From the NCBI RefSeq assembly GCF_947648125.1, contig NZ_CANSMR010000011.1, positions 124,001-188,000 of the forward strand: a stretch of DNA of 64,000 nucleotides, written 5' to 3'. The translations under genes were made by a program, and so were the position numbers. Within the stretch, counting starts at the first letter, position 1. The number at the start of each line of letters is the position of its first letter. Below the pieces are notes generated by a model. It made no database searches. It was not told where the DNA came from and worked only from the letters and a program-made list of their open reading frames with translations. Of this stretch, positions 1 to 64,000 are shown piece after piece. The DNA is from an uncultured Bradyrhizobium sp. Its GTDB lineage: Bacteria > Pseudomonadota > Alphaproteobacteria > Rhizobiales > Xanthobacteraceae.

Positions 1-153
1 GCGCCGCGGATTGCGCGGGTTGGCCTTGAGGAATTCGATCGGCACCTTGCGCTGCGTGCGCGGCCGCTCGACATGCGCGGCCGCCTCGCCGCCGACATCT
101 CCGATCAGGCTTGCCAGCCCGCGCCCCAGTCGCGAACGCGCTTCATCGGCCAT
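1..153 (-). CDS. parB: ParB chromosome-partitioning protein, N-terminal fragment
   Basis: Only the first 51 codons are inside the window; the gene continues past the left edge. ParB is the CTP-dependent clamp that loads at parS and, with ParA, segregates the origin region. The visible start reads MADEARSRLGRGLASLIGD and then reaches a PIEFLKANPRNPRR segment, the usual ParB opening (a Lys/Arg-rich RLGRGL box, then the N-P-x-N-P-R entry to the ParB/Srx domain). The ATG at 151-153 follows a GGGAG ribosome-binding site. It lies 141 bp downstream of parA in the same direction, as expected for a parAB operon, and parS-like palindromes occur 1.6-4 kb away. Confidence 0.93.
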   Translation of the reverse strand, partial: MADEARSRLGRGLASLIGDVGGEAAAHVERPRTQRKVPIEFLKANPRNPRR

Positions 154-210
154 TGTTGCGAGCTCCCTTGGATTCACACGCAGTACTCCAGACTTGAATT
201 TCAGAATCAC

Positions 211-288
211 AGGATGGGTCGCGCGCCGCGAAACCCATCGCTCTCATTATGCGTAATGATGGGGTTCGCTTCACGGCACCCATCCACC
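211..288. repeat. Intergenic palindromic repeat between parA and parB
   Basis: Most of the parA-parB gap is an inverted-repeat segment built from GATGGGT / ACCCATC words and a GATGGGGTTCGCTTC core. This style of mosaic repeat is common between genes in Bradyrhizobium. It may fold in the parAB transcript; no function is assigned. Confidence 0.55.
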
Positions 289-294
289 ACATCG

Positions 295-1146
295 TCAATG
301 CGCGCGCAGCTCGCGCTCGCGCTGGATCACTTCGGTGGCGAGCTTGAGATACGCATCGCTGCCGGCGCATTTGAGATCGTAGACCAGGACCGGCTTGCCG
401 TAGGACGGCGCTTCCGAGATGCGCACGTTGCGCGGGATCATGGTGTCGTAGACCTTGTCGCCCATGAACTGGCGCACGTCGGCAACCACCTGGTTGGAGA
501 GGTTGTTGCGCGAGTCGAACATGGTCAGCACGATGCCGTGGATCGACAGGGTCGGATTGAGCGTCGAGCGCACCTGCTCCACGGTCTGCAGCAATTGCGA
601 CAGACCTTCGAGCGCGAAGAACTCGCATTGCAGCGGCACCAGGATCGCGTCCGACGCTGCCATCGCATTCACGGTGAGCAAGTTGAGCGAGGGCGGGCAG
701 TCGATCAGCACGTAGGTGTAGTCGGCTTCCGGCGAGACGTTGTTGTTCAGCCCGGCGATCGCATCGCGCAGCCGGAAGGCGCGGCCGGGCGTGGTGCCGA
801 GCTCGAGCTCGAGGCCGGAGAGATCCATGGTGGAGGCGGCGATGTGCAGGCGCGGCACCGCGGTCGCGACCACGGCATCGCGCAGCGGCGCTTCGCCGAT
901 CAGGACGTCGTAGGTCGAGCAGTTGCGGCTGCGGCGATCGATGCCGAGCCCCGTCGAGGCGTTGCCCTGCGGATCGAGATCGACGATCAGGACACGCTCA
1001 CCAATCGCAGCGAGTGCGGTACCAAGATTGATCGCTGTGGTGGTCTTGCCGACGCCGCCCTTCTGGTTGGCGAGCGACAGGATGCGCGGGTGACCCGGCG
1101 CTTGGAGTGCCTTATCCCCTTGATAAACCTCGTCCATCACAGTCAT
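295..1146 (-). CDS. parA: ParA chromosome-partitioning ATPase
   Basis: Deviant Walker-type ATPase of 283 residues that binds DNA non-specifically and drives segregation of ParB-parS complexes. The deviant Walker A motif KGGVGKTT is at about residues 29-36 (both lysines present) and the Walker A' motif VDLDPQGN at about 55-62. Length and the lack of an N-terminal helix-turn-helix domain fit chromosomal Soj/ParA rather than the larger plasmid type Ia ParA. It lies 32 bp downstream of rsmG and upstream of parB, the classic rsmG-parA-parB order near alphaproteobacterial origins. An earlier or later ATG in the first 20 codons is possible as the true start. Confidence 0.96.
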   Translation of the reverse strand: MTVMDEVYQGDKALQAPGHPRILSLANQKGGVGKTTTAINLGTALAAIGERVLIVDLDPQGNASTGLGIDRRSRNCSTYDVLIGEAPLRDAVVATAVPRLHIAASTMDLSGLELELGTTPGRAFRLRDAIAGLNNNVSPEADYTYVLIDCPPSLNLLTVNAMAASDAILVPLQCEFFALEGLSQLLQTVEQVRSTLNPTLSIHGIVLTMFDSRNNLSNQVVADVRQFMGDKVYDTMIPRNVRISEAPSYGKPVLVYDLKCAGSDAYLKLATEVIQRERELRAH

Positions 1147-1178
1147 ACCAAAATACCGTTTGCTCTTGCGGAGTTCCC

Positions 1179-1844
1179 CTAGCGCCGCTCGATTGACCCG
1201 AGTTCGACGATCCAGCCCTGTCCGCCGGTCCGGCTGGCGTGTAGCTTTGGCTCAATATTCCAATATTTAGTGGCCTCGGTCAATTCGGCCTCTACATCTT
1301 GACCCTTCAAAAACAGCGCCTTGGCGCCTTTTTTGACCCACGGCTCCGCGAAGCCGATGAGTTGATGTAACGGAGCCAGCGCCCGCGCGGTGACGCAATC
1401 GATGGGGCCCGCGATTCTATCCACAGTATCCCCGATATCAGCCAGGTGCACAGTCCCCGGCGACGCCGTGACCCGTATCGCCTCGCGCAAGAATGCAGCC
1501 TTCTTGGCGATTCGCTCAACCAGATGGATCCGTGCGCCGGATGTCTCGGCCAACGCACAGGCCAGCACGACACCGGGAAAGCCACCGCCGCTGCCGAGAT
1601 CGACCCAGGATTTTGCTGAGGGTGCGAGGCTCAGAAGCTGCAGCGAATCGGACACATGCCGGGTCCAGAGATTCGGAAGCGTGGAGGGCGCGACGAGATT
1701 GGTCTTGGCCTGCCACTCCAGCAGAAGTGCGATGTAGCGATCGAGCCGCGCCTCCGTTTCACGTGAAACAGGCGTGAGTGCGAGCGCCGCGGCCTTGTCC
1801 TTGGCGGAGACGCTGAGTTCGGCAGATTGCGGGGCTGGAGCCAT
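1179..1844 (-). CDS. rsmG: RsmG 16S rRNA (guanine-N7)-methyltransferase
   Basis: SAM-dependent methyltransferase (formerly GidB) that modifies G527 of 16S rRNA. The 221-residue protein has the glycine-rich SAM motif WVDLGSGGGFPG near residues 80-92 and the family's Rossmann core. It sits between mnmG and parA on the same strand. A parS-like palindrome (1755-1770) lies inside its 5' coding part, so the coding sequence carries a segregation signal as well. Loss of RsmG typically gives low-level streptomycin resistance in bacteria (family knowledge). Confidence 0.95.
   Translation of the reverse strand: MAPAPQSAELSVSAKDKAAALALTPVSRETEARLDRYIALLLEWQAKTNLVAPSTLPNLWTRHVSDSLQLLSLAPSAKSWVDLGSGGGFPGVVLACALAETSGARIHLVERIAKKAAFLREAIRVTASPGTVHLADIGDTVDRIAGPIDCVTARALAPLHQLIGFAEPWVKKGAKALFLKGQDVEAELTEATKYWNIEPKLHASRTGGQGWIVELGSIERR
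1755..1770. promoter_or_regulatory. parS: parS site 1 (inside rsmG)
   Basis: The word CGTTTCACGTGAAACA matches the bacterial parS consensus TGTTTCACGTGAAACA at 15 of 16 positions and keeps the perfect GTTTCACGTGAAAC core. It lies in the N-terminal coding region of rsmG, about 1.6 kb from the parB start. Confidence 0.9.
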
Positions 1845-1946
1845 TTTGGGAGCAGGGCCGTTTGTTTGACGTGAAAGCCGGTGGTGAGGCCGACGCGCGG
1901 CGCGTTGGTCGATTCGACTTCACAAAGGATAGGCGCTCAATCCCCG

Positions 1947-1962
1947 TGTTTCACGTGAAACG
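1947..1962. promoter_or_regulatory. parS: parS site 2 (rsmG-mnmG junction)
   Basis: TGTTTCACGTGAAACG, one mismatch at the last base from the parS consensus. It lies immediately beyond the mnmG stop codon, in the gap before rsmG. Confidence 0.9.
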
Positions 1963-3846
1963 TCAGGCGGTGGCCTTGGCCGATTTCCGTCGCGCCTCGC
2001 GCCGTAGGTACGCCGCCAGGATACCCAGCGCCGCCGGCGTCATGCCGTCGATCCGGCCCGCCTGCCCGACCGTCCGCGGCTGCGCCTTCTGCAGCTTGGC
2101 GCGCGCTTCGTTCGACAGACCGGGTACGTCGGCGTAGTCGACATCGGCCAGGACCAGGCCCTCGTCGCGCCGGAACGCGTCAACGTCGGCGGTCTGGCGC
2201 TTCAGATAGACATCGTATTTGGCATCGATCTCGAGATGCACCGCGATCGCAGGGTCAATGGCCGACAGCTCCGGCCAGATCGCCTGGACCGCGGGCCATT
2301 CGATCTCCGGATAGGCCAGCAGTTCGAAGGCGGATCGGCGATGACCATCGCGATTGAGTGCCAGCCCATGCTTGGCGGCCTCATTCGGCGTGATCAGGAG
2401 CGACTTCGCCAAGGTTTTGGCTGCGTCCAGCGCCGCCATCTTCCCCCGGTGACGGTCCGCTCGTGCCGTACCGACGCAGCCGAGCGCGATACCCTTGTCG
2501 GTCAGCCGCTGGTCGGCATTGTCGGCCCGCAGCGTCAGCCGGTACTCGGCCCGCGAGGTGAACATCCGATAGGGTTCGGTGATCCCGCGGGTCACGAGAT
2601 CGTCGATCATCACACCGAGATAGCCGTCGGCGCGGTCGAACACGATCGGGTCGGTCCCGCTGGCGGCCAGCGCGGCATTGAGCCCGGCAACGATGCCCTG
2701 CCCCGCCGCCTCCTCGTAGCCCGTGGTGCCGTTGATCTGGCCGGCCAGGAAAAGTCCGCGCAGACGCTTTGTCTGCAGGGTCGGATCGAGTTCACGGGGA
2801 TCGACGTGGTCGTATTCGATCGCATAGCCGGGCCGGACCATCTTCACCCGCTCAAGCCCGGGGATGCTGGCGAGGATCGCGAGCTGGACCTCCTCCGGCA
2901 GCGATGTCGAGATGCCGTTGGGATAGACCGTGCTGTCGTCGAGCCCTTCCGGCTCCAGGAAGATCTGGTGGCCGTCGCGGTCGCCAAAGCGGACGATCTT
3001 GTCTTCGATCGAGGGGCAATAGCGGGGTCCAGAGCTCTTGATCTGGCCGGAATACATCGGCGAGCGATGCACATTGGCCCGGATCACCTCATGAGTCGTT
3101 GGCGTGGTGCGGGTGATGCCGCACTGGATCTGCGGGGTCGTAATCCGGTCCGTCATGACCGAAAACGGCTCCGGAGGCTCGTCTCCGGGCTGCATTTCGA
3201 CCGCGGACCAGTCGATCGTGGTGCCGTCGAGACGCGGAGGCGTCCCGGTCTTGAGCCGGCCGAGCACAAAACCTGCCCGTTCGAACGAGGCAGACAGACC
3301 CATGGCCGGCGCCTCGCCGACCCTGCCTGCCGGCCAGTTCTTCTCGCCAAGATGAATCAGACCACGCAGGAAGGTGCCGGTGGTGATGACGACCGCACCC
3401 GCTGAAAGCTGGCGGCCATCGCCCAAGCGAATGCCGGTCACACGCCCATCAACGACAATCAACTCATCCGCTTCGCCCTCGATGACGCTGAGGTTCGCAG
3501 TCTCTGTGATCGCCGCCTGCATCGCGGCCGCATAGAGCTTGCGGTCGGCCTGGGCCCGGGGCCCGCGGACCGCCGGACCCTTCCGGCGATTGAGCATGCG
3601 AAACTGGATGCCGCCGGCGTCGGCAACCCGGCCCATCAGACCGTCCAGCGCGTCGACTTCGCGGACCAGATGGCCCTTGCCGAGGCCGCCGATCGCGGGA
3701 TTACAGGACATCGCGCCGATGGTCGCGAAACGATGGGTCACTAGGGCTGTCTTCGCGCCCATCCGGGCAGCCGCACTCGCGGCCTCGCATCCGGCATGGC
3801 CGCCGCCGATGACGATGACGTCGAATGAGTCTGCCCTGATAGTCAT
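1963..3846 (-). CDS. mnmG: MnmG, FAD-dependent tRNA-U34 5-carboxymethylaminomethyl modification subunit
   Basis: Forms the MnmE-MnmG complex that installs the cmnm5 group on U34 of certain tRNAs. It has 627 residues, the usual length. An N-terminal FAD-binding dinucleotide motif [10 protein letters not shown] is at about residues 13-22, and the family signature [15 protein letters not shown] lies in the central part. MnmE is encoded just upstream on the same strand with a parS-bearing spacer between. The N-terminus [16 protein letters not shown] supports the start at 3846. Confidence 0.97.
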
Positions 3847-3965
3847 GGCGGGACTTCTATCGTGGAGTGATGAAAGCCGGAAGAACGAAGTTAGGACGCT
3901 GGTTCGAGAACCGATTCAGTCGAGATATGGATTGCGTCGCTTCGCTCGCAATGACGGGGCGGAGT

Positions 3966-3981
3966 TGTTTCACGTGAAACA
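3966..3981. promoter_or_regulatory. parS: parS site 3 (mnmE-mnmG spacer)
   Basis: TGTTTCACGTGAAACA, a perfect 16-bp match to the parS consensus, in the non-coding gap between mnmE and mnmG. Confidence 0.95.
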
Positions 3982-4002
3982 GTCCGGTCGGGCCGCAGTA
4001 AT

Positions 4003-4018
4003 TGTTTCACGTGAAACG
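4003..4018. promoter_or_regulatory. parS: parS site 4 (mnmE-mnmG spacer)
   Basis: TGTTTCACGTGAAACG, a 15/16 match, starting 37 bp after the start of site 3. Confidence 0.92.
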
Positions 4019-4049
4019 GGAGGCGGCTTCCTTAACCAGATCGAAACCA

Positions 4050-4065
4050 TGTTTCACGTGAAACA
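4050..4065. promoter_or_regulatory. parS: parS site 5 (mnmE-mnmG spacer)
   Basis: TGTTTCACGTGAAACA, a perfect match, starting 47 bp after the start of site 4 and ending 11 bp before the mnmE stop codon. Three sites in 100 bp make this spacer the densest part of the cluster. Confidence 0.95.
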
Positions 4066-4076
4066 GACGGGGCCCG

Positions 4077-5402
4077 CTACTTCCCGACGCAGAACTCGCG
4101 GAAGATGACGTCCAAGATGTCTTCGATATCGACCCGGCCGAGCAAACGGCCGAGTGAGGTGGTCGCCCTGCGAAGTTCCTCGGCGGCAAGTTCCTCGCCC
4201 TGCCCGACCACGTCGATGCTGCGCCGAAGAGATTCGACGGTCTCCTCAAGCAACCCGCGCTGCCGTGTCCGGCTGATCAGACCGCCCTCGCTGGTCGCGA
4301 AATAGTCGTGAGCGAAACCGACCAGCGCGGCAATCAACTCGGAGAGGCCGTCACCGCGGGCCGCCGAGATCCTGAATTCGGGGTGGCTGCCTCCCTCGCC
4401 CGGCGGGGTCCTCACCAGGTCGATCTTGTTCCGGACCAGCCAGGTTGGCGTCGAGCCAGCATGTCCCACCTTGGCGCCGCCGCTGTCGGCCAGCCACAGC
4501 ACGAGATCGGCTTCAGCCGCGCGGGCACGGGCACGGCGGACCCCCTCCTGCTCCACCGGGTCGTCGGTCTCGCGGATTCCGGCGGTGTCGATGACCGTGA
4601 CGGGATAGCCGTCGAGGTCGAGCTGCACTTCGATCACGTCGCGCGTGGTGCCCGCATGCGGCGAGACGATCGCGACCTCGCGCCTGGCAAGCTGATTGAT
4701 CAGGGTCGATTTGCCGACATTCGGTGGACCCGCGATCGCGACCACCAAGCCATCGCGCAGACGTTCGCTTTGCCCCTGCCCCGCAAGCATTTGCTTGATC
4801 TCGTCATGCAGCGCCCGAATCCGCTCGAGCGCCGGCGCGATCAACTCCGCCGGCACATCGCCCTCATCGGAGAAATCGATGCCGGCCTCGATCAGCGCTG
4901 ACGCTGCGATGATTCGCTCGCGCCAGTCGCGTGCGCGATCGCCGAGCAACCCCTTGAGCTGTCGCAGCGCCTGGCGCCGTTGGCGATCGGTGTCGGCGTG
5001 GATCAGATCGTCGAGGCCTTCGGCTTCGGTCAGGTCGAGCTTGCCGTTCTCGAATGCCCGCCGGGTGAACTCACCGGGCTCGGCCGGCCGCACATTCTCG
5101 AACGCCGCGATGGCATCGAACATCGCCGACAACACCGCGCGTCCGCCATGGACATGAAATTCGGCCACGTCCTCGCCGGTTGCGCTGGCCGGGCCCGGGA
5201 ACCACAACACGACCGCATCATCGATCGGTTGGTGGTTCGAATCGTGGAGCAGCGCGCGGGTCGCCATTCGCGGCACCGGGATCTTGCCCGTCAGTCCAGC
5301 AATGACCGACTCGGCCATTGGGCCGGACAGCCTGACGATGGCGATCGCGCTCGGCGGCCGCCCGGAGGATAATGCGAATATGGTCTGGTCGCGCGGATGC
5401 AT
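4077..5402 (-). CDS. mnmE: MnmE (TrmE), tRNA-modification GTPase
   Basis: K+-activated GTPase partner of MnmG. The 441-residue protein has an N-terminal folate-binding TrmE domain, a G domain inserted in a helical domain, and the terminal CVGK tetrapeptide whose Cys (about residue 438) is typical. G1 is [10 protein letters not shown]3 is DTAG and G4 is NKID. It is the first gene of the mnmE-mnmG-rsmG-parA-parB series. The start ATG at 5400-5402 gives [14 protein letters not shown], the family's standard opening. Confidence 0.97.
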
Positions 5403-5651
5403 TGCCTATTTCTTCCAGCAAACCGGCAAAGGCAATGCCGCTTCAGTTTCGCACGCCCTGCCGTAATATGCTGCACTGCAGCACAACCGAGATTCGTTAT
5501 GGCGACTGCGCAGCATTTTGCCGCGGCTCAGCCTGTCTGGTCACAACCAATAGGCTACAAATGTTAATTATATCAGATAGTTATATGAATATTCAGTGCG
5601 CCGAACCAATTCGATTCATGCTGCGCCTTGCTGCAGCAAATCCGCAGCATG
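5403..5651. other. rho-mnmE intergenic region with an AT-rich core
   Basis: No gene is seen here. Bases about 5550-5600 are far more AT-rich than the surroundings (TTAATTATATCAGATAG and following). This is the natural place for the mnmE promoter and leader. No clear -10/-35 pair or DnaA box could be assigned by eye. Confidence 0.5.
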
Positions 5652-5681
5652 AAAAAAGGCGCCCCGTTTGTGCGGAGCGCC
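5652..5681 (-). terminator. Rho-independent terminator downstream of rho
   Basis: Read on the minus strand, a stem GGCGCTCCG pairs with CGGGGCGCC (9 bp with one mismatch, loop of about 6 nt) and is followed directly by TTTTTT. It begins about 20 bp after the rho stop codon, so it ends the rho transcript. Confidence 0.8.
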
Positions 5682-5702
5682 CTATTCTTTCCGGCCGTGG
5701 CC

Positions 5703-6968
5703 TCAGGTGTTCATGGAATCGAAGAATTCCGAATTGCTCTTCGTGTTCCGGAGCTTGTCGAGCAGGAAGTCGATCGCGTCCATGGTGCCCATCGGATTGA
5801 GGATGCGGCGCAGGACGTACATCTTCTTCAGCACCTGCGGATCGGTGATGAGCTCCTCCTTGCGGGTGCCGGAGCGGGCAATATCGATCGCCGGGAAGGT
5901 CCGCTTGTCCGAGACCTTGCGGTCGAGGATCAGTTCGGAGTTACCGGTGCCCTTGAACTCTTCGAAGATGACTTCGTCCATGCGGCTGCCGGTATCGACC
6001 AACGCGGTGGCGATGATGGTCAGCGAACCGCCCTCCTCGATGTTGCGCGCGGCACCGAAGAAGCGCTTCGGGCGCTGCAGGGCGTTGGCGTCGACACCGC
6101 CGGTCAGCACCTTGCCGGATGACGGCACCACGGTGTTGTAGGCGCGGCCGAGGCGCGTGATCGAATCGAGCAGGATCACGACATCGCGGCCGTGCTCGAC
6201 GAGACGCTTGGCCTTCTCGATCACCATCTCGGCGACCTGGACGTGACGCACGGCGGGTTCGTCGAACGTCGACGACACCACCTCGCCCTTCACCGAACGC
6301 TGCATGTCCGTGACTTCTTCCGGACGCTCGTCGATCAGAAGCACGATCAGATAGCAGTCAGGATGATTGGCGGTGATGGAGTGCGCGATGTTCTGCATCA
6401 GCACCGTCTTGCCGGTGCGCGGCGGCGCCACGATCAGCGCGCGCTGGCCCTTGCCGATCGGCGCGACGATATCGATCACGCGGGCAGAGAGATCCTTCTT
6501 GGTGGAATCCTCAAGCTCCATGCGGAAACGCTGATTGGGAAACAGCGGGGTGAGGTTGTCGAAATTGACCTTGTGCTTGGCCTTCTCGGGATCCTCGAAA
6601 TTGAGCGTATTGACCTTCAGCAGCGCGAAGTAGCGTTCGCCTTCCTTCGGGCTGCGGATGTGTCCTTCGATGGTGTCGCCCGTGCGCAGGCCGAAGCGGC
6701 GGATCTGCGAGGGCGAGACGTAGATGTCGTCGGGGCCGGGCAGGTAGTTCGCGTCGGGCGAACGAAGGAAGCCGAAGCCGTCGGACAGCACCTCCACGAC
6801 GCCCTCGCCGACAATGTCGGTCTCGGCGGCGGCGAGGTTTTTGAGAATTGCGAACATCAGCTCCTGCTTGCGCATGGTGCTGGCATTCTCGACCCCATTC
6901 TCTTCCGCGAACGAGACGAGCTCGGCGGGCGTTTTCGATTTGAGGTCCTGGAGTTTGATTTCCCGCAT
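5703..6968 (-). CDS. rho: Transcription termination factor Rho
   Basis: Hexameric RNA-dependent ATPase/helicase of 421 residues, the standard length. It has an N-terminal Rho_N helical domain ([20 protein letters not shown]), a cold-shock-like RNA-binding domain, and the RecA-like motor with Walker A APPRTGKT and the DSITRLGRA segment. It is flanked by an intrinsic terminator downstream and a leader of about 190 bp upstream, where rho genes are often autoregulated (family knowledge, not shown here). Confidence 0.98.
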
Positions 6969-7172
6969 GGGGGTCGTCCTGTGAGGAAGTAAGTAGGGAA
7001 GGGGTGCGAGGTGGCTTGGAAAAAGCGGACGCCAAAGGAAGGTCCGCAGGTCTCAGCCAGGAAAGTGCCGTTTGGGCTTTCAAACCTGATGCGGCGCCGG
7101 CCCGAAAAGAACCGAAACGCGACCACATCCGCCTGCGTGGGGTGGGATAAACCCTATATAGAAAATCGATTC

Positions 7173-7190
7173 GTCCTTCGCAAGAAGGAC
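7173..7190 (-). terminator. Possible hemJ terminator hairpin
   Basis: GTCCTTC-GCAA-GAAGGAC is a perfect 7-bp stem with a GNRA-type tetraloop, 30 bp after the hemJ stop. The following minus-strand sequence has only a short T run, so termination is plausible but weakly supported. Confidence 0.45.
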
Positions 7191-7219
7191 TGAAGCATGC
7201 GTCTTGAGCATCGCGATGT

Positions 7220-7645
7220 CTAGAACGGCTTCACGACCACCATGATCACGATCAGGATCATCAGAAGCGTCGGCACCTCGTTGATAATGCGATAGAATTT
7301 CTGAGTGCGCTGATTCCGGTCGGCGGCGAAATCCTTTACGCAGCGGGACAAAAAGCCGTGGATACCCGACATGATGAGCACCAGCGTAAATTTGACGTGA
7401 AACCAGCCCGATAGGTACCAGTGTCCGGCCCAGACCAGATAAAGCCCGGCAAGCCAGGTCACGATCATCGCGGGGTTGATAATCGCCTTCAAAAGCCGCC
7501 GCTCCATGACCTTGAAGGTCTCGGACTGCTTCGAGCCGATCTCGGTCTCGCAATGATAGACGAACAGCCGCGGCAGATAGAGCATGCCCGCCATCCAGGA
7601 AATCACGGCAACGATGTGCAGGGCCTTGATCCAGTCATACAACAT
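7220..7645 (-). CDS. hemJ: HemJ protoporphyrinogen oxidase
   Basis: Small (141 aa) integral membrane protein of the UPF0093/HemJ family, which oxidises protoporphyrinogen IX to protoporphyrin IX in bacteria lacking HemG/HemY. About four membrane helices are visible. The conserved histidine in KALHIVAVISWMAG (about residue 10) and the PRLFVYH segment are present. It sits next to rho, as in many Rhizobiales, and faces the candidate origin region. Confidence 0.93.
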   Translation of the reverse strand: MLYDWIKALHIVAVISWMAGMLYLPRLFVYHCETEIGSKQSETFKVMERRLLKAIINPAMIVTWLAGLYLVWAGHWYLSGWFHVKFTLVLIMSGIHGFLSRCVKDFAADRNQRTQKFYRIINEVPTLLMILIVIMVVVKPF

Positions 7646-8090
7646 CGCGGTGATGCCTTTCAGGGAACAGCTCGGGCGGTCTCAGCGTTGCGAGCCGACT
7701 CTGCTTGCGAGGGACCGATACATATCCGCTCACACGGCTCTCCTAAACTTAATTAAGTTTAGAATCTAAGGTTTGAGTCTTAGTGGCGGTGAATTTGACT
7801 CATGCAATGCGATCCAGTCGTTCTTGCGGGCTTGTTCACATCCCTCAACATTTCGGCCTGCGAGTGCCGATATCCGGAATCTGTCGTTCAACTCAATCGG
7901 TTGCGGACCTCTGTGGCCAGCTTATGAAGAGACAAATCCACACCGGTTCACTATCATCCGTCCCATGACGTCGACTTATCCTTTTCGGCGGTGCTGTGAA
8001 GAAGGGGACGAGATATACAGGGGCCTGGCGGCGGACCCGGATTCTTCTCCTCGACCTCCACAGGGATTCACAGGATAGACAGGGGCTCCG
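7646..8090. other. oriC: Candidate chromosomal replication origin region (hemJ-ppsR gap)
   Basis: A 445-bp gap without a credible gene. It contains a 20-bp AT-rich perfect palindrome (7743-7762) and several words close to the DnaA box TTATCCACA: TTGTTCACA at 7832-7840, AAATCCACA at 7934-7942, and clustered CCACAGG/TTCACAGG words at about 8057-8073. In several alphaproteobacteria the origin lies between a heme-synthesis gene (hemE) and the DUF299 gene, here ppsR, and parAB-parS are nearby. The boxes are degenerate, and hemJ rather than hemE is the heme neighbour, so this is an inference from context. Confidence 0.5.
7743..7762. repeat. 20-bp perfect AT-rich palindrome
   Basis: CTAAACTTAATTAAGTTTAG equals its own reverse complement. 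It has only 4 G/C bases in a genome region of more than 60% GC, and sits about 100 bp upstream of hemJ in the divergent hemJ/ppsR gap. It could be a repressor operator or an origin-associated protein site. Confidence 0.85.
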
Positions 8091-8927
8091 GTGCCGACGA
8101 CTTCCAATTATTTCCACCTGCATCTGGTGTCTGATTCGACCGGCGAGACGCTGATCACCGTGGCGCGCGCGGTCGCCGCGCAATACGCCAACGTGACCGC
8201 GGTCGAGCATGTCTATCCGCTGGTGCGGAGCCAAAAGCAGCTCGATCGCGTGCTCGACGAGATCGAGGAATCGCCCGGCATTGTGCTGTTCACGCTGCTC
8301 GAGAAGGATCTGGTCGGCCGGCTCGAGGGCAAGTGCAAGGAAATCAACGTGCCGAGCCTGTCGATCATCGGGCCGGTGATGCAGTTGTTCGAGGCGTATC
8401 TGGGTGCCGCGACGACCGGCCGTGTCGGCGCGCAGCATGTGCTCAACGCGGAATATTTCAGCCGGATCGACGCGCTGAACTACACGATGATCCATGACGA
8501 CGGTCAGCATGTCGAAGGTCTCGAGGAGGCTGACGTCGTCCTGGTCGGCGTGTCCCGCACGTCGAAGACCCCGACCTCGATCTATCTCGCCAACCGCGGC
8601 ATCCGCACCGCGAATGTGCCGCTGGTGCCGGGCATTCCGCTGCCGCACCAGCTCGAGAATCTGAAGAAGCCGTTGGTGGTCAGCCTGCATGCGACCCCGG
8701 AGCGCTTGATCCAGGTTCGGCAGAACCGCCTGCTCACGATGGGCGACCGCGACAACGACACCTATATCGACAAGCAGGCGGTGGCCGACGAAGTCGCGTT
8801 TGCGCGGCGCCTGAGTGCGAAATTCAACTGGGCATTGCTCGACGTGACGCGTCGCTCGATCGAGGAGACGGCGGCTGCGATCATGAAGCTCTATAACGAC
8901 CGCCAGCGCGCACGGCCGTCGGAGTGA
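8091..8927 (+). CDS. ppsR: Pyruvate phosphate dikinase / PEP synthase regulatory protein (DUF299)
   Basis: Bifunctional Ser/Thr kinase and Pi-dependent pyrophosphorylase family that switches PpdK or PpsA off and on. The 278-residue protein carries the P-loop-like [12 protein letters not shown] motif near residues 155-166 that marks the family. The start is GTG (8091), followed by [20 protein letters not shown], the conserved N-terminus. It heads a plus-strand series with maf, coaE and dnaQ. Whether the substrate is pyruvate phosphate dikinase or PEP synthase cannot be told from sequence alone; the former is more usual in this class. Confidence 0.93.
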
Positions 8928-8937
8928 CCACTGAATC

Positions 8938-9546
8938 ATGAGCATCTGGCGCGACCCGCAGAAGCTGATCCTTGCCTCGCAAAGCCGTGCGCGAAGGATG
9001 TTGCTTGAAAACGCCGGCCTCGAGTTCGAGGCGCTGCCGGCCGATATCGATGAACGCGCGGTGCAGAAAAATTCCGGCCTTTCGGCACCGGGCGAGATCG
9101 CATCGCTCCTGGCGCGCGAAAAGGCGCTGTTCATATCGAGGCAGAGGCCGGGTCAATATGTCGTCGGCGCCGACCAGACCCTGGCGCTGGGACCGCGGAT
9201 GCTCAGCAAGCCGGCCGGCCGTGCCCAGGCTGCGGAGCAGCTCGGCCTGCTCGCCGGACAGACGCACGCGCTGCACTCAGCCGTCTCGGTCGCGCGCGAC
9301 GGGAAGGCTCTGTTCGACGATGTGAGCGTCGCCCGGATGACGATGCGGCGGCTTGCTGCCGATGAGATCGAAGCCTATCTCGACCAGGCCGGGGAGGCAG
9401 TGACGACTAGCGTCGGCGCCTACCAGCTCGAGGGTCTCGGCGTGCACCTGTTCGAGCGGATCGAAGGCGACCATTTCACCATCCTCGGCCTGCCGCTATT
9501 GTCGCTGCTCGCATTCCTGCGCCGCGAAAAACTGCTCGCGGTGTGA
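8938..9546 (+). CDS. maf: Maf-family nucleotide pyrophosphatase
   Basis: Hydrolyses non-canonical or modified nucleoside triphosphates (dTTP/UTP or m7GTP depending on subtype). The 202-residue protein has the Maf signature LILASQSRARRMLL near the N-terminus, the catalytic aspartate region VVGADQTL, and the C-terminal SVGAYQLEGLGVHLFERIEG block. It starts 10 bp after ppsR. Subtype is not assigned. Confidence 0.92.
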   Translation: MSIWRDPQKLILASQSRARRMLLENAGLEFEALPADIDERAVQKNSGLSAPGEIASLLAREKALFISRQRPGQYVVGADQTLALGPRMLSKPAGRAQAAEQLGLLAGQTHALHSAVSVARDGKALFDDVSVARMTMRRLAADEIEAYLDQAGEAVTTSVGAYQLEGLGVHLFERIEGDHFTILGLPLLSLLAFLRREKLLAV

Positions 9547-9593
9547 GGTGCCGAGACATGGCGACGGAGAGATGCTGAACCGATGTTGATGCG

Positions 9594-10193
9594 ATGCTGA
9601 TTCTTGGACTGACCGGCTCGATCGGGATGGGGAAATCCACCACGGCCAAACTGTTCATGGAGGCCGGCGTGCCGGTGTACGACGCCGATGCGGCCGTGCA
9701 TCAGCTCTATGAGGGCGAAGCCGTGCCTGCGATCGAGGCTGCCTTTCCCGGCACCACTGCGAACGGCAAGGTCGACCGCGCAAAACTCTCGGCACGCGTG
9801 GTGCACGACCCTGCGGCGATGCGGCAGCTCGAGCAGATCGTGCATCCGATGCTTGGCGCGTCGCGCCAGAAGTTCTTTGCCGATGCAGAAGCTGCCCGCG
9901 CGCCGATCGTCGTCGTCGATGTGCCGCTGCTGTATGAGACCGGCGGCGAGAGGCGCGTCGATGCCGTCGTCGTCGTCACCACAACGACGGAACTACAGCG
10001 CGAGCGGGTGCTGGCGCGGGGCACCATGGATGCCGCCAAGCTCGACGCCATCATTGCCAAGCAGATGCCGGACGCCGAGAAGCGCAAGCGCGCGGATTTC
10101 ATCGTGGATACCTCGCACGGACTTGACCCGGTGCGGGCGCGCATCCGCGACATTCTGGCCGAGGTTGCTAAGATGCCGGAGCGGCGAATCTGA
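9594..10193 (+). CDS. coaE: Dephospho-CoA kinase
   Basis: Last step of coenzyme A synthesis. The 199-residue protein has P-loop [13 protein letters not shown] at residues 5-17 and the family's [12 protein letters not shown] and [11 protein letters not shown] motifs. It lies between maf and dnaQ on the plus strand, a conserved alphaproteobacterial arrangement. Confidence 0.96.
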
Positions 10194-10225
10194 TTCGCGC
10201 CGCTTTTTCCGGATTCCCTCACGTC

Positions 10226-10948
10226 ATGCGCGAAATCGTTCTCGATACCGAAACCACTGGCCTCGATCCGCTGCGCGGCGACCGGCTGGTCGAGATCGGC
10301 TGCGTCGAGATATTCAACCGCATGCCGACCGGGCAGACCTACCACGTCTACATCAATCCCGAACGCGACATGCCGGCGGAAGCGTTCGCCGTGCACGGGC
10401 TGTCGACTGAATTCCTGGCCTCCAAGCCGCTGTTCAATGAGGTGGTCGACGAGTTCCTGGCCTTCATCGGCGATACGCCGCTGGTGATCCACAACGCATC
10501 GTTCGACATCAGCTTCATCAATGCCGAGCTCGACCGCATCAAGCGGAAGGCCATTCCGAAGGACCGGCTGGTCGATACGCTGCTGCTGGCGCGCCGCAAG
10601 CATCCAGGCGTGTCGAACCGGCTCGACGATCTCTGCTCGCGCTATCAGATCGACAATTCCCGTCGCACCAAGCACGGCGCCTTGCTCGACGCCGAGCTGC
10701 TGGCCGAGGTCTATATCGACCTGATCGGGGCGCGGCAGTCGCAGCTCATCCTGGCGTCGGAAAATTCGGATGCGCGCAGCGGAAGCTACGGCGATACGCC
10801 GCGGCGGCAGCGCGAGACGGCGCTGGTTGCGCGGGTCAGCGACGCGGATCGCGAAGCCCACCGGGCGTTCGTCGCGACGCTCGGCGACAAGCCGATCTGG
10901 AACGACTATTTGCCGCCGCCAGCGCCTGCTGCAGCACCGGCGGCTTGA
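10226..10948 (+). CDS. dnaQ: DNA polymerase III epsilon subunit (proofreading 3'-5' exonuclease)
   Basis: DEDDh exonuclease of 240 residues. ExoI is VLDTETTGLDP (Asp7, Glu9), ExoII is HNASFDISFINAEL and ExoIII is RRTKHGALLDAELLAEVY (His and Asp). The C-terminus contains the segment that would bind the alpha subunit and ends in an Ala/Pro-rich tail. The start ATG follows coaE by 32 bp. Confidence 0.96.
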   Translation: MREIVLDTETTGLDPLRGDRLVEIGCVEIFNRMPTGQTYHVYINPERDMPAEAFAVHGLSTEFLASKPLFNEVVDEFLAFIGDTPLVIHNASFDISFINAELDRIKRKAIPKDRLVDTLLLARRKHPGVSNRLDDLCSRYQIDNSRRTKHGALLDAELLAEVYIDLIGARQSQLILASENSDARSGSYGDTPRRQRETALVARVSDADREAHRAFVATLGDKPIWNDYLPPPAPAAAPAA

Positions 10949-10971
10949 TTCACGATTGCAGTGTTTCCGCC

Positions 10972-11108
10972 GTCATCCCCGCGCAAAGGCTTTGCCTTTG
11001 TCGCTGGAGGAGCCGCGAAGCGGCGTCTCGAAGGATGAACGGCCCGGCCGGTGGCCCGTCGATCCTTCGAGACGCGCGGACCCGTTGGCGCTCCGCAGGA
11101 TGACGGGG
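10972..11108. repeat. Palindromic intergenic repeat between dnaQ and secB
   Basis: A long inverted repeat beginning CGTCATCCCCGCGCAAAGG and ending CAGGATGACGGGG, with inner arms TCTCGAAGGATG and ATCCTTCGAGACGCGC. The inner arms recur at 51527-51629, so this is a dispersed family. It lies between convergent dnaQ and secB and may double as a terminator. Confidence 0.7.
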
Positions 11109-11128
11109 TTAGGCTTCGGAGCTCTAAC

Positions 11129-11617
11129 TCAGCTCGGCTTGACGCCGGAGGCTGCCTGGGCGGCTGCCTGCCGCTCCATGTTCTGGCGGTAGAGACCGAC
11201 GAAATCGACGGGGTCGAGCAGCAGGGGCGGGAAGCCGCCGTCGCGGACCGAGGTCGCGACGATCTCGCGCGCGAACGGGAACAGCAGCCGCGGGCACTCG
11301 ATCATGACCAGCGGGTGCAAATTCTCCTTCGGCACGTTCACGATCCGGAAGACGCCGGCATAGGCGAGGTCGAAGCTGAACATCACCTTGCCGGCCGACT
11401 CGGCCTTGCCCTCGATCGAGAGGATCACCTCGTACTCGTTCTCCGACAGGTTGTTGGCGGAGACGTTGATCTGGATGTTGATCGCCGGCTGCTGCTGTTG
11501 TTGACCGAGCGAGGCCGGCGCATTCGGGTTCTCGAACGACAGGTCCTTGGTGTACTGCGCCAGCACGTTGAGCTGGGGAGCGGGCTGTTCGACGGGGGCG
11601 CCGTTGCCATTGGTCAT
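11129..11617 (-). CDS. secB: SecB protein-export chaperone
   Basis: Tetrameric cytosolic chaperone that keeps preproteins unfolded for SecA. The start at 11617 ([20 protein letters not shown]) is chosen because it is preceded by AGGAGACATTTTC and gives the family's normal length of 162 residues. Upstream in-frame codons are out of character. The core [18 protein letters not shown] and the C-terminal [12 protein letters not shown] are diagnostic. Confidence 0.96.
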
Positions 11618-12036
11618 GAAAATGTCTCCTGGAGCGGCGCTCGGGACTGGATGTCCGACGGCACGCGTTAAGGTTTGGAAATGCCGATGCCGGCGAGTGG
11701 CTATCATAGGCCCGGCTCGGTCCACAAGGACGACGAGCGCGTGCGTTGCGGCGGGCCTGCGGCCAAATCTCCGGCAACGGGACAGCGAGCGCAACTTCGC
11801 CCAATCCCTTAACAGCTTCCTAAATTATTGAAGATACGCGATTTCCCGGAAGGAACGGGTTTCCCCCCCGGGTCAAAACGCGCTACACTTGCCCGTGCCA
11901 AAAAGCGCCATTGGCCGGGCATAGTTTCGTGCCTACATGCTGCGGACTCAATCGGTGATGTAATCTCTGCCGTTCCCGACCGGGAACGCTTTGATGCCCG
12001 GCCCGTTGCCGGCAGAGACCAGAAAGCGAATTCGAC
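11618..12036. other. Divergent secB / timA intergenic region
   Basis: A 419-bp gap with no supported gene. It must hold the promoters of both secB (minus) and the Tim44-like gene (plus). A C-run palindromic stretch (CCCGGAAGGAACGGGTTTCCCCCCCGGG) lies at about 11846-11873; it could be a regulatory structure, but none is recognised. Confidence 0.5.
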
Positions 12037-12741
12037 GTGGATATCTACACCATCATCTTCCTGGCGCTGGCCGTATTTATCTTCCTGCGCCTGCGGAGCG
12101 TCCTCGGACAGCGCACGGGAAGCGAGCGGCCGCCGTATGATCGTGCAGCACCCAACGTCCTGCAGCGCGGCCAGGACAACAACGTCGTGCCGATCCCGGG
12201 ATCGGTGATCGATCAGCCGGCCCCGGCCGCGCCCGCCGAACCTGTCGAGCCGACGGAACGCTGGAAGGGCATCGCCGAGCCCGGCACGCCACTGGCGCAG
12301 GGTCTCGACGCGGTTGTCGCTCAGGATTCCTCGTTCGATCCGCGGCATTTCCTCTCAGGCGCCCGCTCGGCCTATGAAATGATCGTGCTGGCCTTCGCTA
12401 ACGGCGATCGCCGCGCGCTGCGCGACCTGCTGTCGGCCGAGGTCTATGAGAGCTTCGAGGCCGCGATCAAGGATCGCGAGAAGCACGAGCAGAAGACCGA
12501 GACGCGGTTCGTGTCGATCGACAAGGCCGAGATCGTCAGCGCGGAGACGCGCGATCGCTCGACCCAGCTCACCGTCCGTTTCGTGTCGCAGATGATTTCG
12601 GTCACGCGCGACAAGGCGGGAACCATCGTCGACGGCAGCCCGGACAAGGTCGCCGACATCACCGACATCTGGACATTCGCCCGCGACTCGACTTCCCGCG
12701 ATCCGAATTGGAAGCTGGTTGGAACTGGAAGCGCTCACTAA
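12037..12741 (+). CDS. Tim44-like (TimA) inner-membrane protein
   Basis: This 234-residue protein has one N-terminal membrane helix (MDIYTIIFLALAVFIFLRLR), a Pro/Ala-rich linker, and a C-terminal Tim44/NTF2-like domain (from about residue 100, SARSAYEMIVLAFANGDRR and onward). The family is the bacterial relative of mitochondrial Tim44; its bacterial role is not settled, although proximity to secB suggests envelope biogenesis. It starts with GTG. Its last 23 bases overlap mltA. Confidence 0.88.
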   Translation: MDIYTIIFLALAVFIFLRLRSVLGQRTGSERPPYDRAAPNVLQRGQDNNVVPIPGSVIDQPAPAAPAEPVEPTERWKGIAEPGTPLAQGLDAVVAQDSSFDPRHFLSGARSAYEMIVLAFANGDRRALRDLLSAEVYESFEAAIKDREKHEQKTETRFVSIDKAEIVSAETRDRSTQLTVRFVSQMISVTRDKAGTIVDGSPDKVADITDIWTFARDSTSRDPNWKLVGTGSAH

Positions 12742-14347
12742 ACATCTTAGCTACGGGCGCCTCGCGATCGCGTGCTGTGCGCTCGCGGTTGTGTGCTCCA
12801 CCGCGGCGATCGCCGCGCGCTACAGGTCGAGCCGGCACGCTCCGCCGCGACACGAGCAGTCCCACCCGATCCCCTATCCAAATCTGGAATTGCCGCTGCA
12901 GGTCAGCGGCAGCCAGTACGAGCCGCTCGCCTGGGCCAATGTCTCCGGCTGGAGCGACGACGATCATCTCGCGGCCTACAACGCGTTTCGCACCAGCTGC
13001 AAGCCGATCGCGGCCCAGCAGGGGGCGCCAACGGAATCGAAGGCGCTCGGCAGCTCGCTGCGCGATCCCTGCCGGATCGCCAAGGGGCTCGACCTCGCCA
13101 GTGGCGCCAAGGGGAATGACAAAGCGAAGGAATTCTTCGAGCAGAATTTTGTGCCGCTGCGGATCTCGCGGCTCGGCGAGGATGCCGGCTTCGTCACCGG
13201 CTATTACGAGCCGGTGCTGGACGGCTCGCGGACCCAGACCGACGTCTACAATGTTCCGGTCTATCGCCGGCCGTCCAACCTGTTCGTGCGCGGCAAGACG
13301 CAAGCGTCCGTCGGCCTGCCCAACAGCGGCCCCGTGTATCGCAAGATCGGCCGGCGCAAGCTCGTGCCCTATTACGACCGCGGCCAGATCGAGGACGGTG
13401 CGATCGCCGGCCGCGGGCTGGAGATCGCCTGGCTGAAGAGCCAGACCGATCTGTTATTCGCGCAGATCCAGGGCTCGGCGCGGATCAAGTTCGAGGACGG
13501 CACCACGCTGCGCATCAATTACGACGCGCATAATGGCTATCCCTATACGCCGGTCGGGCGCGTCCTGATCGACCGCGGCATCATCCCGAAGGATCAGATG
13601 TCGATGCAGAAGATCAGGGAGTGGATGGAGCAGAACCCGGACGGCGCCAAGGAGCTGCGGCGGCAGAACCGCGCCTACGTGTTCTTCCGCGAGGTGCCGC
13701 TGTCCGACAAGGACGAGGCGGTCGGCGCGCAGGGCGTGCCGCTGACGCCGGGTCGCTCGATCGCGGTCGACAAGGCGCTGCATGTCTACGGCACACCGTT
13801 CTTCATCGCCGGCGAGCTGCCGATCGAATCCGAGCAATCCAAGACCCCGTTCCACCGGCTGATGATCGCGCAGGATACGGGATCGGCGATCGTCGGCCCG
13901 GCGCGCGCCGATCTCTATTTCGGCGCCGGCGCGGACGCCGGAAAGGTCTCGGGCCGGCTCCGGCACAATATGCAGTTCGTGATGCTGGTGCCGAAGGGTC
14001 TCGATCCCGTGGCGCGCGGCCACAAGCTGCCGATCCCTGACGAGCGGCCGTCGGCCAAAATCGCGAAGCTGTTTCCGCAGACCGATCCGCCGAAAGACAA
14101 GCCGGCCGCGAAGTCCGCGGATGTGCCGACTGCGACCGTCGCCAGAGCTAGGAGCAAGGATGCGGCCAACAGCGCCGCCAAGAGCGCGGCCGCGAAGGAT
14201 GCCGCGCCCGCTACTCCTCCGGCAACAACCCCTGTCGCGGAGGCCGCACCTGTGGCAGAACCGGTGCCGTTGCCGGTCGCCCGGCCCGACATTCCGCAAC
14301 CGGAGAAGCGGCGCACTCGGCGCTATCGCCATCACCGCGATCAATGA
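12719..14347 (+). CDS. mltA: MltA-family membrane-bound lytic murein transglycosylase
   Basis: Cleaves peptidoglycan glycan strands to yield 1,6-anhydro muropeptides. The 542-residue protein has an N-terminal hydrophobic segment (LAIACCALAVVCSTAAIAA), an MltA domain (about residues 90-330) and a C-terminal 3D domain with the Asp-bearing QDTGSAIVGPARADLYFG stretch. A Lys/Ala/Pro-rich tail of about 100 residues follows and is longer than in E. coli MltA. The assigned start is TTG inside timA; a later start in the first 20 codons is possible. The stop overlaps smr (ATGA). Confidence 0.92.
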   Translation: MELEALTKHLSYGRLAIACCALAVVCSTAAIAARYRSSRHAPPRHEQSHPIPYPNLELPLQVSGSQYEPLAWANVSGWSDDDHLAAYNAFRTSCKPIAAQQGAPTESKALGSSLRDPCRIAKGLDLASGAKGNDKAKEFFEQNFVPLRISRLGEDAGFVTGYYEPVLDGSRTQTDVYNVPVYRRPSNLFVRGKTQASVGLPNSGPVYRKIGRRKLVPYYDRGQIEDGAIAGRGLEIAWLKSQTDLLFAQIQGSARIKFEDGTTLRINYDAHNGYPYTPVGRVLIDRGIIPKDQMSMQKIREWMEQNPDGAKELRRQNRAYVFFREVPLSDKDEAVGAQGVPLTPGRSIAVDKALHVYGTPFFIAGELPIESEQSKTPFHRLMIAQDTGSAIVGPARADLYFGAGADAGKVSGRLRHNMQFVMLVPKGLDPVARGHKLPIPDERPSAKIAKLFPQTDPPKDKPAAKSADVPTATVARARSKDAANSAAKSAAAKDAAPATPPATTPVAEAAPVAEPVPLPVARPDIPQPEKRRTRRYRHHRDQ

Positions 14348-14934
14348 AACGACCCGTGCCGATCCCCGACCTGTCCGCTCCGTCGCGGCGCAAGCGCGCG
14401 CTGAGCGAGGAGGAGCGTGCGCTCTGGGAGAGCGTCGCCAAGCAGGTCAAGCCGCTGCGCAAGAAGCCGGCTGCACCGAAGGCCCACGCCGCAGCCGCTG
14501 ACGCGGCCACGCATCACGCCGGGGCCAAACCCATTCCGGTCAAGCCGGTGACGTCGGTCAAGGCCGCGCCGGCGCCGCGTCCGCACGTGCCACCGCTGGC
14601 GCCGATCGGCCGCCGCGAACGCGCCAAGCTGTCGCGCGGCCGGCAGGAGATCGATGCGCGGCTCGATCTGCACGGCATGACGCAGATCCGCGCGCATCGC
14701 AGGCTGTTCGCCTTCCTACAACGCGCGCACAGCGACGGGCTCACCTTCGTGCTCGTCATCACCGGCAAGGGCAAGGTCGGCGGGCTGGAGTCCGAACGCG
14801 GCGTGCTGCGCCGGCAGGTGCCGGAATGGCTCAGCCTGCCGGAATTCCGCCCGCTGGTCGTCGGCTTCGAGGAGGCGCATATCGGCCATGGCGGCGAGGG
14901 CGCGCTCTATGTGCGGGTCCGGCGCGCGCGCTGA
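14344..14934 (+). CDS. Smr-domain protein
   Basis: Small MutS-related (Smr) domain protein of 196 residues, a putative endonuclease-type fold. The domain motifs LDLHGMT and TGKG are at about residues 102-108 and 140-143. The N-terminal 80 residues are Ala/Lys/Pro-rich and probably disordered. It is translationally coupled to mltA through an ATGA overlap. Cellular substrate unknown. Confidence 0.9.
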   Translation: MKRPVPIPDLSAPSRRKRALSEEERALWESVAKQVKPLRKKPAAPKAHAAAADAATHHAGAKPIPVKPVTSVKAAPAPRPHVPPLAPIGRRERAKLSRGRQEIDARLDLHGMTQIRAHRRLFAFLQRAHSDGLTFVLVITGKGKVGGLESERGVLRRQVPEWLSLPEFRPLVVGFEEAHIGHGGEGALYVRVRRAR

Positions 14935-14936
14935 GC

Positions 14937-16061
14937 CTAAAAGGGTCTGACGATCCCGACGCGGGGAATCAGCGTAACGATCCAGCCTAATATCGTCGTC
15001 TTGCGATCGTCTGACGGGATCGGCGGCACGTCCTTCGACGCCGGCAGCATCTTCACGGCATGCAGCATCAGGAACATGCAAACCGCCCAGTTCGAGATCC
15101 AGCGCGAATAGTCGAACACGGTCACGAACATCACGAAATAGCCGGCGCTGATCATGATGAGCGCGGCGAACACGATCCGCCGATGCAGCTCATTCGCGAG
15201 CGCGCCGATCAGCCGCGCGAAATAGCGCCACAGCGGCACGTGCAGCCAGATCAGCAGCGCGAACACCGGGACGCCCAGGATGTTCGAGGGCATCCGCGCC
15301 CAGGTGTCGGCGAACTCCTTCGATAGCGGCTGATACCAGATGTAGCCGAACTGAAGCAGGTCGGTCCGCGACGGATCGGCCATCCGGCTTTGCAGGTGAC
15401 GGATGAACTCGTCATAGGGCACCTCCACCGTGCCGGCGAACTGCGCGACCAGGAACAGGATGCCGACGGCGGCGAGCGCCACAAGGCCGATGGCGATGCT
15501 ACGCGGCGTCACGCGTTGCATCAGATAGAAGCGCAGCACCACGATCGCCGCGATGGTCGGAACATACATCAGGACGAAGATGTGATGGACCAGGATCAGC
15601 AGGATCGAGAACAGCGCCGCGATCAGCACATAGACGACCGAGCGCGCCGGGATCAGCAGCAGCGCGATCGTCAGCGCACAGCCATAGATGTCGAAATGGC
15701 CGAGCGTGTGCATGAAATTCTTCAGGAAGAACGGCGATCCCGCGATGAAAACGAACAGCGGCCAATGCGCATCGTCGAAGCCGAATGTCCGCCGGAACAG
15801 TTTGACGAAGAGCCCGAGCGTCACCAGCCAGATCGTGCCGGCCAGCGCGAACACCAGCCACACCGGCACCCTGTCGGTGAACAGCGACACGATCGCGCCG
15901 ATCAGCGCGCGCTTGGTGAAGCCGTAGTGATAGTCGACCAGGAGATGGATGTAGGGGACGAAGGGCGGCAGCGCGATCTTGTGCAGGAACACCCCGACCA
16001 GCACGGCCGCATTGACGGCCAGCATCAAGCGCCAGGGGTTTTCCCAGACTCGCAGATTCAT
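14937..16061 (-). CDS. Multi-pass membrane protein of unknown function
   Basis: A 374-residue protein with about 9-10 hydrophobic helices spread over its length and the conserved-looking stretch LLVDYHYGFTKRALIGAIVS near residue 40-60. The layout of alternating helices and charged loops recalls GT-C type or EpsG-like membrane proteins, but no catalytic motif is recognised and no function is assigned. It is isolated between convergent smr and hslU and flanked by a dispersed repeat. Confidence 0.75.
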   Translation of the reverse strand: MNLRVWENPWRLMLAVNAAVLVGVFLHKIALPPFVPYIHLLVDYHYGFTKRALIGAIVSLFTDRVPVWLVFALAGTIWLVTLGLFVKLFRRTFGFDDAHWPLFVFIAGSPFFLKNFMHTLGHFDIYGCALTIALLLIPARSVVYVLIAALFSILLILVHHIFVLMYVPTIAAIVVLRFYLMQRVTPRSIAIGLVALAAVGILFLVAQFAGTVEVPYDEFIRHLQSRMADPSRTDLLQFGYIWYQPLSKEFADTWARMPSNILGVPVFALLIWLHVPLWRYFARLIGALANELHRRIVFAALIMISAGYFVMFVTVFDYSRWISNWAVCMFLMLHAVKMLPASKDVPPIPSDDRKTTILGWIVTLIPRVGIVRPF

Positions 16062-16075
16062 CGATCGCCCACTCT

Positions 16076-16208
16076 CGTCGTCCCGGGCAAGCGAAGCGCG
16101 ACCCGGGACCCATAACCACCGAAGGCAGTATTTAGAAGGAATGTCGTCCCGAGTCTTGGTTACTGCGGGCTGCGGGGGTTATGGGCCCCGGCCTTCGCCG
16201 GGGCGACG
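16076..16208. repeat. Dispersed inverted repeat (copy 1)
   Basis: Begins GTCGTCCCGGGCAAGCG and contains GGGACCCATAACCAC, then the inverse GGTTATGGGCCCC and GGGGCGACGA. The same outer arms occur at 23858-23975. Both copies lie at gene ends. Confidence 0.75.
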
Positions 16209-16221
16209 ATGGCTGTACCGC

Positions 16222-17526
16222 CTACAAAATAAACCGGCTCAGATCGGCGTTCTTGGCGAGGTCGCCAACATGCTTGGTCACGTAGTCGGCGTCGACCTGG
16301 ATGGTCTCGCCGTGACGATCGGGCGCGGTGAAGGATATCTCGTCCAGCACCCGCTCCATCACGGTCTGCAGCCGCCTTGCGCCGATATTCTCGACCGTGG
16401 AATTGACCGCGACCGCGACATCGGCCAGCGCGTCGATCGCACTGTCGGTGACCTCGAGCGTGACGCCCTCGGTCTTCAGCAGCGCGACATACTGCTTGAT
16501 CAGCGACGCTTCCGGCTCCGTCAGGATCCGGCGCATGTCGTCGCGGGACAGCGCCTGCAATTCGACGCGGATCGGCAGGCGGCCCTGCAGTTCGGGCAGG
16601 AGGTCCGACGGCTTGGCGATATGGAAGGCGCCCGAGGCGATGAACAGGATGTGGTCGGTCTTGACCGCGCCGTGCTTGGTCGAGACCGTGGTGCCCTCGA
16701 TCAGCGGCAGCAGGTCGCGCTGCACGCCCTCGCGCGAGACGTCGCCGCCGGCGCGGTTCTCGCGCACGCAGATCTTGTCGATCTCGTCGAGGAAGACGAT
16801 GCCGTTGTTCTCGACGGCGTTGATCGCCTCCTGCACCAGCTGGTCGGTGTCGAGCAGCTTGTCGGATTCTTCGTTGACGAGGATCTCGTGCGAGCCTTCC
16901 ACCGTCAGGCGGCGGGTCTTGCTGCGTCCGCCCATCTTGCCGAAGATGTCGCCGAGCGAGATCGCGCCCATCTGGGCGCCGGGCATGCCGGGGATTTCGA
17001 ACATCGGCATGCCGCTGCCGGACGACTGCGTCTCGATCTCGATTTCCTTGTCGTTGAGCTCGCCGGCGCGCAGCTTCTTGCGGAACGACTCCCGCGTCGC
17101 CGGGCTCGATGCGGGGCCGACCAGCGCATCCAGCACGCGCTCCTCGGCGGCGAGCTGGGCACGGGCCTGGACGTCCTTGCGCTTGCGCTCGCGGGTCTGC
17201 GAAATCGCCACCTCGACGAGGTCGCGAACGATCTGCTCGACGTCGCGGCCGACATAGCCGACCTCGGTGAACTTGGTGGCTTCGACCTTGAGGAACGGCG
17301 CGCCCGCAAGCTTGGCCAGCCGCCGCGCGATCTCGGTCTTGCCGACGCCGGTCGGCCCGATCATCAGGATGTTCTTGGGCAGAACCTCCTCGCGCAGGGA
17401 ACCGGCAAGCTGCAGCCGCCGCCAGCGGTTGCGCAGCGCGATCGACACCGCGCGCTTGGCGTCGGTCTGGCCGACGATGAAACGATCAAGTTCAGAAACG
17501 ATTTCGCGGGGGGAGAAGTCGGTCAT
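16222..17526 (-). CDS. hslU: HslU (ClpY) ATPase subunit of the HslUV protease
   Basis: AAA+ unfoldase of 434 residues that feeds substrates into HslV. Walker [16 protein letters not shown] is near residue 55-69, Walker [11 protein letters not shown] is central, and the C-terminus ends in LSRFIL, the hydrophobic tail that docks into HslV. The I-domain lies between the two Walker motifs. A frameshifted GNAT gene separates it from hslV, so the usual hslVU coupling is interrupted. Confidence 0.97.
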
Positions 17527-17597
17527 TGGCTCTAGCTAGGTTGAAAGAACTGTCTCGGCAAGCGCCGTTCCGCGCCTGCGACGTTAGCTCATTGTTT

Positions 17598-17647
17598 GAG
17601 CATGATCTTTTTGGGAAGACCGCTTCGCACTTTTCCGGATCATGCTC
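17598..17647. repeat. REP-like palindrome (GAGCATGATC family, copy 1)
   Basis: Arms GAGCATGATC and GATCATGCTC enclose a 30-base centre containing TTTTTGGGAAGACCGC. Related copies are at 19480-19525 and 49927-50000. It lies between the GNAT gene and hslU. Confidence 0.8.
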
Positions 17648-17652
17648 TGGGG

Positions 17653-18137
17653 TCATTTGTCTCGCGCCATCAGCAGTGCAGGACCATCGGGCGTATCGAC
17701 CATTCCGACCTTCCAGAAGCCTGCCTTTCATAGGCGCGCACGGCACGCGCATTGGCGGGATCGGGATCGGTGACGATGCGGGACGCGCCTTGTGCCAGCC
17801 GGTCGTCGACAAAGGCACGGATCAGCGCCGAGCCGTGGCCACCTGCCATCATGTCGGGCTCGCCGATGAAGAGATCGATGCCGCGGGTGCCGTCCGGTTG
17901 CTTGCCGAAACCGGAATTCCACGCCGTCAGGTCGTAGCACTGGAGGTAGCCGAAATCATTGCCCTCGGCGGCAACGATGAATTGGTCCACCGCAGGCTCC
18001 TCGAGGTCGCCGCTGACGAGCGCATATTGCTCGGCCGGATCGCCCCACCACTCCCGGACATGCGGCAACGCCAGCCACCGCTTGATCCGCGGCAGGTCGG
18101 CCGTCGTCATCGGGCGGAAACGATAGGGGCCGGCCAT
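17653..18137 (-). pseudogene. GNAT N-acetyltransferase with a one-base frameshift
   Basis: An AAC(6')-type GNAT of the 'acetyltransf_8-like' group. The readable frame runs MAGPYRFRPMTTADLPRIKRWL through GGHGSALIRAF (acetyl-CoA pyrophosphate loop) and DPANARAVRAYER, then ends in an uncharacteristic tail SGRSEW...VLHC at 17670. If one base is restored in the G run near 17722-17727, the frame continues as GFWKVGMVDTPDG and PALLMARDK to a stop at 17653, the normal family C-terminus (about 161 aa). The break falls right in motif B. It may be a real null mutation or a sequencing error. The gene sits between hslV and hslU, starting 2 bp after hslV. Confidence 0.8.
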
Positions 18138-18139
18138 GC

Positions 18140-18697
18140 TCAGCCGCCGATCGTCTCGATCGTCACGTTCCGGTTGGTGTAGACGCAGATATCGGCAGCG
18201 ATATCCAGCGCGCGACGAACGATGGTCTCGGCGTCCTTGTCGGTATCGACCAGCGCGCGGGCCGCCGCGAGGGCGTAGTTGCCGCCGGATCCGATCGCCA
18301 TGACCCCGGATTCGGGCTCAAGCACGTCGCCGGTGCCGGTCAGCACCAGGGAAACGTCCTTGTCGGCCACGATCATCATGGCCTCCAGCCGGCGCAGATA
18401 ACGGTCGGTCCGCCAGTCCTTGGCGAGCTCGACGGCGGCCCGGGTCAGTTGCCCCGGATATTGCTCCAGCTTGCTTTCCAGCCGCTCGAACAGGGTGAAG
18501 GCATCGGCGGTGGCGCCGGCAAAGCCGCCGATCACGTCGCCCTTGCCGATCCGCCGGACCTTCTTGGCATTGGCCTTGATCACGGTCTGGCCGATCGAGA
18601 CCTGGCCGTCGCCGCCGATCACCACCTTGCCGCCCTTGCGGACCGTGCAGATCGTGGTGCCATGCCAGACCGGCAGCTCATTTTGGGGTGCTTGCAT
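18140..18697 (-). CDS. hslV: HslV (ClpQ) protease subunit
   Basis: Threonine protease of 185 residues that forms the double hexamer of HslUV. The proteolytic core starts at [19 protein letters not shown], but 13 residues ([13 protein letters not shown]) come before the expected catalytic Thr, so the protein must be processed or start later. Similar N-terminal extensions occur in other alphaproteobacterial HslV (recalled). The gene is followed by the GNAT pseudogene and hslU. Confidence 0.95.
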
Positions 18698-18879
18698 AGG
18701 TTACCTCTCTTCCGGGCAGATTTAGGCGGTCAGGCAGGGGGTTACAATCGGGGGGATTTCGCAAGGATTTCCGGTCACCATGGCCCGAAGTTGGGCGTTT
18801 CGGGGTCATCCCGCAGTAGCGAAGGTGACATCAGCCTGTTAAAAGACCGGCGTTTTCGGCACGGGAAAGCTTAATCTTC

Positions 18880-19473
18880 ATGCGCACGGCAACCATCAAG
18901 CGCAAGACCAAGGAGACCGACATCGAGGTGACGGTCAACCTCGACGGAGCAGGCGTATCCACGGTTTCGACCGGGATCGGCTTCTTCGACCATATGCTCG
19001 ACCTCCTGGCCCGGCATTCGCGCATCGACATCACGGTGAAGGCGGATGGCGATCTCCATGTCGATTACCACCACACCACCGAAGACGTCGGAATCGCGCT
19101 CGGGCAGGCCGTGAAGCAGGCGCTCGGCAACATGGCCGGCATCACCCGCTACGCCTCGATCCACATGCCGATGGACGAGACGCTGTCGCGCGTCGTGATC
19201 GACATTTCCGGCCGACCGGTGCTCGTGTTCAAGGTCGGGTTCCCGCGCGATAAGATCGGCGAGTTCGACACCGAGCTGGTGCGCGAATGGTTCAACGCCT
19301 TCGCGATGAACGCCGGCGTGACTCTCCACGTCGAGACCCTATATGGCGAGAACAGCCATCATATCTCCGAATCCTGTTTCAAGGGTTTGGCGAGGGCGCT
19401 CCGGACCGCGGTTGCGATCGATCCGCGTGCCCAGGGCGAAGTGCCCTCGACAAAGGGTCAGCTCGGCGGCTGA
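18880..19473 (+). CDS. hisB: Imidazoleglycerol-phosphate dehydratase
   Basis: Mn-dependent dehydration step of histidine synthesis (monofunctional HisB). The 197-residue protein has the metal-binding signatures [13 protein letters not shown] and SHHISE and the [13 protein letters not shown] block. It opens the hisB-DUF2628-hisH-hisA-hisF-hisE run on the plus strand. Confidence 0.97.
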
Positions 19474-19479
19474 CCCCGG

Positions 19480-19525
19480 GAGCATGATCCGGACACGGTG
19501 GCACCGGTTTTCCCGGAGATCATGC
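19480..19525. repeat. REP-like palindrome (GAGCATGATC family, copy 2)
   Basis: GAGCATGATCCGG on the left and GGAGATCATGCGG on the right enclose GGTGGCACCGGTTTTCCC. It directly follows the hisB stop. Confidence 0.7.
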
Positions 19526-19559
19526 GGTAAGTAAAAGTCCATCCTCGGCGGAGCGTTCG

Positions 19560-20090
19560 ATGCCGGTCTATACAGTGCATGCCCCCGTGGCCAACGGCGC
19601 CGATCTCGCGGCGGCCGACAAGTTCGTCTTCGTGCGCGACGGCTTCCATTTCTGGGCCGCGGTCGCCGGCGTGATCTGGCTGGCCTGGCATCGGCTCTGG
19701 CTCGCGCTGATCGGCTGGCTGGTGCTGACCTTCGCGATCGATTTTGCGCTGGCCAAGCTCGGCATCGGCCGCGGCGCGATCCTCCTCGTCGACCTGGTGT
19801 TGATGGTGCTGATCGGGCTGGAGGCCGCGACCTTGCAACGCTGGACGCTGTCGCGGCGCAAATGGCGCCAGCTCGACATCGTTGTGGCCGACAACGCGGA
19901 CGCCGCTGAGCGCCGCTTCTTCGAGCGCTGGACCGCGCGGCACCGCGGCGTCTTCAACGACCAGCGGTCGGTCGACCGCGGCGGACCGCCCCCGACCCGG
20001 GACGTTCCCGGCCAGTCTTTCTCAAAACCCCCGCCGATGCCGCAGGGCGGCATCATCGGATTGTTTCCAGAGCCAGGAGGATCGCGATGA
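19560..20090 (+). CDS. DUF2628 membrane protein within the his cluster
   Basis: A 176-residue protein with two to three hydrophobic helices in residues 25-90 ([20 protein letters not shown], then [11 protein letters not shown]) and a basic, proline-rich soluble tail. It matches the DUF2628 pattern found next to hisH in many Rhizobiales. Function unknown. Its stop overlaps the hisH start (ATGA), so translation is probably coupled. Confidence 0.85.
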
Positions 20091-20737
20091 CCGTTGCAAT
20101 CATCGATTACGGCTCCGGCAATCTGCATTCGGCGGCGAAGGCCTTTGAGCGCGCCGCGCGCAGCATGGAGGATCCGCAAGCCATCAAGGTGACGCGCGAT
20201 CCCGATGCGGTGTATCGCGCCGATCGGATCGTGCTGCCCGGTGTCGGCGCGTTCGCCGATTGCCGCCGCGGCGTCGATGCGGTCGACGGCATGTTGGAAG
20301 CGCTCACCGAGGCAGTGCGGGTCAAGGCGCGGCCGTTCTTCGGCATCTGCGTCGGCATGCAGCTGATGGCGACGCGCGGCAAGGAGCACGTCATCACCGA
20401 GGGCTTCAACTGGATCGGCGGCGATGTCGTCAAGATCGAGCCGCGCGACGAGAGCCTGAAGGTCCCGCATATGGGCTGGAATACGCTCGATATGGTGCGC
20501 GAGCATCCGGTGCTGGAGCGGCTGCCGCTCGGGCCGAAGGGGCGCCACGCCTATTTCGTGCACTCCTATCATCTCAACGCCGCCAATGAGGCGGACGTGC
20601 TGGCGCGCGCCGACTATGGCGGGCCGGTGACCGCGATCGTCGGCAAGGACACCGCGATCGGCACCCAGTTTCACCCCGAGAAGAGCCAGCGCTTCGGCCT
20701 CGCTCTGATCTCCAATTTCTTGAAGTGGAAGCCGTGA
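20087..20737 (+). CDS. hisH: Imidazole glycerol phosphate synthase, glutaminase subunit
   Basis: Provides ammonia to HisF. The 216-residue class I amidotransferase has the nucleophile Cys in GICVGMQLM and the His-Glu pair in QFHPEKSQ. It begins with [15 protein letters not shown], the family start. Confidence 0.97.
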
Positions 20738-20754
20738 TGGCCGCTCCCCTTGTT

Positions 20755-20867
20755 ACCTCCCCCCTTGTGGGGGAGGTCGAATGCGAAGCATTCGGGAGGG
20801 GCGTAAGCCCCGAGCACCGTGTCTGCGGCTACCCCCCACCCCAACCCTCCCCCACAAGGGGGGAGGG
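20755..20867. repeat. Inverted C/G-rich repeat between hisH and hisA
   Basis: CCTCCCCCCTTGTGGGGGAGG (20757-20776 region) recurs inverted as CCTCCCCCACAAGGGGGGAGG at about 20847-20866, around an inner GAATGCGAAGCATTC palindrome. The structure would fold strongly in the his mRNA, close to the hisA start. Confidence 0.75.
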
Positions 20868-20882
20868 AGCAGGCAACAGAGC

Positions 20883-21614
20883 ATGATTCTTTTTCCAGCG
20901 GTTGATCTGAAGAACGGCCAGTGCGTGCGCCTGGAGCAGGGCGACATGGCGCGCGCCACCGTGTTCAATCTCGATCCGGCGGCGCAGGCGCGAAGCTTCG
21001 CCGCGCAGGGCTTCGAATATCTCCACGTCGTCGATCTCGACGGTGCCTTCGCCGGCAAGCCGATGAATGCGCATGCGGTGGAGGCGATGTTGAAGGCCGT
21101 CACCATGCCGGTGCAGCTCGGCGGCGGCATCCGCGACCTCAAGACCATCGAGGCTTGGCTCGACAAGGGCATCACGCGCGTCATCATAGGCACAGCCGCG
21201 GTGCGCGATCCTGAACTGGTGAAGGGCGCGGCGAAGAAGTTCCCCGGCCGCGTCGCGGTGGGCCTCGATGCGCGCGACGGCAAGGTTGCGGTCGAGGGCT
21301 GGGCCGAGACCTCGCATGTGACTGTGCTCGAAATCGCGCAGCGCTTCGAGGACGCCGGCGTTGCCGCGATCATCTTCACCGACATCGCCCGCGATGGCCT
21401 GCTCAAGGGCCTCAACCTCGATGCCACGATCGCCCTCGCGGACCGCATCTCCATTCCGGTGATCGCCTCCGGCGGCTTTGCCTCGATCGACGACGTCAAG
21501 GCGCTGCTGGAGCCGCGTGCCAAAAAGCTCGCCGGCGCCATCGTCGGCCGCGCGCTCTACGACGGACGGCTTGATTCGGCCGCCGCGCTCAAGCTGATCC
21601 GCAGCGCGGCTTAG
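20883..21614 (+). CDS. hisA: HisA, ProFAR isomerase
   Basis: Amadori rearrangement of ProFAR to PRFAR. The 243-residue TIM barrel begins at ATG 20883 ([17 protein letters not shown]), which is the family start; upstream in-frame codons lie in the repeat. Catalytic Asp residues are in AVDLKNG and TDIARDG, and the phosphate motif in QLGGGIRDL. Confidence 0.97.
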
Positions 21615-21625
21615 GAGACAGAGAC

Positions 21626-22402
21626 ATGTTCAAGGTTCGCGTGATCCCCTGTCTCGACGTCAAGGACGGGCGCGTGGTCAAGGGCGTCAACTTCGTCGAC
21701 CTGCGCGACGCCGGCGATCCGGTCGAGGCCGCGATCGCCTATGACGCCGCCGGCGCCGACGAGCTCACCTTCCTCGACATCACCGCTACCCACGAGAACC
21801 GCGGCATCATGCTGGATGTGGTGCGGCGGACGGCGGAGGCCTGCTTCATGCCGCTGACCGTGGGCGGCGGCGTCCGCACCGTCGACGACATCAAGACCCT
21901 GCTGCGGTCCGGCGCCGACAAGGTCTCGATCAATTCAGCGGCGGTCAGCCGTCGTGAGTTCGTCAAGGAAGCGGCTGAGAAGTACGGCGAGCAATGCATC
22001 GTGGTCGCGATCGACGCCAAGCGGGTCAAGCGCGCCGGCGGCTCGGACCGCTGGGAGATCTTCACCCATGGTGGGCGTAATGCCACCGGGATCGACGCCA
22101 TCGAATATGCCCAGGAGGTCGTCGCGCTCGGCGCCGGCGAGATCCTGCTGACCTCGATGGACCGGGACGGCACGAGGCAGGGCTTTGATCTGCCGCTGAC
22201 CCGGGCGATCGCGGACAGTGTTCCCGTACCGGTCATCGCGTCCGGTGGCGTCGGCAATCTCGATCACCTGGTCGATGGCGTCCGCGAGGGTCATGCCACC
22301 GGCGTGCTGGCCGCTTCGATCTTCCACTTCGGGGAATTTACCATCCGCCAGGCCAAGGATCACATGGTGCGCGCCGGCCTGCCGATGCGCCTCGATCCTT
22401 GA
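21626..22402 (+). CDS. hisF: Imidazole glycerol phosphate synthase, cyclase subunit
   Basis: Forms IGP and AICAR with HisH. The 258-residue TIM barrel has catalytic Asp residues in [12 protein letters not shown] and [13 protein letters not shown]. It starts 11 bp after hisA. Confidence 0.98.
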
Positions 22403-22507
22403 TCCCAGCCTGGCGCGTGGTCTGGGACTCCTTGTCACAAAAATGCTAAGTCCCCACCTAGGGGATGGCACCTTGCCGGTGCCGGTGCGCATGCTTGAGT
22501 TGAGTTG

Positions 22508-22831
22508 ATGTCGCGTTTCACGGTTCACGATTTGGCTGCCACCATCGACGCCCGTGCTGCAACGGGCGGCGAGGCGTCCTATACCCGCAAGCTGCTCGAC
22601 AAGGGCGCGGAGCATTGCGCCAAGAAATTGGGCGAGGAGGCGGTCGAGACCGTGATCGCTGCGGTCGGGAATGACCGCGATCATCTCATCGCTGAAAGTG
22701 CTGATCTCGTGTTTCACTTGCTGGTTCTGTTGAAATCACGTGGCGTGAAGCTGGAGGATGTCGAGGCCGCGCTGGAGAAGCGCACCTCGATGTCGGGATT
22801 GGAAGAGAAGGCGGCGCGCAAGCGCGACTAG
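22508..22831 (+). CDS. hisE: Phosphoribosyl-ATP pyrophosphatase
   Basis: Second step of histidine synthesis. This all-alpha MazG-like protein of 107 residues has the [20 protein letters not shown] signature. ATG at 22508 is preferred over an in-frame TTG one codon earlier because it gives the usual MSRFTVHDL start. Confidence 0.95.
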
Positions 22832-22866
22832 CGCACATGATCGAGCGCATTGAGAGGGGCGGCCTC

Positions 22867-23823
22867 ATGGACATCCGGGCACCAGATCAGCAATACAACC
22901 CCTATCGTACCTTCACGCGCCAGCAATGGTCGCATCTGCGCGACGATACGCCGATGACGCTCGAGCCGGGCGAGTTCGACCGCCTGCGTTCGATGCACGA
23001 CCGCCTCGATTTGCAGGAGGTCGAGGACATCTACCTGCCGCTGTCGCGATTGCTGTCGATCTATGTCGATGCGACCCAGCGGCTGTATTATTCGCAGCGC
23101 CAATTCCTCAACATCCGCGACCGCAAGATGCCCTATATCGTCGGCGTCGCCGGATCGGTCGCGGTCGGCAAGTCGACCACGGCCCGCGTGCTGCAGGCGC
23201 TGCTGGCGCGCTGGTCGCCGCGGCCGAAGGTCGATCTGATCACGACCGACGGTTTCCTGTTTCCGAATGCCGTGCTCGAGCGGCAGGGCATCATGCAGAA
23301 GAAGGGCTTTCCCGAGAGCTACGACCTGCCGACGCTGCTGGCGTTCCTCAGCGACATCAAGGCGGGACGGCGGCGCGTGCGTGCGCCGGTCTACTCGCAT
23401 CTGACCTACGACATCGTGCCGAACAAATGGGTCGAGATCGACCAGCCGGACATCCTGATCGTCGAGGGCGTCAACGTGCTGCAGACCGGGCGGCTGCCGC
23501 GCGACGGCAAGGCGGTGCCGTTCGTCTCCGACTTCTTCGATTTCTCGGTCTATATCGACGCCGACGAGTCCGCGCTGCGCCAGTGGTACGTCAAGCGCTT
23601 CCTGGCGCTGCGCGACACCGCGTTCACCGATCCCAGGTCCTACTTCCACCGCTATGCCCTGCTGTCGGACGAGGAAGCGACAGCAACCGCGATCGCGATC
23701 TGGGAACGCACCAACCTCGCCAATCTCGAGGACAACATCCTGCCGACCCGCCCGCGCGCGACGCTGATCCTGAAGAAGGGCGCCGACCACGTGGTGCAGA
23801 CGGTCGCGCTGCGCCGGCTGTAG
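22867..23823 (+). CDS. coaA: Pantothenate kinase (type I)
   Basis: First committed step of CoA synthesis. P-loop [17 protein letters not shown] sits near residues 94-110. The start [14 protein letters not shown] at 22867 gives 318 residues, matching the family; an ATG ten codons earlier would extend it. It follows hisE closely, which is common in Rhizobiales. Confidence 0.95.
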
Positions 23824-23857
23824 TCGTTGTTCGGTTAAGTCGGTCACTTCCACAGCT

Positions 23858-23975
23858 GTCGTCCCCGCGAACGCGGGACCCATAACCACAGGTGCCCGTC
23901 ACTTGCAGGGCTGTGGCCGCAGCGGGATACAAATCAAGCTCGGTGGTTATGGGTCCCTGCTTTCGCAGGGACGAC
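23858..23975. repeat. Dispersed inverted repeat (copy 2)
   Basis: GTCGTCCCCGCGAACGCGGGACCCATAACC opens it and GGTTATGGGTCCCTGC with GGGACGAC closes it. It is related to 16076-16208 and lies between convergent coaA and the hybrid kinase, so it may terminate both. Confidence 0.75.
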
Positions 23976-23991
23976 ACGGAGTTTGGGACTG

Positions 23992-26319
23992 CTACGCCGC
24001 GATATGCCGCGCGGCGGCGAGGCCCGCGAGCGCTTCCTCGAGCTTCTCGCGATCGAGTGGCTTGATCAGGAAGCCATCCATGCCGGCTTCGAAGCAGGCA
24101 TAACGATCCTCCACCAGCGTGTTGGCGGTTAGCGCCAGGATCGGGGTCCGACGGATGGACTGGCCGGCCAGCCCGCCGGACTCTTGGGCGCGGATCTGCT
24201 TGGTGGTCTCGATGCCGTTGAGGCGCGGCATCTGGATGTCCATCAACACGAGATCGTAGGGCGTGCCGGCCGACGTCGCCGAGAGCCAGGATTCCATCGC
24301 CTGCTCGCCATTGGTGGTGATGACGACGCTGTGGCCGAGCCGGGCGAGCAGCGAGCGCATCAGGAGCGCGTTGATCTCATTGTCTTCCGCAACCAGGATC
24401 GAGAGCCCCTTGTGCGATGGCGCGGCCGCCGGCGCGGTGGGCGCGGACTCGGCGACCGTCTCGATTGCGAGGTTTGACATCACGAGGCTTGGGGCTGCGA
24501 TTTCAGGTGATGCGGTCAGGCGAGCGGCGAGCGACGACGCGCGCAGCGGCTTGACCAGATAGCCGGTGAACACGGCTGCCTCGGAGGCCGAAAGCTCCTG
24601 CCGCGTCGCCGGCGTGACCATCACGATGCGATGGGTTGCGTGGATGCGGGCCGCGTTGGCGAACGCCTCCATCGCTGGCGCGCCGAGCGCGTGATCGATC
24701 AGGACCGCGTGCCAGCTCCGCTCCGGCAGCAATGCCTCGGCGACATTGGGGTCCGACACGATGCAGGTCTGCGCGCCCCAGCGCTGCAGCCGCCGCGAGA
24801 TCAGCGAGGCCTCGATGCTGTGCGGCGCAACCAGCATGATCGATTGGCCGGCGAGATCCGGCGCCGTGAAGCCATTGGCCTCGCCGGTGTCGGCGGCGGC
24901 GAGCGGGATCGAGACCTCGAAGGTCGAGCCCGCGCCCGGCGTGCTTGCAAGCGAGATCCGGCCGCCCATTCGCTTGACGATGCGGTCGCTGATCGAGAGG
25001 CCGAGGCCGGTGCCGCCATAGCTGCGCGCGATGCGGTCGTCGGCCTGCTCGAACTCCCGGAAGATGCGCTGCTGCGCTTCCGGTGCGATGCCGATACCGG
25101 TGTCGCGAACCAGGAAGCTGATCTCGTTCGGCCAGATGCCGGGCTCGACGATCAGCGCGACGCCGCCGGTCGCGGTGAACTTGATGGCGTTGCCGGCGAG
25201 ATTGAGCAGCACCTGACGCAGCCGTGCGGCGTCGCCGGTCACCTGCATCGGCAGCCGTTCATCGACATAGGCGGCGATCTCGATGCCTTTGGCCTGCGCG
25301 CGCGGCGCCAGCAGCTCGGTGATCTCCTCGATCAGGCCGGACAGCGCAAAGGCGCGGTGTTCGAGATCGATCTTGCCGGCTTCGATCTTGGAATAGTCGA
25401 GCAGCTCCTCGATCAGCGCGAGAAGCGCGTCGCCGGATGTCTTGACCGCCTTGACGTAGGTGGTCTGCTCCGGCGTCAGCTGGGTGTCCATCAACAGTCC
25501 GCTCATGCCGATGATGCCGTTCAGCGGCGTGCGGATCTCGTGGCTCGCCATCGCGAGGAAGCGCGACTTGGCGCGGTTGGCGGCATCTGCCTGATCGCGC
25601 GCTTCGGCCAGCGCGCGCTCGCTTTCGGTGCGGTCGGTGACGTCGCGGCCGACGCTCTGCATCTCCGCCGGCGCGCCGGCATCGTTGCGCACGAGGCCCT
25701 CGCGCCAGGCGATCCAGCGCGGCCCGTGCGGTCCGTCGATCTTCTGGTCGTAGACCCGCGTGCCGTTGGATTCGAGCGCGGTGTCGCCCTGCTCGAGCAC
25801 CTTGAGGGTGGCGGTGCTGCCGATCAATTCGCCGCGGGAAATCTGTGCCAGCTCGCAATAGGCGTCGTTGGCATAGGTAATGAGGCCGTCGAGGTCGCGC
25901 AGCACGATCAAATCGTCCTGCGCCTCGAACAGGGTAGAGGCGCGCTGTTCGGCTTCCTGCAGTTCCCAGTTGCGGTCGGCCATCGCTTCATTGTGCATGG
26001 CGATGGTGCGCAGGCGTCTCCGCATCAGCCGCAGGCGGATGCCGAGCGTCACGATCCAGAGGCAGGCGAGCGCGAACAGGAAACTGACGCCGATCGCGAA
26101 TGTATTGGGATCGTAGCCGCTCTGTTGCGAGAGGGCGCCGGAAATGAACCCGAAGGCGCCGCCGAACGCGACGGAAAAGATCGTGAAGGAACGGACGATC
26201 GCCGCGAGCCAGGAATGGCGCCGCAGGAAGCGGCGAAGGCGTAACTTGATCCGGAAGAAACGCCCCATCAATGGTGGCCCTGAGAGTGCTTGGTCTGGCG
26301 ATGACGATGCGTCGGCCAC
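23992..26319 (-). CDS. Hybrid sensor histidine kinase/response regulator
   Basis: A 775-residue protein: two N-terminal membrane helices (about 35-110), a PAS domain (about 130-245), HisKA with the phospho-accepting His in [10 protein letters not shown], a HATPase domain ([24 protein letters not shown]), a degenerate receiver-like domain (about 500-610, LIDHALG), and a typical C-terminal receiver (about 640-770, [11 protein letters not shown] and [10 protein letters not shown] with the phospho-Asp). The signal and output are unknown; no response-regulator gene adjoins it. The start could be some codons downstream of 26319. Confidence 0.92.
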
Positions 26320-26372
26320 CTTGCAAAGTGCTTGAGGTTGGTGGCGGTTTCGCGCCGCCCCTCGGAACAGGG

Positions 26373-26882
26373 TTAGCGGGAGGTTAACTCCGCCATTGTC
26401 TGGTCGCGGATGCCTGCGTGCGGCGCGAGCGATGCCGCTTCGAGGCGGCGGTGTCCGCCGCGGGCGCTCACGATCAGGGCTGCGGCATCGCGCGCCGAGA
26501 ACGTCTTCGACTGCACGTAGACGCGGTAATCGAACGGACCGTCATGGGAAAGATAGATGACGGGGCCGGTTGCGGTCGGCGCGCTGGAAATCCCGATCAG
26601 CTGCGGCACCGAATTGCTTTCGCAAGCGCCGGCCTCGGCATCGTCGATGTCATCGATCACGGTGAAGTCGGCGGCCTCGGAGTTGTCGGCGACCCGGACC
26701 CGGACGGTGGCAAGGCTGGGGTCGTCGGTGAAGCTGACGTGAAGCTGCGCCTGCCAGGGGACCGATGCGATCTGCATCGTGGCACCGCCCACCTCGATGC
26801 AGGGCCGAGGGCCCGGCAGGATTTCAGCACGGGCGAATACCGCGGCCACGGCAAGGGGGACCACCGAGGCCAAAACCTTCAT
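26373..26882 (-). CDS. Exported protein of unknown function
   Basis: MKVLASVVPLAVAAVFARA is a likely Sec signal peptide of about 19 residues, which fixes the start at 26882 (an ATG three codons earlier is possible). The mature part of about 150 residues has two Cys (PCIEV, GACESN), which may form a disulfide. No family is recognised. It lies between the hybrid kinase and comM, all on the minus strand, with no sign of coupling. Confidence 0.7.
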   Translation of the reverse strand: MKVLASVVPLAVAAVFARAEILPGPRPCIEVGGATMQIASVPWQAQLHVSFTDDPSLATVRVRVADNSEAADFTVIDDIDDAEAGACESNSVPQLIGISSAPTATGPVIYLSHDGPFDYRVYVQSKTFSARDAAALIVSARGGHRRLEAASLAPHAGIRDQTMAELTSR

Positions 26883-27010
26883 ACGCAACATGACACAACT
26901 CGCTCGACCCAAGCTTGCCGCGGACCGCGGTGCTTATGGTTTGCGGAGCGTAAATGAGAGTGGTTACCGTCGCGTTGACGCGGTGCGCATCGGGCGGAAG
27001 ACGAGGGAGA

Positions 27011-28549
27011 TCAGGCTGCGCGGCGCAAATCGTCGGCCAATGCACGATAGGACAGCGCTTCGGCGAGGTGCAGCCGGCCGATCGTCTCGGCGCCGTCGAG
27101 ATCGGCGAGCGTGCGCGCCACCCGCAGCACGCGGTGATAGCCGCGCGCGGTGAGGTGCATGCTCTCGGCCGCCTCGCGGAGCAGCTTCTGGCCATGCCCG
27201 TCGGGCTGCGCGATGGTCTCGAGCAGCGCGCTCGGCGCTTCCGCGTTGGTGCGGACATGCGGCATGCCGGCCGCCGCGTAGCGCGCGAGCTGGATGTCGC
27301 GCGCGGCCGCGACGCGTGCGGCGACCTCGGCCGAACCCTCCGCCGGCGGCGGCAGGATCAGATCCGCCGCGGTCACGGCCGGCACCTCGATCCGCAGATC
27401 GATGCGATCCATCAACGGGCCGGAGATCCGCATCTGGTAGTCGGCGGTGCAGCGGTCGAGCCGGCCGCGCTTGCAGGAATAGCCGGGCTCATAGGCGTGG
27501 CCGCAACGGCACGGGTTCATCGCCGCGACCAGCATGAAGCGCGCCGGATAGGTCACGCGATGGTTGGCCCTGCTCACCGAAACTTCGCCGTTCTCAAGCG
27601 GCTGGCGCAGCGAATCCAGCACGCGCGGATCGAACTCGGGCAATTCGTCGAGGAACAGCACGCCCTGATGCGCGAGCGAGATCTCGCCCGGCTTGGCGCG
27701 CATGCCGCCGCCAGTCAGCGCGGCCATGCTGGCGGAATGATGCGGGCTGCGGAACGGGCGCCGCGCGGTCAGGGCGCCGTCGCGGATCTCGCCGGCGACG
27801 GACGCGATCATCGAGACCTCGAGCAATTCGGACGGCGACAGCGGCGGCAGGATCGAAGGCAGCCGCGCCGCCAGCATCGACTTGCCGGCGCCGGGCGAGC
27901 CCATCATGAGCAAATGATGTCCGCCGGCAGCTGCGATCTCGAGCGCGCGTTTTGCGCTCTCCTGGCCCTTGATGTCGCGCAGGTCGAGCAGCGCCTCCTC
28001 GCGCTCATGCACCTTCGGCTGCGGCCGCGACAGCACCTGCGTGCCCTTGAAGTGATTGGCGATCTGGATCAGCGAGTGCGCTGCGATGATCTGGATGTCC
28101 GGGCTCGCCCAGGCGGCCTCCGAGCCGCAGGCGGCCGGACAGATCAATCCCTCGTCGCGCGAATTGGCGCCGATCGCCGCGGGCAGCACGCCCGCAACGG
28201 CTGCGATCGAGCCGTCGAGCCCGAGTTCGCCAAGCACCGTGAAGCCGCTGAGCGCGTCCGGCGGGATCGCCCCGATCGCCGCCATCAGGCCGAGCGCAAT
28301 CGGCAGGTCGTAATGGCTGCCCTCCTTGGGCAAATCGGCCGGCGCGAGGTTGACGGTGATGCGGCGGGCGGGAAGCGCGAGGCCGGAGGCGATCAGCGCC
28401 GAGCGCACCCGCTCGCGCGCCTCCGACACCGCCTTGTCGGGCAGGCCGACGATCGCAAACGCCGGCAATCCCGGTGCGACCTGGACCTGCACGTCGACCG
28501 CACGGGCCTCAATCCCCTCGAAAGCGACGGTGGAAACCCGCTGGACCAT
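27011..28549 (-). CDS. comM: ComM/YifB-family AAA+ ATPase (Mg-chelatase-like)
   Basis: In naturally competent bacteria ComM is a hexameric branch-migration helicase for transformation; in others it is kept with unclear role. The 512-residue protein has the N-terminal subunit ChlI-like domain (VGLPDKAVSEARERVRSA), AAA+ Walker A GSPGAGKSML, Walker B FLDELPEF, and a C-terminal Mg_chelatase_C domain with a zinc-type CRCGH...C cluster. The start MVQRVSTVAF at 28549 is favoured. The mobile insertion begins only about 40 bp upstream of the start codon, so its promoter may have been displaced. Confidence 0.93.
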   Translation of the reverse strand: MVQRVSTVAFEGIEARAVDVQVQVAPGLPAFAIVGLPDKAVSEARERVRSALIASGLALPARRITVNLAPADLPKEGSHYDLPIALGLMAAIGAIPPDALSGFTVLGELGLDGSIAAVAGVLPAAIGANSRDEGLICPAACGSEAAWASPDIQIIAAHSLIQIANHFKGTQVLSRPQPKVHEREEALLDLRDIKGQESAKRALEIAAAGGHHLLMMGSPGAGKSMLAARLPSILPPLSPSELLEVSMIASVAGEIRDGALTARRPFRSPHHSASMAALTGGGMRAKPGEISLAHQGVLFLDELPEFDPRVLDSLRQPLENGEVSVSRANHRVTYPARFMLVAAMNPCRCGHAYEPGYSCKRGRLDRCTADYQMRISGPLMDRIDLRIEVPAVTAADLILPPPAEGSAEVAARVAAARDIQLARYAAAGMPHVRTNAEAPSALLETIAQPDGHGQKLLREAAESMHLTARGYHRVLRVARTLADLDGAETIGRLHLAEALSYRALADDLRRAA

Positions 28550-28587
28550 GCTGCCCCTATCTTCCGCCACCCAAGGTAGCGGAGCGG

Positions 28588-28599
28588 GCTGCCCAGTGC
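28588..28599. repeat. Left 12-bp direct repeat flanking the insertion
   Basis: GCTGCCCAGTGC, repeated exactly at 30867-30878. It is the likely target-site duplication of the IS1595-type insertion, though members usually duplicate 8 bp. Confidence 0.75.
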
Positions 28600-28669
28600 C
28601 GATTATGTACTTTACAAACCCATTGATCTAAGATAGATTGGTCTTAGTTGTCCAACTCTGGGTAATATT

Positions 28670-29668
28670 ATGTCCATCCTCGATAAGCCCTACTTCCACA
28701 ACGAAAAAGCGGCTTTTCGGCATCTCGAAAAGCTCCTGTGGGCGGACGGCGTTGTCTGCCCGCACTGTGGCGTAGTGGGGAAGGCTGGCCGTTTAGAGGG
28801 TGTGAAGGGCAAGAACGGCAAAGCCCGGCTTGGCCTATGGAAATGCTATGAGGCTGGCTGCCGTAAGCAGTTCACGGTGCGGGTGGGTACGGTATTCGAG
28901 TCCGCCCATATTCCGCTGCACAAGTGCTTGCAGGCCGTCCACCTGATGGCGTCCAGCAAGAAGGGCATTAGCGCCCATCAACTGCACCGGACTTTGGAAA
29001 TTCAGTACAAATCGGCATGGTTCTTGGCGCACCGTATCCGTGAAGCCATGCGCGACGGCTCTCTTTCCCCCATGGGTGGTGCGGGCAAAACCGTCGAAGT
29101 GGACGAAACCTATATCGGCCGCTTGCAGGGCCAGCTTAAGAACCGCAAGGGCGGCGCGGCTCACAAGAACATCGTGTTGACGCTTGTCGAGCGCGGCGGT
29201 GCCGCGCGCAGCTTCCATATCGAGAGCACGTCCATCGCTGATATTGCGCCCATCGTTCGCGCCAATATCGCCAAGGAAAGCCAGTTCATGACGGACGAGG
29301 CGCGGCACTACATGGAGATCGGTCGCGGCTTTGCCAGCCACGATACCGTCAACCATGGCGAGGATCAGTATGTTCGCTACTGGAACGAGGTCACGGACAA
29401 GAAGCGGCCCGATGGTAAGCCCGTTGTGGAGACGACTGTCATCACCACCAATACGGTTGAGGGCTACTACAGCATCTTCAAGCGCGGCATGAAGGGTGTC
29501 TATCAGCATTGTTCGGAGAAGCACTTGCACCGCTATCTGGCGGAGTTTGATTTCCGATACAGCAACCGCATCGCGCTTGGTGTGGACGATCAGGATAGGG
29601 CCGAAAAGGCCGTCAAGGGTGCCACTGGTAAGCGGCTCACCTATCGGCAACCTCATTCTGGCCAATAG
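28670..29668 (+). CDS. tnp: IS1595-family (ISXO2-like) transposase
   Basis: A 332-residue transposase with an N-terminal zinc ribbon (VVCPHCG and later WKCYEAGCRKQF) and a DDE core: first Asp in VEVDETYIG, second in FMTDEARHYM, and the final Glu in TNTVEGYYSIFKRG. The domain ends with HRYLAEFDFRYSNR. It looks intact. It lies just inside the left terminal repeat, reading inward. Confidence 0.94.
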   Translation: MSILDKPYFHNEKAAFRHLEKLLWADGVVCPHCGVVGKAGRLEGVKGKNGKARLGLWKCYEAGCRKQFTVRVGTVFESAHIPLHKCLQAVHLMASSKKGISAHQLHRTLEIQYKSAWFLAHRIREAMRDGSLSPMGGAGKTVEVDETYIGRLQGQLKNRKGGAAHKNIVLTLVERGGAARSFHIESTSIADIAPIVRANIAKESQFMTDEARHYMEIGRGFASHDTVNHGEDQYVRYWNEVTDKKRPDGKPVVETTVITTNTVEGYYSIFKRGMKGVYQHCSEKHLHRYLAEFDFRYSNRIALGVDDQDRAEKAVKGATGKRLTYRQPHSGQ

Positions 29669-29864
29669 AGTCAAACGACCCAAGAAATCAAAGGCTTAAC
29701 CAAGTTGTGTGTAAGTCATTGAATCTTAAGAGTGAATCACCTATGTATGTTCTACGCGAGACACGGTGAATCTCCAGGCCGTAGCCTTCGAGGGATAGCT
29801 TTTACAGAGGGGCTGTCGTTTCCGATGAGCGCTATGTGGGGGAATTGGAGTCCCCACCGCGTAT

Positions 29865-29887
29865 AACGGGCGGCATTGCCGCCCGTT
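29865..29887 (+). terminator. Hairpin terminator inside the insertion
   Basis: AACGGGCGGC-ATT-GCCGCCCGTT is a perfect 10-bp stem with a 3-base loop, followed on the plus strand by ACCTTTTC. It lies at the junction between the transposase region and the opposing passenger gene, so it may stop transcription in both directions. Confidence 0.7.
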
Positions 29888-30290
29888 ACCTTTTCTCGGG
29901 ACGTAAGACACGTCCCGCTTTGGTGTGACGTGCGACCTCTTTGGGCTTTGTGATGTGAATTGACGAAATCCACAGCTCAGTGAGGGGCGCATTCGGTTTG
30001 ACTACTACGTGAAACCATTTCCCGAACACCACTTCGTCGAAATGGAAAAACTGAAGATGGCCGCGACGATCAAGTACGGCTCTGCCAACGTCGATGGCAA
30101 TGCCGACCATTGGCAGGCGATATGGGTCAATGCCGTGCTTTGTGTGTGCTTTCACAGCGTAGGAATGATGCATCTGCACTAGCCCGGTTGAACAGCCGAG
30201 CGCATGACTCAAGTCCGCAGGGATTCGAGTAATCGAAACGGCCTGCGGCATCGCATAGACAAGAAAATCTATCCACTCTTCCTCGGTCAC
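29886..30290 (-). CDS. Passenger gene, possible BECR/PBECR-fold nuclease-like protein
   Basis: A 134-residue protein with GTG start (MTEEEWIDFLVYAMPQ). No sure family assignment. The second half, with HSYAVKAHTKHG then FFHFDEVVFGKWFHVVVK then ISSIHITKPKE, follows the order of conserved His/Lys, Trp-x3-V-K and S-x-H-x-T seen in phage-type BECR (Barnase/EndoU/ColicinE5/RelE-like) toxins. If right it would be an RNase toxin or phage-head-type nuclease. This is pattern likeness only. Confidence 0.55.
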   Translation of the reverse strand: MTEEEWIDFLVYAMPQAVSITRIPADLSHALGCSTGLVQMHHSYAVKAHTKHGIDPYRLPMVGIAIDVGRAVLDRRGHLQFFHFDEVVFGKWFHVVVKPNAPLTELWISSIHITKPKEVARHTKAGRVLRPEKR

Positions 30291-30296
30291 TTTGAG

Positions 30297-30449
30297 ATGC
30301 CAAAACGCAAAGAGACGCAGATCGATAAGTTCAAAGCCGCCGCCCGCGACCTAGGGACGGACGACAACGAAAAGCGCTTCAACGAGAAGCTTGGCAAGAT
30401 TGCCCGGCAGAAGCCTGCAATCAAACCGACCAAAAAGCCAAAAAGGTAG
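30297..30449 (+). CDS. Passenger small basic protein, 50 aa
   Basis: ATG at 30297 (MPKRKETQIDKFKAAARDLG) gives a Lys/Arg-rich, helical 50-residue protein with the central TDDNEKRFNEKLGKIA. It diverges from the preceding nuclease-like gene with only 6 bp between start codons, so the two cannot both have ordinary upstream promoters in that gap. No function is recognised; a partner or antitoxin role for the neighbouring protein is a guess. Confidence 0.6.
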   Translation: MPKRKETQIDKFKAAARDLGTDDNEKRFNEKLGKIARQKPAIKPTKKPKR

Positions 30450-30451
30450 TT

Positions 30452-30610
30452 ATGACCGATCAGGCAGTAATGGCCCGACTCTCCATGTTGGAAAGCCGGG
30501 TTTTTATATTGGAGGGCTTGCTTAGAGCTCGTTTAGAGCCTTCTGAAGAACGGCCTTTGCAGCCGCCTTCAGCTTGTCCATCTCAACCGACTCACCGCCA
30601 GTCGGCTTAA
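30452..30610 (+). CDS. Possible 52-aa coupled small protein
   Basis: Begins 2 bp after the 50-aa stop (TAGTTATG), consistent with coupled translation. The first half MTDQAVMARLSMLESRVFIL has heptad-like spacing of hydrophobics; the C-terminal half is Pro/Ser-rich and lies antisense to the 67-aa gene, so that part may be meaningless. Confidence 0.3.
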   Translation: MTDQAVMARLSMLESRVFILEGLLRARLEPSEERPLQPPSACPSQPTHRQSA

Positions 30611-30725
30611 AATGGAAACTGCCTTGCACCGTGAGGGGCGGAATGGACTCTTGGTCAAAGGCAGCAAAATTGCCGATCCCGTTGATGAGGTCTGGGCTCA
30701 GCATTGAGAACTTAAAGGCCATCAT
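30522..30725 (-). CDS. Passenger small protein, 67 aa, unknown function
   Basis: MMAFKFSMLSPDLINGIGNF starts at 30725 behind a CGGAGATTC ribosome-binding site. The remainder (FHFKPTGGESVEMDKLKAAA) is amphipathic and ends LQKALNEL. No family recognised. It lies near the right end of the insertion, reading towards the transposase. Confidence 0.55.
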   Translation of the reverse strand: MMAFKFSMLSPDLINGIGNFAAFDQESIPPLTVQGSFHFKPTGGESVEMDKLKAAAKAVLQKALNEL

Positions 30726-30866
30726 GAATCTCCGGTTGATCGAATCAGGTTGTAACAACCTGTGGGACTCATAACCGGAACCCGGAAAAACCCTCATCAC
30801 AAAAAGATTCAAGCCGTTGTTTCACAACGGTTATCCACGCATTGGGTGTGCGAAGTGCACAATTGC

Positions 30867-30878
30867 GCTGCCCAGTGC
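30867..30878. repeat. Right 12-bp direct repeat flanking the insertion
   Basis: GCTGCCCAGTGC, identical to 28588-28599. It marks the right boundary of the mobile insertion. Confidence 0.75.
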
Positions 30879-30894
30879 AAGAACATTAAGAGAA

Positions 30895-30926
30895 CATCCG
30901 GGGGCGACGAACGCCGTCCCCGGATG
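30895..30926 (-). terminator. Terminator hairpin after the MBL-fold gene
   Basis: CATCCGGGG pairs with CCCCGGATG (9 bp) around a 14-base loop, just past the stop of the 30935 gene. The T tract after it on the minus strand is broken (TTCTCTTAATG), so efficiency is uncertain. Confidence 0.6.
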
Positions 30927-30934
30927 CGCCGCCG

Positions 30935-31906
30935 TCACAGCGTCATCTGCATCGGTTCCGGATAGTAATGGAAGCCCTCGCCGGCCTTGGCGACGTGGCC
31001 GTAGCCTGGCCAGGCGAAGTGGTAGGACATCACCGGCGTCTTGTTCGCGGCCAGCATCTCGAGGAGCTTGACCCGCGAGTTCGCCGCCTGCTTCGGATCG
31101 GTGTCGTAGGAGAACTCCATCCGCGGCCGCTCCAGCAGCAGCACCGCGTGATGCGAGAGGTCGCCGAGGAAGGCAAAGGACTTGCCGCCCGAGCTCACCA
31201 TGAAGATGGTGTGGCCCACGGTGTGGCCGGGCGCTGCGATCGCCTGCACGCCGGGCAGGAATTCCTGGCCATCCTTGAAGAACACGATGCGGTCGCGCAC
31301 CGGCAGCAGGTTCTTGCGGGCGTGCACCACAAAGTCCTTCAACGGACTGCCCATCTTGCCTTCGTCGGTCCAGAAATCGAGATCGCTTTGCGCGATGTAG
31401 TACTGCGCATTCGGGAACAGCGGCTTGTTGTCGGCATCGACAATGCCACCGATGTGATCGATATGCGCGTGCGACAGCACGACGGCATCGATGTCTTCCG
31501 GCTTGATGCCGGCTTCCTTCATGCTCTTCTGCTGCCGGCCGGTGGTCGGGCCGAAGGCCTTCGAGGTGCCCATGCCGGTATCGAACAGGATCAGTCGGTC
31601 GCCCATGTTGACGATCGGCGAGTTCTGCTCGAGCACGACATTGTCGGGCGAGAGGAAATTGTCGGAGAGCATCTTCTTCACTTCTTCCTTCGGCACGCCG
31701 GTGAAGGTACCGGAGGGATCGCCGAGCGGAAGCGGGCCGTCGGAGACGACGGTCACTTCGGCATCGCCGAGAACGAAGCGGTGCCAATAGGGTGTCTGCG
31801 TGCCGAGCTTCGGCGCGCGCGCCTGCGCGGTGCCGCCGAGGAGTGTGCTGGCGCCGAGACCGGCGCCGAGCGCGAGTAAGGATCGTCGTGAGACATTGAG
31901 CGTCAT
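30935..31906 (-). CDS. Exported metallo-beta-lactamase-fold hydrolase
   Basis: A 323-residue MBL-superfamily protein. The zinc motif SHAHIDHIGG (HxHxDH) is at about residue 145-155, with further His in APGHTVGHT and Asp in LGDLSHHA. The N-terminus MTLNVSRRSLLALGAGLGAS carries a twin-arginine-like signal, so the enzyme is probably periplasmic. The start at 31906 follows GGAGGAAGACGTT; an upstream ATG is inside that ribosome-binding site. Substrate unknown (quorum-quenching lactonase, arylsulfatase-like or other). Confidence 0.9.
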   Translation of the reverse strand: MTLNVSRRSLLALGAGLGASTLLGGTAQARAPKLGTQTPYWHRFVLGDAEVTVVSDGPLPLGDPSGTFTGVPKEEVKKMLSDNFLSPDNVVLEQNSPIVNMGDRLILFDTGMGTSKAFGPTTGRQQKSMKEAGIKPEDIDAVVLSHAHIDHIGGIVDADNKPLFPNAQYYIAQSDLDFWTDEGKMGSPLKDFVVHARKNLLPVRDRIVFFKDGQEFLPGVQAIAAPGHTVGHTIFMVSSGGKSFAFLGDLSHHAVLLLERPRMEFSYDTDPKQAANSRVKLLEMLAANKTPVMSYHFAWPGYGHVAKAGEGFHYYPEPMQMTL

Positions 31907-32095
31907 AACGTCTTCCTCCACAATTTTTATGAGATTTTCGCGTTGTCGCCCGCGTTAGCCCGCCGCTTGACCTGACGCAGGCAAGGGGATGCTGCCTTCG
32001 CCTGCGCAAGCTGGCAAGAAGAATAAGGCGAACGGGTGCGCGGTCGAACTCTGGTTAGAGTTCAACCTGCATGTGCAGCGCACAAGGAAGGAGGA

Positions 32096-33043
32096 TTATT
32101 TCGCGGCTCGCTTCTTCTCGACGGCATCCCAGATCATGGCTGCGACATCGGGGCCGTTGAGCCGCTGAATGGCGCGGATGCCGGTCGGCGAGGTGACGTT
32201 GATCTCGGTCAAATTGCCGTCGATCACGTCGATGCCGACGAACAGCAGGCCGCGTTCGCGCAGCGCAGGTCCAAGCGTGGCGCAGATTTCGCGCTCGCGA
32301 TCCGAGAGCTCGGTCGCCTTGGCCGCACCGCCCCGCACCATGTTGGAGCGCAGATCGTCCGCTGCCGGCACGCGGTTGACGGCGCCGGCGAATTCGCCGT
32401 CGACCAGGATGATGCGCTTGTCGCCATGCTTCACCTCGGGGAGGAAGCGCTGGATCACCCAGGGCTCCTTGAAGGTGACCGAGAACATGTCGAACAGCGA
32501 GCCGAAGTTCATGTCCTGCGGCATCACGCGGAAGACCGCGGCGCCGCCATGGCCGTGCAACGGTTTCATGACGACGGCGCCGTGCTGGTCGCGGAAGGCG
32601 TTGATCTCGTCGAGGTCGCGCGAGATCAAGGTCGGCGGCATCAGCTGCGGGAAATTCATCACGAACAGCTTTTCCGGCGCGTTGCGGACGCTGGCCGGAT
32701 CGTTGACGACCAGGGTCTTCGGATGAATGCGCTCGAGGAAATGGGTCGAGGTGATGTAGGCGAGATCGAACGGCGGGTCCTGCCGCAACAGCACGACGTC
32801 GAAGCCGTTGAGGGCTTCCCGCTTCGGCTCGCCCAATGTGAAGTGATCGCCGACCTCGTCGCGCACGATGAGAGACTGCACCGGGGCCACCAGCTCCTCG
32901 CCGCGCAGCGACAGCTTGTCGGGCGTGTAGTAGGAAATGCCGTGGCCGCGCTTCTGCGCCTCGAGCAGCAGCGCAAAGGTCGAATCGCCGCGGACGTTAA
33001 TGCGCGCGATGGGATCCATCTGGACGGCGATCTTCAATTTCAT
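32096..33043 (-). CDS. gshB: Glutathione synthetase
   Basis: ATP-grasp ligase that joins glycine to gamma-glutamylcysteine. The 315-residue prokaryotic type has [16 protein letters not shown] (ATP-binding) and [13 protein letters not shown] near the C-terminus. It is the last gene of the rsmI-yraN-gshB series on the minus strand, a conserved order in alphaproteobacteria. Confidence 0.96.
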
Positions 33044-33073
33044 AAGCGTGTCCCGCGAGGTCTGAGGGTAACT

Positions 33074-33463
33074 TTAAGGGCTGGCGTCGAATGCCGCTAA
33101 CAGATGGCGCGGCAGGCTCTTCGGCGCAATCAGCACGGCGTCGAATCTGAGATCAAATTCGGCATGTTCGGGATGCGCCATCAGCCAGGCCTGGGCGGCG
33201 TTGACGATGCGCTGCTGCTGGCGCGGCGTCACCGCATAGGCGGCGTCGTCGAGGCTGGCACGGGCCTTGACCTCGACGAAGGCGAGCAGATTGCGCCGGC
33301 GCACCACCAGGTCGATCTCGCCATAGGGGGTGCGGAAGCGCCTTGCCAGGATGCGATAGCCCTTGGCGATCAAGAGCGCCGCGGCGCGGCTTTCGGCCGA
33401 GATGCCGGTGCGGAATGCGGCGACCCGTTCAGGCGAGGCGCTGTCAGTCTTCGCCATCGCCAT
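33074..33463 (-). CDS. yraN: YraN-family (UPF0102) endonuclease-like protein
   Basis: A 129-residue protein of restriction-endonuclease-like fold. [19 protein letters not shown] contains the family's E-x-D-L...FVEVK motif. The start at 33463 ([12 protein letters not shown]) is chosen because it sits at the end of rsmI with a 20-base overlap; a larger upstream opening would run further into rsmI. Function poorly known. Confidence 0.88.
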
Positions 33464-34397
33464 CCCCGATGGTCTTCGCGAGCTCGAGGGCGCGGGCATA
33501 GACCTCGCGGCGCGGTCGGCCCGACAGCTCGACCGCGTGCGCCACCGCATCCTTGACGCTGCCGCGGGCGAGCTGCACGCGCAACAGATCGTCGAGTGCG
33601 TCCTGGCCCATCACGCCGGCATCGTCAGGCGGCGGCCCGACGACGAGCACGAACTCGCCGCGTGTCTCCAACGCGTCCGCGCCTGCTGCAAGTTCGGTGA
33701 CCGGCGCGCGCTTGACCTCTTCGTGCAGCTTGGTCAACTCGCGGCAGATCGCGGCATCGCGTCCAGCCATGATCGCGGCGAGGTCGCGCAGCGTGTCCTG
33801 CACGCGATTGCCGGATTCGAACATCACGAGCGTCGAATCGATCCGGGCCAGCTCGGTGAGCCGCGCGCGGCGCGCGTGCTCCTTCGCCGGCAAAAATCCC
33901 TCGAAGAAAAACCGGTCCGTCGGCAGCGCCGCAACCGACAGTGCTGTCAGCACCGATGACGGTCCCGGCACCGCGATGACGGCATGCCCGGCGGCGCAGA
34001 CGTCACGCACCAGCTTGAAGCCGGGATCGGAGATCAGCGGCGTGCCGGCGTCCGAGACCAGTGCGATGGCGGCACCCTGCGCCAGCCGCTCGAGGATCTT
34101 GGGCCGGGCCTGCACCGCGTTGTGCTCGTGGTAGAGCGCCAGTTCGGCGGTGATGGCGTAACGCTCGGTCAGCCGTCGCGTGATCCTGGTGTCCTCGCAG
34201 GCGATGACGTCGACGCCCGCCAAAGTCTCCAGCGCACGCAGGGTGACGTCGGCGAGATTGCCGATCGGGGTCGCCACCAGATGGAGCCCGGGCGCGGCCT
34301 TTGGTGCCGCCAGCTGCTGGCCGGCGATCGAAAAGGTCCTGGCCGCAGTGCCTGTCGTGGCATCGGAATGGTGGAGGGAACTGGCTTTTGCGCGCAT
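33444..34397 (-). CDS. rsmI: RsmI 16S rRNA 2'-O-ribose methyltransferase (C1402)
   Basis: SAM-dependent tetrapyrrole-methylase-fold enzyme of 317 residues. Signature [18 protein letters not shown] and [15 protein letters not shown] are near the N-terminus (after a 35-residue leader), and [13 protein letters not shown] follows. Overlaps yraN, and diverges from the LpoA-like gene. Confidence 0.95.
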
Positions 34398-34616
34398 AAT
34401 GCCAATCTAGAGGGATGGCAGCGCTTGCGCCACATCCGGAAACCGCGATGACGGTACGCGGTTGCTGAGGGAAACGGGAGCCGCGGCAACGGCGCCGCGA
34501 GACCATAATCCTTTTGTTTTAGTTAACTATTCGCCGACAATATGCCTGAATCCACCCGCCTCATCAGAGCTGGATGGAGTCCTGGCCGATCCTGGTCGGC
34601 CAAGAGAAGAGAGACG

Positions 34617-35822
34617 ATGGAAGGCCCGCATCACCGCAACTCCCTGCCGTCGGGCACGACCCGGCGGACCGCGCTTGGCCTCATCGTCGGCGCGCCGTTG
34701 CTGACGGCCTGCTCCGGCATCCAGCAGAGCCTAAGCCAATTCTCCAGCGGCAATCCGGAGGCCGGTCCCGCCGGCCCGCAGCAACAACCGCAGGCAGTCG
34801 GCACCGGGCAGGTCAAGATTGGATTGATTTTGCCGCTGTCGGCGTCCGGCAATGCCGGCCTCGCGGCGCAGTCGATGCGCAACGCCGCCGAAATGGCGCT
34901 CGCGGAATTTCAGAACCCGAACATTCAGCTCCTGATCAAGGACGATGGCGGCAGCCCACAGGGTGCCGCGCAGGGCACCCAGCAGGCGCTGTCCGAGGGC
35001 GCCGAGATCATTCTGGGACCGCTGTTCGCAGGCTCGGTGCCGGCCACCGCGCAACTGACGCGGCCGCGCGGCACCTCGGTGATCGCATTCTCCACCGATT
35101 CGAGCGTCGCCGGACGCGGTGTCTATCTCCTGAGCTTCCTGCCGGAGTCCGACATCAATCGGATCGTCGACTATTCCGCCGGGATCGGAAAACGCTCGTT
35201 CGCCGCGATGGTGCCGGACAACGCCTATGGCAACGTGGTCGAGGCCGCCTTCAAGCAGGCGGTCGGCCGCAAGAACGGCCGCGTCGTCGCATTCGAGAAA
35301 TATGGTGCCGACCGCGCGACGCCGGCGCGGACCGTAGCCCAGGCGCTCGGCCAGGCCGACGCGCTGCTGCTTGCCGACGACGGCGATTCGGTGGTCGCGA
35401 CCGCCGACGCACTCACCGCGGCGGGCGCCAATCTGCGCAACATCCAGCTGCTCGGCACCGGGCTGTGGGACAATCCGCGGGTGTTCGCGAGCCCGGTCCT
35501 GCAAGGGGGCCTCTACGCCGCGCCCGATCCGTCCGGCTTCCGCAGCTTCGCCGGCCGCTATCGCGCCAAGTACGGCGGCGAGCCGGTGCGCACCGCAACG
35601 CTTGCCTATGACGCCGTCGCGCTGATGGCGGCGCTGGCGCGCACCCAGGGCGCGCAGCGCTTCGCGCCGGAGACGCTGACCAATCCATCCGGCTTTGCCG
35701 GCATCGACGGCCTGTTCCGCTTCCGCTCCGACGGTACCAATGAGCGCGGCCTTGCGGTCATGAAGGTGGCGTCCGGCGGCGGCACACCGGTCGCCGGCTC
35801 GCCGAAGAGTTTTGGCGCTTAA
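34617..35822 (+). CDS. LpoA-like penicillin-binding-protein activator lipoprotein
   Basis: Periplasmic-binding-protein-like lipoprotein of 401 residues. A twin-Arg-preceded hydrophobic leader ends in the lipobox LLTACSG, so Cys near residue 37 is the likely lipidation site. The mature part is a Peripla_BP_6 domain (KIGLILPLSASGNAGLAAQS). Divergent from rsmI, where lpoA/yraM, rsmI and yraN form a conserved neighbourhood in proteobacteria. It could also be an ABC-type amino-acid binder, but no permease is adjacent. Confidence 0.82.
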   Translation: MEGPHHRNSLPSGTTRRTALGLIVGAPLLTACSGIQQSLSQFSSGNPEAGPAGPQQQPQAVGTGQVKIGLILPLSASGNAGLAAQSMRNAAEMALAEFQNPNIQLLIKDDGGSPQGAAQGTQQALSEGAEIILGPLFAGSVPATAQLTRPRGTSVIAFSTDSSVAGRGVYLLSFLPESDINRIVDYSAGIGKRSFAAMVPDNAYGNVVEAAFKQAVGRKNGRVVAFEKYGADRATPARTVAQALGQADALLLADDGDSVVATADALTAAGANLRNIQLLGTGLWDNPRVFASPVLQGGLYAAPDPSGFRSFAGRYRAKYGGEPVRTATLAYDAVALMAALARTQGAQRFAPETLTNPSGFAGIDGLFRFRSDGTNERGLAVMKVASGGGTPVAGSPKSFGA

Positions 35823-35914
35823 ATTTTCGTCAGGCGGTCAAGCTGCTTGTCGAGCGCCGGCACCCGCCGGCTACTTTGCATGGGGTTGTTTTCGATATTT
35901 TGGCAGCGTGCAGC

Positions 35915-35985
35915 TAGAGCGTTTTCGAGCGAAGTGGATACCGGTTCGCGTGAAGAAAACGCGTCAAAACAAGAATCTAGAGCCC
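35915..35985. repeat. Dispersed repeat (AGCGTTTTCGAGCGAAGT family, copy 1)
   Basis: Opens TAGAGCGTTTTCGAGCGAAG and contains CCGGTTCGCGTGAAGAAAACG. A variant copy is at 60908-60970. It lies after the LpoA-like gene. Confidence 0.75.
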
Positions 35986-36018
35986 CGTTCCGATTCAATC
36001 GGAACGGGATAGGCTCTA
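35978..36018. terminator. Long hairpin between LpoA-like gene and hemW
   Basis: TAGAGCC and GGCTCTA form an outer stem, and CCGTTCCGATT and AATCGGAACGG an inner 11-bp stem around a single-base loop region. It covers the hemW stop codon and lies between convergent genes, so a bidirectional terminator is likely. Confidence 0.65.
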
Positions 36019-37173
36019 GGCGGCGAGATCCGCGACGACCGCGTCGAGCACCGGGAATCCCGACTTCGTCACGCGCAGCCGTCCATCGGCATCGACGGCG
36101 ATGGCGCCTTCCTCGCGCAGCATCGCGATCCGGTGCGGATCGAGCTTTCGGCCGGAGAGCTTCGCATAGCGCGTCGGATCGATGCCTTCGGCGAGCCGCA
36201 GCCCCATCAAGAGGAATTCGTCGGCGCGCTCTTCGCTGTTGAGGCTGTCGTCGGTGACGACGCCGTGGCCGCGTTCCTCGACGTTCAACAGCCACGCCTC
36301 GGGGCGCCGCTCGGTCGCGGTCGCGTGCCTGACGCCGTCGATGTCGAGCCGGCCATGCGCGCCGGGACCGATGCCGGCATATTCCTCGCCGCGCCAATAG
36401 ACCAGGTTGTGCTTGCACTCGGCGCCGGAGCGGGCGTGGTTGGAGATCTCGTAGGCCGGCAGTCCCTCGCGGGCGCAGACTTCCTGCGTCACGTCGTAGA
36501 GCGCGCGCGCGGTCGCTTCATCCGGGGTCTGCAATTTGCCGGCGGCATGCAATCCGAAGAACGGCGTGCCTTCCTCGATCGTGAGCTGATAGAGCGACAG
36601 GTGCTCGGCCGCTTCCGAGATCGCCTGCTTCAATTCATCGGCCCACATCTGCGGCGTCTGGTCGGGCCGGGCGTAGATCAGATCGAACGAGTAACGGTCG
36701 AATGCGGAGCGCGCGATCGCAACCGCGTCGAGCGCCTCTCGCGCGGTATGCAGCCGGCCCAATGCCTTCAGCGATGCGTCGTCCAGCGCCTGCACACCGA
36801 GCGAGACACGATTGACGCCGGCGGCGCGATAGCCGCGAAAGCGTGTTGCCTCGACGCTGGTCGGATTGGCCTCGAGCGTCACCTCGACATCGCGCGCCAC
36901 CGACCAGTGCTTGCCGATGGCATCGAGCACGGCGCCGACGGTCTGCGGCTGCATCAGCGACGGCGTGCCGCCGCCGAGGAAGATCGAGGAGACTTCACGG
37001 CCCGGCACCCGCGCGGCCGTGGTCTCGATCTCGCGGGCGAACGCGCGCACGAAGCGCGCCTCGTCGACCGGCGCATGGCGGACGTGGCTGTTGAAATCGC
37101 AATACGGGCATTTCGACAGGCAGAACGGCCAGTGCACGTAAACGCCGAAAGCTTCTCGTTCAGCGTGGCTCAA
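36016..37173 (-). CDS. hemW: HemW, heme chaperone radical-SAM protein
   Basis: A 385-residue member of the HemN-like family now regarded as heme-trafficking HemW. The radical-SAM cluster motif [13 protein letters not shown] (Cx3Cx2C) is near residues 17-29, followed by [10 protein letters not shown]. It overlaps rdgB by 14 bp. The Cys set does not match coproporphyrinogen dehydrogenase HemN, whose family is longer. Confidence 0.93.
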
Positions 37174-37801
37174 GGCAGATCTCCGCGAGCTTCACGAAAG
37201 CGCGGGCGCGATGCGACAGGCCGAGTCCGAGCGGCGGCAGGCCGTGCTTCTCGATGCTGCTCATCTCGCCAAAGGTCCGCGTGTAACCGTCGGGCAGGAA
37301 GGCCGGATCATAACCGAATCCGGCGGTGCCGCGCGGCGGCCAGGCCAGGGTTCCATCGACGCGGGCCTCGACCTCTTCGAGGTGATCGTCCGGCCAGGCC
37401 ACGCACAGCGCGGAGACGAAATGCGCCTTGCGGTGCTCCGGCGCCGTGGCGCCGCGCTCCTGCAGCAGGCGCTCGATCCGCGTCATCGCCGCCATGAAGT
37501 CCTTGCCCTCGCCGGCCCAGCGCGCCGAATGGATTCCGGGCGCGCCGTCGAGCGCGTCGACCACGAGGCCGGAATCGTCGGCGAAGGCCGGCAAGCCCGT
37601 GGCCTTCGCCGCCGCGATCGCCTTGATCCCGGCGTTGGCCCGAAAGCTGTCGCCGGTCTCCTCGGGCTCGGCGAGACCGAGCTCGCCGGCCGACACCGCC
37701 TCGACGCCGTGCGGCGCCAGCAGTTCCCGCATCTCGGCAAGCTTGCCGGGATTATGGGTGGCGATCACGAGCCTTCCGGTGATTCGGCGATGCATGACCA
37801 A
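37160..37801 (-). CDS. rdgB: RdgB/HAM1 non-canonical purine NTP pyrophosphatase
   Basis: Removes dITP, XTP and related nucleotides. The 213-residue protein has [15 protein letters not shown] at the N-terminus, then [20 protein letters not shown]. It follows rph by 5 bp and overlaps hemW, giving rph-rdgB-hemW in one operon. Confidence 0.96.
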
Positions 37802-37806
37802 TCTGA

Positions 37807-38520
37807 CTACGCCACCGCGATCTTTTGCAAGTCGACCAGACGCGCGACACCTTTGCGTGCCAGGGCCATCAGCGCCAGGAATTCACCTTCCGAGAACGGC
37901 GTCTTCTCGGCGGTGCCCTGCACCTCGATGATGCGGCCGTCGCCGGTCATGACGAAATTGGCGTCGGTGTCGGCCTCGGAGTCCTCGGCATAGTCGAGAT
38001 CGAGCACCGGCGTGCCCTGGTAGATGCCGCAGGAGATCGCCGCGACGTTGTCGCGCAACACGTTGGTCTTCAGCATGTTGCGGGTCTTCATCCAGTTGAT
38101 GCAGTCGGCCAGCGCCACCCAGGCACCGGTGATCGAGGCGGTGCGGGTGCCGCCATCGGCCTGGATGACGTCGCAATCGACCGTGATCTGGCGCTCGCCG
38201 AGCGCTTCGAGATCGACGGCTGCGCGCAGCGAGCGGCCGATCAGCCGCTGGATCTCGACCGTGCGGCCGCCCTGCTTGCCGGCGGAGGCCTCGCGGCGGG
38301 TGCGTTCCAGGGTGGCGCGCGGCAGCATGCCGTATTCGGCGGTGACCCAGCCGCGGCCCTGGCCCTTCAGCCATGGCGGCAACCGCTCTTCCAGCGTGGC
38401 GGTCACCAGCACATGGGTGTCGCCGAACTTCACCATGCAGGAACCCTCGGCATATTTGACGACGCCGCGTTCCAGCGACACGGGACGCAGTTCATCGGGC
38501 GCACGGCGGCTTGGCCGCAT
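37807..38520 (-). CDS. rph: Ribonuclease PH
   Basis: Phosphorolytic 3'-5' exoribonuclease trimming tRNA 3' ends. The 237-residue protein starts at ATG 38520 ([19 protein letters not shown]), the conserved opening. Diagnostic blocks are [12 protein letters not shown] and [19 protein letters not shown]. Longer upstream reading continues into hrcA's divergent region and is not supported. Confidence 0.97.
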
Positions 38521-38700
38521 GGAAATCCTCCAGAATTCCGAGAGATAGGGCTGGGCGTGCTTGTAGGAGGGGGAAGCGGCAGCGGCAAGGGTTTTGGCAA
38601 GGGTTTTGGCGACGGTTTTCGGCCCCGGTATGGCCCGGTGCCGGTAGGCCGAATGCATGCTTGTCACCGGCCTCCGGGAGCGACAAATTAGGTAGCAATT

Positions 38701-39804
38701 GTGAAGGACTGGAGTGTGACGCACCACGATCCGATAGGCCTGATCGCGCCGTATGCCGGGCTCGCCCAGCTCAACGAGCGGTCGCGCGACATTTTTCGGC
38801 AAATCGTCGAAAGCTATCTTGCGACCGGCGAGCCGGTCGGTTCGCGCAACATCTCGCGCCTGATCGCATTGCCGCTGTCGCCGGCCTCGGTCCGCAATGT
38901 GATGTCGGATCTCGAACAGCTCGGCCTGATCTATGCGCCGCACACCTCGGCCGGCCGTTTGCCGACCGAACTCGGCCTGCGTTTCTTCGTCGACGCCCTG
39001 ATGCAGGTCGGCGACCTCACCGAGGCCGAGCGGCAATCGATCCAGACCCAGCTTGCGGCGGTCGGTCGTGCGCAATCCGTCGAGGCGGCGCTTGGCGAAG
39101 CATTGACGCGGCTGTCGGGGCTGACCCGTGCCGCGGCGGTGGTGCTGACGCAGAAGTCGAATGCGCGGCTGAAGCACATCGAATTCGTGCGGTTGGAGCC
39201 GGAGAAGGCGCTGGTTGTGCTGGTCGGCGAGGACGGCCAGGTCGAAAACCGCGTGCTGGCGCTGCCGCCGGGCGTTCCGTCCTCGGCCCTGACCGAGGCG
39301 ACCAATTTCCTCAATGCGCGGATTCGCGGTCGGACGCTGGCCGAAGCGCGGCTCGAGCTCGAGACGGCATTGACGCAAAACCGCGCCGAACTCGATCAGC
39401 TCACGCAAAAGGTCGTTGCGGCCGGCATCGCGAGCTGGTCCGGCGGCGAGAGCGAGGACCGCCAGCTGATCGTGCGCGGCCACGCCAACCTGCTCGAAGA
39501 TCTGCATGCGCTCGACGATCTCGAACGGATCAAGTCGCTGTTCGACGATCTCGAGACCAAGCGCGGCGTGATCGATCTGCTTGGCCGTGCCGAGCGCGGC
39601 GAGGGCGTGCGGATCTTCATCGGTTCGGAGAACAAGCTGTTCTCGCTGTCGGGTTCCTCCACCATCATCGCGCCATATGGCGACGCCCAGGGCCGGATCG
39701 TCGGCGTCCTCGGCGTGATCGGACCGACGCGGCTGAACTATGCACGCGTGATTCCGACCGTCGATTACGCCGCGCGCATCGTCAGCAAGATGCTGGGCGG
39801 CTGA
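38701..39804 (+). CDS. hrcA: HrcA heat-shock repressor
   Basis: Represses heat-shock genes by binding CIRCE operators; it depends on GroEL for activity. The 367-residue protein has an N-terminal winged-helix region ([20 protein letters not shown]) and the C-terminal HrcA domain. Start is GTG at 38701; a second GTG at 38716 ([11 protein letters not shown]) fits the family start better and may be real. It is followed by grpE. No CIRCE sequence was found near it, so its targets are probably elsewhere. Confidence 0.95.
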
Positions 39805-39968
39805 CCGGAGTGCCTTTCGCTTTCATTTGACGGGTTTTCGTCACCCAAGCCGGAGGTCCCTGTTCCCGAAGCCGGCATGTTGCGCTTGATTTTCGCCGCC
39901 CAAAGCACGATATCCCGGGCAGCAATCCCCAAGATTTGAACCGACGCGAGTTTTCGAGAAGGCAAGCC

Positions 39969-40574
39969 ATGACCGATCCGAACCGGGCCAATGACAATAC
40001 CGAGAATTCGGCGCCGACGGGTGAGCCCGTGGTCTCGAAGCCCTACGTCATGCCTGACGATCCCGAGGCGGGGTCGGCCGAGGCGCTGGCCAAGGAACTC
40101 GCCGAGGCGAAGGACCGCACACTGCGCACGCTGGCCGAGATGGAGAACCTCCGTCAGCGCACCCGCCGCGAGGTTGCCGACGCCAAGACCTATGGCATCA
40201 CCGGCTTCGCCCGCGACGTGCTCGACATCGCCGACAATCTGCAGCGCGCGCTCGACGCCGTGCCGGCCGAGACCAAGGAAGCCGCCGATCCCGGCCTGAA
40301 GGCGCTGATCGAAGGCGTCGAGCTGACCGAGCGTTCGCTGCTCAACGCGCTGGAGAAGAACGGCGTGAAGAAGTTCGATCCGATCGGCGAAAAGTTCGAT
40401 CCGAACTTCCAGCAGGCGATGTTCGAGGTGCCGGACACTTCGGTGCCGTCGGGCACGGTGGTGCAGGTCGTGCAGGCGGGCTACATGATCGGCGAGCGCA
40501 TCCTGCGTCCGGCGCTGGTCGGCGTCTCCAAGGGTGGCGCCAAGGCTGCCCCCAGCGCCGACATCACGGTCTAA
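39969..40574 (+). CDS. grpE: GrpE nucleotide-exchange factor
   Basis: ADP-release factor for DnaK. The 201-residue protein has the long helical segment ([20 protein letters not shown]) followed by the beta-domain with [20 protein letters not shown]. Start ATG 39969. The pair hrcA-grpE is a standard order, with dnaK-dnaJ 4 kb away. Confidence 0.97.
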
Positions 40575-40607
40575 TCTGTCCTACTCCTGTCGTGGAGGTG
40601 TGAGCGC

Positions 40608-40629
40608 GCTGCCGTGGCTTCACGGCAGC
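40608..40629. terminator. Hairpin between grpE and the VOC gene
   Basis: GCTGCCGTG-GCTT-CACGGCAGC, a perfect 9-bp stem with a 4-base loop. It straddles the VOC gene's stop codon, between convergent genes, and probably acts as a shared transcript end although no T run follows. Confidence 0.6.
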
Positions 40630-41045
40630 GGCTTCTCATGCGCCTTCGGCCAATAGGTGCCGAAGCTCCAGAGATTTCCTTCCGGGTCGCGACAGGCGAA
40701 ATCACGGCTGCCATAGTCGGTATCACGCAGTTCCATTTCGATCTTGGCACCCGCCGTGCGGGCCTTCGCGTGCAGGGCGTCGGGATCGTCGACGGCGATG
40801 TAGATTGAATCGGTGCGGCGGCCGGTGACATCGCCGACCAGCTTGCCATAGGCATCGTCGCGGCTCTGGCCCAGCATCAGCATCGAGGAACCGTAGGCGA
40901 GCTCGGCATGGTGGATCACGCCGCGGTCGCGGTAGACCACGCGCTCGGTGAATCCGATCACTGTCTTGAGCCAACCGATCATCGCCTCGGCGTCCTTGCA
41001 GCGCAGGGTCGGATAGATGCGTGGGGGTTCGATGTCGTGCGTCAT
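40620..41045 (-). CDS. VOC-superfamily (glyoxalase/bleomycin-resistance-like) protein
   Basis: A 141-residue protein with paired beta-alpha-beta-beta-beta units: IYPTLRCKDAEAMIGWL opens the first and DSIYIAVDDPDALHAKARTAG the second; FACRDPEGNLWSFGTYW is the usual metal-site C-terminal strand. The fold covers glyoxalases, dioxygenases and resistance proteins; substrate cannot be stated. Confidence 0.85.
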   Translation of the reverse strand: MTHDIEPPRIYPTLRCKDAEAMIGWLKTVIGFTERVVYRDRGVIHHAELAYGSSMLMLGQSRDDAYGKLVGDVTGRRTDSIYIAVDDPDALHAKARTAGAKIEMELRDTDYGSRDFACRDPEGNLWSFGTYWPKAHEKPLP

Positions 41046-41113
41046 GGCGGCTCACCTCGTTGGCTGATGGCGCCACTCTGCACGAGACAATGCGGCTTCG
41101 GCTTGAAGGTTTG

Positions 41114-41968
41114 TTACCAGTCGGCCAGCAGCTCGCCGGAATGGGATAGCCGGCTGTCGGTCAACGTCAGGCGGCGCGCCCAGGCGGTCGGTGATTCCCC
41201 GGCAAACTCGACGAATTCGCGGGCGAGATGGGCTTGATCGGCGTAGCCGCTCTCCGCAGCGATTGCGGCCCAGCCGTGGGCTGTGCCAGCCTGCGCAAGC
41301 CGGCAAGCCCGATGAAAGCGCATCATGCGCGCCACCGGCTTGGGTGCGAGGCCAAGCTCGGATCGAAACCGGCCAGCGAGGTGTTTGCGGCTCCAACCGA
41401 TCTCCGAAGCGATCGCCGTGATCCGGGCGGTGCCGCCCGATCGCGCCAACATTCGATAAGCGAACGCGACTTCCTCGGACGGTCGGCGGCCGAGGCGGCG
41501 AAGCACGAAATCCTCGATCAGGTCAAAGCGGCGCCGCCAGCAAGGTACGGCGCCGATTTGCTCGCGCAGCCGCCGTCCGTCGCGGCCCAGTACATCGCCA
41601 AGATCGACCATGCGCCCGGTGAGCTCGGCAATGGCGCCGCCGAAGAAGCGATAGGCGCCAAGCGGCGTGAAATCCACCTGCACGGATTCGGCGCGGCCGT
41701 CGGACTCGATGTTAACGGGTCCGGCATGCAGTCCGGCCGTGAAACTCAGCTGACGGTCGGATGGTCCAGGCTGACGCGCGAGCGCGATCAGATAGGGCGA
41801 GCCGAAGCTGATGATCAACGGCACGATCAGCGGTGCGGTCTGGCGGTGGAAGAAGTGGCCTGCCGCGGTCTCGCGGTAACCGGTAATTCCGACAATCAGG
41901 CCTGTCATGCGCGGCGACGGCGGGCGCCGCGCGAAGTCGAATGCGACGGGGGCCTCGAGCTCGGCCAT
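41114..41968 (-). CDS. AraC-family transcriptional regulator
   Basis: A 284-residue protein starting at MAELEAPVAFDF; reading further upstream only shadows the preceding gene. The N-terminal sensor part is followed by a C-terminal HTH_18 domain at about residues 190-275 (ITAIASEIGWSRKHLAGRFR and AAIAAESGYADQAHLAREF). It lies 20 bp behind the nicotinamidase-like gene in the same direction, so the two probably form one unit. Target unknown. Confidence 0.88.
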   Translation of the reverse strand: MAELEAPVAFDFARRPPSPRMTGLIVGITGYRETAAGHFFHRQTAPLIVPLIISFGSPYLIALARQPGPSDRQLSFTAGLHAGPVNIESDGRAESVQVDFTPLGAYRFFGGAIAELTGRMVDLGDVLGRDGRRLREQIGAVPCWRRRFDLIEDFVLRRLGRRPSEEVAFAYRMLARSGGTARITAIASEIGWSRKHLAGRFRSELGLAPKPVARMMRFHRACRLAQAGTAHGWAAIAAESGYADQAHLAREFVEFAGESPTAWARRLTLTDSRLSHSGELLADW

Positions 41969-41988
41969 GTGAATCTCGCGCGGAATGC

Positions 41989-42699
41989 CTACGCGATGTC
42001 CGACGACTGGATCCGCTTGACGCCGGCCTTGTCCATGTCGGCCCAGGCCTTGGCGAGCGATCCCTGCGTGTCGATGCCGCGGCAGGCGTCCTCCACGACA
42101 TAGGTTTCGAAGCCGGCCTTGCGGGCATCGAGCGCGGTCCAAGCCACGCAGAAATCGGTGGCGAGCCCGGCCACGAAAACCCGCTCGACATTGCGCGCCT
42201 TCAGATAGGCGGCGAGCCCGGTGGTGGTTTTTCCGTCGGCTTCGGTGAAGGCGGAGTAGCTGTCGACGTCCTTGTGAAAGCCCTTGCGGATGATCAGCTC
42301 GGCCTGCGGGATCGCGAGCTCCTTGGACAGCGAGGCGCCGTCAGTGCCCTGCACGCAGTGGTCCGGCCACAGCACCTGCTTGCCGTAGGCAAGGTCGATG
42401 GTCTCGAACGGCTTCTTGCCGGCATGGACCGAGGCAAACGAGACGTGTCCGGGCGTGTGCCAGTCCTGCGTCATCACCACATTGGCAAAGCTCTTGGCGA
42501 TCTTGTTGATGACAGGCACCACCTGCTCACCGTCCTTCACCGCGAGGCTGCCGCCGGGCAGGAAGCAGTTCTGGACGTCGATCACGAGCAGCGCGGAGCC
42601 ATCGTCGGGCTTGATCGCCGCCGCCCAGAGACTTTTCGGAACCAGGGTCGCAAGCGCCAACGTGCCGAGGCCTGCAACTATCTGTCGTCGATCCAACAT
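41989..42699 (-). CDS. Nicotinamidase/isochorismatase-like cysteine hydrolase with exported N-terminus
   Basis: A 236-residue PncA-type enzyme. The catalytic Asp is in LLVIDVQNCFLPGG and the Cys in ATDFCVAW; metal ligands are in TQDWHTPGHVSF, and the KQVLWPDHCVQGT block is present. It converts nicotinamide to nicotinate. The start at 42699 gives MLDRRQIVAGLGTLALATL, a Tat-like signal not found in E. coli PncA, which suggests periplasmic action. Linked to the AraC gene downstream. Confidence 0.88.
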   Translation of the reverse strand: MLDRRQIVAGLGTLALATLVPKSLWAAAIKPDDGSALLVIDVQNCFLPGGSLAVKDGEQVVPVINKIAKSFANVVMTQDWHTPGHVSFASVHAGKKPFETIDLAYGKQVLWPDHCVQGTDGASLSKELAIPQAELIIRKGFHKDVDSYSAFTEADGKTTTGLAAYLKARNVERVFVAGLATDFCVAWTALDARKAGFETYVVEDACRGIDTQGSLAKAWADMDKAGVKRIQSSDIA

Positions 42700-42782
42700 C
42701 GCGCCCCTCCTCGCTTTGATACCGCGCGAGGAGGCTAGTTCCGTTCGTGGACCTGCGAAAGTCCGATTTTTCGAAAGACCGA

Positions 42783-43718
42783 TTAGCCGCGCGGCTGGAT
42801 GCCGTCGCGGACCGCGCGGAAGCGTGGGAAGGCCGTCTCCCAATCGGTGCGCGGCGAGCTACCGATGATCCGCACCGATGTCTGCGCGCCGAACCGCAGC
42901 CACTGCACGATGGTCACCGGGGTGTTGTCCTTGCCGCTGATGGCGTCGATCCGCGTTTCGAAGCCGGGCTGGCCGTCGATCCGGATCGGTTCGGACATGG
43001 TGATCCGCCCGTCGCGCACGCCGGGGATCGTGGTGGCGATCTGCTGGGCAAAGCGGCCGCGATCGTCGGGTGTGGCCGGTGCCGAAGCGATGACGCCGAG
43101 CAGCATGAAGGGCTTGGCCTCAAGGGCCTTGTCGTCGCCGTCGGCCATCAGCAGCGCAGCGCCCGGCGCCAGCATCCGGATATTCTTGAAACTGCTGAGC
43201 TCGGTGACCTTGAACGGCATCATAGCGAGCTGCTCGTCGACCGGCACCTCCTTGCGGATTTCGGCGGAGGCGAACATCTGCCGGACGGCGTCGTCGGTGT
43301 AGATCTTGCTCGCGTTCTCCGGCACCTGCACCGCGACATAACCGGAGAAGGTCGGCCCCGGCAGGATCATGGAATAGCGCCGCACATTGCTGGCGCCGTC
43401 GCGGGCGCTCTCCACGGTGTAGTAGGCGAGGCCGGCCGGCGTCTCGAGGCTCTCGGGCTTGATGTTTCCGGTGCCGGCGGGGTTGGCCTTGAAGGCGGTC
43501 ACGACCTCGTTGTAGGCGTCCGCGGGCAGGTCGGCGATCAGGACCTTGACGCCCTGATCCTCGGTCTCGAAGCCGATGAAGGATTTGGCGCGGACGAGGC
43601 CCACCAGCGGTTTCATCCCGACATGAGCGCCCGGCGGAAACACCACGTCGGCGGCAAAGCCACGACAGGTGGCAGCAATCAGCAAGGCAACCGCAACGAG
43701 AACTCGAAAAGGCGTCAT
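42783..43718 (-). CDS. Exported protein of unknown function
   Basis: A 311-residue protein with a Sec signal (MTPFRVLVAVALLIAATCRG, cleavage near AAD). The rest is beta-rich, with FPPGAHVGMKPLVGL and repeated charged strands, and has no recognised domain. It is on the same strand as the nicotinamidase gene, 83 bp away. The long gap upstream (to dnaK) holds its promoter. Confidence 0.75.
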   Translation of the reverse strand: MTPFRVLVAVALLIAATCRGFAADVVFPPGAHVGMKPLVGLVRAKSFIGFETEDQGVKVLIADLPADAYNEVVTAFKANPAGTGNIKPESLETPAGLAYYTVESARDGASNVRRYSMILPGPTFSGYVAVQVPENASKIYTDDAVRQMFASAEIRKEVPVDEQLAMMPFKVTELSSFKNIRMLAPGAALLMADGDDKALEAKPFMLLGVIASAPATPDDRGRFAQQIATTIPGVRDGRITMSEPIRIDGQPGFETRIDAISGKDNTPVTIVQWLRFGAQTSVRIIGSSPRTDWETAFPRFRAVRDGIQPRG

Positions 43719-44159
43719 GGGGATCTACCGGTTTTGCTTGGTGGCCGCGCAACGGGGCCGGTGCAGGGCTGGATGGCCTCTTTCAGTCGGACCGCTTTTA
43801 GCGGTTTTGATGGCCCTGCAACAGGCCGCCAAATCTCCGCTCCGGGCCCGCAGGCTCGATTCCATGGGCATTTCGCCTTGATTGGCAGGCACTTTCCAGT
43901 TTCCCGACGTTTCCAGGAACGCTCACCCGCGGCCGCCAGCGGCCAAACAGCGCGCCCCCGACCCGTGCGCCGCTCTCGCATACGACGTTTGTGAGTGTTC
44001 ACTCAACAGCGCTGACGTCGCGCCGCGAATGTTGCGGTCGGCGACGGGCGGCATCATTGCCGATTTGTTAACTTGGTCTGGGCTTGAACCGGGGCCGCAG
44101 CCGGACTGACACAATCTTTCAAACGTCAGTCTTTTCAGGCCTCAACGTTGCGTCCAGTC
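43719..44159. other. Long gap upstream of dnaK
   Basis: About 440 bp without a supported gene. It carries the promoter of the 42783 gene on the minus strand and leader DNA of dnaK on the other. It is GC-rich until about 43960, then more mixed. No CIRCE box (TTAGCACTC-N9-GAGTGCTAA) is seen. Confidence 0.5.
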
Positions 44160-44188
44160 CTTGCGGGCAGGACCCTCTCTCCTATATC
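44160..44188 (+). promoter_or_regulatory. RpoH-type heat-shock promoter of dnaK
   Basis: CTTG at 44160-44163, a 17-base spacer, then CCTATAT at 44181-44187. This fits the alphaproteobacterial RpoH consensus recalled as CTTG-N17/18-CYTATMT. It lies about 100 bp before the dnaK start. It agrees with RpoH control of dnaK in rhizobia. Confidence 0.7.
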
Positions 44189-44292
44189 AGGCTCACCGTC
44201 GCAATATCGCGAGTATGTGAACGTCTGGGGGTTCGGTACGGAGCGCCGTCAGGGCCCAACCAACCTGCCGTAGCAAAGAGGATATCAAAACC

Positions 44293-46194
<1,902 letters not shown>

Positions 46195-46364
46195 GCGGGC
46201 TTGCGATCATGACCCTCACACCAAAGAGCACGCGACGCGTCTCGGAGGAGTGGGGGTCATTTTTCTTTAAGGCGATCGCTGCATCTTCCAGACAGGCGCA
46301 ATCCTTGACGCAATGCTTTGCGCAATCCTTGGCGATCGCGACGAACTTCGGACGGAATTGAAGG

Positions 46365-47495
46365 ATGTCCACCAAGCGCTGCTATTACGAGACCCTCGAG
46401 GTCGAGCGGAACGCGGACGAGACCAAGCTGAAATCGGCTTTCCGCAAGCTCGCGATGAAATGGCATCCGGACAAGAATCCGGGCGACGCCACCAGCGAGG
46501 TCCGGTTCAAGGAAATCAACGAAGCCTATGAGGTGCTGAAGGACGGCGACAAACGCGCCGCCTATGACCGCTTCGGCCATGCCGCCTTCGAGCAAGGCAT
46601 GGGCGGTGGCGGTCCCGGGTTCGGCGCCGGCTTCGCCTCTTCCTTCTCCGATATCTTCGAGGATCTGTTCGGCATGGCCGGGCAGCGCCGCGGCGGCGGC
46701 GGCCGCGAACGCGGTGCCGACCTGCGCTACAACATGGAAATCACGCTCGAGGAGGCCTTCCAGGGCAAGACCGCGCAGATTGAGATCCCGGTCTCGGTCA
46801 CCTGCGAATCCTGCTCCGGCACCGGCGCCAAGGCCGGCACCAAGCCGAAGACCTGCTCGCATTGCGGTGGCGCCGGCCGTATCCGGCAGGCTCAGGGCTT
46901 CTTCACGCTGGAGCGGACCTGTCCCGGCTGTCAGGGCCGCGGCCAGATGATCGAGGACGCCTGCACCTCCTGCGCCGGTTCCGGCCGGGTGACACGCGAG
47001 CGCACGCTGTCGGTCAACATTCCTCCGGGTGTCGAGGACGGCACCCGTATTCGTCTCGCCGGCGAAGGCGAGGCCGGTGTCCGCGGCGGCCCGCCCGGCG
47101 ACCTCTACATCTTCCTGTCGCTGACCACGCACCAGTTCTTCCAGCGCGACGGCGCCGACCTGCACTGCCGCGTGCCGATCTCGATGGTCACCGCAGCCCT
47201 CGGTGGCGAGTTCGAGGTGCCGACCATCGACAAGGGCAAGACCAAGGTGAAGGTGCCGGCTGGGACCCAGTCCAGCCGCCGATTCCGCATCGCATCAAAG
47301 GGTATGCCGGTGCTCCGCTCGCGCCAGACCGGCGACATGTATGTCCAGGTTGTGGTCGAAACGCCGCAGAATCTGACCAAGAAGCAGCAAGAATTGCTGA
47401 TGGAGTTCGAAAAACTCTCGTCCGGTGCAACGCAACCGGAGGCAGCGGGTTTCTTCTCTAAGGTCAAGGACTTCTTCGGAAGCCGCACCGTCTAG
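46365..47495 (+). CDS. dnaJ: DnaJ Hsp40 co-chaperone
   Basis: A 376-residue type I DnaJ. The J domain has the HPD motif (MKWHPDKNP), then a Gly/Phe-rich region, four zinc-finger CxxCxGxG repeats ([32 protein letters not shown]) and the substrate-binding C-terminal domain. Downstream of dnaK by 170 bp, so probably with its own leader or coupled through readthrough. Confidence 0.98.
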
Positions 47496-47595
47496 CCGTA
47501 GTCGTTATGCTTGACCGTAACGACTTCGATCTATACGTGTTTGTGACTGTTTTCTGACAACCGCTCGATTGTGCGCGGTCCCGCCTGGTAGCGAC

Positions 47596-48198
47596 ATGCC
47601 TCTGCAATCGTCCGTGCGTGCGTCGAAGAAGCCCCTCCGTCTCGACGACGAGGTTCGATTTCTCCGTTCATGGATCGAGAAGCCGCTGCATATGGGCGCG
47701 GTGATGCCGTCCGGGCGGCTGCTTGCACGCACCATGGCGCAATATGTCGATCCCGAGTCCGAAGGACCGGTTGTCGAGCTCGGACCTGGCACCGGTGCGA
47801 TCACCAATGCGCTGATCGAGCATGGCGTCGATCAGAAGCGTCTCGTCCTGGTTGAGTACAATCCCGGCTTCTGTGCGCTGCTGCGCGAGCGCTATCCGCA
47901 GGCCAAGGTGGTTCAGGGCGACGCCTACAGGCTGCGCGATACGTTGTGGGATGTCATGGAGTCGCCGGCCTCGGCCGTCGTCTCCGGCCTGCCGCTGGTC
48001 ACCAAGCCGATGCTGACCCGCCTGAAGCTGGTCCGCGACGCCTTCCTGGCCCTCGCGCCCGGTGCGCCGTTCGTCCAGTTCACCTATTCGGTGGCGCCGC
48101 CGATTCCGAAGTCGCTGCCCGGCGTGTCCACAGAGGCGTCCGAGCGGATCTGGATGAACCTTCCGCCCGCGCGGGTCTGGGTGTATCGCAAGGGCTGA
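47596..48198 (+). CDS. pmtA: PmtA-type phospholipid N-methyltransferase
   Basis: SAM-dependent methyltransferase acting in the phosphatidylethanolamine to phosphatidylcholine route, important in rhizobia. The 200-residue protein starts at MPLQSSVRASKKPLRL (47596) and has the SAM motif VVELGPGTGAITNAL and VVQGDAYRLRDTL. A pmtA gene after dnaK-dnaJ is a known rhizobial arrangement. Its substrate is assigned by this context and family resemblance. Confidence 0.87.
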   Translation: MPLQSSVRASKKPLRLDDEVRFLRSWIEKPLHMGAVMPSGRLLARTMAQYVDPESEGPVVELGPGTGAITNALIEHGVDQKRLVLVEYNPGFCALLRERYPQAKVVQGDAYRLRDTLWDVMESPASAVVSGLPLVTKPMLTRLKLVRDAFLALAPGAPFVQFTYSVAPPIPKSLPGVSTEASERIWMNLPPARVWVYRKG

Positions 48199-48249
48199 TC
48201 ATCGCCCTGCGTCGTCGCGCCGGGTCGACGACCCAACCGCGATTGCCAA

Positions 48250-48828
48250 ATGTCCGCGCTGAAAATCCTCGTGATCCCTGGATCGCTTCGATCAGGCTCG
48301 CTCAATGCGAAGCTGGCCGCCGTGCTGGCGCAGGAGCTCGCGCAGTCAGGGGCCGACGTCACCCGCATCTCGCTCGGCGATTTTCCGCTGCCGATCTATG
48401 ATGGCGATTTGCAGGCCAAATCGGGCGTGCCGCAGCACGCCGTCAATCTGAAGCGGATGATCGGAGCCCATCATGGCGTGCTGATCGTGACGCCGGAATA
48501 CAATTCCTCGGTGCCGGCGCTGGTGAAGAACACGATCGACTGGGTCAGCCGCGTGCAGGATCCGCACGAGACCCGTGGCCAGGTGTTCCACGGCCGCGCC
48601 TTCGCGATCGCAGCGGCATCCGGCAACCGGCTCGGCGGCACGCGCGCGCTGGCGGCGTTGCGCCTGATCCTGACCGCGTGCCATGCCACCGTGATCCCGA
48701 ACCAGCTCGCGCTGTCATTCGCCGAGCAGGCCTATGACGACATGGATCGTCTGAAGCACCAGGCCGACATCGACACGATGCGGGCGCTGGTGCGGCAGCT
48801 GATCGACCATTCCCAACGCATGATGTGA
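48250..48828 (+). CDS. NADPH-dependent FMN reductase-family protein
   Basis: A 192-residue flavodoxin-like protein. ILVIPGSLRSGSLNAKLA carries the FMN phosphate loop, and VTPEYNSSVPALVKNTIDW is the family signature. Likely NAD(P)H:quinone or chromate/azo reductase type; physiological acceptor unknown. Confidence 0.9.
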   Translation: MSALKILVIPGSLRSGSLNAKLAAVLAQELAQSGADVTRISLGDFPLPIYDGDLQAKSGVPQHAVNLKRMIGAHHGVLIVTPEYNSSVPALVKNTIDWVSRVQDPHETRGQVFHGRAFAIAAASGNRLGGTRALAALRLILTACHATVIPNQLALSFAEQAYDDMDRLKHQADIDTMRALVRQLIDHSQRMM

Positions 48829-48834
48829 GGTGAC

Positions 48835-49545
48835 ATGCAGCCAGCCAAGATCGCTCCGAAAGACCGGTTGATTGTGGCGCTCGATCTGCCGTCGGTCGCC
48901 AGCGCAGAGGCGATGATCGACAGGCTCGGCGATGCCGTCACCTTCTACAAGATCGGCTATCAGCTCGGTTACGCCGGCGGCCTTACGCTGGCGAAGCAGC
49001 TCGCCGGCAGCGGCAAGAAGGTCTTTCTCGATCTCAAGATGCACGACATCGGCAACACGGTGGCACGCGGGGTCGAAAGCGTTGCCGCTCTCGGCGCGAC
49101 CTTTCTCACCGTGCATGCCTATCCGCAGACCATGAAGGCGGCGGTCGAGGCGCGTGCTGGCTCCGGCCTGAAAATTCTCGCGGTGACGGTGCTGACGTCC
49201 TATGACGATAGCGACCTGCACGCGGCGGGCTATCGCCTCAACGTCTCCGAGCTCGTCGAAGCGCGCGCCAGGCAGGCACAGGCGCTCGGTGTCGACGGCC
49301 TCGTCAGCTCACCCGAGGAGGCCGCCGCGTTGCGCAAGATCGTGGGCGATCGGATGAACCTGGTGACGCCGGGCATTCGCCCCGCGGGCTCGGCGACTGG
49401 TGACCAGAAGCGCATCATGACGCCGGCCCGCGCCATTGCCGCCGGCGCCGATTATCTCGTGGTCGGACGTCCGGTGATGGAAGCCGCCGATCCGAAGGCC
49501 GCGGCCGAAGCCATTCACACCGAGATCGCCCAGGCGCTCGCCTGA
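48835..49545 (+). CDS. pyrF: Orotidine 5'-phosphate decarboxylase
   Basis: Final step of UMP synthesis. The 236-residue protein has the catalytic Asp/Lys array [13 protein letters not shown] (Asp, Lys and Asp) and the phosphate loop LVVGRPV. It starts 6 bp after the reductase. Confidence 0.97.
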
Positions 49546-49568
49546 ATCAACAACAAGGGAGAAGAGAG

Positions 49569-49868
49569 ATGGCGGCGAAGGGATATTGGATCGGACGCGT
49601 CGACGTTCACAATGAGGAGGGCTACAAGCCCTACATGGCGGCCAACCCGGCGATCTTCCAGAAATTCGGCGGCAAGTTCATCGTGCGCGGCGGCAAGTTC
49701 ACCGGCGTGGAGGGCCAGAGCCGCTCGCGCAACGTCGTGATCGAATTCCCGGATTACGCGACCGCGCTCGCTTGCTACCAATCGCCGGAATACCAGGCCA
49801 ACATCAAGGTGCGGCAGCCGCACTCGATCGCCGATCTGATCATCATCGAGGGGCATGACAGCCCGTAG
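49569..49868 (+). CDS. DUF1330-family protein
   Basis: A 99-residue protein with the DUF1330 ferredoxin-like alpha/beta sequence GYWIGRVDVHNEEGYKPY and YQSPEYQANIKVRQPHS. It lies 23 bp after pyrF with a strong GGGAGAAGAGAG ribosome-binding site. Function unknown. Confidence 0.88.
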   Translation: MAAKGYWIGRVDVHNEEGYKPYMAANPAIFQKFGGKFIVRGGKFTGVEGQSRSRNVVIEFPDYATALACYQSPEYQANIKVRQPHSIADLIIIEGHDSP

Positions 49869-49926
49869 CCCGGACACCGGGCCGCCGGTTAGGCTACCCG
49901 GAACAGCCGCCGACGACCGCCGTTTA

Positions 49927-50000
49927 AGCATGATCCCCGCGCAAACGCATTCCGCGTTTGTCGCGAGGGAAAACCGGTTTCCCCTTTGCCGGTTCATGCT
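49927..50000. repeat. REP-like palindrome (GAGCATGATC family, copy 3)
   Basis: AAGCATGATCCCCGCGCAAAC opens it and CCGGTTCATGCT closes it, with an inner inverted pair CGCAAACGCATTCCGCGTTTG. It lies between DUF1330 and dapB. Confidence 0.7.
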
Positions 50001-50024
50001 TTATACGGCGGGGAGAGGTGAGCC

Positions 50025-50837
50025 ATGGCTGACATGCGTCTGATTGTTGCGGGAGCCGGCGGCCGGATGGGCCGCACGCTGACGCGGGTGATTTCCGAAA
50101 CCCCCGGGGCGGTGCTGGTCGGCGCGCTGGAAGCGCCGGGCTCGGAGCTGCTCGGCAAAGACGCCGGCGTGCTCGCCGGCCTTCCCGCCAACGACGTCAA
50201 GCTGTCGGCCGATCTGTGGTCGATGTCGGCGGCTGCCGACGGCATCCTGGATTTCACCGTGCCGGCCGCGACCATCGCCAATGTCGCGATCGCAGCCGAG
50301 CGTGGCCTTGTTCACGTCATCGGCACCACCGGCCTGTCGCAGTCCGACGATGCGGTGATCCGGAGCGTAACCGACCGCGCCATCGTGGTGAAGTCGGGCA
50401 ATATGAGCCTCGGTGTCAATCTGCTCGCCGCGCTGGTCAAGCGCGTCGCGCAATCGCTCGACCAGAGCTTCGACATCGAAATTCTCGAACTGCACCACAA
50501 GTCCAAGATCGATGCGCCGTCGGGCACCGCCTTGATGCTCGGCGAAGCCGCCGCTGCGGGCCGCGGAATCGCGCTGGAGCAGCATTCGGCGCGGGGGCGC
50601 GATGGCCTGACCGGCGCGCGGCGTGCCGGCGATATCGGCTTTGCCTCGCTGCGCGGCGGCACCGCCGCCGGTGATCACAGCGTCATCTTTGCCGGTCCCT
50701 CGGAGCGCATCACGCTCTCGCATCATGCCGAGGATCGCGCGCTGTTCGCGCAGGGCGCGCTGAAGGCGGCGCTGTGGGCGCATGGCAAGAAGCCCGGCAT
50801 GTATTCGATGGCCGACGTTCTCGGGTTGAGCGACTGA
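50025..50837 (+). CDS. dapB: 4-hydroxy-tetrahydrodipicolinate reductase
   Basis: Lysine/diaminopimelate synthesis. The 270-residue protein has NAD(P)-binding [10 protein letters not shown] and the catalytic [14 protein letters not shown], with [10 protein letters not shown] between. The start ATG at 50025 fits the [12 protein letters not shown] opening. Confidence 0.97.
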
Positions 50838-50883
50838 GACCGCTCGACGGAATGAAATCCAGCTAAGCGAAACGGAATCTGAA

Positions 50884-51507
50884 ATGAGTGATCGTCTTCT
50901 TGTGCTCGTTCGTCACGGTCAGAGCGAATGGAATCTGAAGAACCTGTTCACCGGGTGGAAGGACCCCGATCTCACCGAGCAGGGCATCGCTGAAGCCAAG
51001 GACGCCGGCCGCAAGCTGAAGGCGCAGGGCCTGTCGTTCGACGTCGCCTTTACCTCAGACCTGACGCGTGCCCAGCACACGCTGAAGCTGATGCTGGAGC
51101 AGATCGGCCAGACCGGCCTGCCGACCACGAAGAATCTCGCGCTCAATGAACGCGACTACGGCGATCTCTCCGGCCTCAACAAGGACGACGCCCGCAAGAA
51201 ATGGGGCGAGGATCAGGTCCTGGTCTGGCGCCGCTCCTACGACGTGCCGCCGCCCGGCGGCGAGAGCCTGAAGGATACGCTGGCGCGCACGCTGCCCTAT
51301 TATGTGCAGGAGATCCTGCCCGGCGTGCTGCGCGGCCGACGCACGCTGATCGCCGCCCACGGCAATTCGCTGCGTGCGCTGATCATGGTGCTGGAGAAGC
51401 TTTCGCCGGAGCAGATCCTCAAGCGCGAACTCGCGACCGGTGCGCCGGTGGTCTATCGGCTCAACGCTGATTCCACCGTTGCCTCCAAGGTCGATCTCGC
51501 GGGGTAA
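50884..51507 (+). CDS. gpmA: 2,3-bisphosphoglycerate-dependent phosphoglycerate mutase
   Basis: Glycolytic dPGM of 207 residues. The phospho-histidine is in [18 protein letters not shown], the second His in [11 protein letters not shown]. Slightly shorter than E. coli GpmA (250 aa), in line with the alphaproteobacterial form. It lies 46 bp after dapB. Confidence 0.95.
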
Positions 51508-51526
51508 GCGGTGGACCTGATCGTTC

Positions 51527-51629
51527 CGTCATCCTGAGGTGCGAGCGGAGCGAGCCTCGAAGGATGCACGGCCACCAGCCGGCCCGTCGACCCTTCGAGA
51601 CGCGCTTCGCGAGCACCTCAGGGTGACGG
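51527..51629. repeat. Dispersed inverted repeat, second copy of the dnaQ-secB type
   Basis: CGTCATCCTGAGGTGCGAGC and GAGCACCTCAGGGTGACGG are outer arms; inner CTCGAAGGATG and CCTTCGAGACGCGC match the copy at 10972-11108. It lies between convergent gpmA and the Ada-like gene, and may act as terminator. Confidence 0.75.
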
Positions 51630-51645
51630 TGAGAGCGCGTTCGAA

Positions 51646-52563
51646 TTAGTGCAATCCGACCTGGCCGGCCTCCCAGCCCAGCATCGCCTGCTTGCGGGTG
51701 ATGCCCCAGTGATAGCCGGTCAGCGCGCCGCTCTTGCCGAGTGCGCGATGGCAGGGCACCACGAACGACACCGGATTGCGCCCGACCGCGGCGCCGACGG
51801 CGCGCGAGGCCTTCGGGCTGTTGATCTTGCTGGCGATGTCGGAATAGCTCACCGCGCGGCCCATCGGGACCTTGAGCAGCGTTTCCCACACCCGCACCTC
51901 GAAGTCGGTGCCGATCAGTACGACGCGCAGCGGCTGGTCCGCCCGCCACAACCGCGTATCGAACACGCGCTGGGCCAGTGCGGTGGTGCCATCGGTGTCC
52001 TCGACAAAGGTCGCGTTCGGCCAGCGCCGCTTCATGTCGGCAAATGCGGTCTGCTCGTCGCCCGGGTCGGCGAAGGCAAGGCCCGCGAGCCCGCGGTCTG
52101 TCGCGATCACGATCGCGGTGCCGAACGGCGAGGGGTGGAAGCCGAAGCGCAGCGTCATGCCGCCGCCGCCGGTCTTCCATTCGCCGGGCGACATCGCCTC
52201 ATGCGTGACGAACAGATCGTGCAGCCGTCCCGGGCCCGAGAGGCCTGAGTCGAGTGCCGCGTCGAGCACGCTGGCGGAATCGCGCAGCAAGTTCTTGGCG
52301 TGGTCCAGCGTCAGCGCCTGCATGAAAGCCTTCGGCGTCAGCCCTGCCCAACGGCGGAACAGATGGTGCAGTTCATCCGGCGTGACGGCAGCGGCATCGG
52401 CCATCGCTTCGATGGTCGGCTGCGTGCGCCAGTGCTCCGAGATGAACGCGATGGCACGCCGCACCGAGTCGTAGTCGCGCAGCGCGGCGCTCTGGAGGCC
52501 CGGCTTGGCCAGGCGCTGATCATGTATGGCGAGTGTCATCATGGTGTCTGATTTAGGAGCCAT
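51646..52563 (-). CDS. Ada-like AraC/O6-methylguanine-DNA methyltransferase fusion
   Basis: A 305-residue protein: an AraC-type HTH domain (about residues 30-125, TIEAMADAAAVTPDELHHLF) fused to an MGMT domain with the acceptor Cys in VVPCHRALG. The N-terminal zinc/methyl-phosphotriester domain of E. coli Ada, with its four Cys, is absent, so the protein probably repairs O6-alkylguanine and cannot sense phosphotriester methylation in the classical manner. The start is uncertain (52563 or 52542). Confidence 0.88.
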   Translation of the reverse strand: MAPKSDTMMTLAIHDQRLAKPGLQSAALRDYDSVRRAIAFISEHWRTQPTIEAMADAAAVTPDELHHLFRRWAGLTPKAFMQALTLDHAKNLLRDSASVLDAALDSGLSGPGRLHDLFVTHEAMSPGEWKTGGGGMTLRFGFHPSPFGTAIVIATDRGLAGLAFADPGDEQTAFADMKRRWPNATFVEDTDGTTALAQRVFDTRLWRADQPLRVVLIGTDFEVRVWETLLKVPMGRAVSYSDIASKINSPKASRAVGAAVGRNPVSFVVPCHRALGKSGALTGYHWGITRKQAMLGWEAGQVGLH

Positions 52564-52599
52564 GGCGCGTCCAAACCACCCGATTTCTGACAAGTTCGC

Positions 52600-53160
52600 T
52601 TAGGCGACAGGATTGTAGGTCGGGCCGCGCTTCGCAGCGTTCAGCGCAGCCGTCAAAGCTTTGGAAAAGCTTGCTTTTTCGTCCGGGCCCAGGAAGCTGC
52701 CGACGCTGACCCGGCGGCCCCGGGACACCAGATAAAGCCGCTCGATGCCGAATTCTTCATGCGAGATCTGTTCGAACCGCACCCAGAGCGGATTGAGCAC
52801 CCATTCCGCCACATGGCCGCGGTGACTGATCCTGCGCACCCGCAGTTCCGACGGTGTGACGGTGATCTCTTCGCTCGCCTTGGCAGTGCGGAAATTGACC
52901 TTGAACGCCCAGTAGATCACCAGCGCGTCAAGACCGAAGAAGCCGAAGATCGGCCAGGCGCCCAGCCACCAGAACACCGCGCCGGCGATGAAGCTGACCA
53001 CCGTGACGAACGACATCAGCACGATGAAGCCGGTGCGATTCAGCGATCGATGCGGCGTCAGCAGCGCCGAGAACAATTTCGGCTCCGCCTCGGGCGCATC
53101 GACGTCGAGGTCATTGGCCCTGGGGTCTTCGCCCGGATCAAAGTCGTTGCCTGCGGTCAT
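52600..53160 (-). CDS. DUF2244 membrane protein
   Basis: A 186-residue protein with two adjacent membrane helices (about residues 45-90, GFIVLMSFVTVVSFIAGAVF and the next) and a soluble C-terminal domain with VRRISHRGHVAEWVLNPLWV. The DUF2244 family is common beside nth in Rhizobiales. Function unknown. It diverges from nth with 22 bp between starts. Confidence 0.88.
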   Translation of the reverse strand: MTAGNDFDPGEDPRANDLDVDAPEAEPKLFSALLTPHRSLNRTGFIVLMSFVTVVSFIAGAVFWWLGAWPIFGFFGLDALVIYWAFKVNFRTAKASEEITVTPSELRVRRISHRGHVAEWVLNPLWVRFEQISHEEFGIERLYLVSRGRRVSVGSFLGPDEKASFSKALTAALNAAKRGPTYNPVA

Positions 53161-53182
53161 GACGTATCAGTATATCCCGTTC

Positions 53183-53959
53183 ATGGCCAAAATCATCCGC
53201 TCTCAACGCGCCAACACCTCAAGCGTTCGCTCCGCGCCGAAGAAGAAGGCCGTGAAAGCGGCAACACCGCAGCCCAAGCGCGCGGCAAAGAAGCCGGCCG
53301 CCAAGAAGGCCGCAAAACCAAAGCCATGGACGGCGGAGGAGGTCTACGAGGCCTTCGACCGGTTCCGCAAAGCCAATCCCGAGCCGAAGGGCGAGCTCGA
53401 GCATCTCAATCCCTACACGTTGCTGGTTGCGGTGGTGTTGTCTGCGCAGGCGACCGATGCCGGCGTCAACAAGGCGACGCGAGCGCTGTTTGCGATCGCC
53501 GACACGCCGGAGAAGATGCTTGAGCTCGGCGAAGACAGAGTGCGCGATTACATCAAGACCATCGGGCTCTATCGCAACAAGGCCAGGAACGTCATCGCGC
53601 TGTCCGAGAAGCTGATCGCCGAATTCGGCAGCAAGGTGCCGCGCACCCGCGCCGAAATCGAATCGTTGCCCGGCGCCGGCCGCAAGACCGCGAATGTCGT
53701 GCTCAACATGGCGTTCGGCGAACACACGATGGCGGTCGACACCCATGTGTTTCGCGTCGGCAACCGCACCGGTCTCGCGCCCGGCAAGACGCCGCTCGAG
53801 GTCGAGCTGGGATTGGAGAAGGTGATCCCGACGGAGTTCATGCTGCACGCCCATCACTGGCTGATCCTGCATGGCCGCTATACTTGCCTCGCCCGCGGTC
53901 CGCGTTGCGACGTATGCCTGATCAATGACCTTTGCCGGTGGCCGGAGAAGACCGTCTGA
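53183..53959 (+). CDS. nth: Endonuclease III
   Basis: DNA glycosylase/AP lyase for oxidised pyrimidines. The 258-residue protein has a Lys/Ala-rich N-terminal extension (about 45 residues), the helix-hairpin-helix LPGAGRKTANVV with catalytic Lys, catalytic Asp in AVDTHVFRV, and a [4Fe-4S] Cys set C-x6-C-x2-C-x5-C near the end (CLARGPRCDVCLINDLC). The start ATG at 53183 is favoured. Confidence 0.96.
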   Translation: MAKIIRSQRANTSSVRSAPKKKAVKAATPQPKRAAKKPAAKKAAKPKPWTAEEVYEAFDRFRKANPEPKGELEHLNPYTLLVAVVLSAQATDAGVNKATRALFAIADTPEKMLELGEDRVRDYIKTIGLYRNKARNVIALSEKLIAEFGSKVPRTRAEIESLPGAGRKTANVVLNMAFGEHTMAVDTHVFRVGNRTGLAPGKTPLEVELGLEKVIPTEFMLHAHHWLILHGRYTCLARGPRCDVCLINDLCRWPEKTV

Positions 53960-54027
53960 GCCATGATCATCATCATGTGGTAAGTGACGCGCCCGGCGTT
54001 CGGCGCGTGTGATTGAGGGAGTGTGGT

Positions 54028-55179
54028 GTGGCAGAGCAGGTTCAAGACGGTCCGTCACAAGTCAGCCAGACCGCGTCCGCACCAGTGACAACACCAGCCA
54101 AGCCGCAGCCTGCGGCGAGCGGCTTCTGGGGCCGTTTCGCCATCCCGCTGTTCGCGGTGCTGGCTGCGCTTGTGTTCGTCGCGGCGGCGACCACGCATTG
54201 GGACGCCTGGGTCGGCAGCGCCACCATCCAGACCACCAACGATGCCTATGTGCGCGCCGAGTTGACCCAACTCTCGAGCCGCGTGTCCGGCGAAGTGCTC
54301 ACGGTTGCTATCTCCGATTTCCAGCGCGTCAAGGCCGGCGATCTGCTGGTGCAGATCGATCGTGCCGACTATCAGGCGCAGGTCGCGCAGGCCGAGGCGG
54401 GAGTGGTCGGCGCGCAGGCCGCGCTCGATAACCTCAACAACCAGGTCGAGCTGCAATATGCGACCATTGCGCAGGCCGAGGCCTCGCGGTTGTCCGCGGA
54501 GGCGCAGCAGACCCTGGCACGCCAGGAGCAAGAGCGTCAGCAGTCGCTGTCGCAAACCGACGCCGGCACGCGGCAGCGGCTCGAGCAGGCCACCGCATCC
54601 TATGCCAAGTCGGAGGCCGACGTGCAGGCCAGCCGTGCGGTGATCGCAGCGCAGCGCCATCAGCTCGAGGTCCTGCAGGGCACCAAGAAGCAACGCGCCG
54701 CCGATCTCGACGCAGCCAAGGCGCTGCTGGCATCGGCCAGGCTCAAGCTTGGCTACACCAGGATCGCCGCGCCGTTCGACGGCGTCACCGGCGAGCGGCA
54801 GGTGCAGCCGGGCGATTACGTCAACATCGGCACCAATCTGATCAACGTCGTGCCGCTGCCGAACGTCTATGTGATCGCCAACTACAAGGAAACCCAGCTG
54901 ACCAACGTCAAGCCGGGTCAGCCGGTCGAAGTCACCGTGGATACATTCTCCGGCCAGAAGTTGCGCGGCGTCGTCGAGCGCATCGCGCCGGCAAGCGGAT
55001 CGCAATTCGCGCTGCTGCCGCCCGACAACGCCACCGGCAATTTCACCAAGGTGGTGCAGCGCATCCCGGTGCGCATCCAGTTCGACAAGGACCAGCCGTT
55101 GCTTGCGCGCCTGCTGCCGGGCATGTCGGTGGTGACGCGGATCAACACCGGCGAGGCGGTCGCCAATGGCGGAAAATGA
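54028..55179 (+). CDS. EmrA/HlyD-type membrane-fusion protein
   Basis: A 383-residue periplasmic adaptor: one N-terminal membrane helix (about 45-65, FAIPLFAVLAALVFVAAAT), a biotinyl-lipoyl-like strand (NDAYVRAELTQLSSRVSG), a long coiled coil rich in Gln/Glu/Ala, and a C-terminal beta-barrel (ARLKLGYTRIAAPFDGV). Start GTG at 54028 has GGGAG upstream. Its end overlaps the next MFS gene by 14 bp, so the two form an EmrAB-type tripartite pump. Confidence 0.92.
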   Translation: MAEQVQDGPSQVSQTASAPVTTPAKPQPAASGFWGRFAIPLFAVLAALVFVAAATTHWDAWVGSATIQTTNDAYVRAELTQLSSRVSGEVLTVAISDFQRVKAGDLLVQIDRADYQAQVAQAEAGVVGAQAALDNLNNQVELQYATIAQAEASRLSAEAQQTLARQEQERQQSLSQTDAGTRQRLEQATASYAKSEADVQASRAVIAAQRHQLEVLQGTKKQRAADLDAAKALLASARLKLGYTRIAAPFDGVTGERQVQPGDYVNIGTNLINVVPLPNVYVIANYKETQLTNVKPGQPVEVTVDTFSGQKLRGVVERIAPASGSQFALLPPDNATGNFTKVVQRIPVRIQFDKDQPLLARLLPGMSVVTRINTGEAVANGGK

Positions 55180-56794
55180 CGACCGTAACAGCGGCCCGGT
55201 CTCGCGCGGCGACGTCGCGCGCTATCCGGTGTTCGCCGTCGTTGCCGTGCTGCTCGGCGCGTTCCTGGCGAATTTCGACAGCCGCCTGACCTCGGTCGGC
55301 CTGCCCGACCTGCGGGGCGCGTTCTCGCTCACCTTCGACGAGGGCGCCTGGCTCTCGACCGCGGCGATCGGCTCGCAGATCTTCATCGCGCCCGCGGTGG
55401 CCTGGCTCGCCACCGTGTTCGGCCTGCGGCGTGTGCTCGGCATTCCGAGCCTGGTCTATGCCGTGATCTCGCTGATCATCCCGTTTGTGCATGACTACAC
55501 GACGCTGATCGCGCTCAGCATCGCCCACGGCATGCTGCTCGGCACCTTCGTGCCGGCGACGCTGATGATCATCTTGCGCAACCTGCCGATCCGCTGGTGG
55601 CTGCCGGCGATCGCGATGTATTCGATCCGCGTCGGCTTCGCGCTGGATTCGTCGAGCTCACTGGTCGGCTTCTATGTCGAGCACCTCGGCTGGCAGTGGC
55701 TGTACTGGCAGGGCGTGGTGGTCGCGCCGCTGATGGGTTTGATGGTGTATCTCGGCACGCCGAACGAGCCGGTCAATCGCGACCTGCTGCACCATGCCGA
55801 TTGGGGCGGCATGCTGCTGCTCGGCGCTGGTCTGGGGATGGTTTATGCCGGGCTCGATCAGGGCAACCGGCTGGACTGGCTGTCGTCGGGCACCGTGATG
55901 GCGCTCCTGATAGGGGGCGGGCTGTTGATCATCGCCTTCATGATCAACGAGACGGTCGCGCGCCGGCCGTGGGCGCATTTCAACGTGCTGTTCTCGCGCA
56001 ATATCGGGCTCTCGCTGATCGTCATCCTCTTGTACACGCTGACCAGCCTGTCGAACTCGTCGCTGGTGCCGAACTTCCTCGGCGCCGTCGGCGTGCTGCG
56101 GCCGGAGCAGTCGGGCGCGCTGCTGTTCAGCTACGGTGCACTGCCGATGTTCGTGCTGGTGCCGATCTCGATTGTCCTGTTGCGTCACTTCGATCCGCGC
56201 ATGGTCGTGGTGCTCGGGTTCTCGGCATTCGCAGCCGCCAATCTCTGGGGCACGCAGCTGAGCCATGTCTGGGCACGCGAGGATTTCGTCGGCATCGTCC
56301 TGCTTACGTCGATCGGGCAGGCGCTGACGCTGCTGCCGATCATCATCATGGCGCTGTCCAATTCCGACCCGTCGCGCGCGACCGCGTTCGCGGCTTATAT
56401 CCAGATCATGCGGCTCGGCGGCGCCGAGATCGGCATCGCCCTGATGGGCACCTGGCTGCGCGTCCGCGAGCAGATCCATTCGAATTATCTCGGCCAGCAC
56501 GTCCAGAACGGCGACGTCGACGTCGTCAACCTGCTGAAGCGGCTGGCGGGTGAATTTTCCGGCCACGGCATCGGGGCGGCGACGGGACGTGCCATCGGCA
56601 CGCTCGCGGCCCTCGTGCAGCGCGAGGCCAACACGCTCGCCTACATTGACGGCTTCTGGCTGTGCTTCTGGCTCGCGATCCTGGCGCTGTTCCTGGTCGC
56701 CTTGATCACGCGTGCGCCGCAAGGTCCGCTGTCGCCGGTGCCGCTTGGCTTTGTGAAGAACGTGCTGCGCAAGCCGGACGCCGCCGCGTCCTGA
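55166..56794 (+). CDS. DHA2-family (EmrB-type) drug/metabolite efflux MFS transporter
   Basis: A 542-residue transporter with about 14 membrane helices. NFDSRLTSVGLPDLRGAF is the N-terminal family motif, and FDEGAWLSTAAIGSQ the next. Partner of the EmrA-like adaptor; likely exports lipophilic compounds, possibly the polyketide made by the downstream genes. Confidence 0.9.
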   Translation: MAENDDRNSGPVSRGDVARYPVFAVVAVLLGAFLANFDSRLTSVGLPDLRGAFSLTFDEGAWLSTAAIGSQIFIAPAVAWLATVFGLRRVLGIPSLVYAVISLIIPFVHDYTTLIALSIAHGMLLGTFVPATLMIILRNLPIRWWLPAIAMYSIRVGFALDSSSSLVGFYVEHLGWQWLYWQGVVVAPLMGLMVYLGTPNEPVNRDLLHHADWGGMLLLGAGLGMVYAGLDQGNRLDWLSSGTVMALLIGGGLLIIAFMINETVARRPWAHFNVLFSRNIGLSLIVILLYTLTSLSNSSLVPNFLGAVGVLRPEQSGALLFSYGALPMFVLVPISIVLLRHFDPRMVVVLGFSAFAAANLWGTQLSHVWAREDFVGIVLLTSIGQALTLLPIIIMALSNSDPSRATAFAAYIQIMRLGGAEIGIALMGTWLRVREQIHSNYLGQHVQNGDVDVVNLLKRLAGEFSGHGIGAATGRAIGTLAALVQREANTLAYIDGFWLCFWLAILALFLVALITRAPQGPLSPVPLGFVKNVLRKPDAAAS

Positions 56795-56940
56795 TTTGCG
56801 AACGGGGAGGCGCGGGTATCGCCGGCGGCCTGGCGCTACCGGGTCAATTTATAGTGAATGCGGCGCCCCCAGCTATCTCGCGGGCGTCTGAAATATTTTG
56901 CACGTGGCGTGGTTCCACAAACGGGGGAACTGGAGCCACG

Positions 56941-58002
56941 ATGATCGAGACCAGGCAGACGGCCGCGCTTGTTTCCATGGCGACGGCGGTTCCACCGCAT
57001 CTGTTCCATCAGGGACAAATCCTGCAGGCCGCGCACGACCTTCTCGCCGACCGCTATCCCGAGTTCGAGACGCTCTCCAGCCTGTTCGCCAACACTGGCA
57101 TCCAGCATCGCTACGGCGTGAAGCCGATCGAATGGTATCTCGAACGGCGCGGCTGGCCGGAGCGGACGCAGGCGTTCCTGGAAGGCGCGGAGGCGCTGTT
57201 CGTCGATGCCGCCCGCAAGGCGCTTATGCGTGCCGACCTGACCGGCCGCGATATCGATGTCGTGGTCACAGTCTGCTCAACGGGCATCGCCACGCCGACG
57301 CTGGAGGCGCGCGTCGCCGGCCAGCTCGGCCTGCGGACCGATGTGTCGCGCGTGCCGGTGTTCGGCCTCGGCTGCGCGGGCGGCGTGTCGGGCCTGTCGA
57401 TCGCGGCGCGGCTGGCGCAGGCGCAGCCGGGTGCGAATGTGCTGCTGGTCGCGCTCGAGCTGTGCACGCTCGCGGTTCGTCACGATGAGCTCACCAAGGC
57501 GAATATCGTCGCGGCCAGCCTGTTCGGCGATGGCGCCGCGGCGATCGTGCTGCGCGCCGGCGACGGCGGTGCGACTCGGATCGAGGCGACGGCAGAAAAG
57601 CTGTGGCCGGATACGCTCGGCATCATGGGCTGGACGGTCGATCCGGAGGGATTCGGCGTCGTCTTCCAGCGTACCATTCCGGATTTCGTCCGCGACCATG
57701 TTGGACCGGCCGTTGCCGATATCCTGGCACGAATGGAGCTGACGGCCGATGATATCGACCGCTTCCTCTGCCATCCCGGCGGCACCAAGGTCATCGCCGC
57801 ACTGGAGCGGGCGCTCGCGCTCGATCAGGGCACGCTCGATCACGAACGCGACGTCATCGCGGCTTGCGGCAACATGTCGGCCCCGACGGTTCTCTTTGTT
57901 CTCGAACGCGCCCGCGCCAAGGGCTTGCCGCCGCGCTCGCTGCTCACGGCACTCGGGCCCGGCTTCACGCTCAGCTGCGTCGCGCTCAGGCACGCGGCAT
58001 GA
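56941..58002 (+). CDS. Type III polyketide synthase (chalcone-synthase-like)
   Basis: A 353-residue ketosynthase homodimer. The catalytic triad is Cys in GLGCAGGVSGLS, His in LCHPGGTKV and Asn in CGNMSAPTVLF. Bacterial members make alkylresorcinols, alkylpyrones, phloroglucinol or tetrahydroxynaphthalene; which one cannot be told. Start ATG 56941 (MIETRQTAALVSMATAVPPH). It is followed without gap (ATGA) by the methyltransferase-family gene, as in phenolic-lipid operons. Confidence 0.92.
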   Translation: MIETRQTAALVSMATAVPPHLFHQGQILQAAHDLLADRYPEFETLSSLFANTGIQHRYGVKPIEWYLERRGWPERTQAFLEGAEALFVDAARKALMRADLTGRDIDVVVTVCSTGIATPTLEARVAGQLGLRTDVSRVPVFGLGCAGGVSGLSIAARLAQAQPGANVLLVALELCTLAVRHDELTKANIVAASLFGDGAAAIVLRAGDGGATRIEATAEKLWPDTLGIMGWTVDPEGFGVVFQRTIPDFVRDHVGPAVADILARMELTADDIDRFLCHPGGTKVIAALERALALDQGTLDHERDVIAACGNMSAPTVLFVLERARAKGLPPRSLLTALGPGFTLSCVALRHAA

Positions 58003-58511
58003 GCCTCGCTTCGGTCATCCTTGCGCTGGTCACCTTGCAGCGTCTCGGCGAGCTCGTGCTGTCGCGTCGCAACACGGAGCGGCTGCTGGCGCGCGGCGCG
58101 ATCGAGGTCGGCGCCGGTCACTATCCGCTCATTGTGCTGGTTCACGCCGGCTGGCTGATCGCGCTGTGGATGTGGGGCCGCAACCAGGATGTCAACCTGG
58201 CGATGCTCGCGGCCTTTCTGTTGCTGCAAGGCCTGCGGCTGTGGATCCTCGCCGCGCTCGGGCCGCGATGGACCACGCGGATCATCGTCTTGCCGGGCGC
58301 GCCGCTGGTCGCATCCGGGCCGTACCGATATTTTCCGCATCCAAACTATGCGGTCGTCGTCGGTGAGATCGCGCTGCTCCCGCTCGCACTGCATCTGCCG
58401 GTGCTGGCGCTGATCCTCACCTTGCTCAATCTCGCGGTGCTTGCGATCCGGATTCGTGCCGAGAGCCATGCTCTCTCGGTTGCGGACTGGCCGCGCGTCA
58501 GCACGCCATGA
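57999..58511 (+). CDS. Isoprenylcysteine carboxyl methyltransferase (ICMT)-family membrane protein
   Basis: A 170-residue protein with about five hydrophobic segments. The C-terminal SAM-site pattern SGPYRYFPHPNYAVVVGE and later RAESHAL is the family's. Next to a type III PKS, relatives such as SrsB O-methylate alkylresorcinol-type products (recalled, not shown here). Overlaps PKS and the next MFS by ATGA on both sides. Confidence 0.87.
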   Translation: MSLASVILALVTLQRLGELVLSRRNTERLLARGAIEVGAGHYPLIVLVHAGWLIALWMWGRNQDVNLAMLAAFLLLQGLRLWILAALGPRWTTRIIVLPGAPLVASGPYRYFPHPNYAVVVGEIALLPLALHLPVLALILTLLNLAVLAIRIRAESHALSVADWPRVSTP

Positions 58512-60076
58512 GCGACCGGGCGGAGCATCGCTCCGACAGCCCGTCGGCGGCGATCTGGGCAGGCTTCCTCCTGATGTGCTTCGGCATGTTCATGGCGATC
58601 CTCGACATCCAGGTCGTCGCGACCTCGCTGCCGACGATCCAGCGCGCGCTGGGGATTTCGCCTTCCGCGATGAGCTGGATCCAGACCGCCTATCTGATCG
58701 CGGAGGTGATCGCGATCCCGCTGACCGGACTGTTCACCCATGCGCTGTCGCTCCGATGGCTGTTCGCGATCGCCGTGAGCCTGTTCACCGTCGCCTCGGT
58801 CGGTTGCGCTTTCAGTGGCGGCTTTGCCGTGCTGCTGGTCTTTCGCGTGCTGCAGGGATTTTCCGGCGGCGTCCTGATCCCTGCGGTGTTCTCCGCCGTG
58901 TTCACGCTGTTTCCGGCACGGCTCCATGCGGTGGCGACCACGATCGGCGGCGTCGTCGCGGTGCTCGCACCGACCGTTGGACCGGTCGTCGGCGGCTGGA
59001 TCACGCAGACCTGGTCGTGGCCGTGGCTGTTCCTGATCAACCTCGTTCCAGGAACGATTGCGGCCACGGTCACGCCGCTGCTGCTTCCGAAAGAGAGCGT
59101 GAATCTCCGCGCGTTTGTCAGACTGGACACATGGTCGCTGGCTCTGCTCGCAGCGGCGCTCGCAAGCTTCATGATCGGTTTGAAGGAAGCGCCGCAGCGC
59201 GGCTGGGTCTCGATGCTTTGCCTGAGCCTGCTGATCGGAAGCATTGCCGGGATGGCGCTGCTGATCCGGCGCACGCTCCGCGCGGCGTATCCGATCGCGC
59301 GATTGAACTTGTTCAGGCGGCGTTCGTTCGCGATCGGCTGCGCCCTGAGCTTCTGCCTCGGCATCGGCCTGTATGGATCGACCTATCTGATGCCGGTGTT
59401 CCTCGGCTTCGTCCGCCGCCATGATGCCTTCGAGATCGGCACCATCATGCTGGTCACGGGGGTTGCACAGCTGATCGCTGCGCCGCTCGCGGCAATCCTC
59501 GAAAGCCGCGTCGGCGCGCTCTTGTTGACTGCGACAGGCTTCGTCTTGTTCGCGCTCGGTCTCGGACTGAGCGCCTTTCAGCCGCGCACGGCGGATTTCG
59601 GCGAGATGTTCTGGCCCCAGGTCGTGCGCGGTGTCGCGATCATGTTCTGCCTGCTGCCGCCGACGCGGATTGCGTTGGGCACCCTGCCGGAGGCGGAGGT
59701 TGCCGACGCCAGCGGATTGTTCAACCTGATGCGCAATCTGGGTGGCGCGATCGGGATCGCCTTGATCGATACCATCCTCTATGGGCGAAGCCCGATCCAT
59801 GGCGAGGCGTTTCGTGCGCGCCTGCTGGCGGGAGATGTCACGGCGGCACAGGCAATCGGGCTCGATCCGAGATTGCTGATCGACCGTCCGCCGGGTCCGC
59901 CTGATGACGCGACGGTGGCGTTCATCCGGCCGCTGGTCGAGCGGGCGTCGCTCGCACTCAGCGTCAACGAGGCATGGGCGATGCTCGCCGGCGTGGCGGT
60001 CGCCGGGCTTCTGCTGGTGTTATTCGCGCGCGATCGGGCGCCTGCATCGCTGCCGGTGCCTCGGGATGCGAGCTAG
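58508..60076 (+). CDS. Second DHA2-family MFS transporter
   Basis: A 522-residue protein of about 14 membrane helices with MAILDIQVVATSLPTIQ and WIQTAYLIAEVIAIPLTGL near the N-terminus and GPVVGGWITQTWSW (DHA2 motif C-like). It is translationally coupled to the ICMT gene. It may export the methylated product, alone or using the upstream EmrA-like adaptor. Confidence 0.9.
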   Translation: MSDRAEHRSDSPSAAIWAGFLLMCFGMFMAILDIQVVATSLPTIQRALGISPSAMSWIQTAYLIAEVIAIPLTGLFTHALSLRWLFAIAVSLFTVASVGCAFSGGFAVLLVFRVLQGFSGGVLIPAVFSAVFTLFPARLHAVATTIGGVVAVLAPTVGPVVGGWITQTWSWPWLFLINLVPGTIAATVTPLLLPKESVNLRAFVRLDTWSLALLAAALASFMIGLKEAPQRGWVSMLCLSLLIGSIAGMALLIRRTLRAAYPIARLNLFRRRSFAIGCALSFCLGIGLYGSTYLMPVFLGFVRRHDAFEIGTIMLVTGVAQLIAAPLAAILESRVGALLLTATGFVLFALGLGLSAFQPRTADFGEMFWPQVVRGVAIMFCLLPPTRIALGTLPEAEVADASGLFNLMRNLGGAIGIALIDTILYGRSPIHGEAFRARLLAGDVTAAQAIGLDPRLLIDRPPGPPDDATVAFIRPLVERASLALSVNEAWAMLAGVAVAGLLLVLFARDRAPASLPVPRDAS

Positions 60077-60825
60077 ATCGAGGATACGTTGCTTCGCCGC
60101 GCCGGCTCGATCAGTTCGCGCCGCGGGCCTGACAGCCGCTTGTACATGTGCACCATGAACGCCATCCCGAACAGCGGCGTCGCCAGATTGACGATCGGGA
60201 TCGAGACGAAGGCGGCGATGAACAGGCCGGCGGTAAACACGGTCGCCGCATTCTCCTTGCGCATCGCCTTGGCGTCATCAGGCGAGCGGAAGCGCATCGC
60301 GGCGAGCTCGAAATATTCGCGGCCGAGCAGCCAGGCGGTCGCGATGAAGAAGATGATGAAGCCCGCGCCCGCGAACAGCACGAACGGTAGCGCGACGAGG
60401 TAGACCAGGACCGTCAGCAGCGCCGTCTTGACGCCCTCGATGGTCGCGAGCGTGACCGGCAGCGCCGTGCCGGGATGGTCGGCCGGATAGTGCTCGCGCT
60501 CGACATGATCGGCGACGTCGTCGACGAACAGGCTCGCCACCAGCGAGGTGATCGCGGGCATCAGGAAGATGCCGCCGAGCACGACGCCGAGGCCCGCCGA
60601 GATCGAGATGATCCAGGACAGCACGTGCAGGGTGGAATGGAAGTTGGGGCCGAGCATGCCTTCGGCCCAGACCTCGCCGGTGTCGGCAAACCAGCTCAGC
60701 AGTCGCTGCAATCCGATTGCCAGCACGGTGATCAGCACCAGCGCAAGCCCGATCGAACGCCACAGGATCGTGCGCATCGGCGGCGACAGGATTTGCGAAA
60801 GCGCCTTGACGGCGGCGTCGAACAT
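60073..60825 (-). CDS. EI24/CysZ-like membrane protein
   Basis: A 250-residue protein starting MFDAAVKALSQILSP with about 5-6 membrane helices and an LGREYFELAAMRFRSP C-terminal segment, the EI24 (PF07264) pattern that includes CysZ sulfate permease. Sulfate transport is possible but unproven. Its stop overlaps the convergent MFS stop. Confidence 0.8.
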   Translation of the reverse strand: MFDAAVKALSQILSPPMRTILWRSIGLALVLITVLAIGLQRLLSWFADTGEVWAEGMLGPNFHSTLHVLSWIISISAGLGVVLGGIFLMPAITSLVASLFVDDVADHVEREHYPADHPGTALPVTLATIEGVKTALLTVLVYLVALPFVLFAGAGFIIFFIATAWLLGREYFELAAMRFRSPDDAKAMRKENAATVFTAGLFIAAFVSIPIVNLATPLFGMAFMVHMYKRLSGPRRELIEPARRSNVSSI

Positions 60826-60907
60826 GACCGGGTTACCTCTGCAAAATGACGTGCGAGAGGTAGCCACCCAATATGGCTTCGGCAAGTGCCGCTTGTGTCG
60901 CGGTCAC

Positions 60908-60970
60908 AGCGTTTTCGAGCGAAGTCCGCCCGCATTTAATGCGGGGTCCACGCCGGTTCGCGTCAAGAAA
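60908..60970. repeat. Dispersed repeat (AGCGTTTTCGAGCGAAGT family, copy 2)
   Basis: AGCGTTTTCGAGCGAAGTCC and CGCCGGTTCGCGTCAAGAAA match the copy at 35915-35985, with an extra internal palindrome (CCGCATTTAATGCGG). It lies between the CysZ-like gene and the MFS gene. Confidence 0.75.
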
Positions 60971-60973
60971 GCT

Positions 60974-62386
60974 TCAGGCGTCGAGCGGCTTGCCGCGGAC
61001 GTTGGGTCCCCAGACACCGATCGTAATAATTACGATCACCATCGCCGCGGTGATCAGGCCGAACACCCCGCTGACGCCGGCCTCCTTCAACATGAAGGCC
61101 ACGATGAAGCCGGAGAAGGTCGCGCTGAGCCGGCTCATCGAATAGACGAGGCCCGCCGCGCGGGCCCGGATCGCGGTCGGGAACACCTCGGTCTGGTAGG
61201 CGTGATAGGCGTAGGACAGCGTCATGTTGGCGCCGGTCACCAGCACGCCGCTGGCGATCAGGAGCACCGGCTCGGTGAGCTGCGCGAAGGCAAGGCCGAA
61301 CACCGAGATCGCGGCGGCCGCGCCGCAAATGATCCATTTGCGCTCGAAGCGGTCGGCGAAGGTTGCGGCCAGCAGCGGCGCGAGCGGATAGGCGAAGGCG
61401 ATGATGAAGGAATATTGCAGGCTCTTGGTGACGTTGATGCCCTTCTGAACCAGGAGCGCCGGAACCCAGTTGGAGAAGCCGTAGACGCCGAACGCCTGGC
61501 ACAGATTGAAGATCATGAAGAGCACGACGAGCGAGGCGTAGGGCGGCCGGAACAAATCGGCATAGCCGGTCTCGACCGCCGCACGTGCCGGCGCCATTAC
61601 GGCTTTAACGGCAGGGCGCGGTGCGCCCGCAGGCGATGAGGCCTCGAGCCTCCGCATGATTGTCTCGGCCTCGGCAAGGCGGCCATGCCGGGCCAGCCAG
61701 AGCGGGCTTTCCGGCACGTAGAGCCGCAGCACCCAGATGATCATGCTGGCGGCGGCACCGATCAGCACCACCCAGCGCCAGCCATCGATGCCGTAAGGCG
61801 AGAGCGGCACCAGCCACCACGACAGCGCGGCGACGATCGGCACCGCCGAGAGCATGACGGCCTGGTTGATCGCAAAGGCGCGGCCGCGCATCCAGCTCGG
61901 CACCAGCTCGGTGATGTAGGCGTCGATGGTGATGACCTCGATGCCGATTCCGATTCCGGCGATGAAGCGCCACAGCAGCACCCCGCCAGGGGTGGTCTGG
62001 CACGCCATGATCACCGACGCCGCGCTGTAGAACAGCAGCGAATAAGTGAAGACGGCCTTGCGCCCGTAGCGATCGGCGAGGAAGCCGAGGCAGAAGGTGC
62101 CGATGAACAGGCCGGCGAAGGTCGCCGCGACGAAGGCGCCGATCCCGGAAAAGCCGAAGAAGGCCTGTGTCGTCGTGGTCATCAGCCCGCTGCGGGCGAG
62201 GCCCGGCGCGATATAGCCGGTGAAGAACAGATCGTAGATTTCGAAGCAGCCGCCGAGCGAGAGCAGAATCACAAGCCGCCAGACATAGCCTGAGGTGGGC
62301 AGCGCCTCGAGGCGCCGCGAAATCTCGTCCGGCCCGGCTGTCGTGTTGGCAAGATCGGCAACCGAGCCGAGTTCGACGGCGCTCAT
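60974..62386 (-). CDS. MFS transporter (aromatic acid/sugar-type)
   Basis: A 470-residue protein with 12 membrane helices. The A-type motif FLADRYGRKAVF and the interdomain loop are clear, and the family is that of aromatic-acid:H+ or sugar porters. Start ATG at 62386 has a GGGGAGGACCATC ribosome-binding site. Possible substrate is an aromatic or carboxylic acid, given the neighbouring CoA-transferase and LysR genes, but that is a guess. Confidence 0.88.
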   Translation of the reverse strand: MSAVELGSVADLANTTAGPDEISRRLEALPTSGYVWRLVILLSLGGCFEIYDLFFTGYIAPGLARSGLMTTTTQAFFGFSGIGAFVAATFAGLFIGTFCLGFLADRYGRKAVFTYSLLFYSAASVIMACQTTPGGVLLWRFIAGIGIGIEVITIDAYITELVPSWMRGRAFAINQAVMLSAVPIVAALSWWLVPLSPYGIDGWRWVVLIGAAASMIIWVLRLYVPESPLWLARHGRLAEAETIMRRLEASSPAGAPRPAVKAVMAPARAAVETGYADLFRPPYASLVVLFMIFNLCQAFGVYGFSNWVPALLVQKGINVTKSLQYSFIIAFAYPLAPLLAATFADRFERKWIICGAAAAISVFGLAFAQLTEPVLLIASGVLVTGANMTLSYAYHAYQTEVFPTAIRARAAGLVYSMSRLSATFSGFIVAFMLKEAGVSGVFGLITAAMVIVIITIGVWGPNVRGKPLDA

Positions 62387-62541
62387 GATGGTCCTCCCCG
62401 AATGCTCCAGCGGCCGCCTTTCTTGCGAAGGCGTGCCGGTTGCGCATGTTTGGCAGCCGGGTGCCAGAAATCCAGACGAACATATCGAAGGAATCGTTCG
62501 ATATTTTCGATAGCGCTGTTTCTGACGTGCTTGAAAGCGCT

Positions 62542-63465
62542 TCAGATCAAGAGCGTCGCCTCCCACGCGCCGCGCCCGACCTGTTCGGCGATCAGGGAGC
62601 GGATCAGCCGGCACATCTCTTCCATCGCATAGGTCATCGGCCGGTTGCGCAAGCGGCAGAGATAGAGCGTCCGGCTCAGCCTGGGTTCGATCACCTCGCG
62701 TGCGACCAGCGATCGCGCTTTCAGCGGCTCGCTGACGAAGTGCGTCGTCGCGATCGTGCAGCCGAGACCCGCGGTCAAGGCGCCGATCATGCCGCTGGTC
62801 GAATTGAGGTGCAGGATGGCATTGGCCTCCAGCCGTTTCAGCGGCACGGGGTCGTCCAGCAAAGCGCGAGCCGACAGCCCGTGCCGCAGCAGGATCAGCG
62901 GCAGCTGCGCCACCTGTTCGAACGTGATCGGTCCCTTCTTGCCGATCAGCTTCTCGGTGCCGACGCAGAACATCTGCTCCTCCAGCACCGGCTCGGCGAT
63001 CAGGTCCTTTTCCGACGGCGGATTGTAGACCAGCGCGAGGTCGACATCGGAGCTCATCAAATGCAGCAGCGTCGCGCCGGAGAGACTCTCGGTCAGCGAC
63101 AGCTTCAGGTTCGGATATTTCGCCAGCACGGTCCGCATCAGCGGCACGCCGATCGCCTTCATGCCGGAATTGGCCATGCCGATCGAGATCTCGCCGGCAA
63201 TTGCGCTGCCGCCTTCCTTGATCTCGCGCTCGGCCGCCGCCATCGCGCGCAGGATGATGCGGGCATGCTCATAAAGCCGCTCGCCCGCCGCGGTCGGTTC
63301 CATGCCGCGCGGCTTGCGCTCGAACAGCGGCGTGGCGAACTCCGCCTCGAGATTGGCGATGTGGTGACTGAGCGCGGATTGCGCGACATTGGCCTGATCC
63401 GCCGCCCGCGACAGGTTGCGCTGCTCGTAAACCGCGATGAAATAGCGAAGCTGGCGTGAATCCAT
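62542..63465 (-). CDS. LysR-family transcriptional regulator
   Basis: A 307-residue protein with an N-terminal winged helix (MDSRQLRYFIAVYEQRNLSR and AQSALSHHIANLEAE) and a C-terminal effector-binding domain. It lies between the MFS gene (same strand) and the divergent CoA-transferase gene, and probably controls both. The 121-bp divergent gap is typical of LysR operator spacing; AT-rich ATTCGACAGATTATA words lie in it. Confidence 0.92.
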   Translation of the reverse strand: MDSRQLRYFIAVYEQRNLSRAADQANVAQSALSHHIANLEAEFATPLFERKPRGMEPTAAGERLYEHARIILRAMAAAEREIKEGGSAIAGEISIGMANSGMKAIGVPLMRTVLAKYPNLKLSLTESLSGATLLHLMSSDVDLALVYNPPSEKDLIAEPVLEEQMFCVGTEKLIGKKGPITFEQVAQLPLILLRHGLSARALLDDPVPLKRLEANAILHLNSTSGMIGALTAGLGCTIATTHFVSEPLKARSLVAREVIEPRLSRTLYLCRLRNRPMTYAMEEMCRLIRSLIAEQVGRGAWEATLLI

Positions 63466-63586
63466 TGTGGTTCTGCGTTCTAGAACGACGAATGCACTAT
63501 TCGACAGATTATATTTTTCAGATAGCGTGCGGAAGCCTAACCTGCGCCGATCAGTCAAAACGAGCGCAACGAGCACGGAGAAACCG
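63466..63586. promoter_or_regulatory. Divergent LysR/CoA-transferase promoter region
   Basis: A 121-bp gap, AT-rich at about 63496-63526 (GCACTATTCGACAGATTATA), with room for a LysR T-N11-A box. No single box could be fixed by eye; it is inferred from divergent orientation. Confidence 0.45.
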
Positions 63587-64000
63587 ATGACCGGGAGCGG
63601 ACTGCCGCTGGAAGGCGTGAGGGTCGTCGAGATGACCCACATGGTGATGGGGCCGACCTGCGGGATGATCCTGGCGCAACTCGGCGCCGAGGTGATCAAG
63701 GTCGAACCTCCTGCCGGCGACAAGACCCGCTCGCTCGGCGGCATGGGCGTCTCGTTCTTCCCGCTGTTCAATCGCGGCAAGCGCAGCGTCGTGCTCGATC
63801 TCGCCAAGCCCGAGGACCGCGACACCATGCACCGGCTGCTCGCGAGTGCCGACGTGTTCCTGGAGAATTTCCGCGACGGCCAGCTCGACAAGCAGGGTCT
63901 TGGGCCCGAGGAGCTGCGCGCGAAATATCCGCATTTGATCATCGCCGGCCACAAGGGCTTTCTGTCCGGCCCCTACGATCATCGCCCGGCGCTCGACGAG
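63587..64000 (+). CDS. Class III (CaiB/BaiF-type) CoA transferase, N-terminal fragment
   Basis: The gene starts at ATG 63587 behind GCACGGAG and runs off the right edge after 138 codons. The sequence LPLEGVRVVEMTHMVMGPTCG, then LAQLGAEVIKVEPPAGDKTR and NRGKRSVVLDLAKPEDR, is the CaiB/BaiF family opening (formyl-CoA, crotonobetainyl or related transferases). Substrate not assigned. Divergent from the LysR gene. Confidence 0.9.
   Translation, partial: MTGSGLPLEGVRVVEMTHMVMGPTCGMILAQLGAEVIKVEPPAGDKTRSLGGMGVSFFPLFNRGKRSVVLDLAKPEDRDTMHRLLASADVFLENFRDGQLDKQGLGPEELRAKYPHLIIAGHKGFLSGPYDHRPALDE

Follow-up and report, generated by a model that had tools for sequence, protein, structure and literature searches.

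Why should the gene of a ribosome-modifying enzyme carry a piece of an apparent centromere in its code, and what keeps it there? The question is raised by a 64-kb stretch of DNA from a Bradyrhizobium-like bacterium (the window), where five parS-like palindromes lie within 2.3 kb. One of them is inside rsmG, and an exact rsmG counterpart of it is found in most of the alphaproteobacteria examined. The surrounding genes, named by NCBIfam, are mnmE, mnmG, rsmG, parA and parB, all on the minus strand. The features concerned are as follows.

1..153, minus strand: 5′ part of parB (TIGR00180, over cut-off); the remainder lies left of the window on the same contig (L160:5267-6154)
295..1146, minus strand: parA (Soj-type ATPase), directly after rsmG (ParA-family matches below equivalog cut-offs)
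1179..1844, minus strand: rsmG (gidB), 16S rRNA G527 methyltransferase, host of one parS (NCBIfam TIGR00138, over cut-off)
1755..1770, no strand: parS inside rsmG, read as V-S-R-E-T in RsmG (one outer mismatch of 16)
1863..1878, no strand: degenerate parS-like word between rsmG and mnmG (3 of 16 mismatched)
1947..1962, no strand: parS abutting the mnmG stop codon (one outer mismatch of 16)
1963..3846, minus strand: mnmG (gidA) (TIGR00136, over cut-off)
3966..3981, no strand: parS in the mnmG-mnmE spacer (perfect 16-mer)
4003..4018, no strand: parS in the mnmG-mnmE spacer (one outer mismatch of 16)
4050..4065, no strand: parS in the mnmG-mnmE spacer (perfect 16-mer)
4077..5402, minus strand: mnmE (NF003661, over cut-off)
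7646..8090, no strand: hemJ-ppsR intergenic interval, candidate oriC by synteny only (54% GC; gene names from NCBIfam)

A pattern match on the window recovers the five 16-mers at 1755, 1947, 3966, 4003 and 4050, exactly where the sequence-only reading had reported them. The sites at 3966 and 4050 are perfect copies of TGTTTCACGTGAAACA. The mismatch in each of the other three is at an outer base, so that the 14-mer core GTTTCACGTGAAAC is intact in all five (starting at 1756, 1948, 3967, 4004 and 4051 of the window). Their placement also stands, with one site inside rsmG, one after the mnmG stop codon and three in the mnmG-mnmE spacer, which measures 230 bp (3847-4076). Their distance from parAB had been given as 2-4 kb and must be corrected: measured from the parA start (1146), it is 0.6-2.9 kb.

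The palindrome is confined to this place. The genome-wide scan that the earlier reading had proposed was run on the draft genome (8,572,917 bases in 71 contigs) and, instead of a random scatter, it returned five exact copies of GTTTCACGTGAAAC only, all within the same 2.3 kb. Within the window, parS is found six times at up to three mismatches, against a mean of 0.07 in 100 dinucleotide shuffles. At two mismatches the genome holds five further places for the 14-mer, compared with nine for a reversed control pattern, which is the level of chance; two of the five fall near the cluster, at 1864 and 7390 of the window. Since two-mismatch words occur across the genome no more often than chance allows, neither of the degenerate words, at 1863 and 7390, was accepted as a site. 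That at 1863..1878 is possibly a decayed parS copy. Four other genomes from the genus (G219, G286, G314 and G334) have 4, 5, 4 and 4 sites, respectively, in one cluster each.

Three features by which a ParABS centromere is recognized are found together here. The window sites are the palindrome TGTTTCACGTGAAACA or close to it, they are few and clustered (all five exact sites within 2.3 kb of 8.57 Mb), and parA and parB are adjacent, with ParA assigned by family resemblance below the equivalog cut-offs. The type of ParB is also in agreement. The host protein aligns to Caulobacter ParB 6t1f over about 240 residues (E 1.6e-65), with 7bm8 likewise matched, and by alignment it has R173, M179, K184 and G201. 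According to excerpts of PMC7383237, ParB orthologs conserve R173 and G201 absolutely but vary at 179 and 184, and by the two conserved residues the host ParB has parS-type specificity. In an alphaproteobacterial ParB alignment of 138 rows, which includes the host protein twice, R173 is kept in 136 (the exceptions are L033 and L043), and position 201 is G in 128 rows, A in two, S in one and a gap in seven. These residues and their near-invariance suggest that the window's sites and its ParB match each other. A Noc/NBS system was rejected, since Q173, K179, K184 and R201 would be wanted, and only K184 agrees with the R-M-K-G of this protein; the NCBIfam model nucleoid_noc gives it 205.9 of 315 bits, below the cut-off.

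Given their perfect cores, and with three of them lying between genes, the palindromes might instead be transcription terminators or sites bound by a different regulator. This is very improbable, as the words are exact parS consensus in a single cluster at parAB, with one copy inside a gene, and no T-run follows them, judged by eye. Furthermore, the parS word is present in 159 and absent from 33 of 192 genomes sampled from the class, with zero hits in the 192 for the reversed control, and a variant of the site is associated with ParB residue 201 (see below). Readings as a promoter, a terminator or sites of another regulator were dropped on account of the single cluster at parAB, the exact core and this wide presence. 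Consequently, the proposal of a ParB loading zone and centromere holds as by far the best reading of what are the sole exact sites in the genome, beside parA and the gene of a parS-type ParB. The sites very probably serve the grip on the chromosome and its segregation. By homology with Caulobacter and others, ParB dimers would load at parS, close as a CTP clamp and slide over the adjoining few kilobases, and ParA would then move the ParB complex in such a way that the origin region segregates first. The earlier reading had also called the loading zone strong because it is dense; the zone is retained, but strength from density is unproven, since one parS site sufficed in Pseudomonas aeruginosa (PMC4368675). 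As a cluster, this appears to be an ordinary parS cluster, and it is the conserved in-gene site and a putative ParB-parS dialect that carry the interest.

The presence of parS within coding sequence is known from Bacillus subtilis. A 2007 survey of chromosomal parS distribution by Livny et al. reportedly found the sites to be origin-proximal across bacteria; we know of no treatment in it of a conserved in-gene site. Excerpts of PMC5815017 describe the sites as origin-proximal across bacteria and give, for the ParABS system of Caulobacter crescentus, five strong parS, which lie in a 5-kb stretch some 8 kb from the origin. They also place the Caulobacter sites in essential or high-fitness-cost genes, and in-gene parS is therefore already known. 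The window resembles Caulobacter in its five clustered sites, its ParABS genes and its in-gene placement. It differs in where the sites are placed, in the packing of three of them into the mnmG-mnmE spacer, and in that its origin would be placed by synteny only. The Spo0J-parS system of B. subtilis shares the palindrome family and a ParB-type protein but belongs to another phylum, and its sites are widely spaced, the four strongest being about 5, 13 and 39 kb apart (PMC5815017, in excerpt). A search of the literature, with subscription journals mostly outside its scope and priority thus uncertain, found no publication on VSRET, on parS in rsmG/gidB or on GTTTCGCGCGAAAC.

The cluster had also been taken to mark the origin. 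A gene neighbourhood similar to that of the hemJ-ppsR interval flanks the origin in Caulobacter and Rickettsia, and for this reason the origin would be expected at 7646-8090, 3.6-6.3 kb from the parS sites. The composition of the interval, at 54% GC, fits an origin. Nevertheless, there is no strict DnaA box (TTWTNCACA) in the 64-kb window, and the GC skew across it is flat with no clear switch, so that the cluster can be called origin-proximal by synteny only.

What, then, keeps one of these sites within rsmG? The comparison covered 150 alphaproteobacterial RsmG loci, including that of the window, which are the best 150 of the 178 RsmG-bearing genomes among the 192 sampled evenly over the class (the 28 lowest-scoring were left out). 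Flanks reached up to about 7 kb in 120 of the loci where contigs allowed (18 kb for the window's own) and up to 1.5 kb in the other 30. The rsmG frame contains an exact parS in 106 of the 150 and a word with one mismatch in another 13; as frames were taken from stop to stop, some of these sites may precede the true start codon. At the same codons as in the window, those for VSRET, the exact site is found in 91-93 loci. The count for this usual site varies with the definition, being 91 or 93 for exact words and 100, 103 or 104 when variants are included.

This conservation might simply reflect a need of the RsmG protein for VSRET, with the match to parS as a by-product. In effect, the word stands at a fixed distance, 36 residues before a conserved RH motif, in 100 of the 150 loci (one-mismatch words counted). 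The codons, however, speak against selection on the protein. From the sequence, only two frames of the parS core are open, one giving VSRET and the other containing FHVK, as the third is interrupted by TGA; RsmG uses the first. Its VSRET peptides are coded by the exact parS codons in 113 of 116 cases, against 0.69 expected from the codon usage of the genes, which leaves hardly any synonymous variation. In 94 of the 113, Thr has a codon with A at its third position, as the 16-mer calls for, against a background of 19.6%. By contrast, INLV, a control peptide that is also conserved in RsmG, shows 40 codings among 75 occurrences. The modal 14-mer at the window's rsmG codons is parS (93 of 148 ungapped rows), and the most shared 14-mer elsewhere in rsmG is parS again, at a second place (11/150), with the best non-parS 14-mer anywhere in the gene common to only 9 of 150 loci. 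Moreover, 54 of the 150 RsmGs have other residues at the usual place, and sites are also found at other rsmG codons; in the outgroup they fall within the final quarter of the frame. Where parA follows rsmG, 113 of 137 loci have a site with no more than one mismatch, against 3 of 10 where it does not (p = 0.0008, a value that ignores relatedness; three of the 150 loci had no room and were set aside). By codon usage, modal 14-mers and position, selection on the peptide was rejected as the main cause and is improbable.

The density of sites agrees with this. For the 99 loci that span 14 kb or more, rsmG frames total 72 kb and contain 80 exact sites, while mnmG frames (172 kb) contain 26, mnmE (116 kb) 3 and parA (86 kb) none; a further 70 lie elsewhere. 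Codon fixation and this density point to selection acting on the DNA and to rsmG as the preferred host, and among the sites of the cluster the rsmG copy is the one most widely shared. The rsmG site can be dispensed with, because 28 of the 150 frames have no site within one mismatch; among them is L050, with the variant GTTTCGCGCGAAAC. In practice, the rsmG parS can be recoded synonymously without altering RsmG, which makes it a ready test bed.

Where in rsmG the site lies was followed further in 80 named loci, the best 80 of 576 candidates, which lean to Hyphomicrobiales. The usual place is occupied in 65 of them (at most one mismatch). Five of the 80, from Chelatococcus, Methylovirgula, two Methylocystaceae and an uncultured Rhizobiales, have a site 60 residues after RH, by position the second place. 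A site nine residues before RH occurs in Sinorhizobium glycinis, Rhizobium rhizogenes, Rhizobium sp. Root1334 and a Rhizobiales isolate. One of the 80 has a one-mismatch site 35 residues after RH, and two Magnetospirillum-type loci have an extra site 60 residues before it. Among 70 non-alphaproteobacterial loci, chosen non-randomly as 30 best-scoring and 40 for family spread, 11 have a site in the last quarter of the frame (7 exact, 4 with one mismatch) and 59 have none.

On a FastTree phylogeny of MnmG (180 rows, 123 of them alphaproteobacterial, with many weak forks), the usual site is found on almost every deep branch of the main alphaproteobacterial clade, with a minimum of 18 changes, and the second rsmG place needs at least four. 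Four alphaproteobacterial rows, all without the usual site, are placed beside the outgroup. An alternative rsmG site is more common in loci that lack the usual one (19 of 50, against 9 of 100 in those that have it), and this holds for the named loci too (10 of 15 against 2 of 65). Nevertheless, on independent pairs of the MnmG tree the link is not significant, with five pairs only, and the idea that a locus losing the usual site tends to gain another within rsmG is weakened to that extent.

A second anchor would be found at the mnmG start. In the 96 loci where mnmG immediately precedes rsmG and the sequence covers 3 kb or more on that side, exact sites occur both in rsmG and in the zone from -350 to +60 of the mnmG start in 56, in rsmG only in 20, at the mnmG start only in 9 and at neither in 11. 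Where both are present, their median spacing is 2010 bp. The closest named RsmG relatives of the window are Bradyrhizobium, with 81-86% identity across ten loci among the best 80 of 576 candidates that were named; two of the ten have a one-mismatch rsmG copy and one (L267) has none. In the window's family (30 loci, its own included), 25 have an rsmG site with at most one mismatch, and the copies upstream of mnmG range from 0 to 4. Some relatives carry a site no more than 9 bp from the place equivalent to 1947..1962. Given the frequent rsmG and mnmG-start pair and the variable upstream copies, the window looks like an old two-site centromere plus added copies. The anchors of the cluster would thus be the site within rsmG and another some 2 kb off, at the mnmG start, with further copies, in the Bradyrhizobium group, in the mnmG-mnmE spacer and at the mnmG stop.

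This raises the question of whether all five sites matter, or only one or two, with the others being neutral duplicates. Such neutrality is a serious possibility, if somewhat doubtful: copy number upstream of mnmG differs among close relatives, and the commonest number of exact sites in the 192 class genomes is two, with five or more in only 8. Set against this, the full 14-mer is intact in all five sites, and five genomes of the genus have four or five sites each. In addition, each site lets Caulobacter ParB spread over no more than about 2 kb, and clustering may therefore add load (PMC5815017, in excerpt).

Loci with altered sites bear on how the rsmG copy is retained. The same variant stands in the rsmG frame and again 2.0-2.4 kb away in L050 (GTTTCGCGCGAAAC) and in L074 and L085 (GTTCCACGTGAAAC), as well as in L146 (GTTCCACGTGGAAC, at another place in the frame) and L154 (GTTTCACATGAAAC). 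The two GTTTCGCGCGAAAC sites of L050 are 2.0 kb apart, and its rsmG copy still codes for VSRET. Other loci are discordant: L093, L105, L109 and L153 combine an rsmG variant with a canonical site elsewhere, L026 carries two variants that differ from each other, and L088 has canonical and variant sites both within rsmG. Nearly fixed codons, sites at other codons in some lineages and paired variants about 2 kb apart suggest that the rsmG copy would be retained mainly through its DNA, as a ParB site, and not through the pentapeptide. We hold it highly likely that the five sites are a ParABS centromere with two old anchors, its rsmG copy being kept mainly by DNA selection as a putative ParB site.

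The variant GTTTCGCGCGAAAC seems to go together with a change in ParB. In the 138-row set, the only Ala201 proteins are those of L050 (genome G109) and L152 (G069), and both loci repeat GTTTCGCGCGAAAC, although the rsmG frame of L152 has no such site. A search of 387 class genomes found GTTTCGCGCGAAAC in 11, of which three have multiple copies: two in G109, nine in G395 and, as reported, one hundred in G069; the extreme counts of G069 and G395 come from draft genomes and need care. ParB has Ala201 in all three alphaproteobacteria with at least two copies, including G395, which was new from this search, and Gly201 in all eight with a single copy, among them G185, in both of its ParBs. In these follow-up genomes, residue 201 was read by motif and not by alignment, and the ParB of G167 is unreadable that way. 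It is base pair 6 that differs in the GTTTCGCGCGAAAC genomes, and this is the pair that residue 201 faces (PMC7383237, in excerpt). The pairing supports selection on parS at the DNA level.

A laboratory switch offers a comparison: G201R with R173Q and a permissive lysine turns ParB to Noc sites (PMC7383237, in excerpt). The GTTTCGCGCGAAAC change resembles it in falling at base pair 6, the pair faced by residue 201, and differs in that a natural G201A accompanies the A6-to-G change of parS with R173 kept. The Ala201/G6 pairing would thus be a natural counterpart of the switch, at a residue that excerpts of the same source call absolutely conserved, and, if true, it makes ParB-parS coevolution directly testable. 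We regard it as likely that a centromere site has stood inside a coding gene since near the base of the Alphaproteobacteria. It would have fixed the RsmG codons for VSRET, often stood at other rsmG codons where the usual site is missing, and followed changes in ParB specificity that include GTTTCGCGCGAAAC with Ala201. If true, a segregation site constrains the codons of a conserved enzyme over a bacterial class.

The two genomes richest in GTTTCGCGCGAAAC differ in its setting. Besides GTTTCGCGCGAAAC, G395 contains 79 canonical sites, which are spread over many contigs and partly form arrays with a 37-bp period, and its Ala201 ParB would have to serve both words, or else not all of the words are parS. 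In G069, 18 copies cluster on 3 of 19 sampled contigs (three of the 19 are at 0% GC, presumably without real sequence), and one of these 3 is the contig that carries rsmG and parAB.

The variant parS word GTTTCGCGCGAAAC is expanded in the alphaproteobacterial draft genome G069, where 100 copies are reported (loci L152/L373, L365 and L377). In most cases, the stretches read hold these copies in the longer form ATGTTTCGCGCGAAACAT. Clustered copies are carried by a few contigs, among them the rsmG-parAB contig, and the ParB of this genome has Ala201. These clusters may be either a much enlarged centromere or a related repeat. Ala201 is also present in the ParB of draft genome G395, which has 79 canonical sites and nine GTTTCGCGCGAAAC sites (L347, L354, L357 and L388). 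These sites are scattered across many contigs, and part of them lie in arrays with a 37-bp period. In G111, which belongs to the same family, there are three canonical sites, and ParB has Gly201.

Exact parS sites number 18 in G181 and 13 each in G004 and G172, far above the commonest number in the class sample, which is two. In Labrenzia, Stappia and Pannonibacter (L276, L282, L284, L294 and L296), rsmG holds an exact parS and is preceded by five or six one-mismatch sites, the farthest 3.8-4.7 kb before its frame; this arrangement appears to be a looser type of parS cluster.

Finally, hemJ also contains a parS-like word:

7390-7403 of the window, parS-like word with two mismatches, inside hemJ

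This word falls in the stretch coding for WFHVK, which is presumably conserved in HemJ, and its likeness to parS is probably a coincidence.
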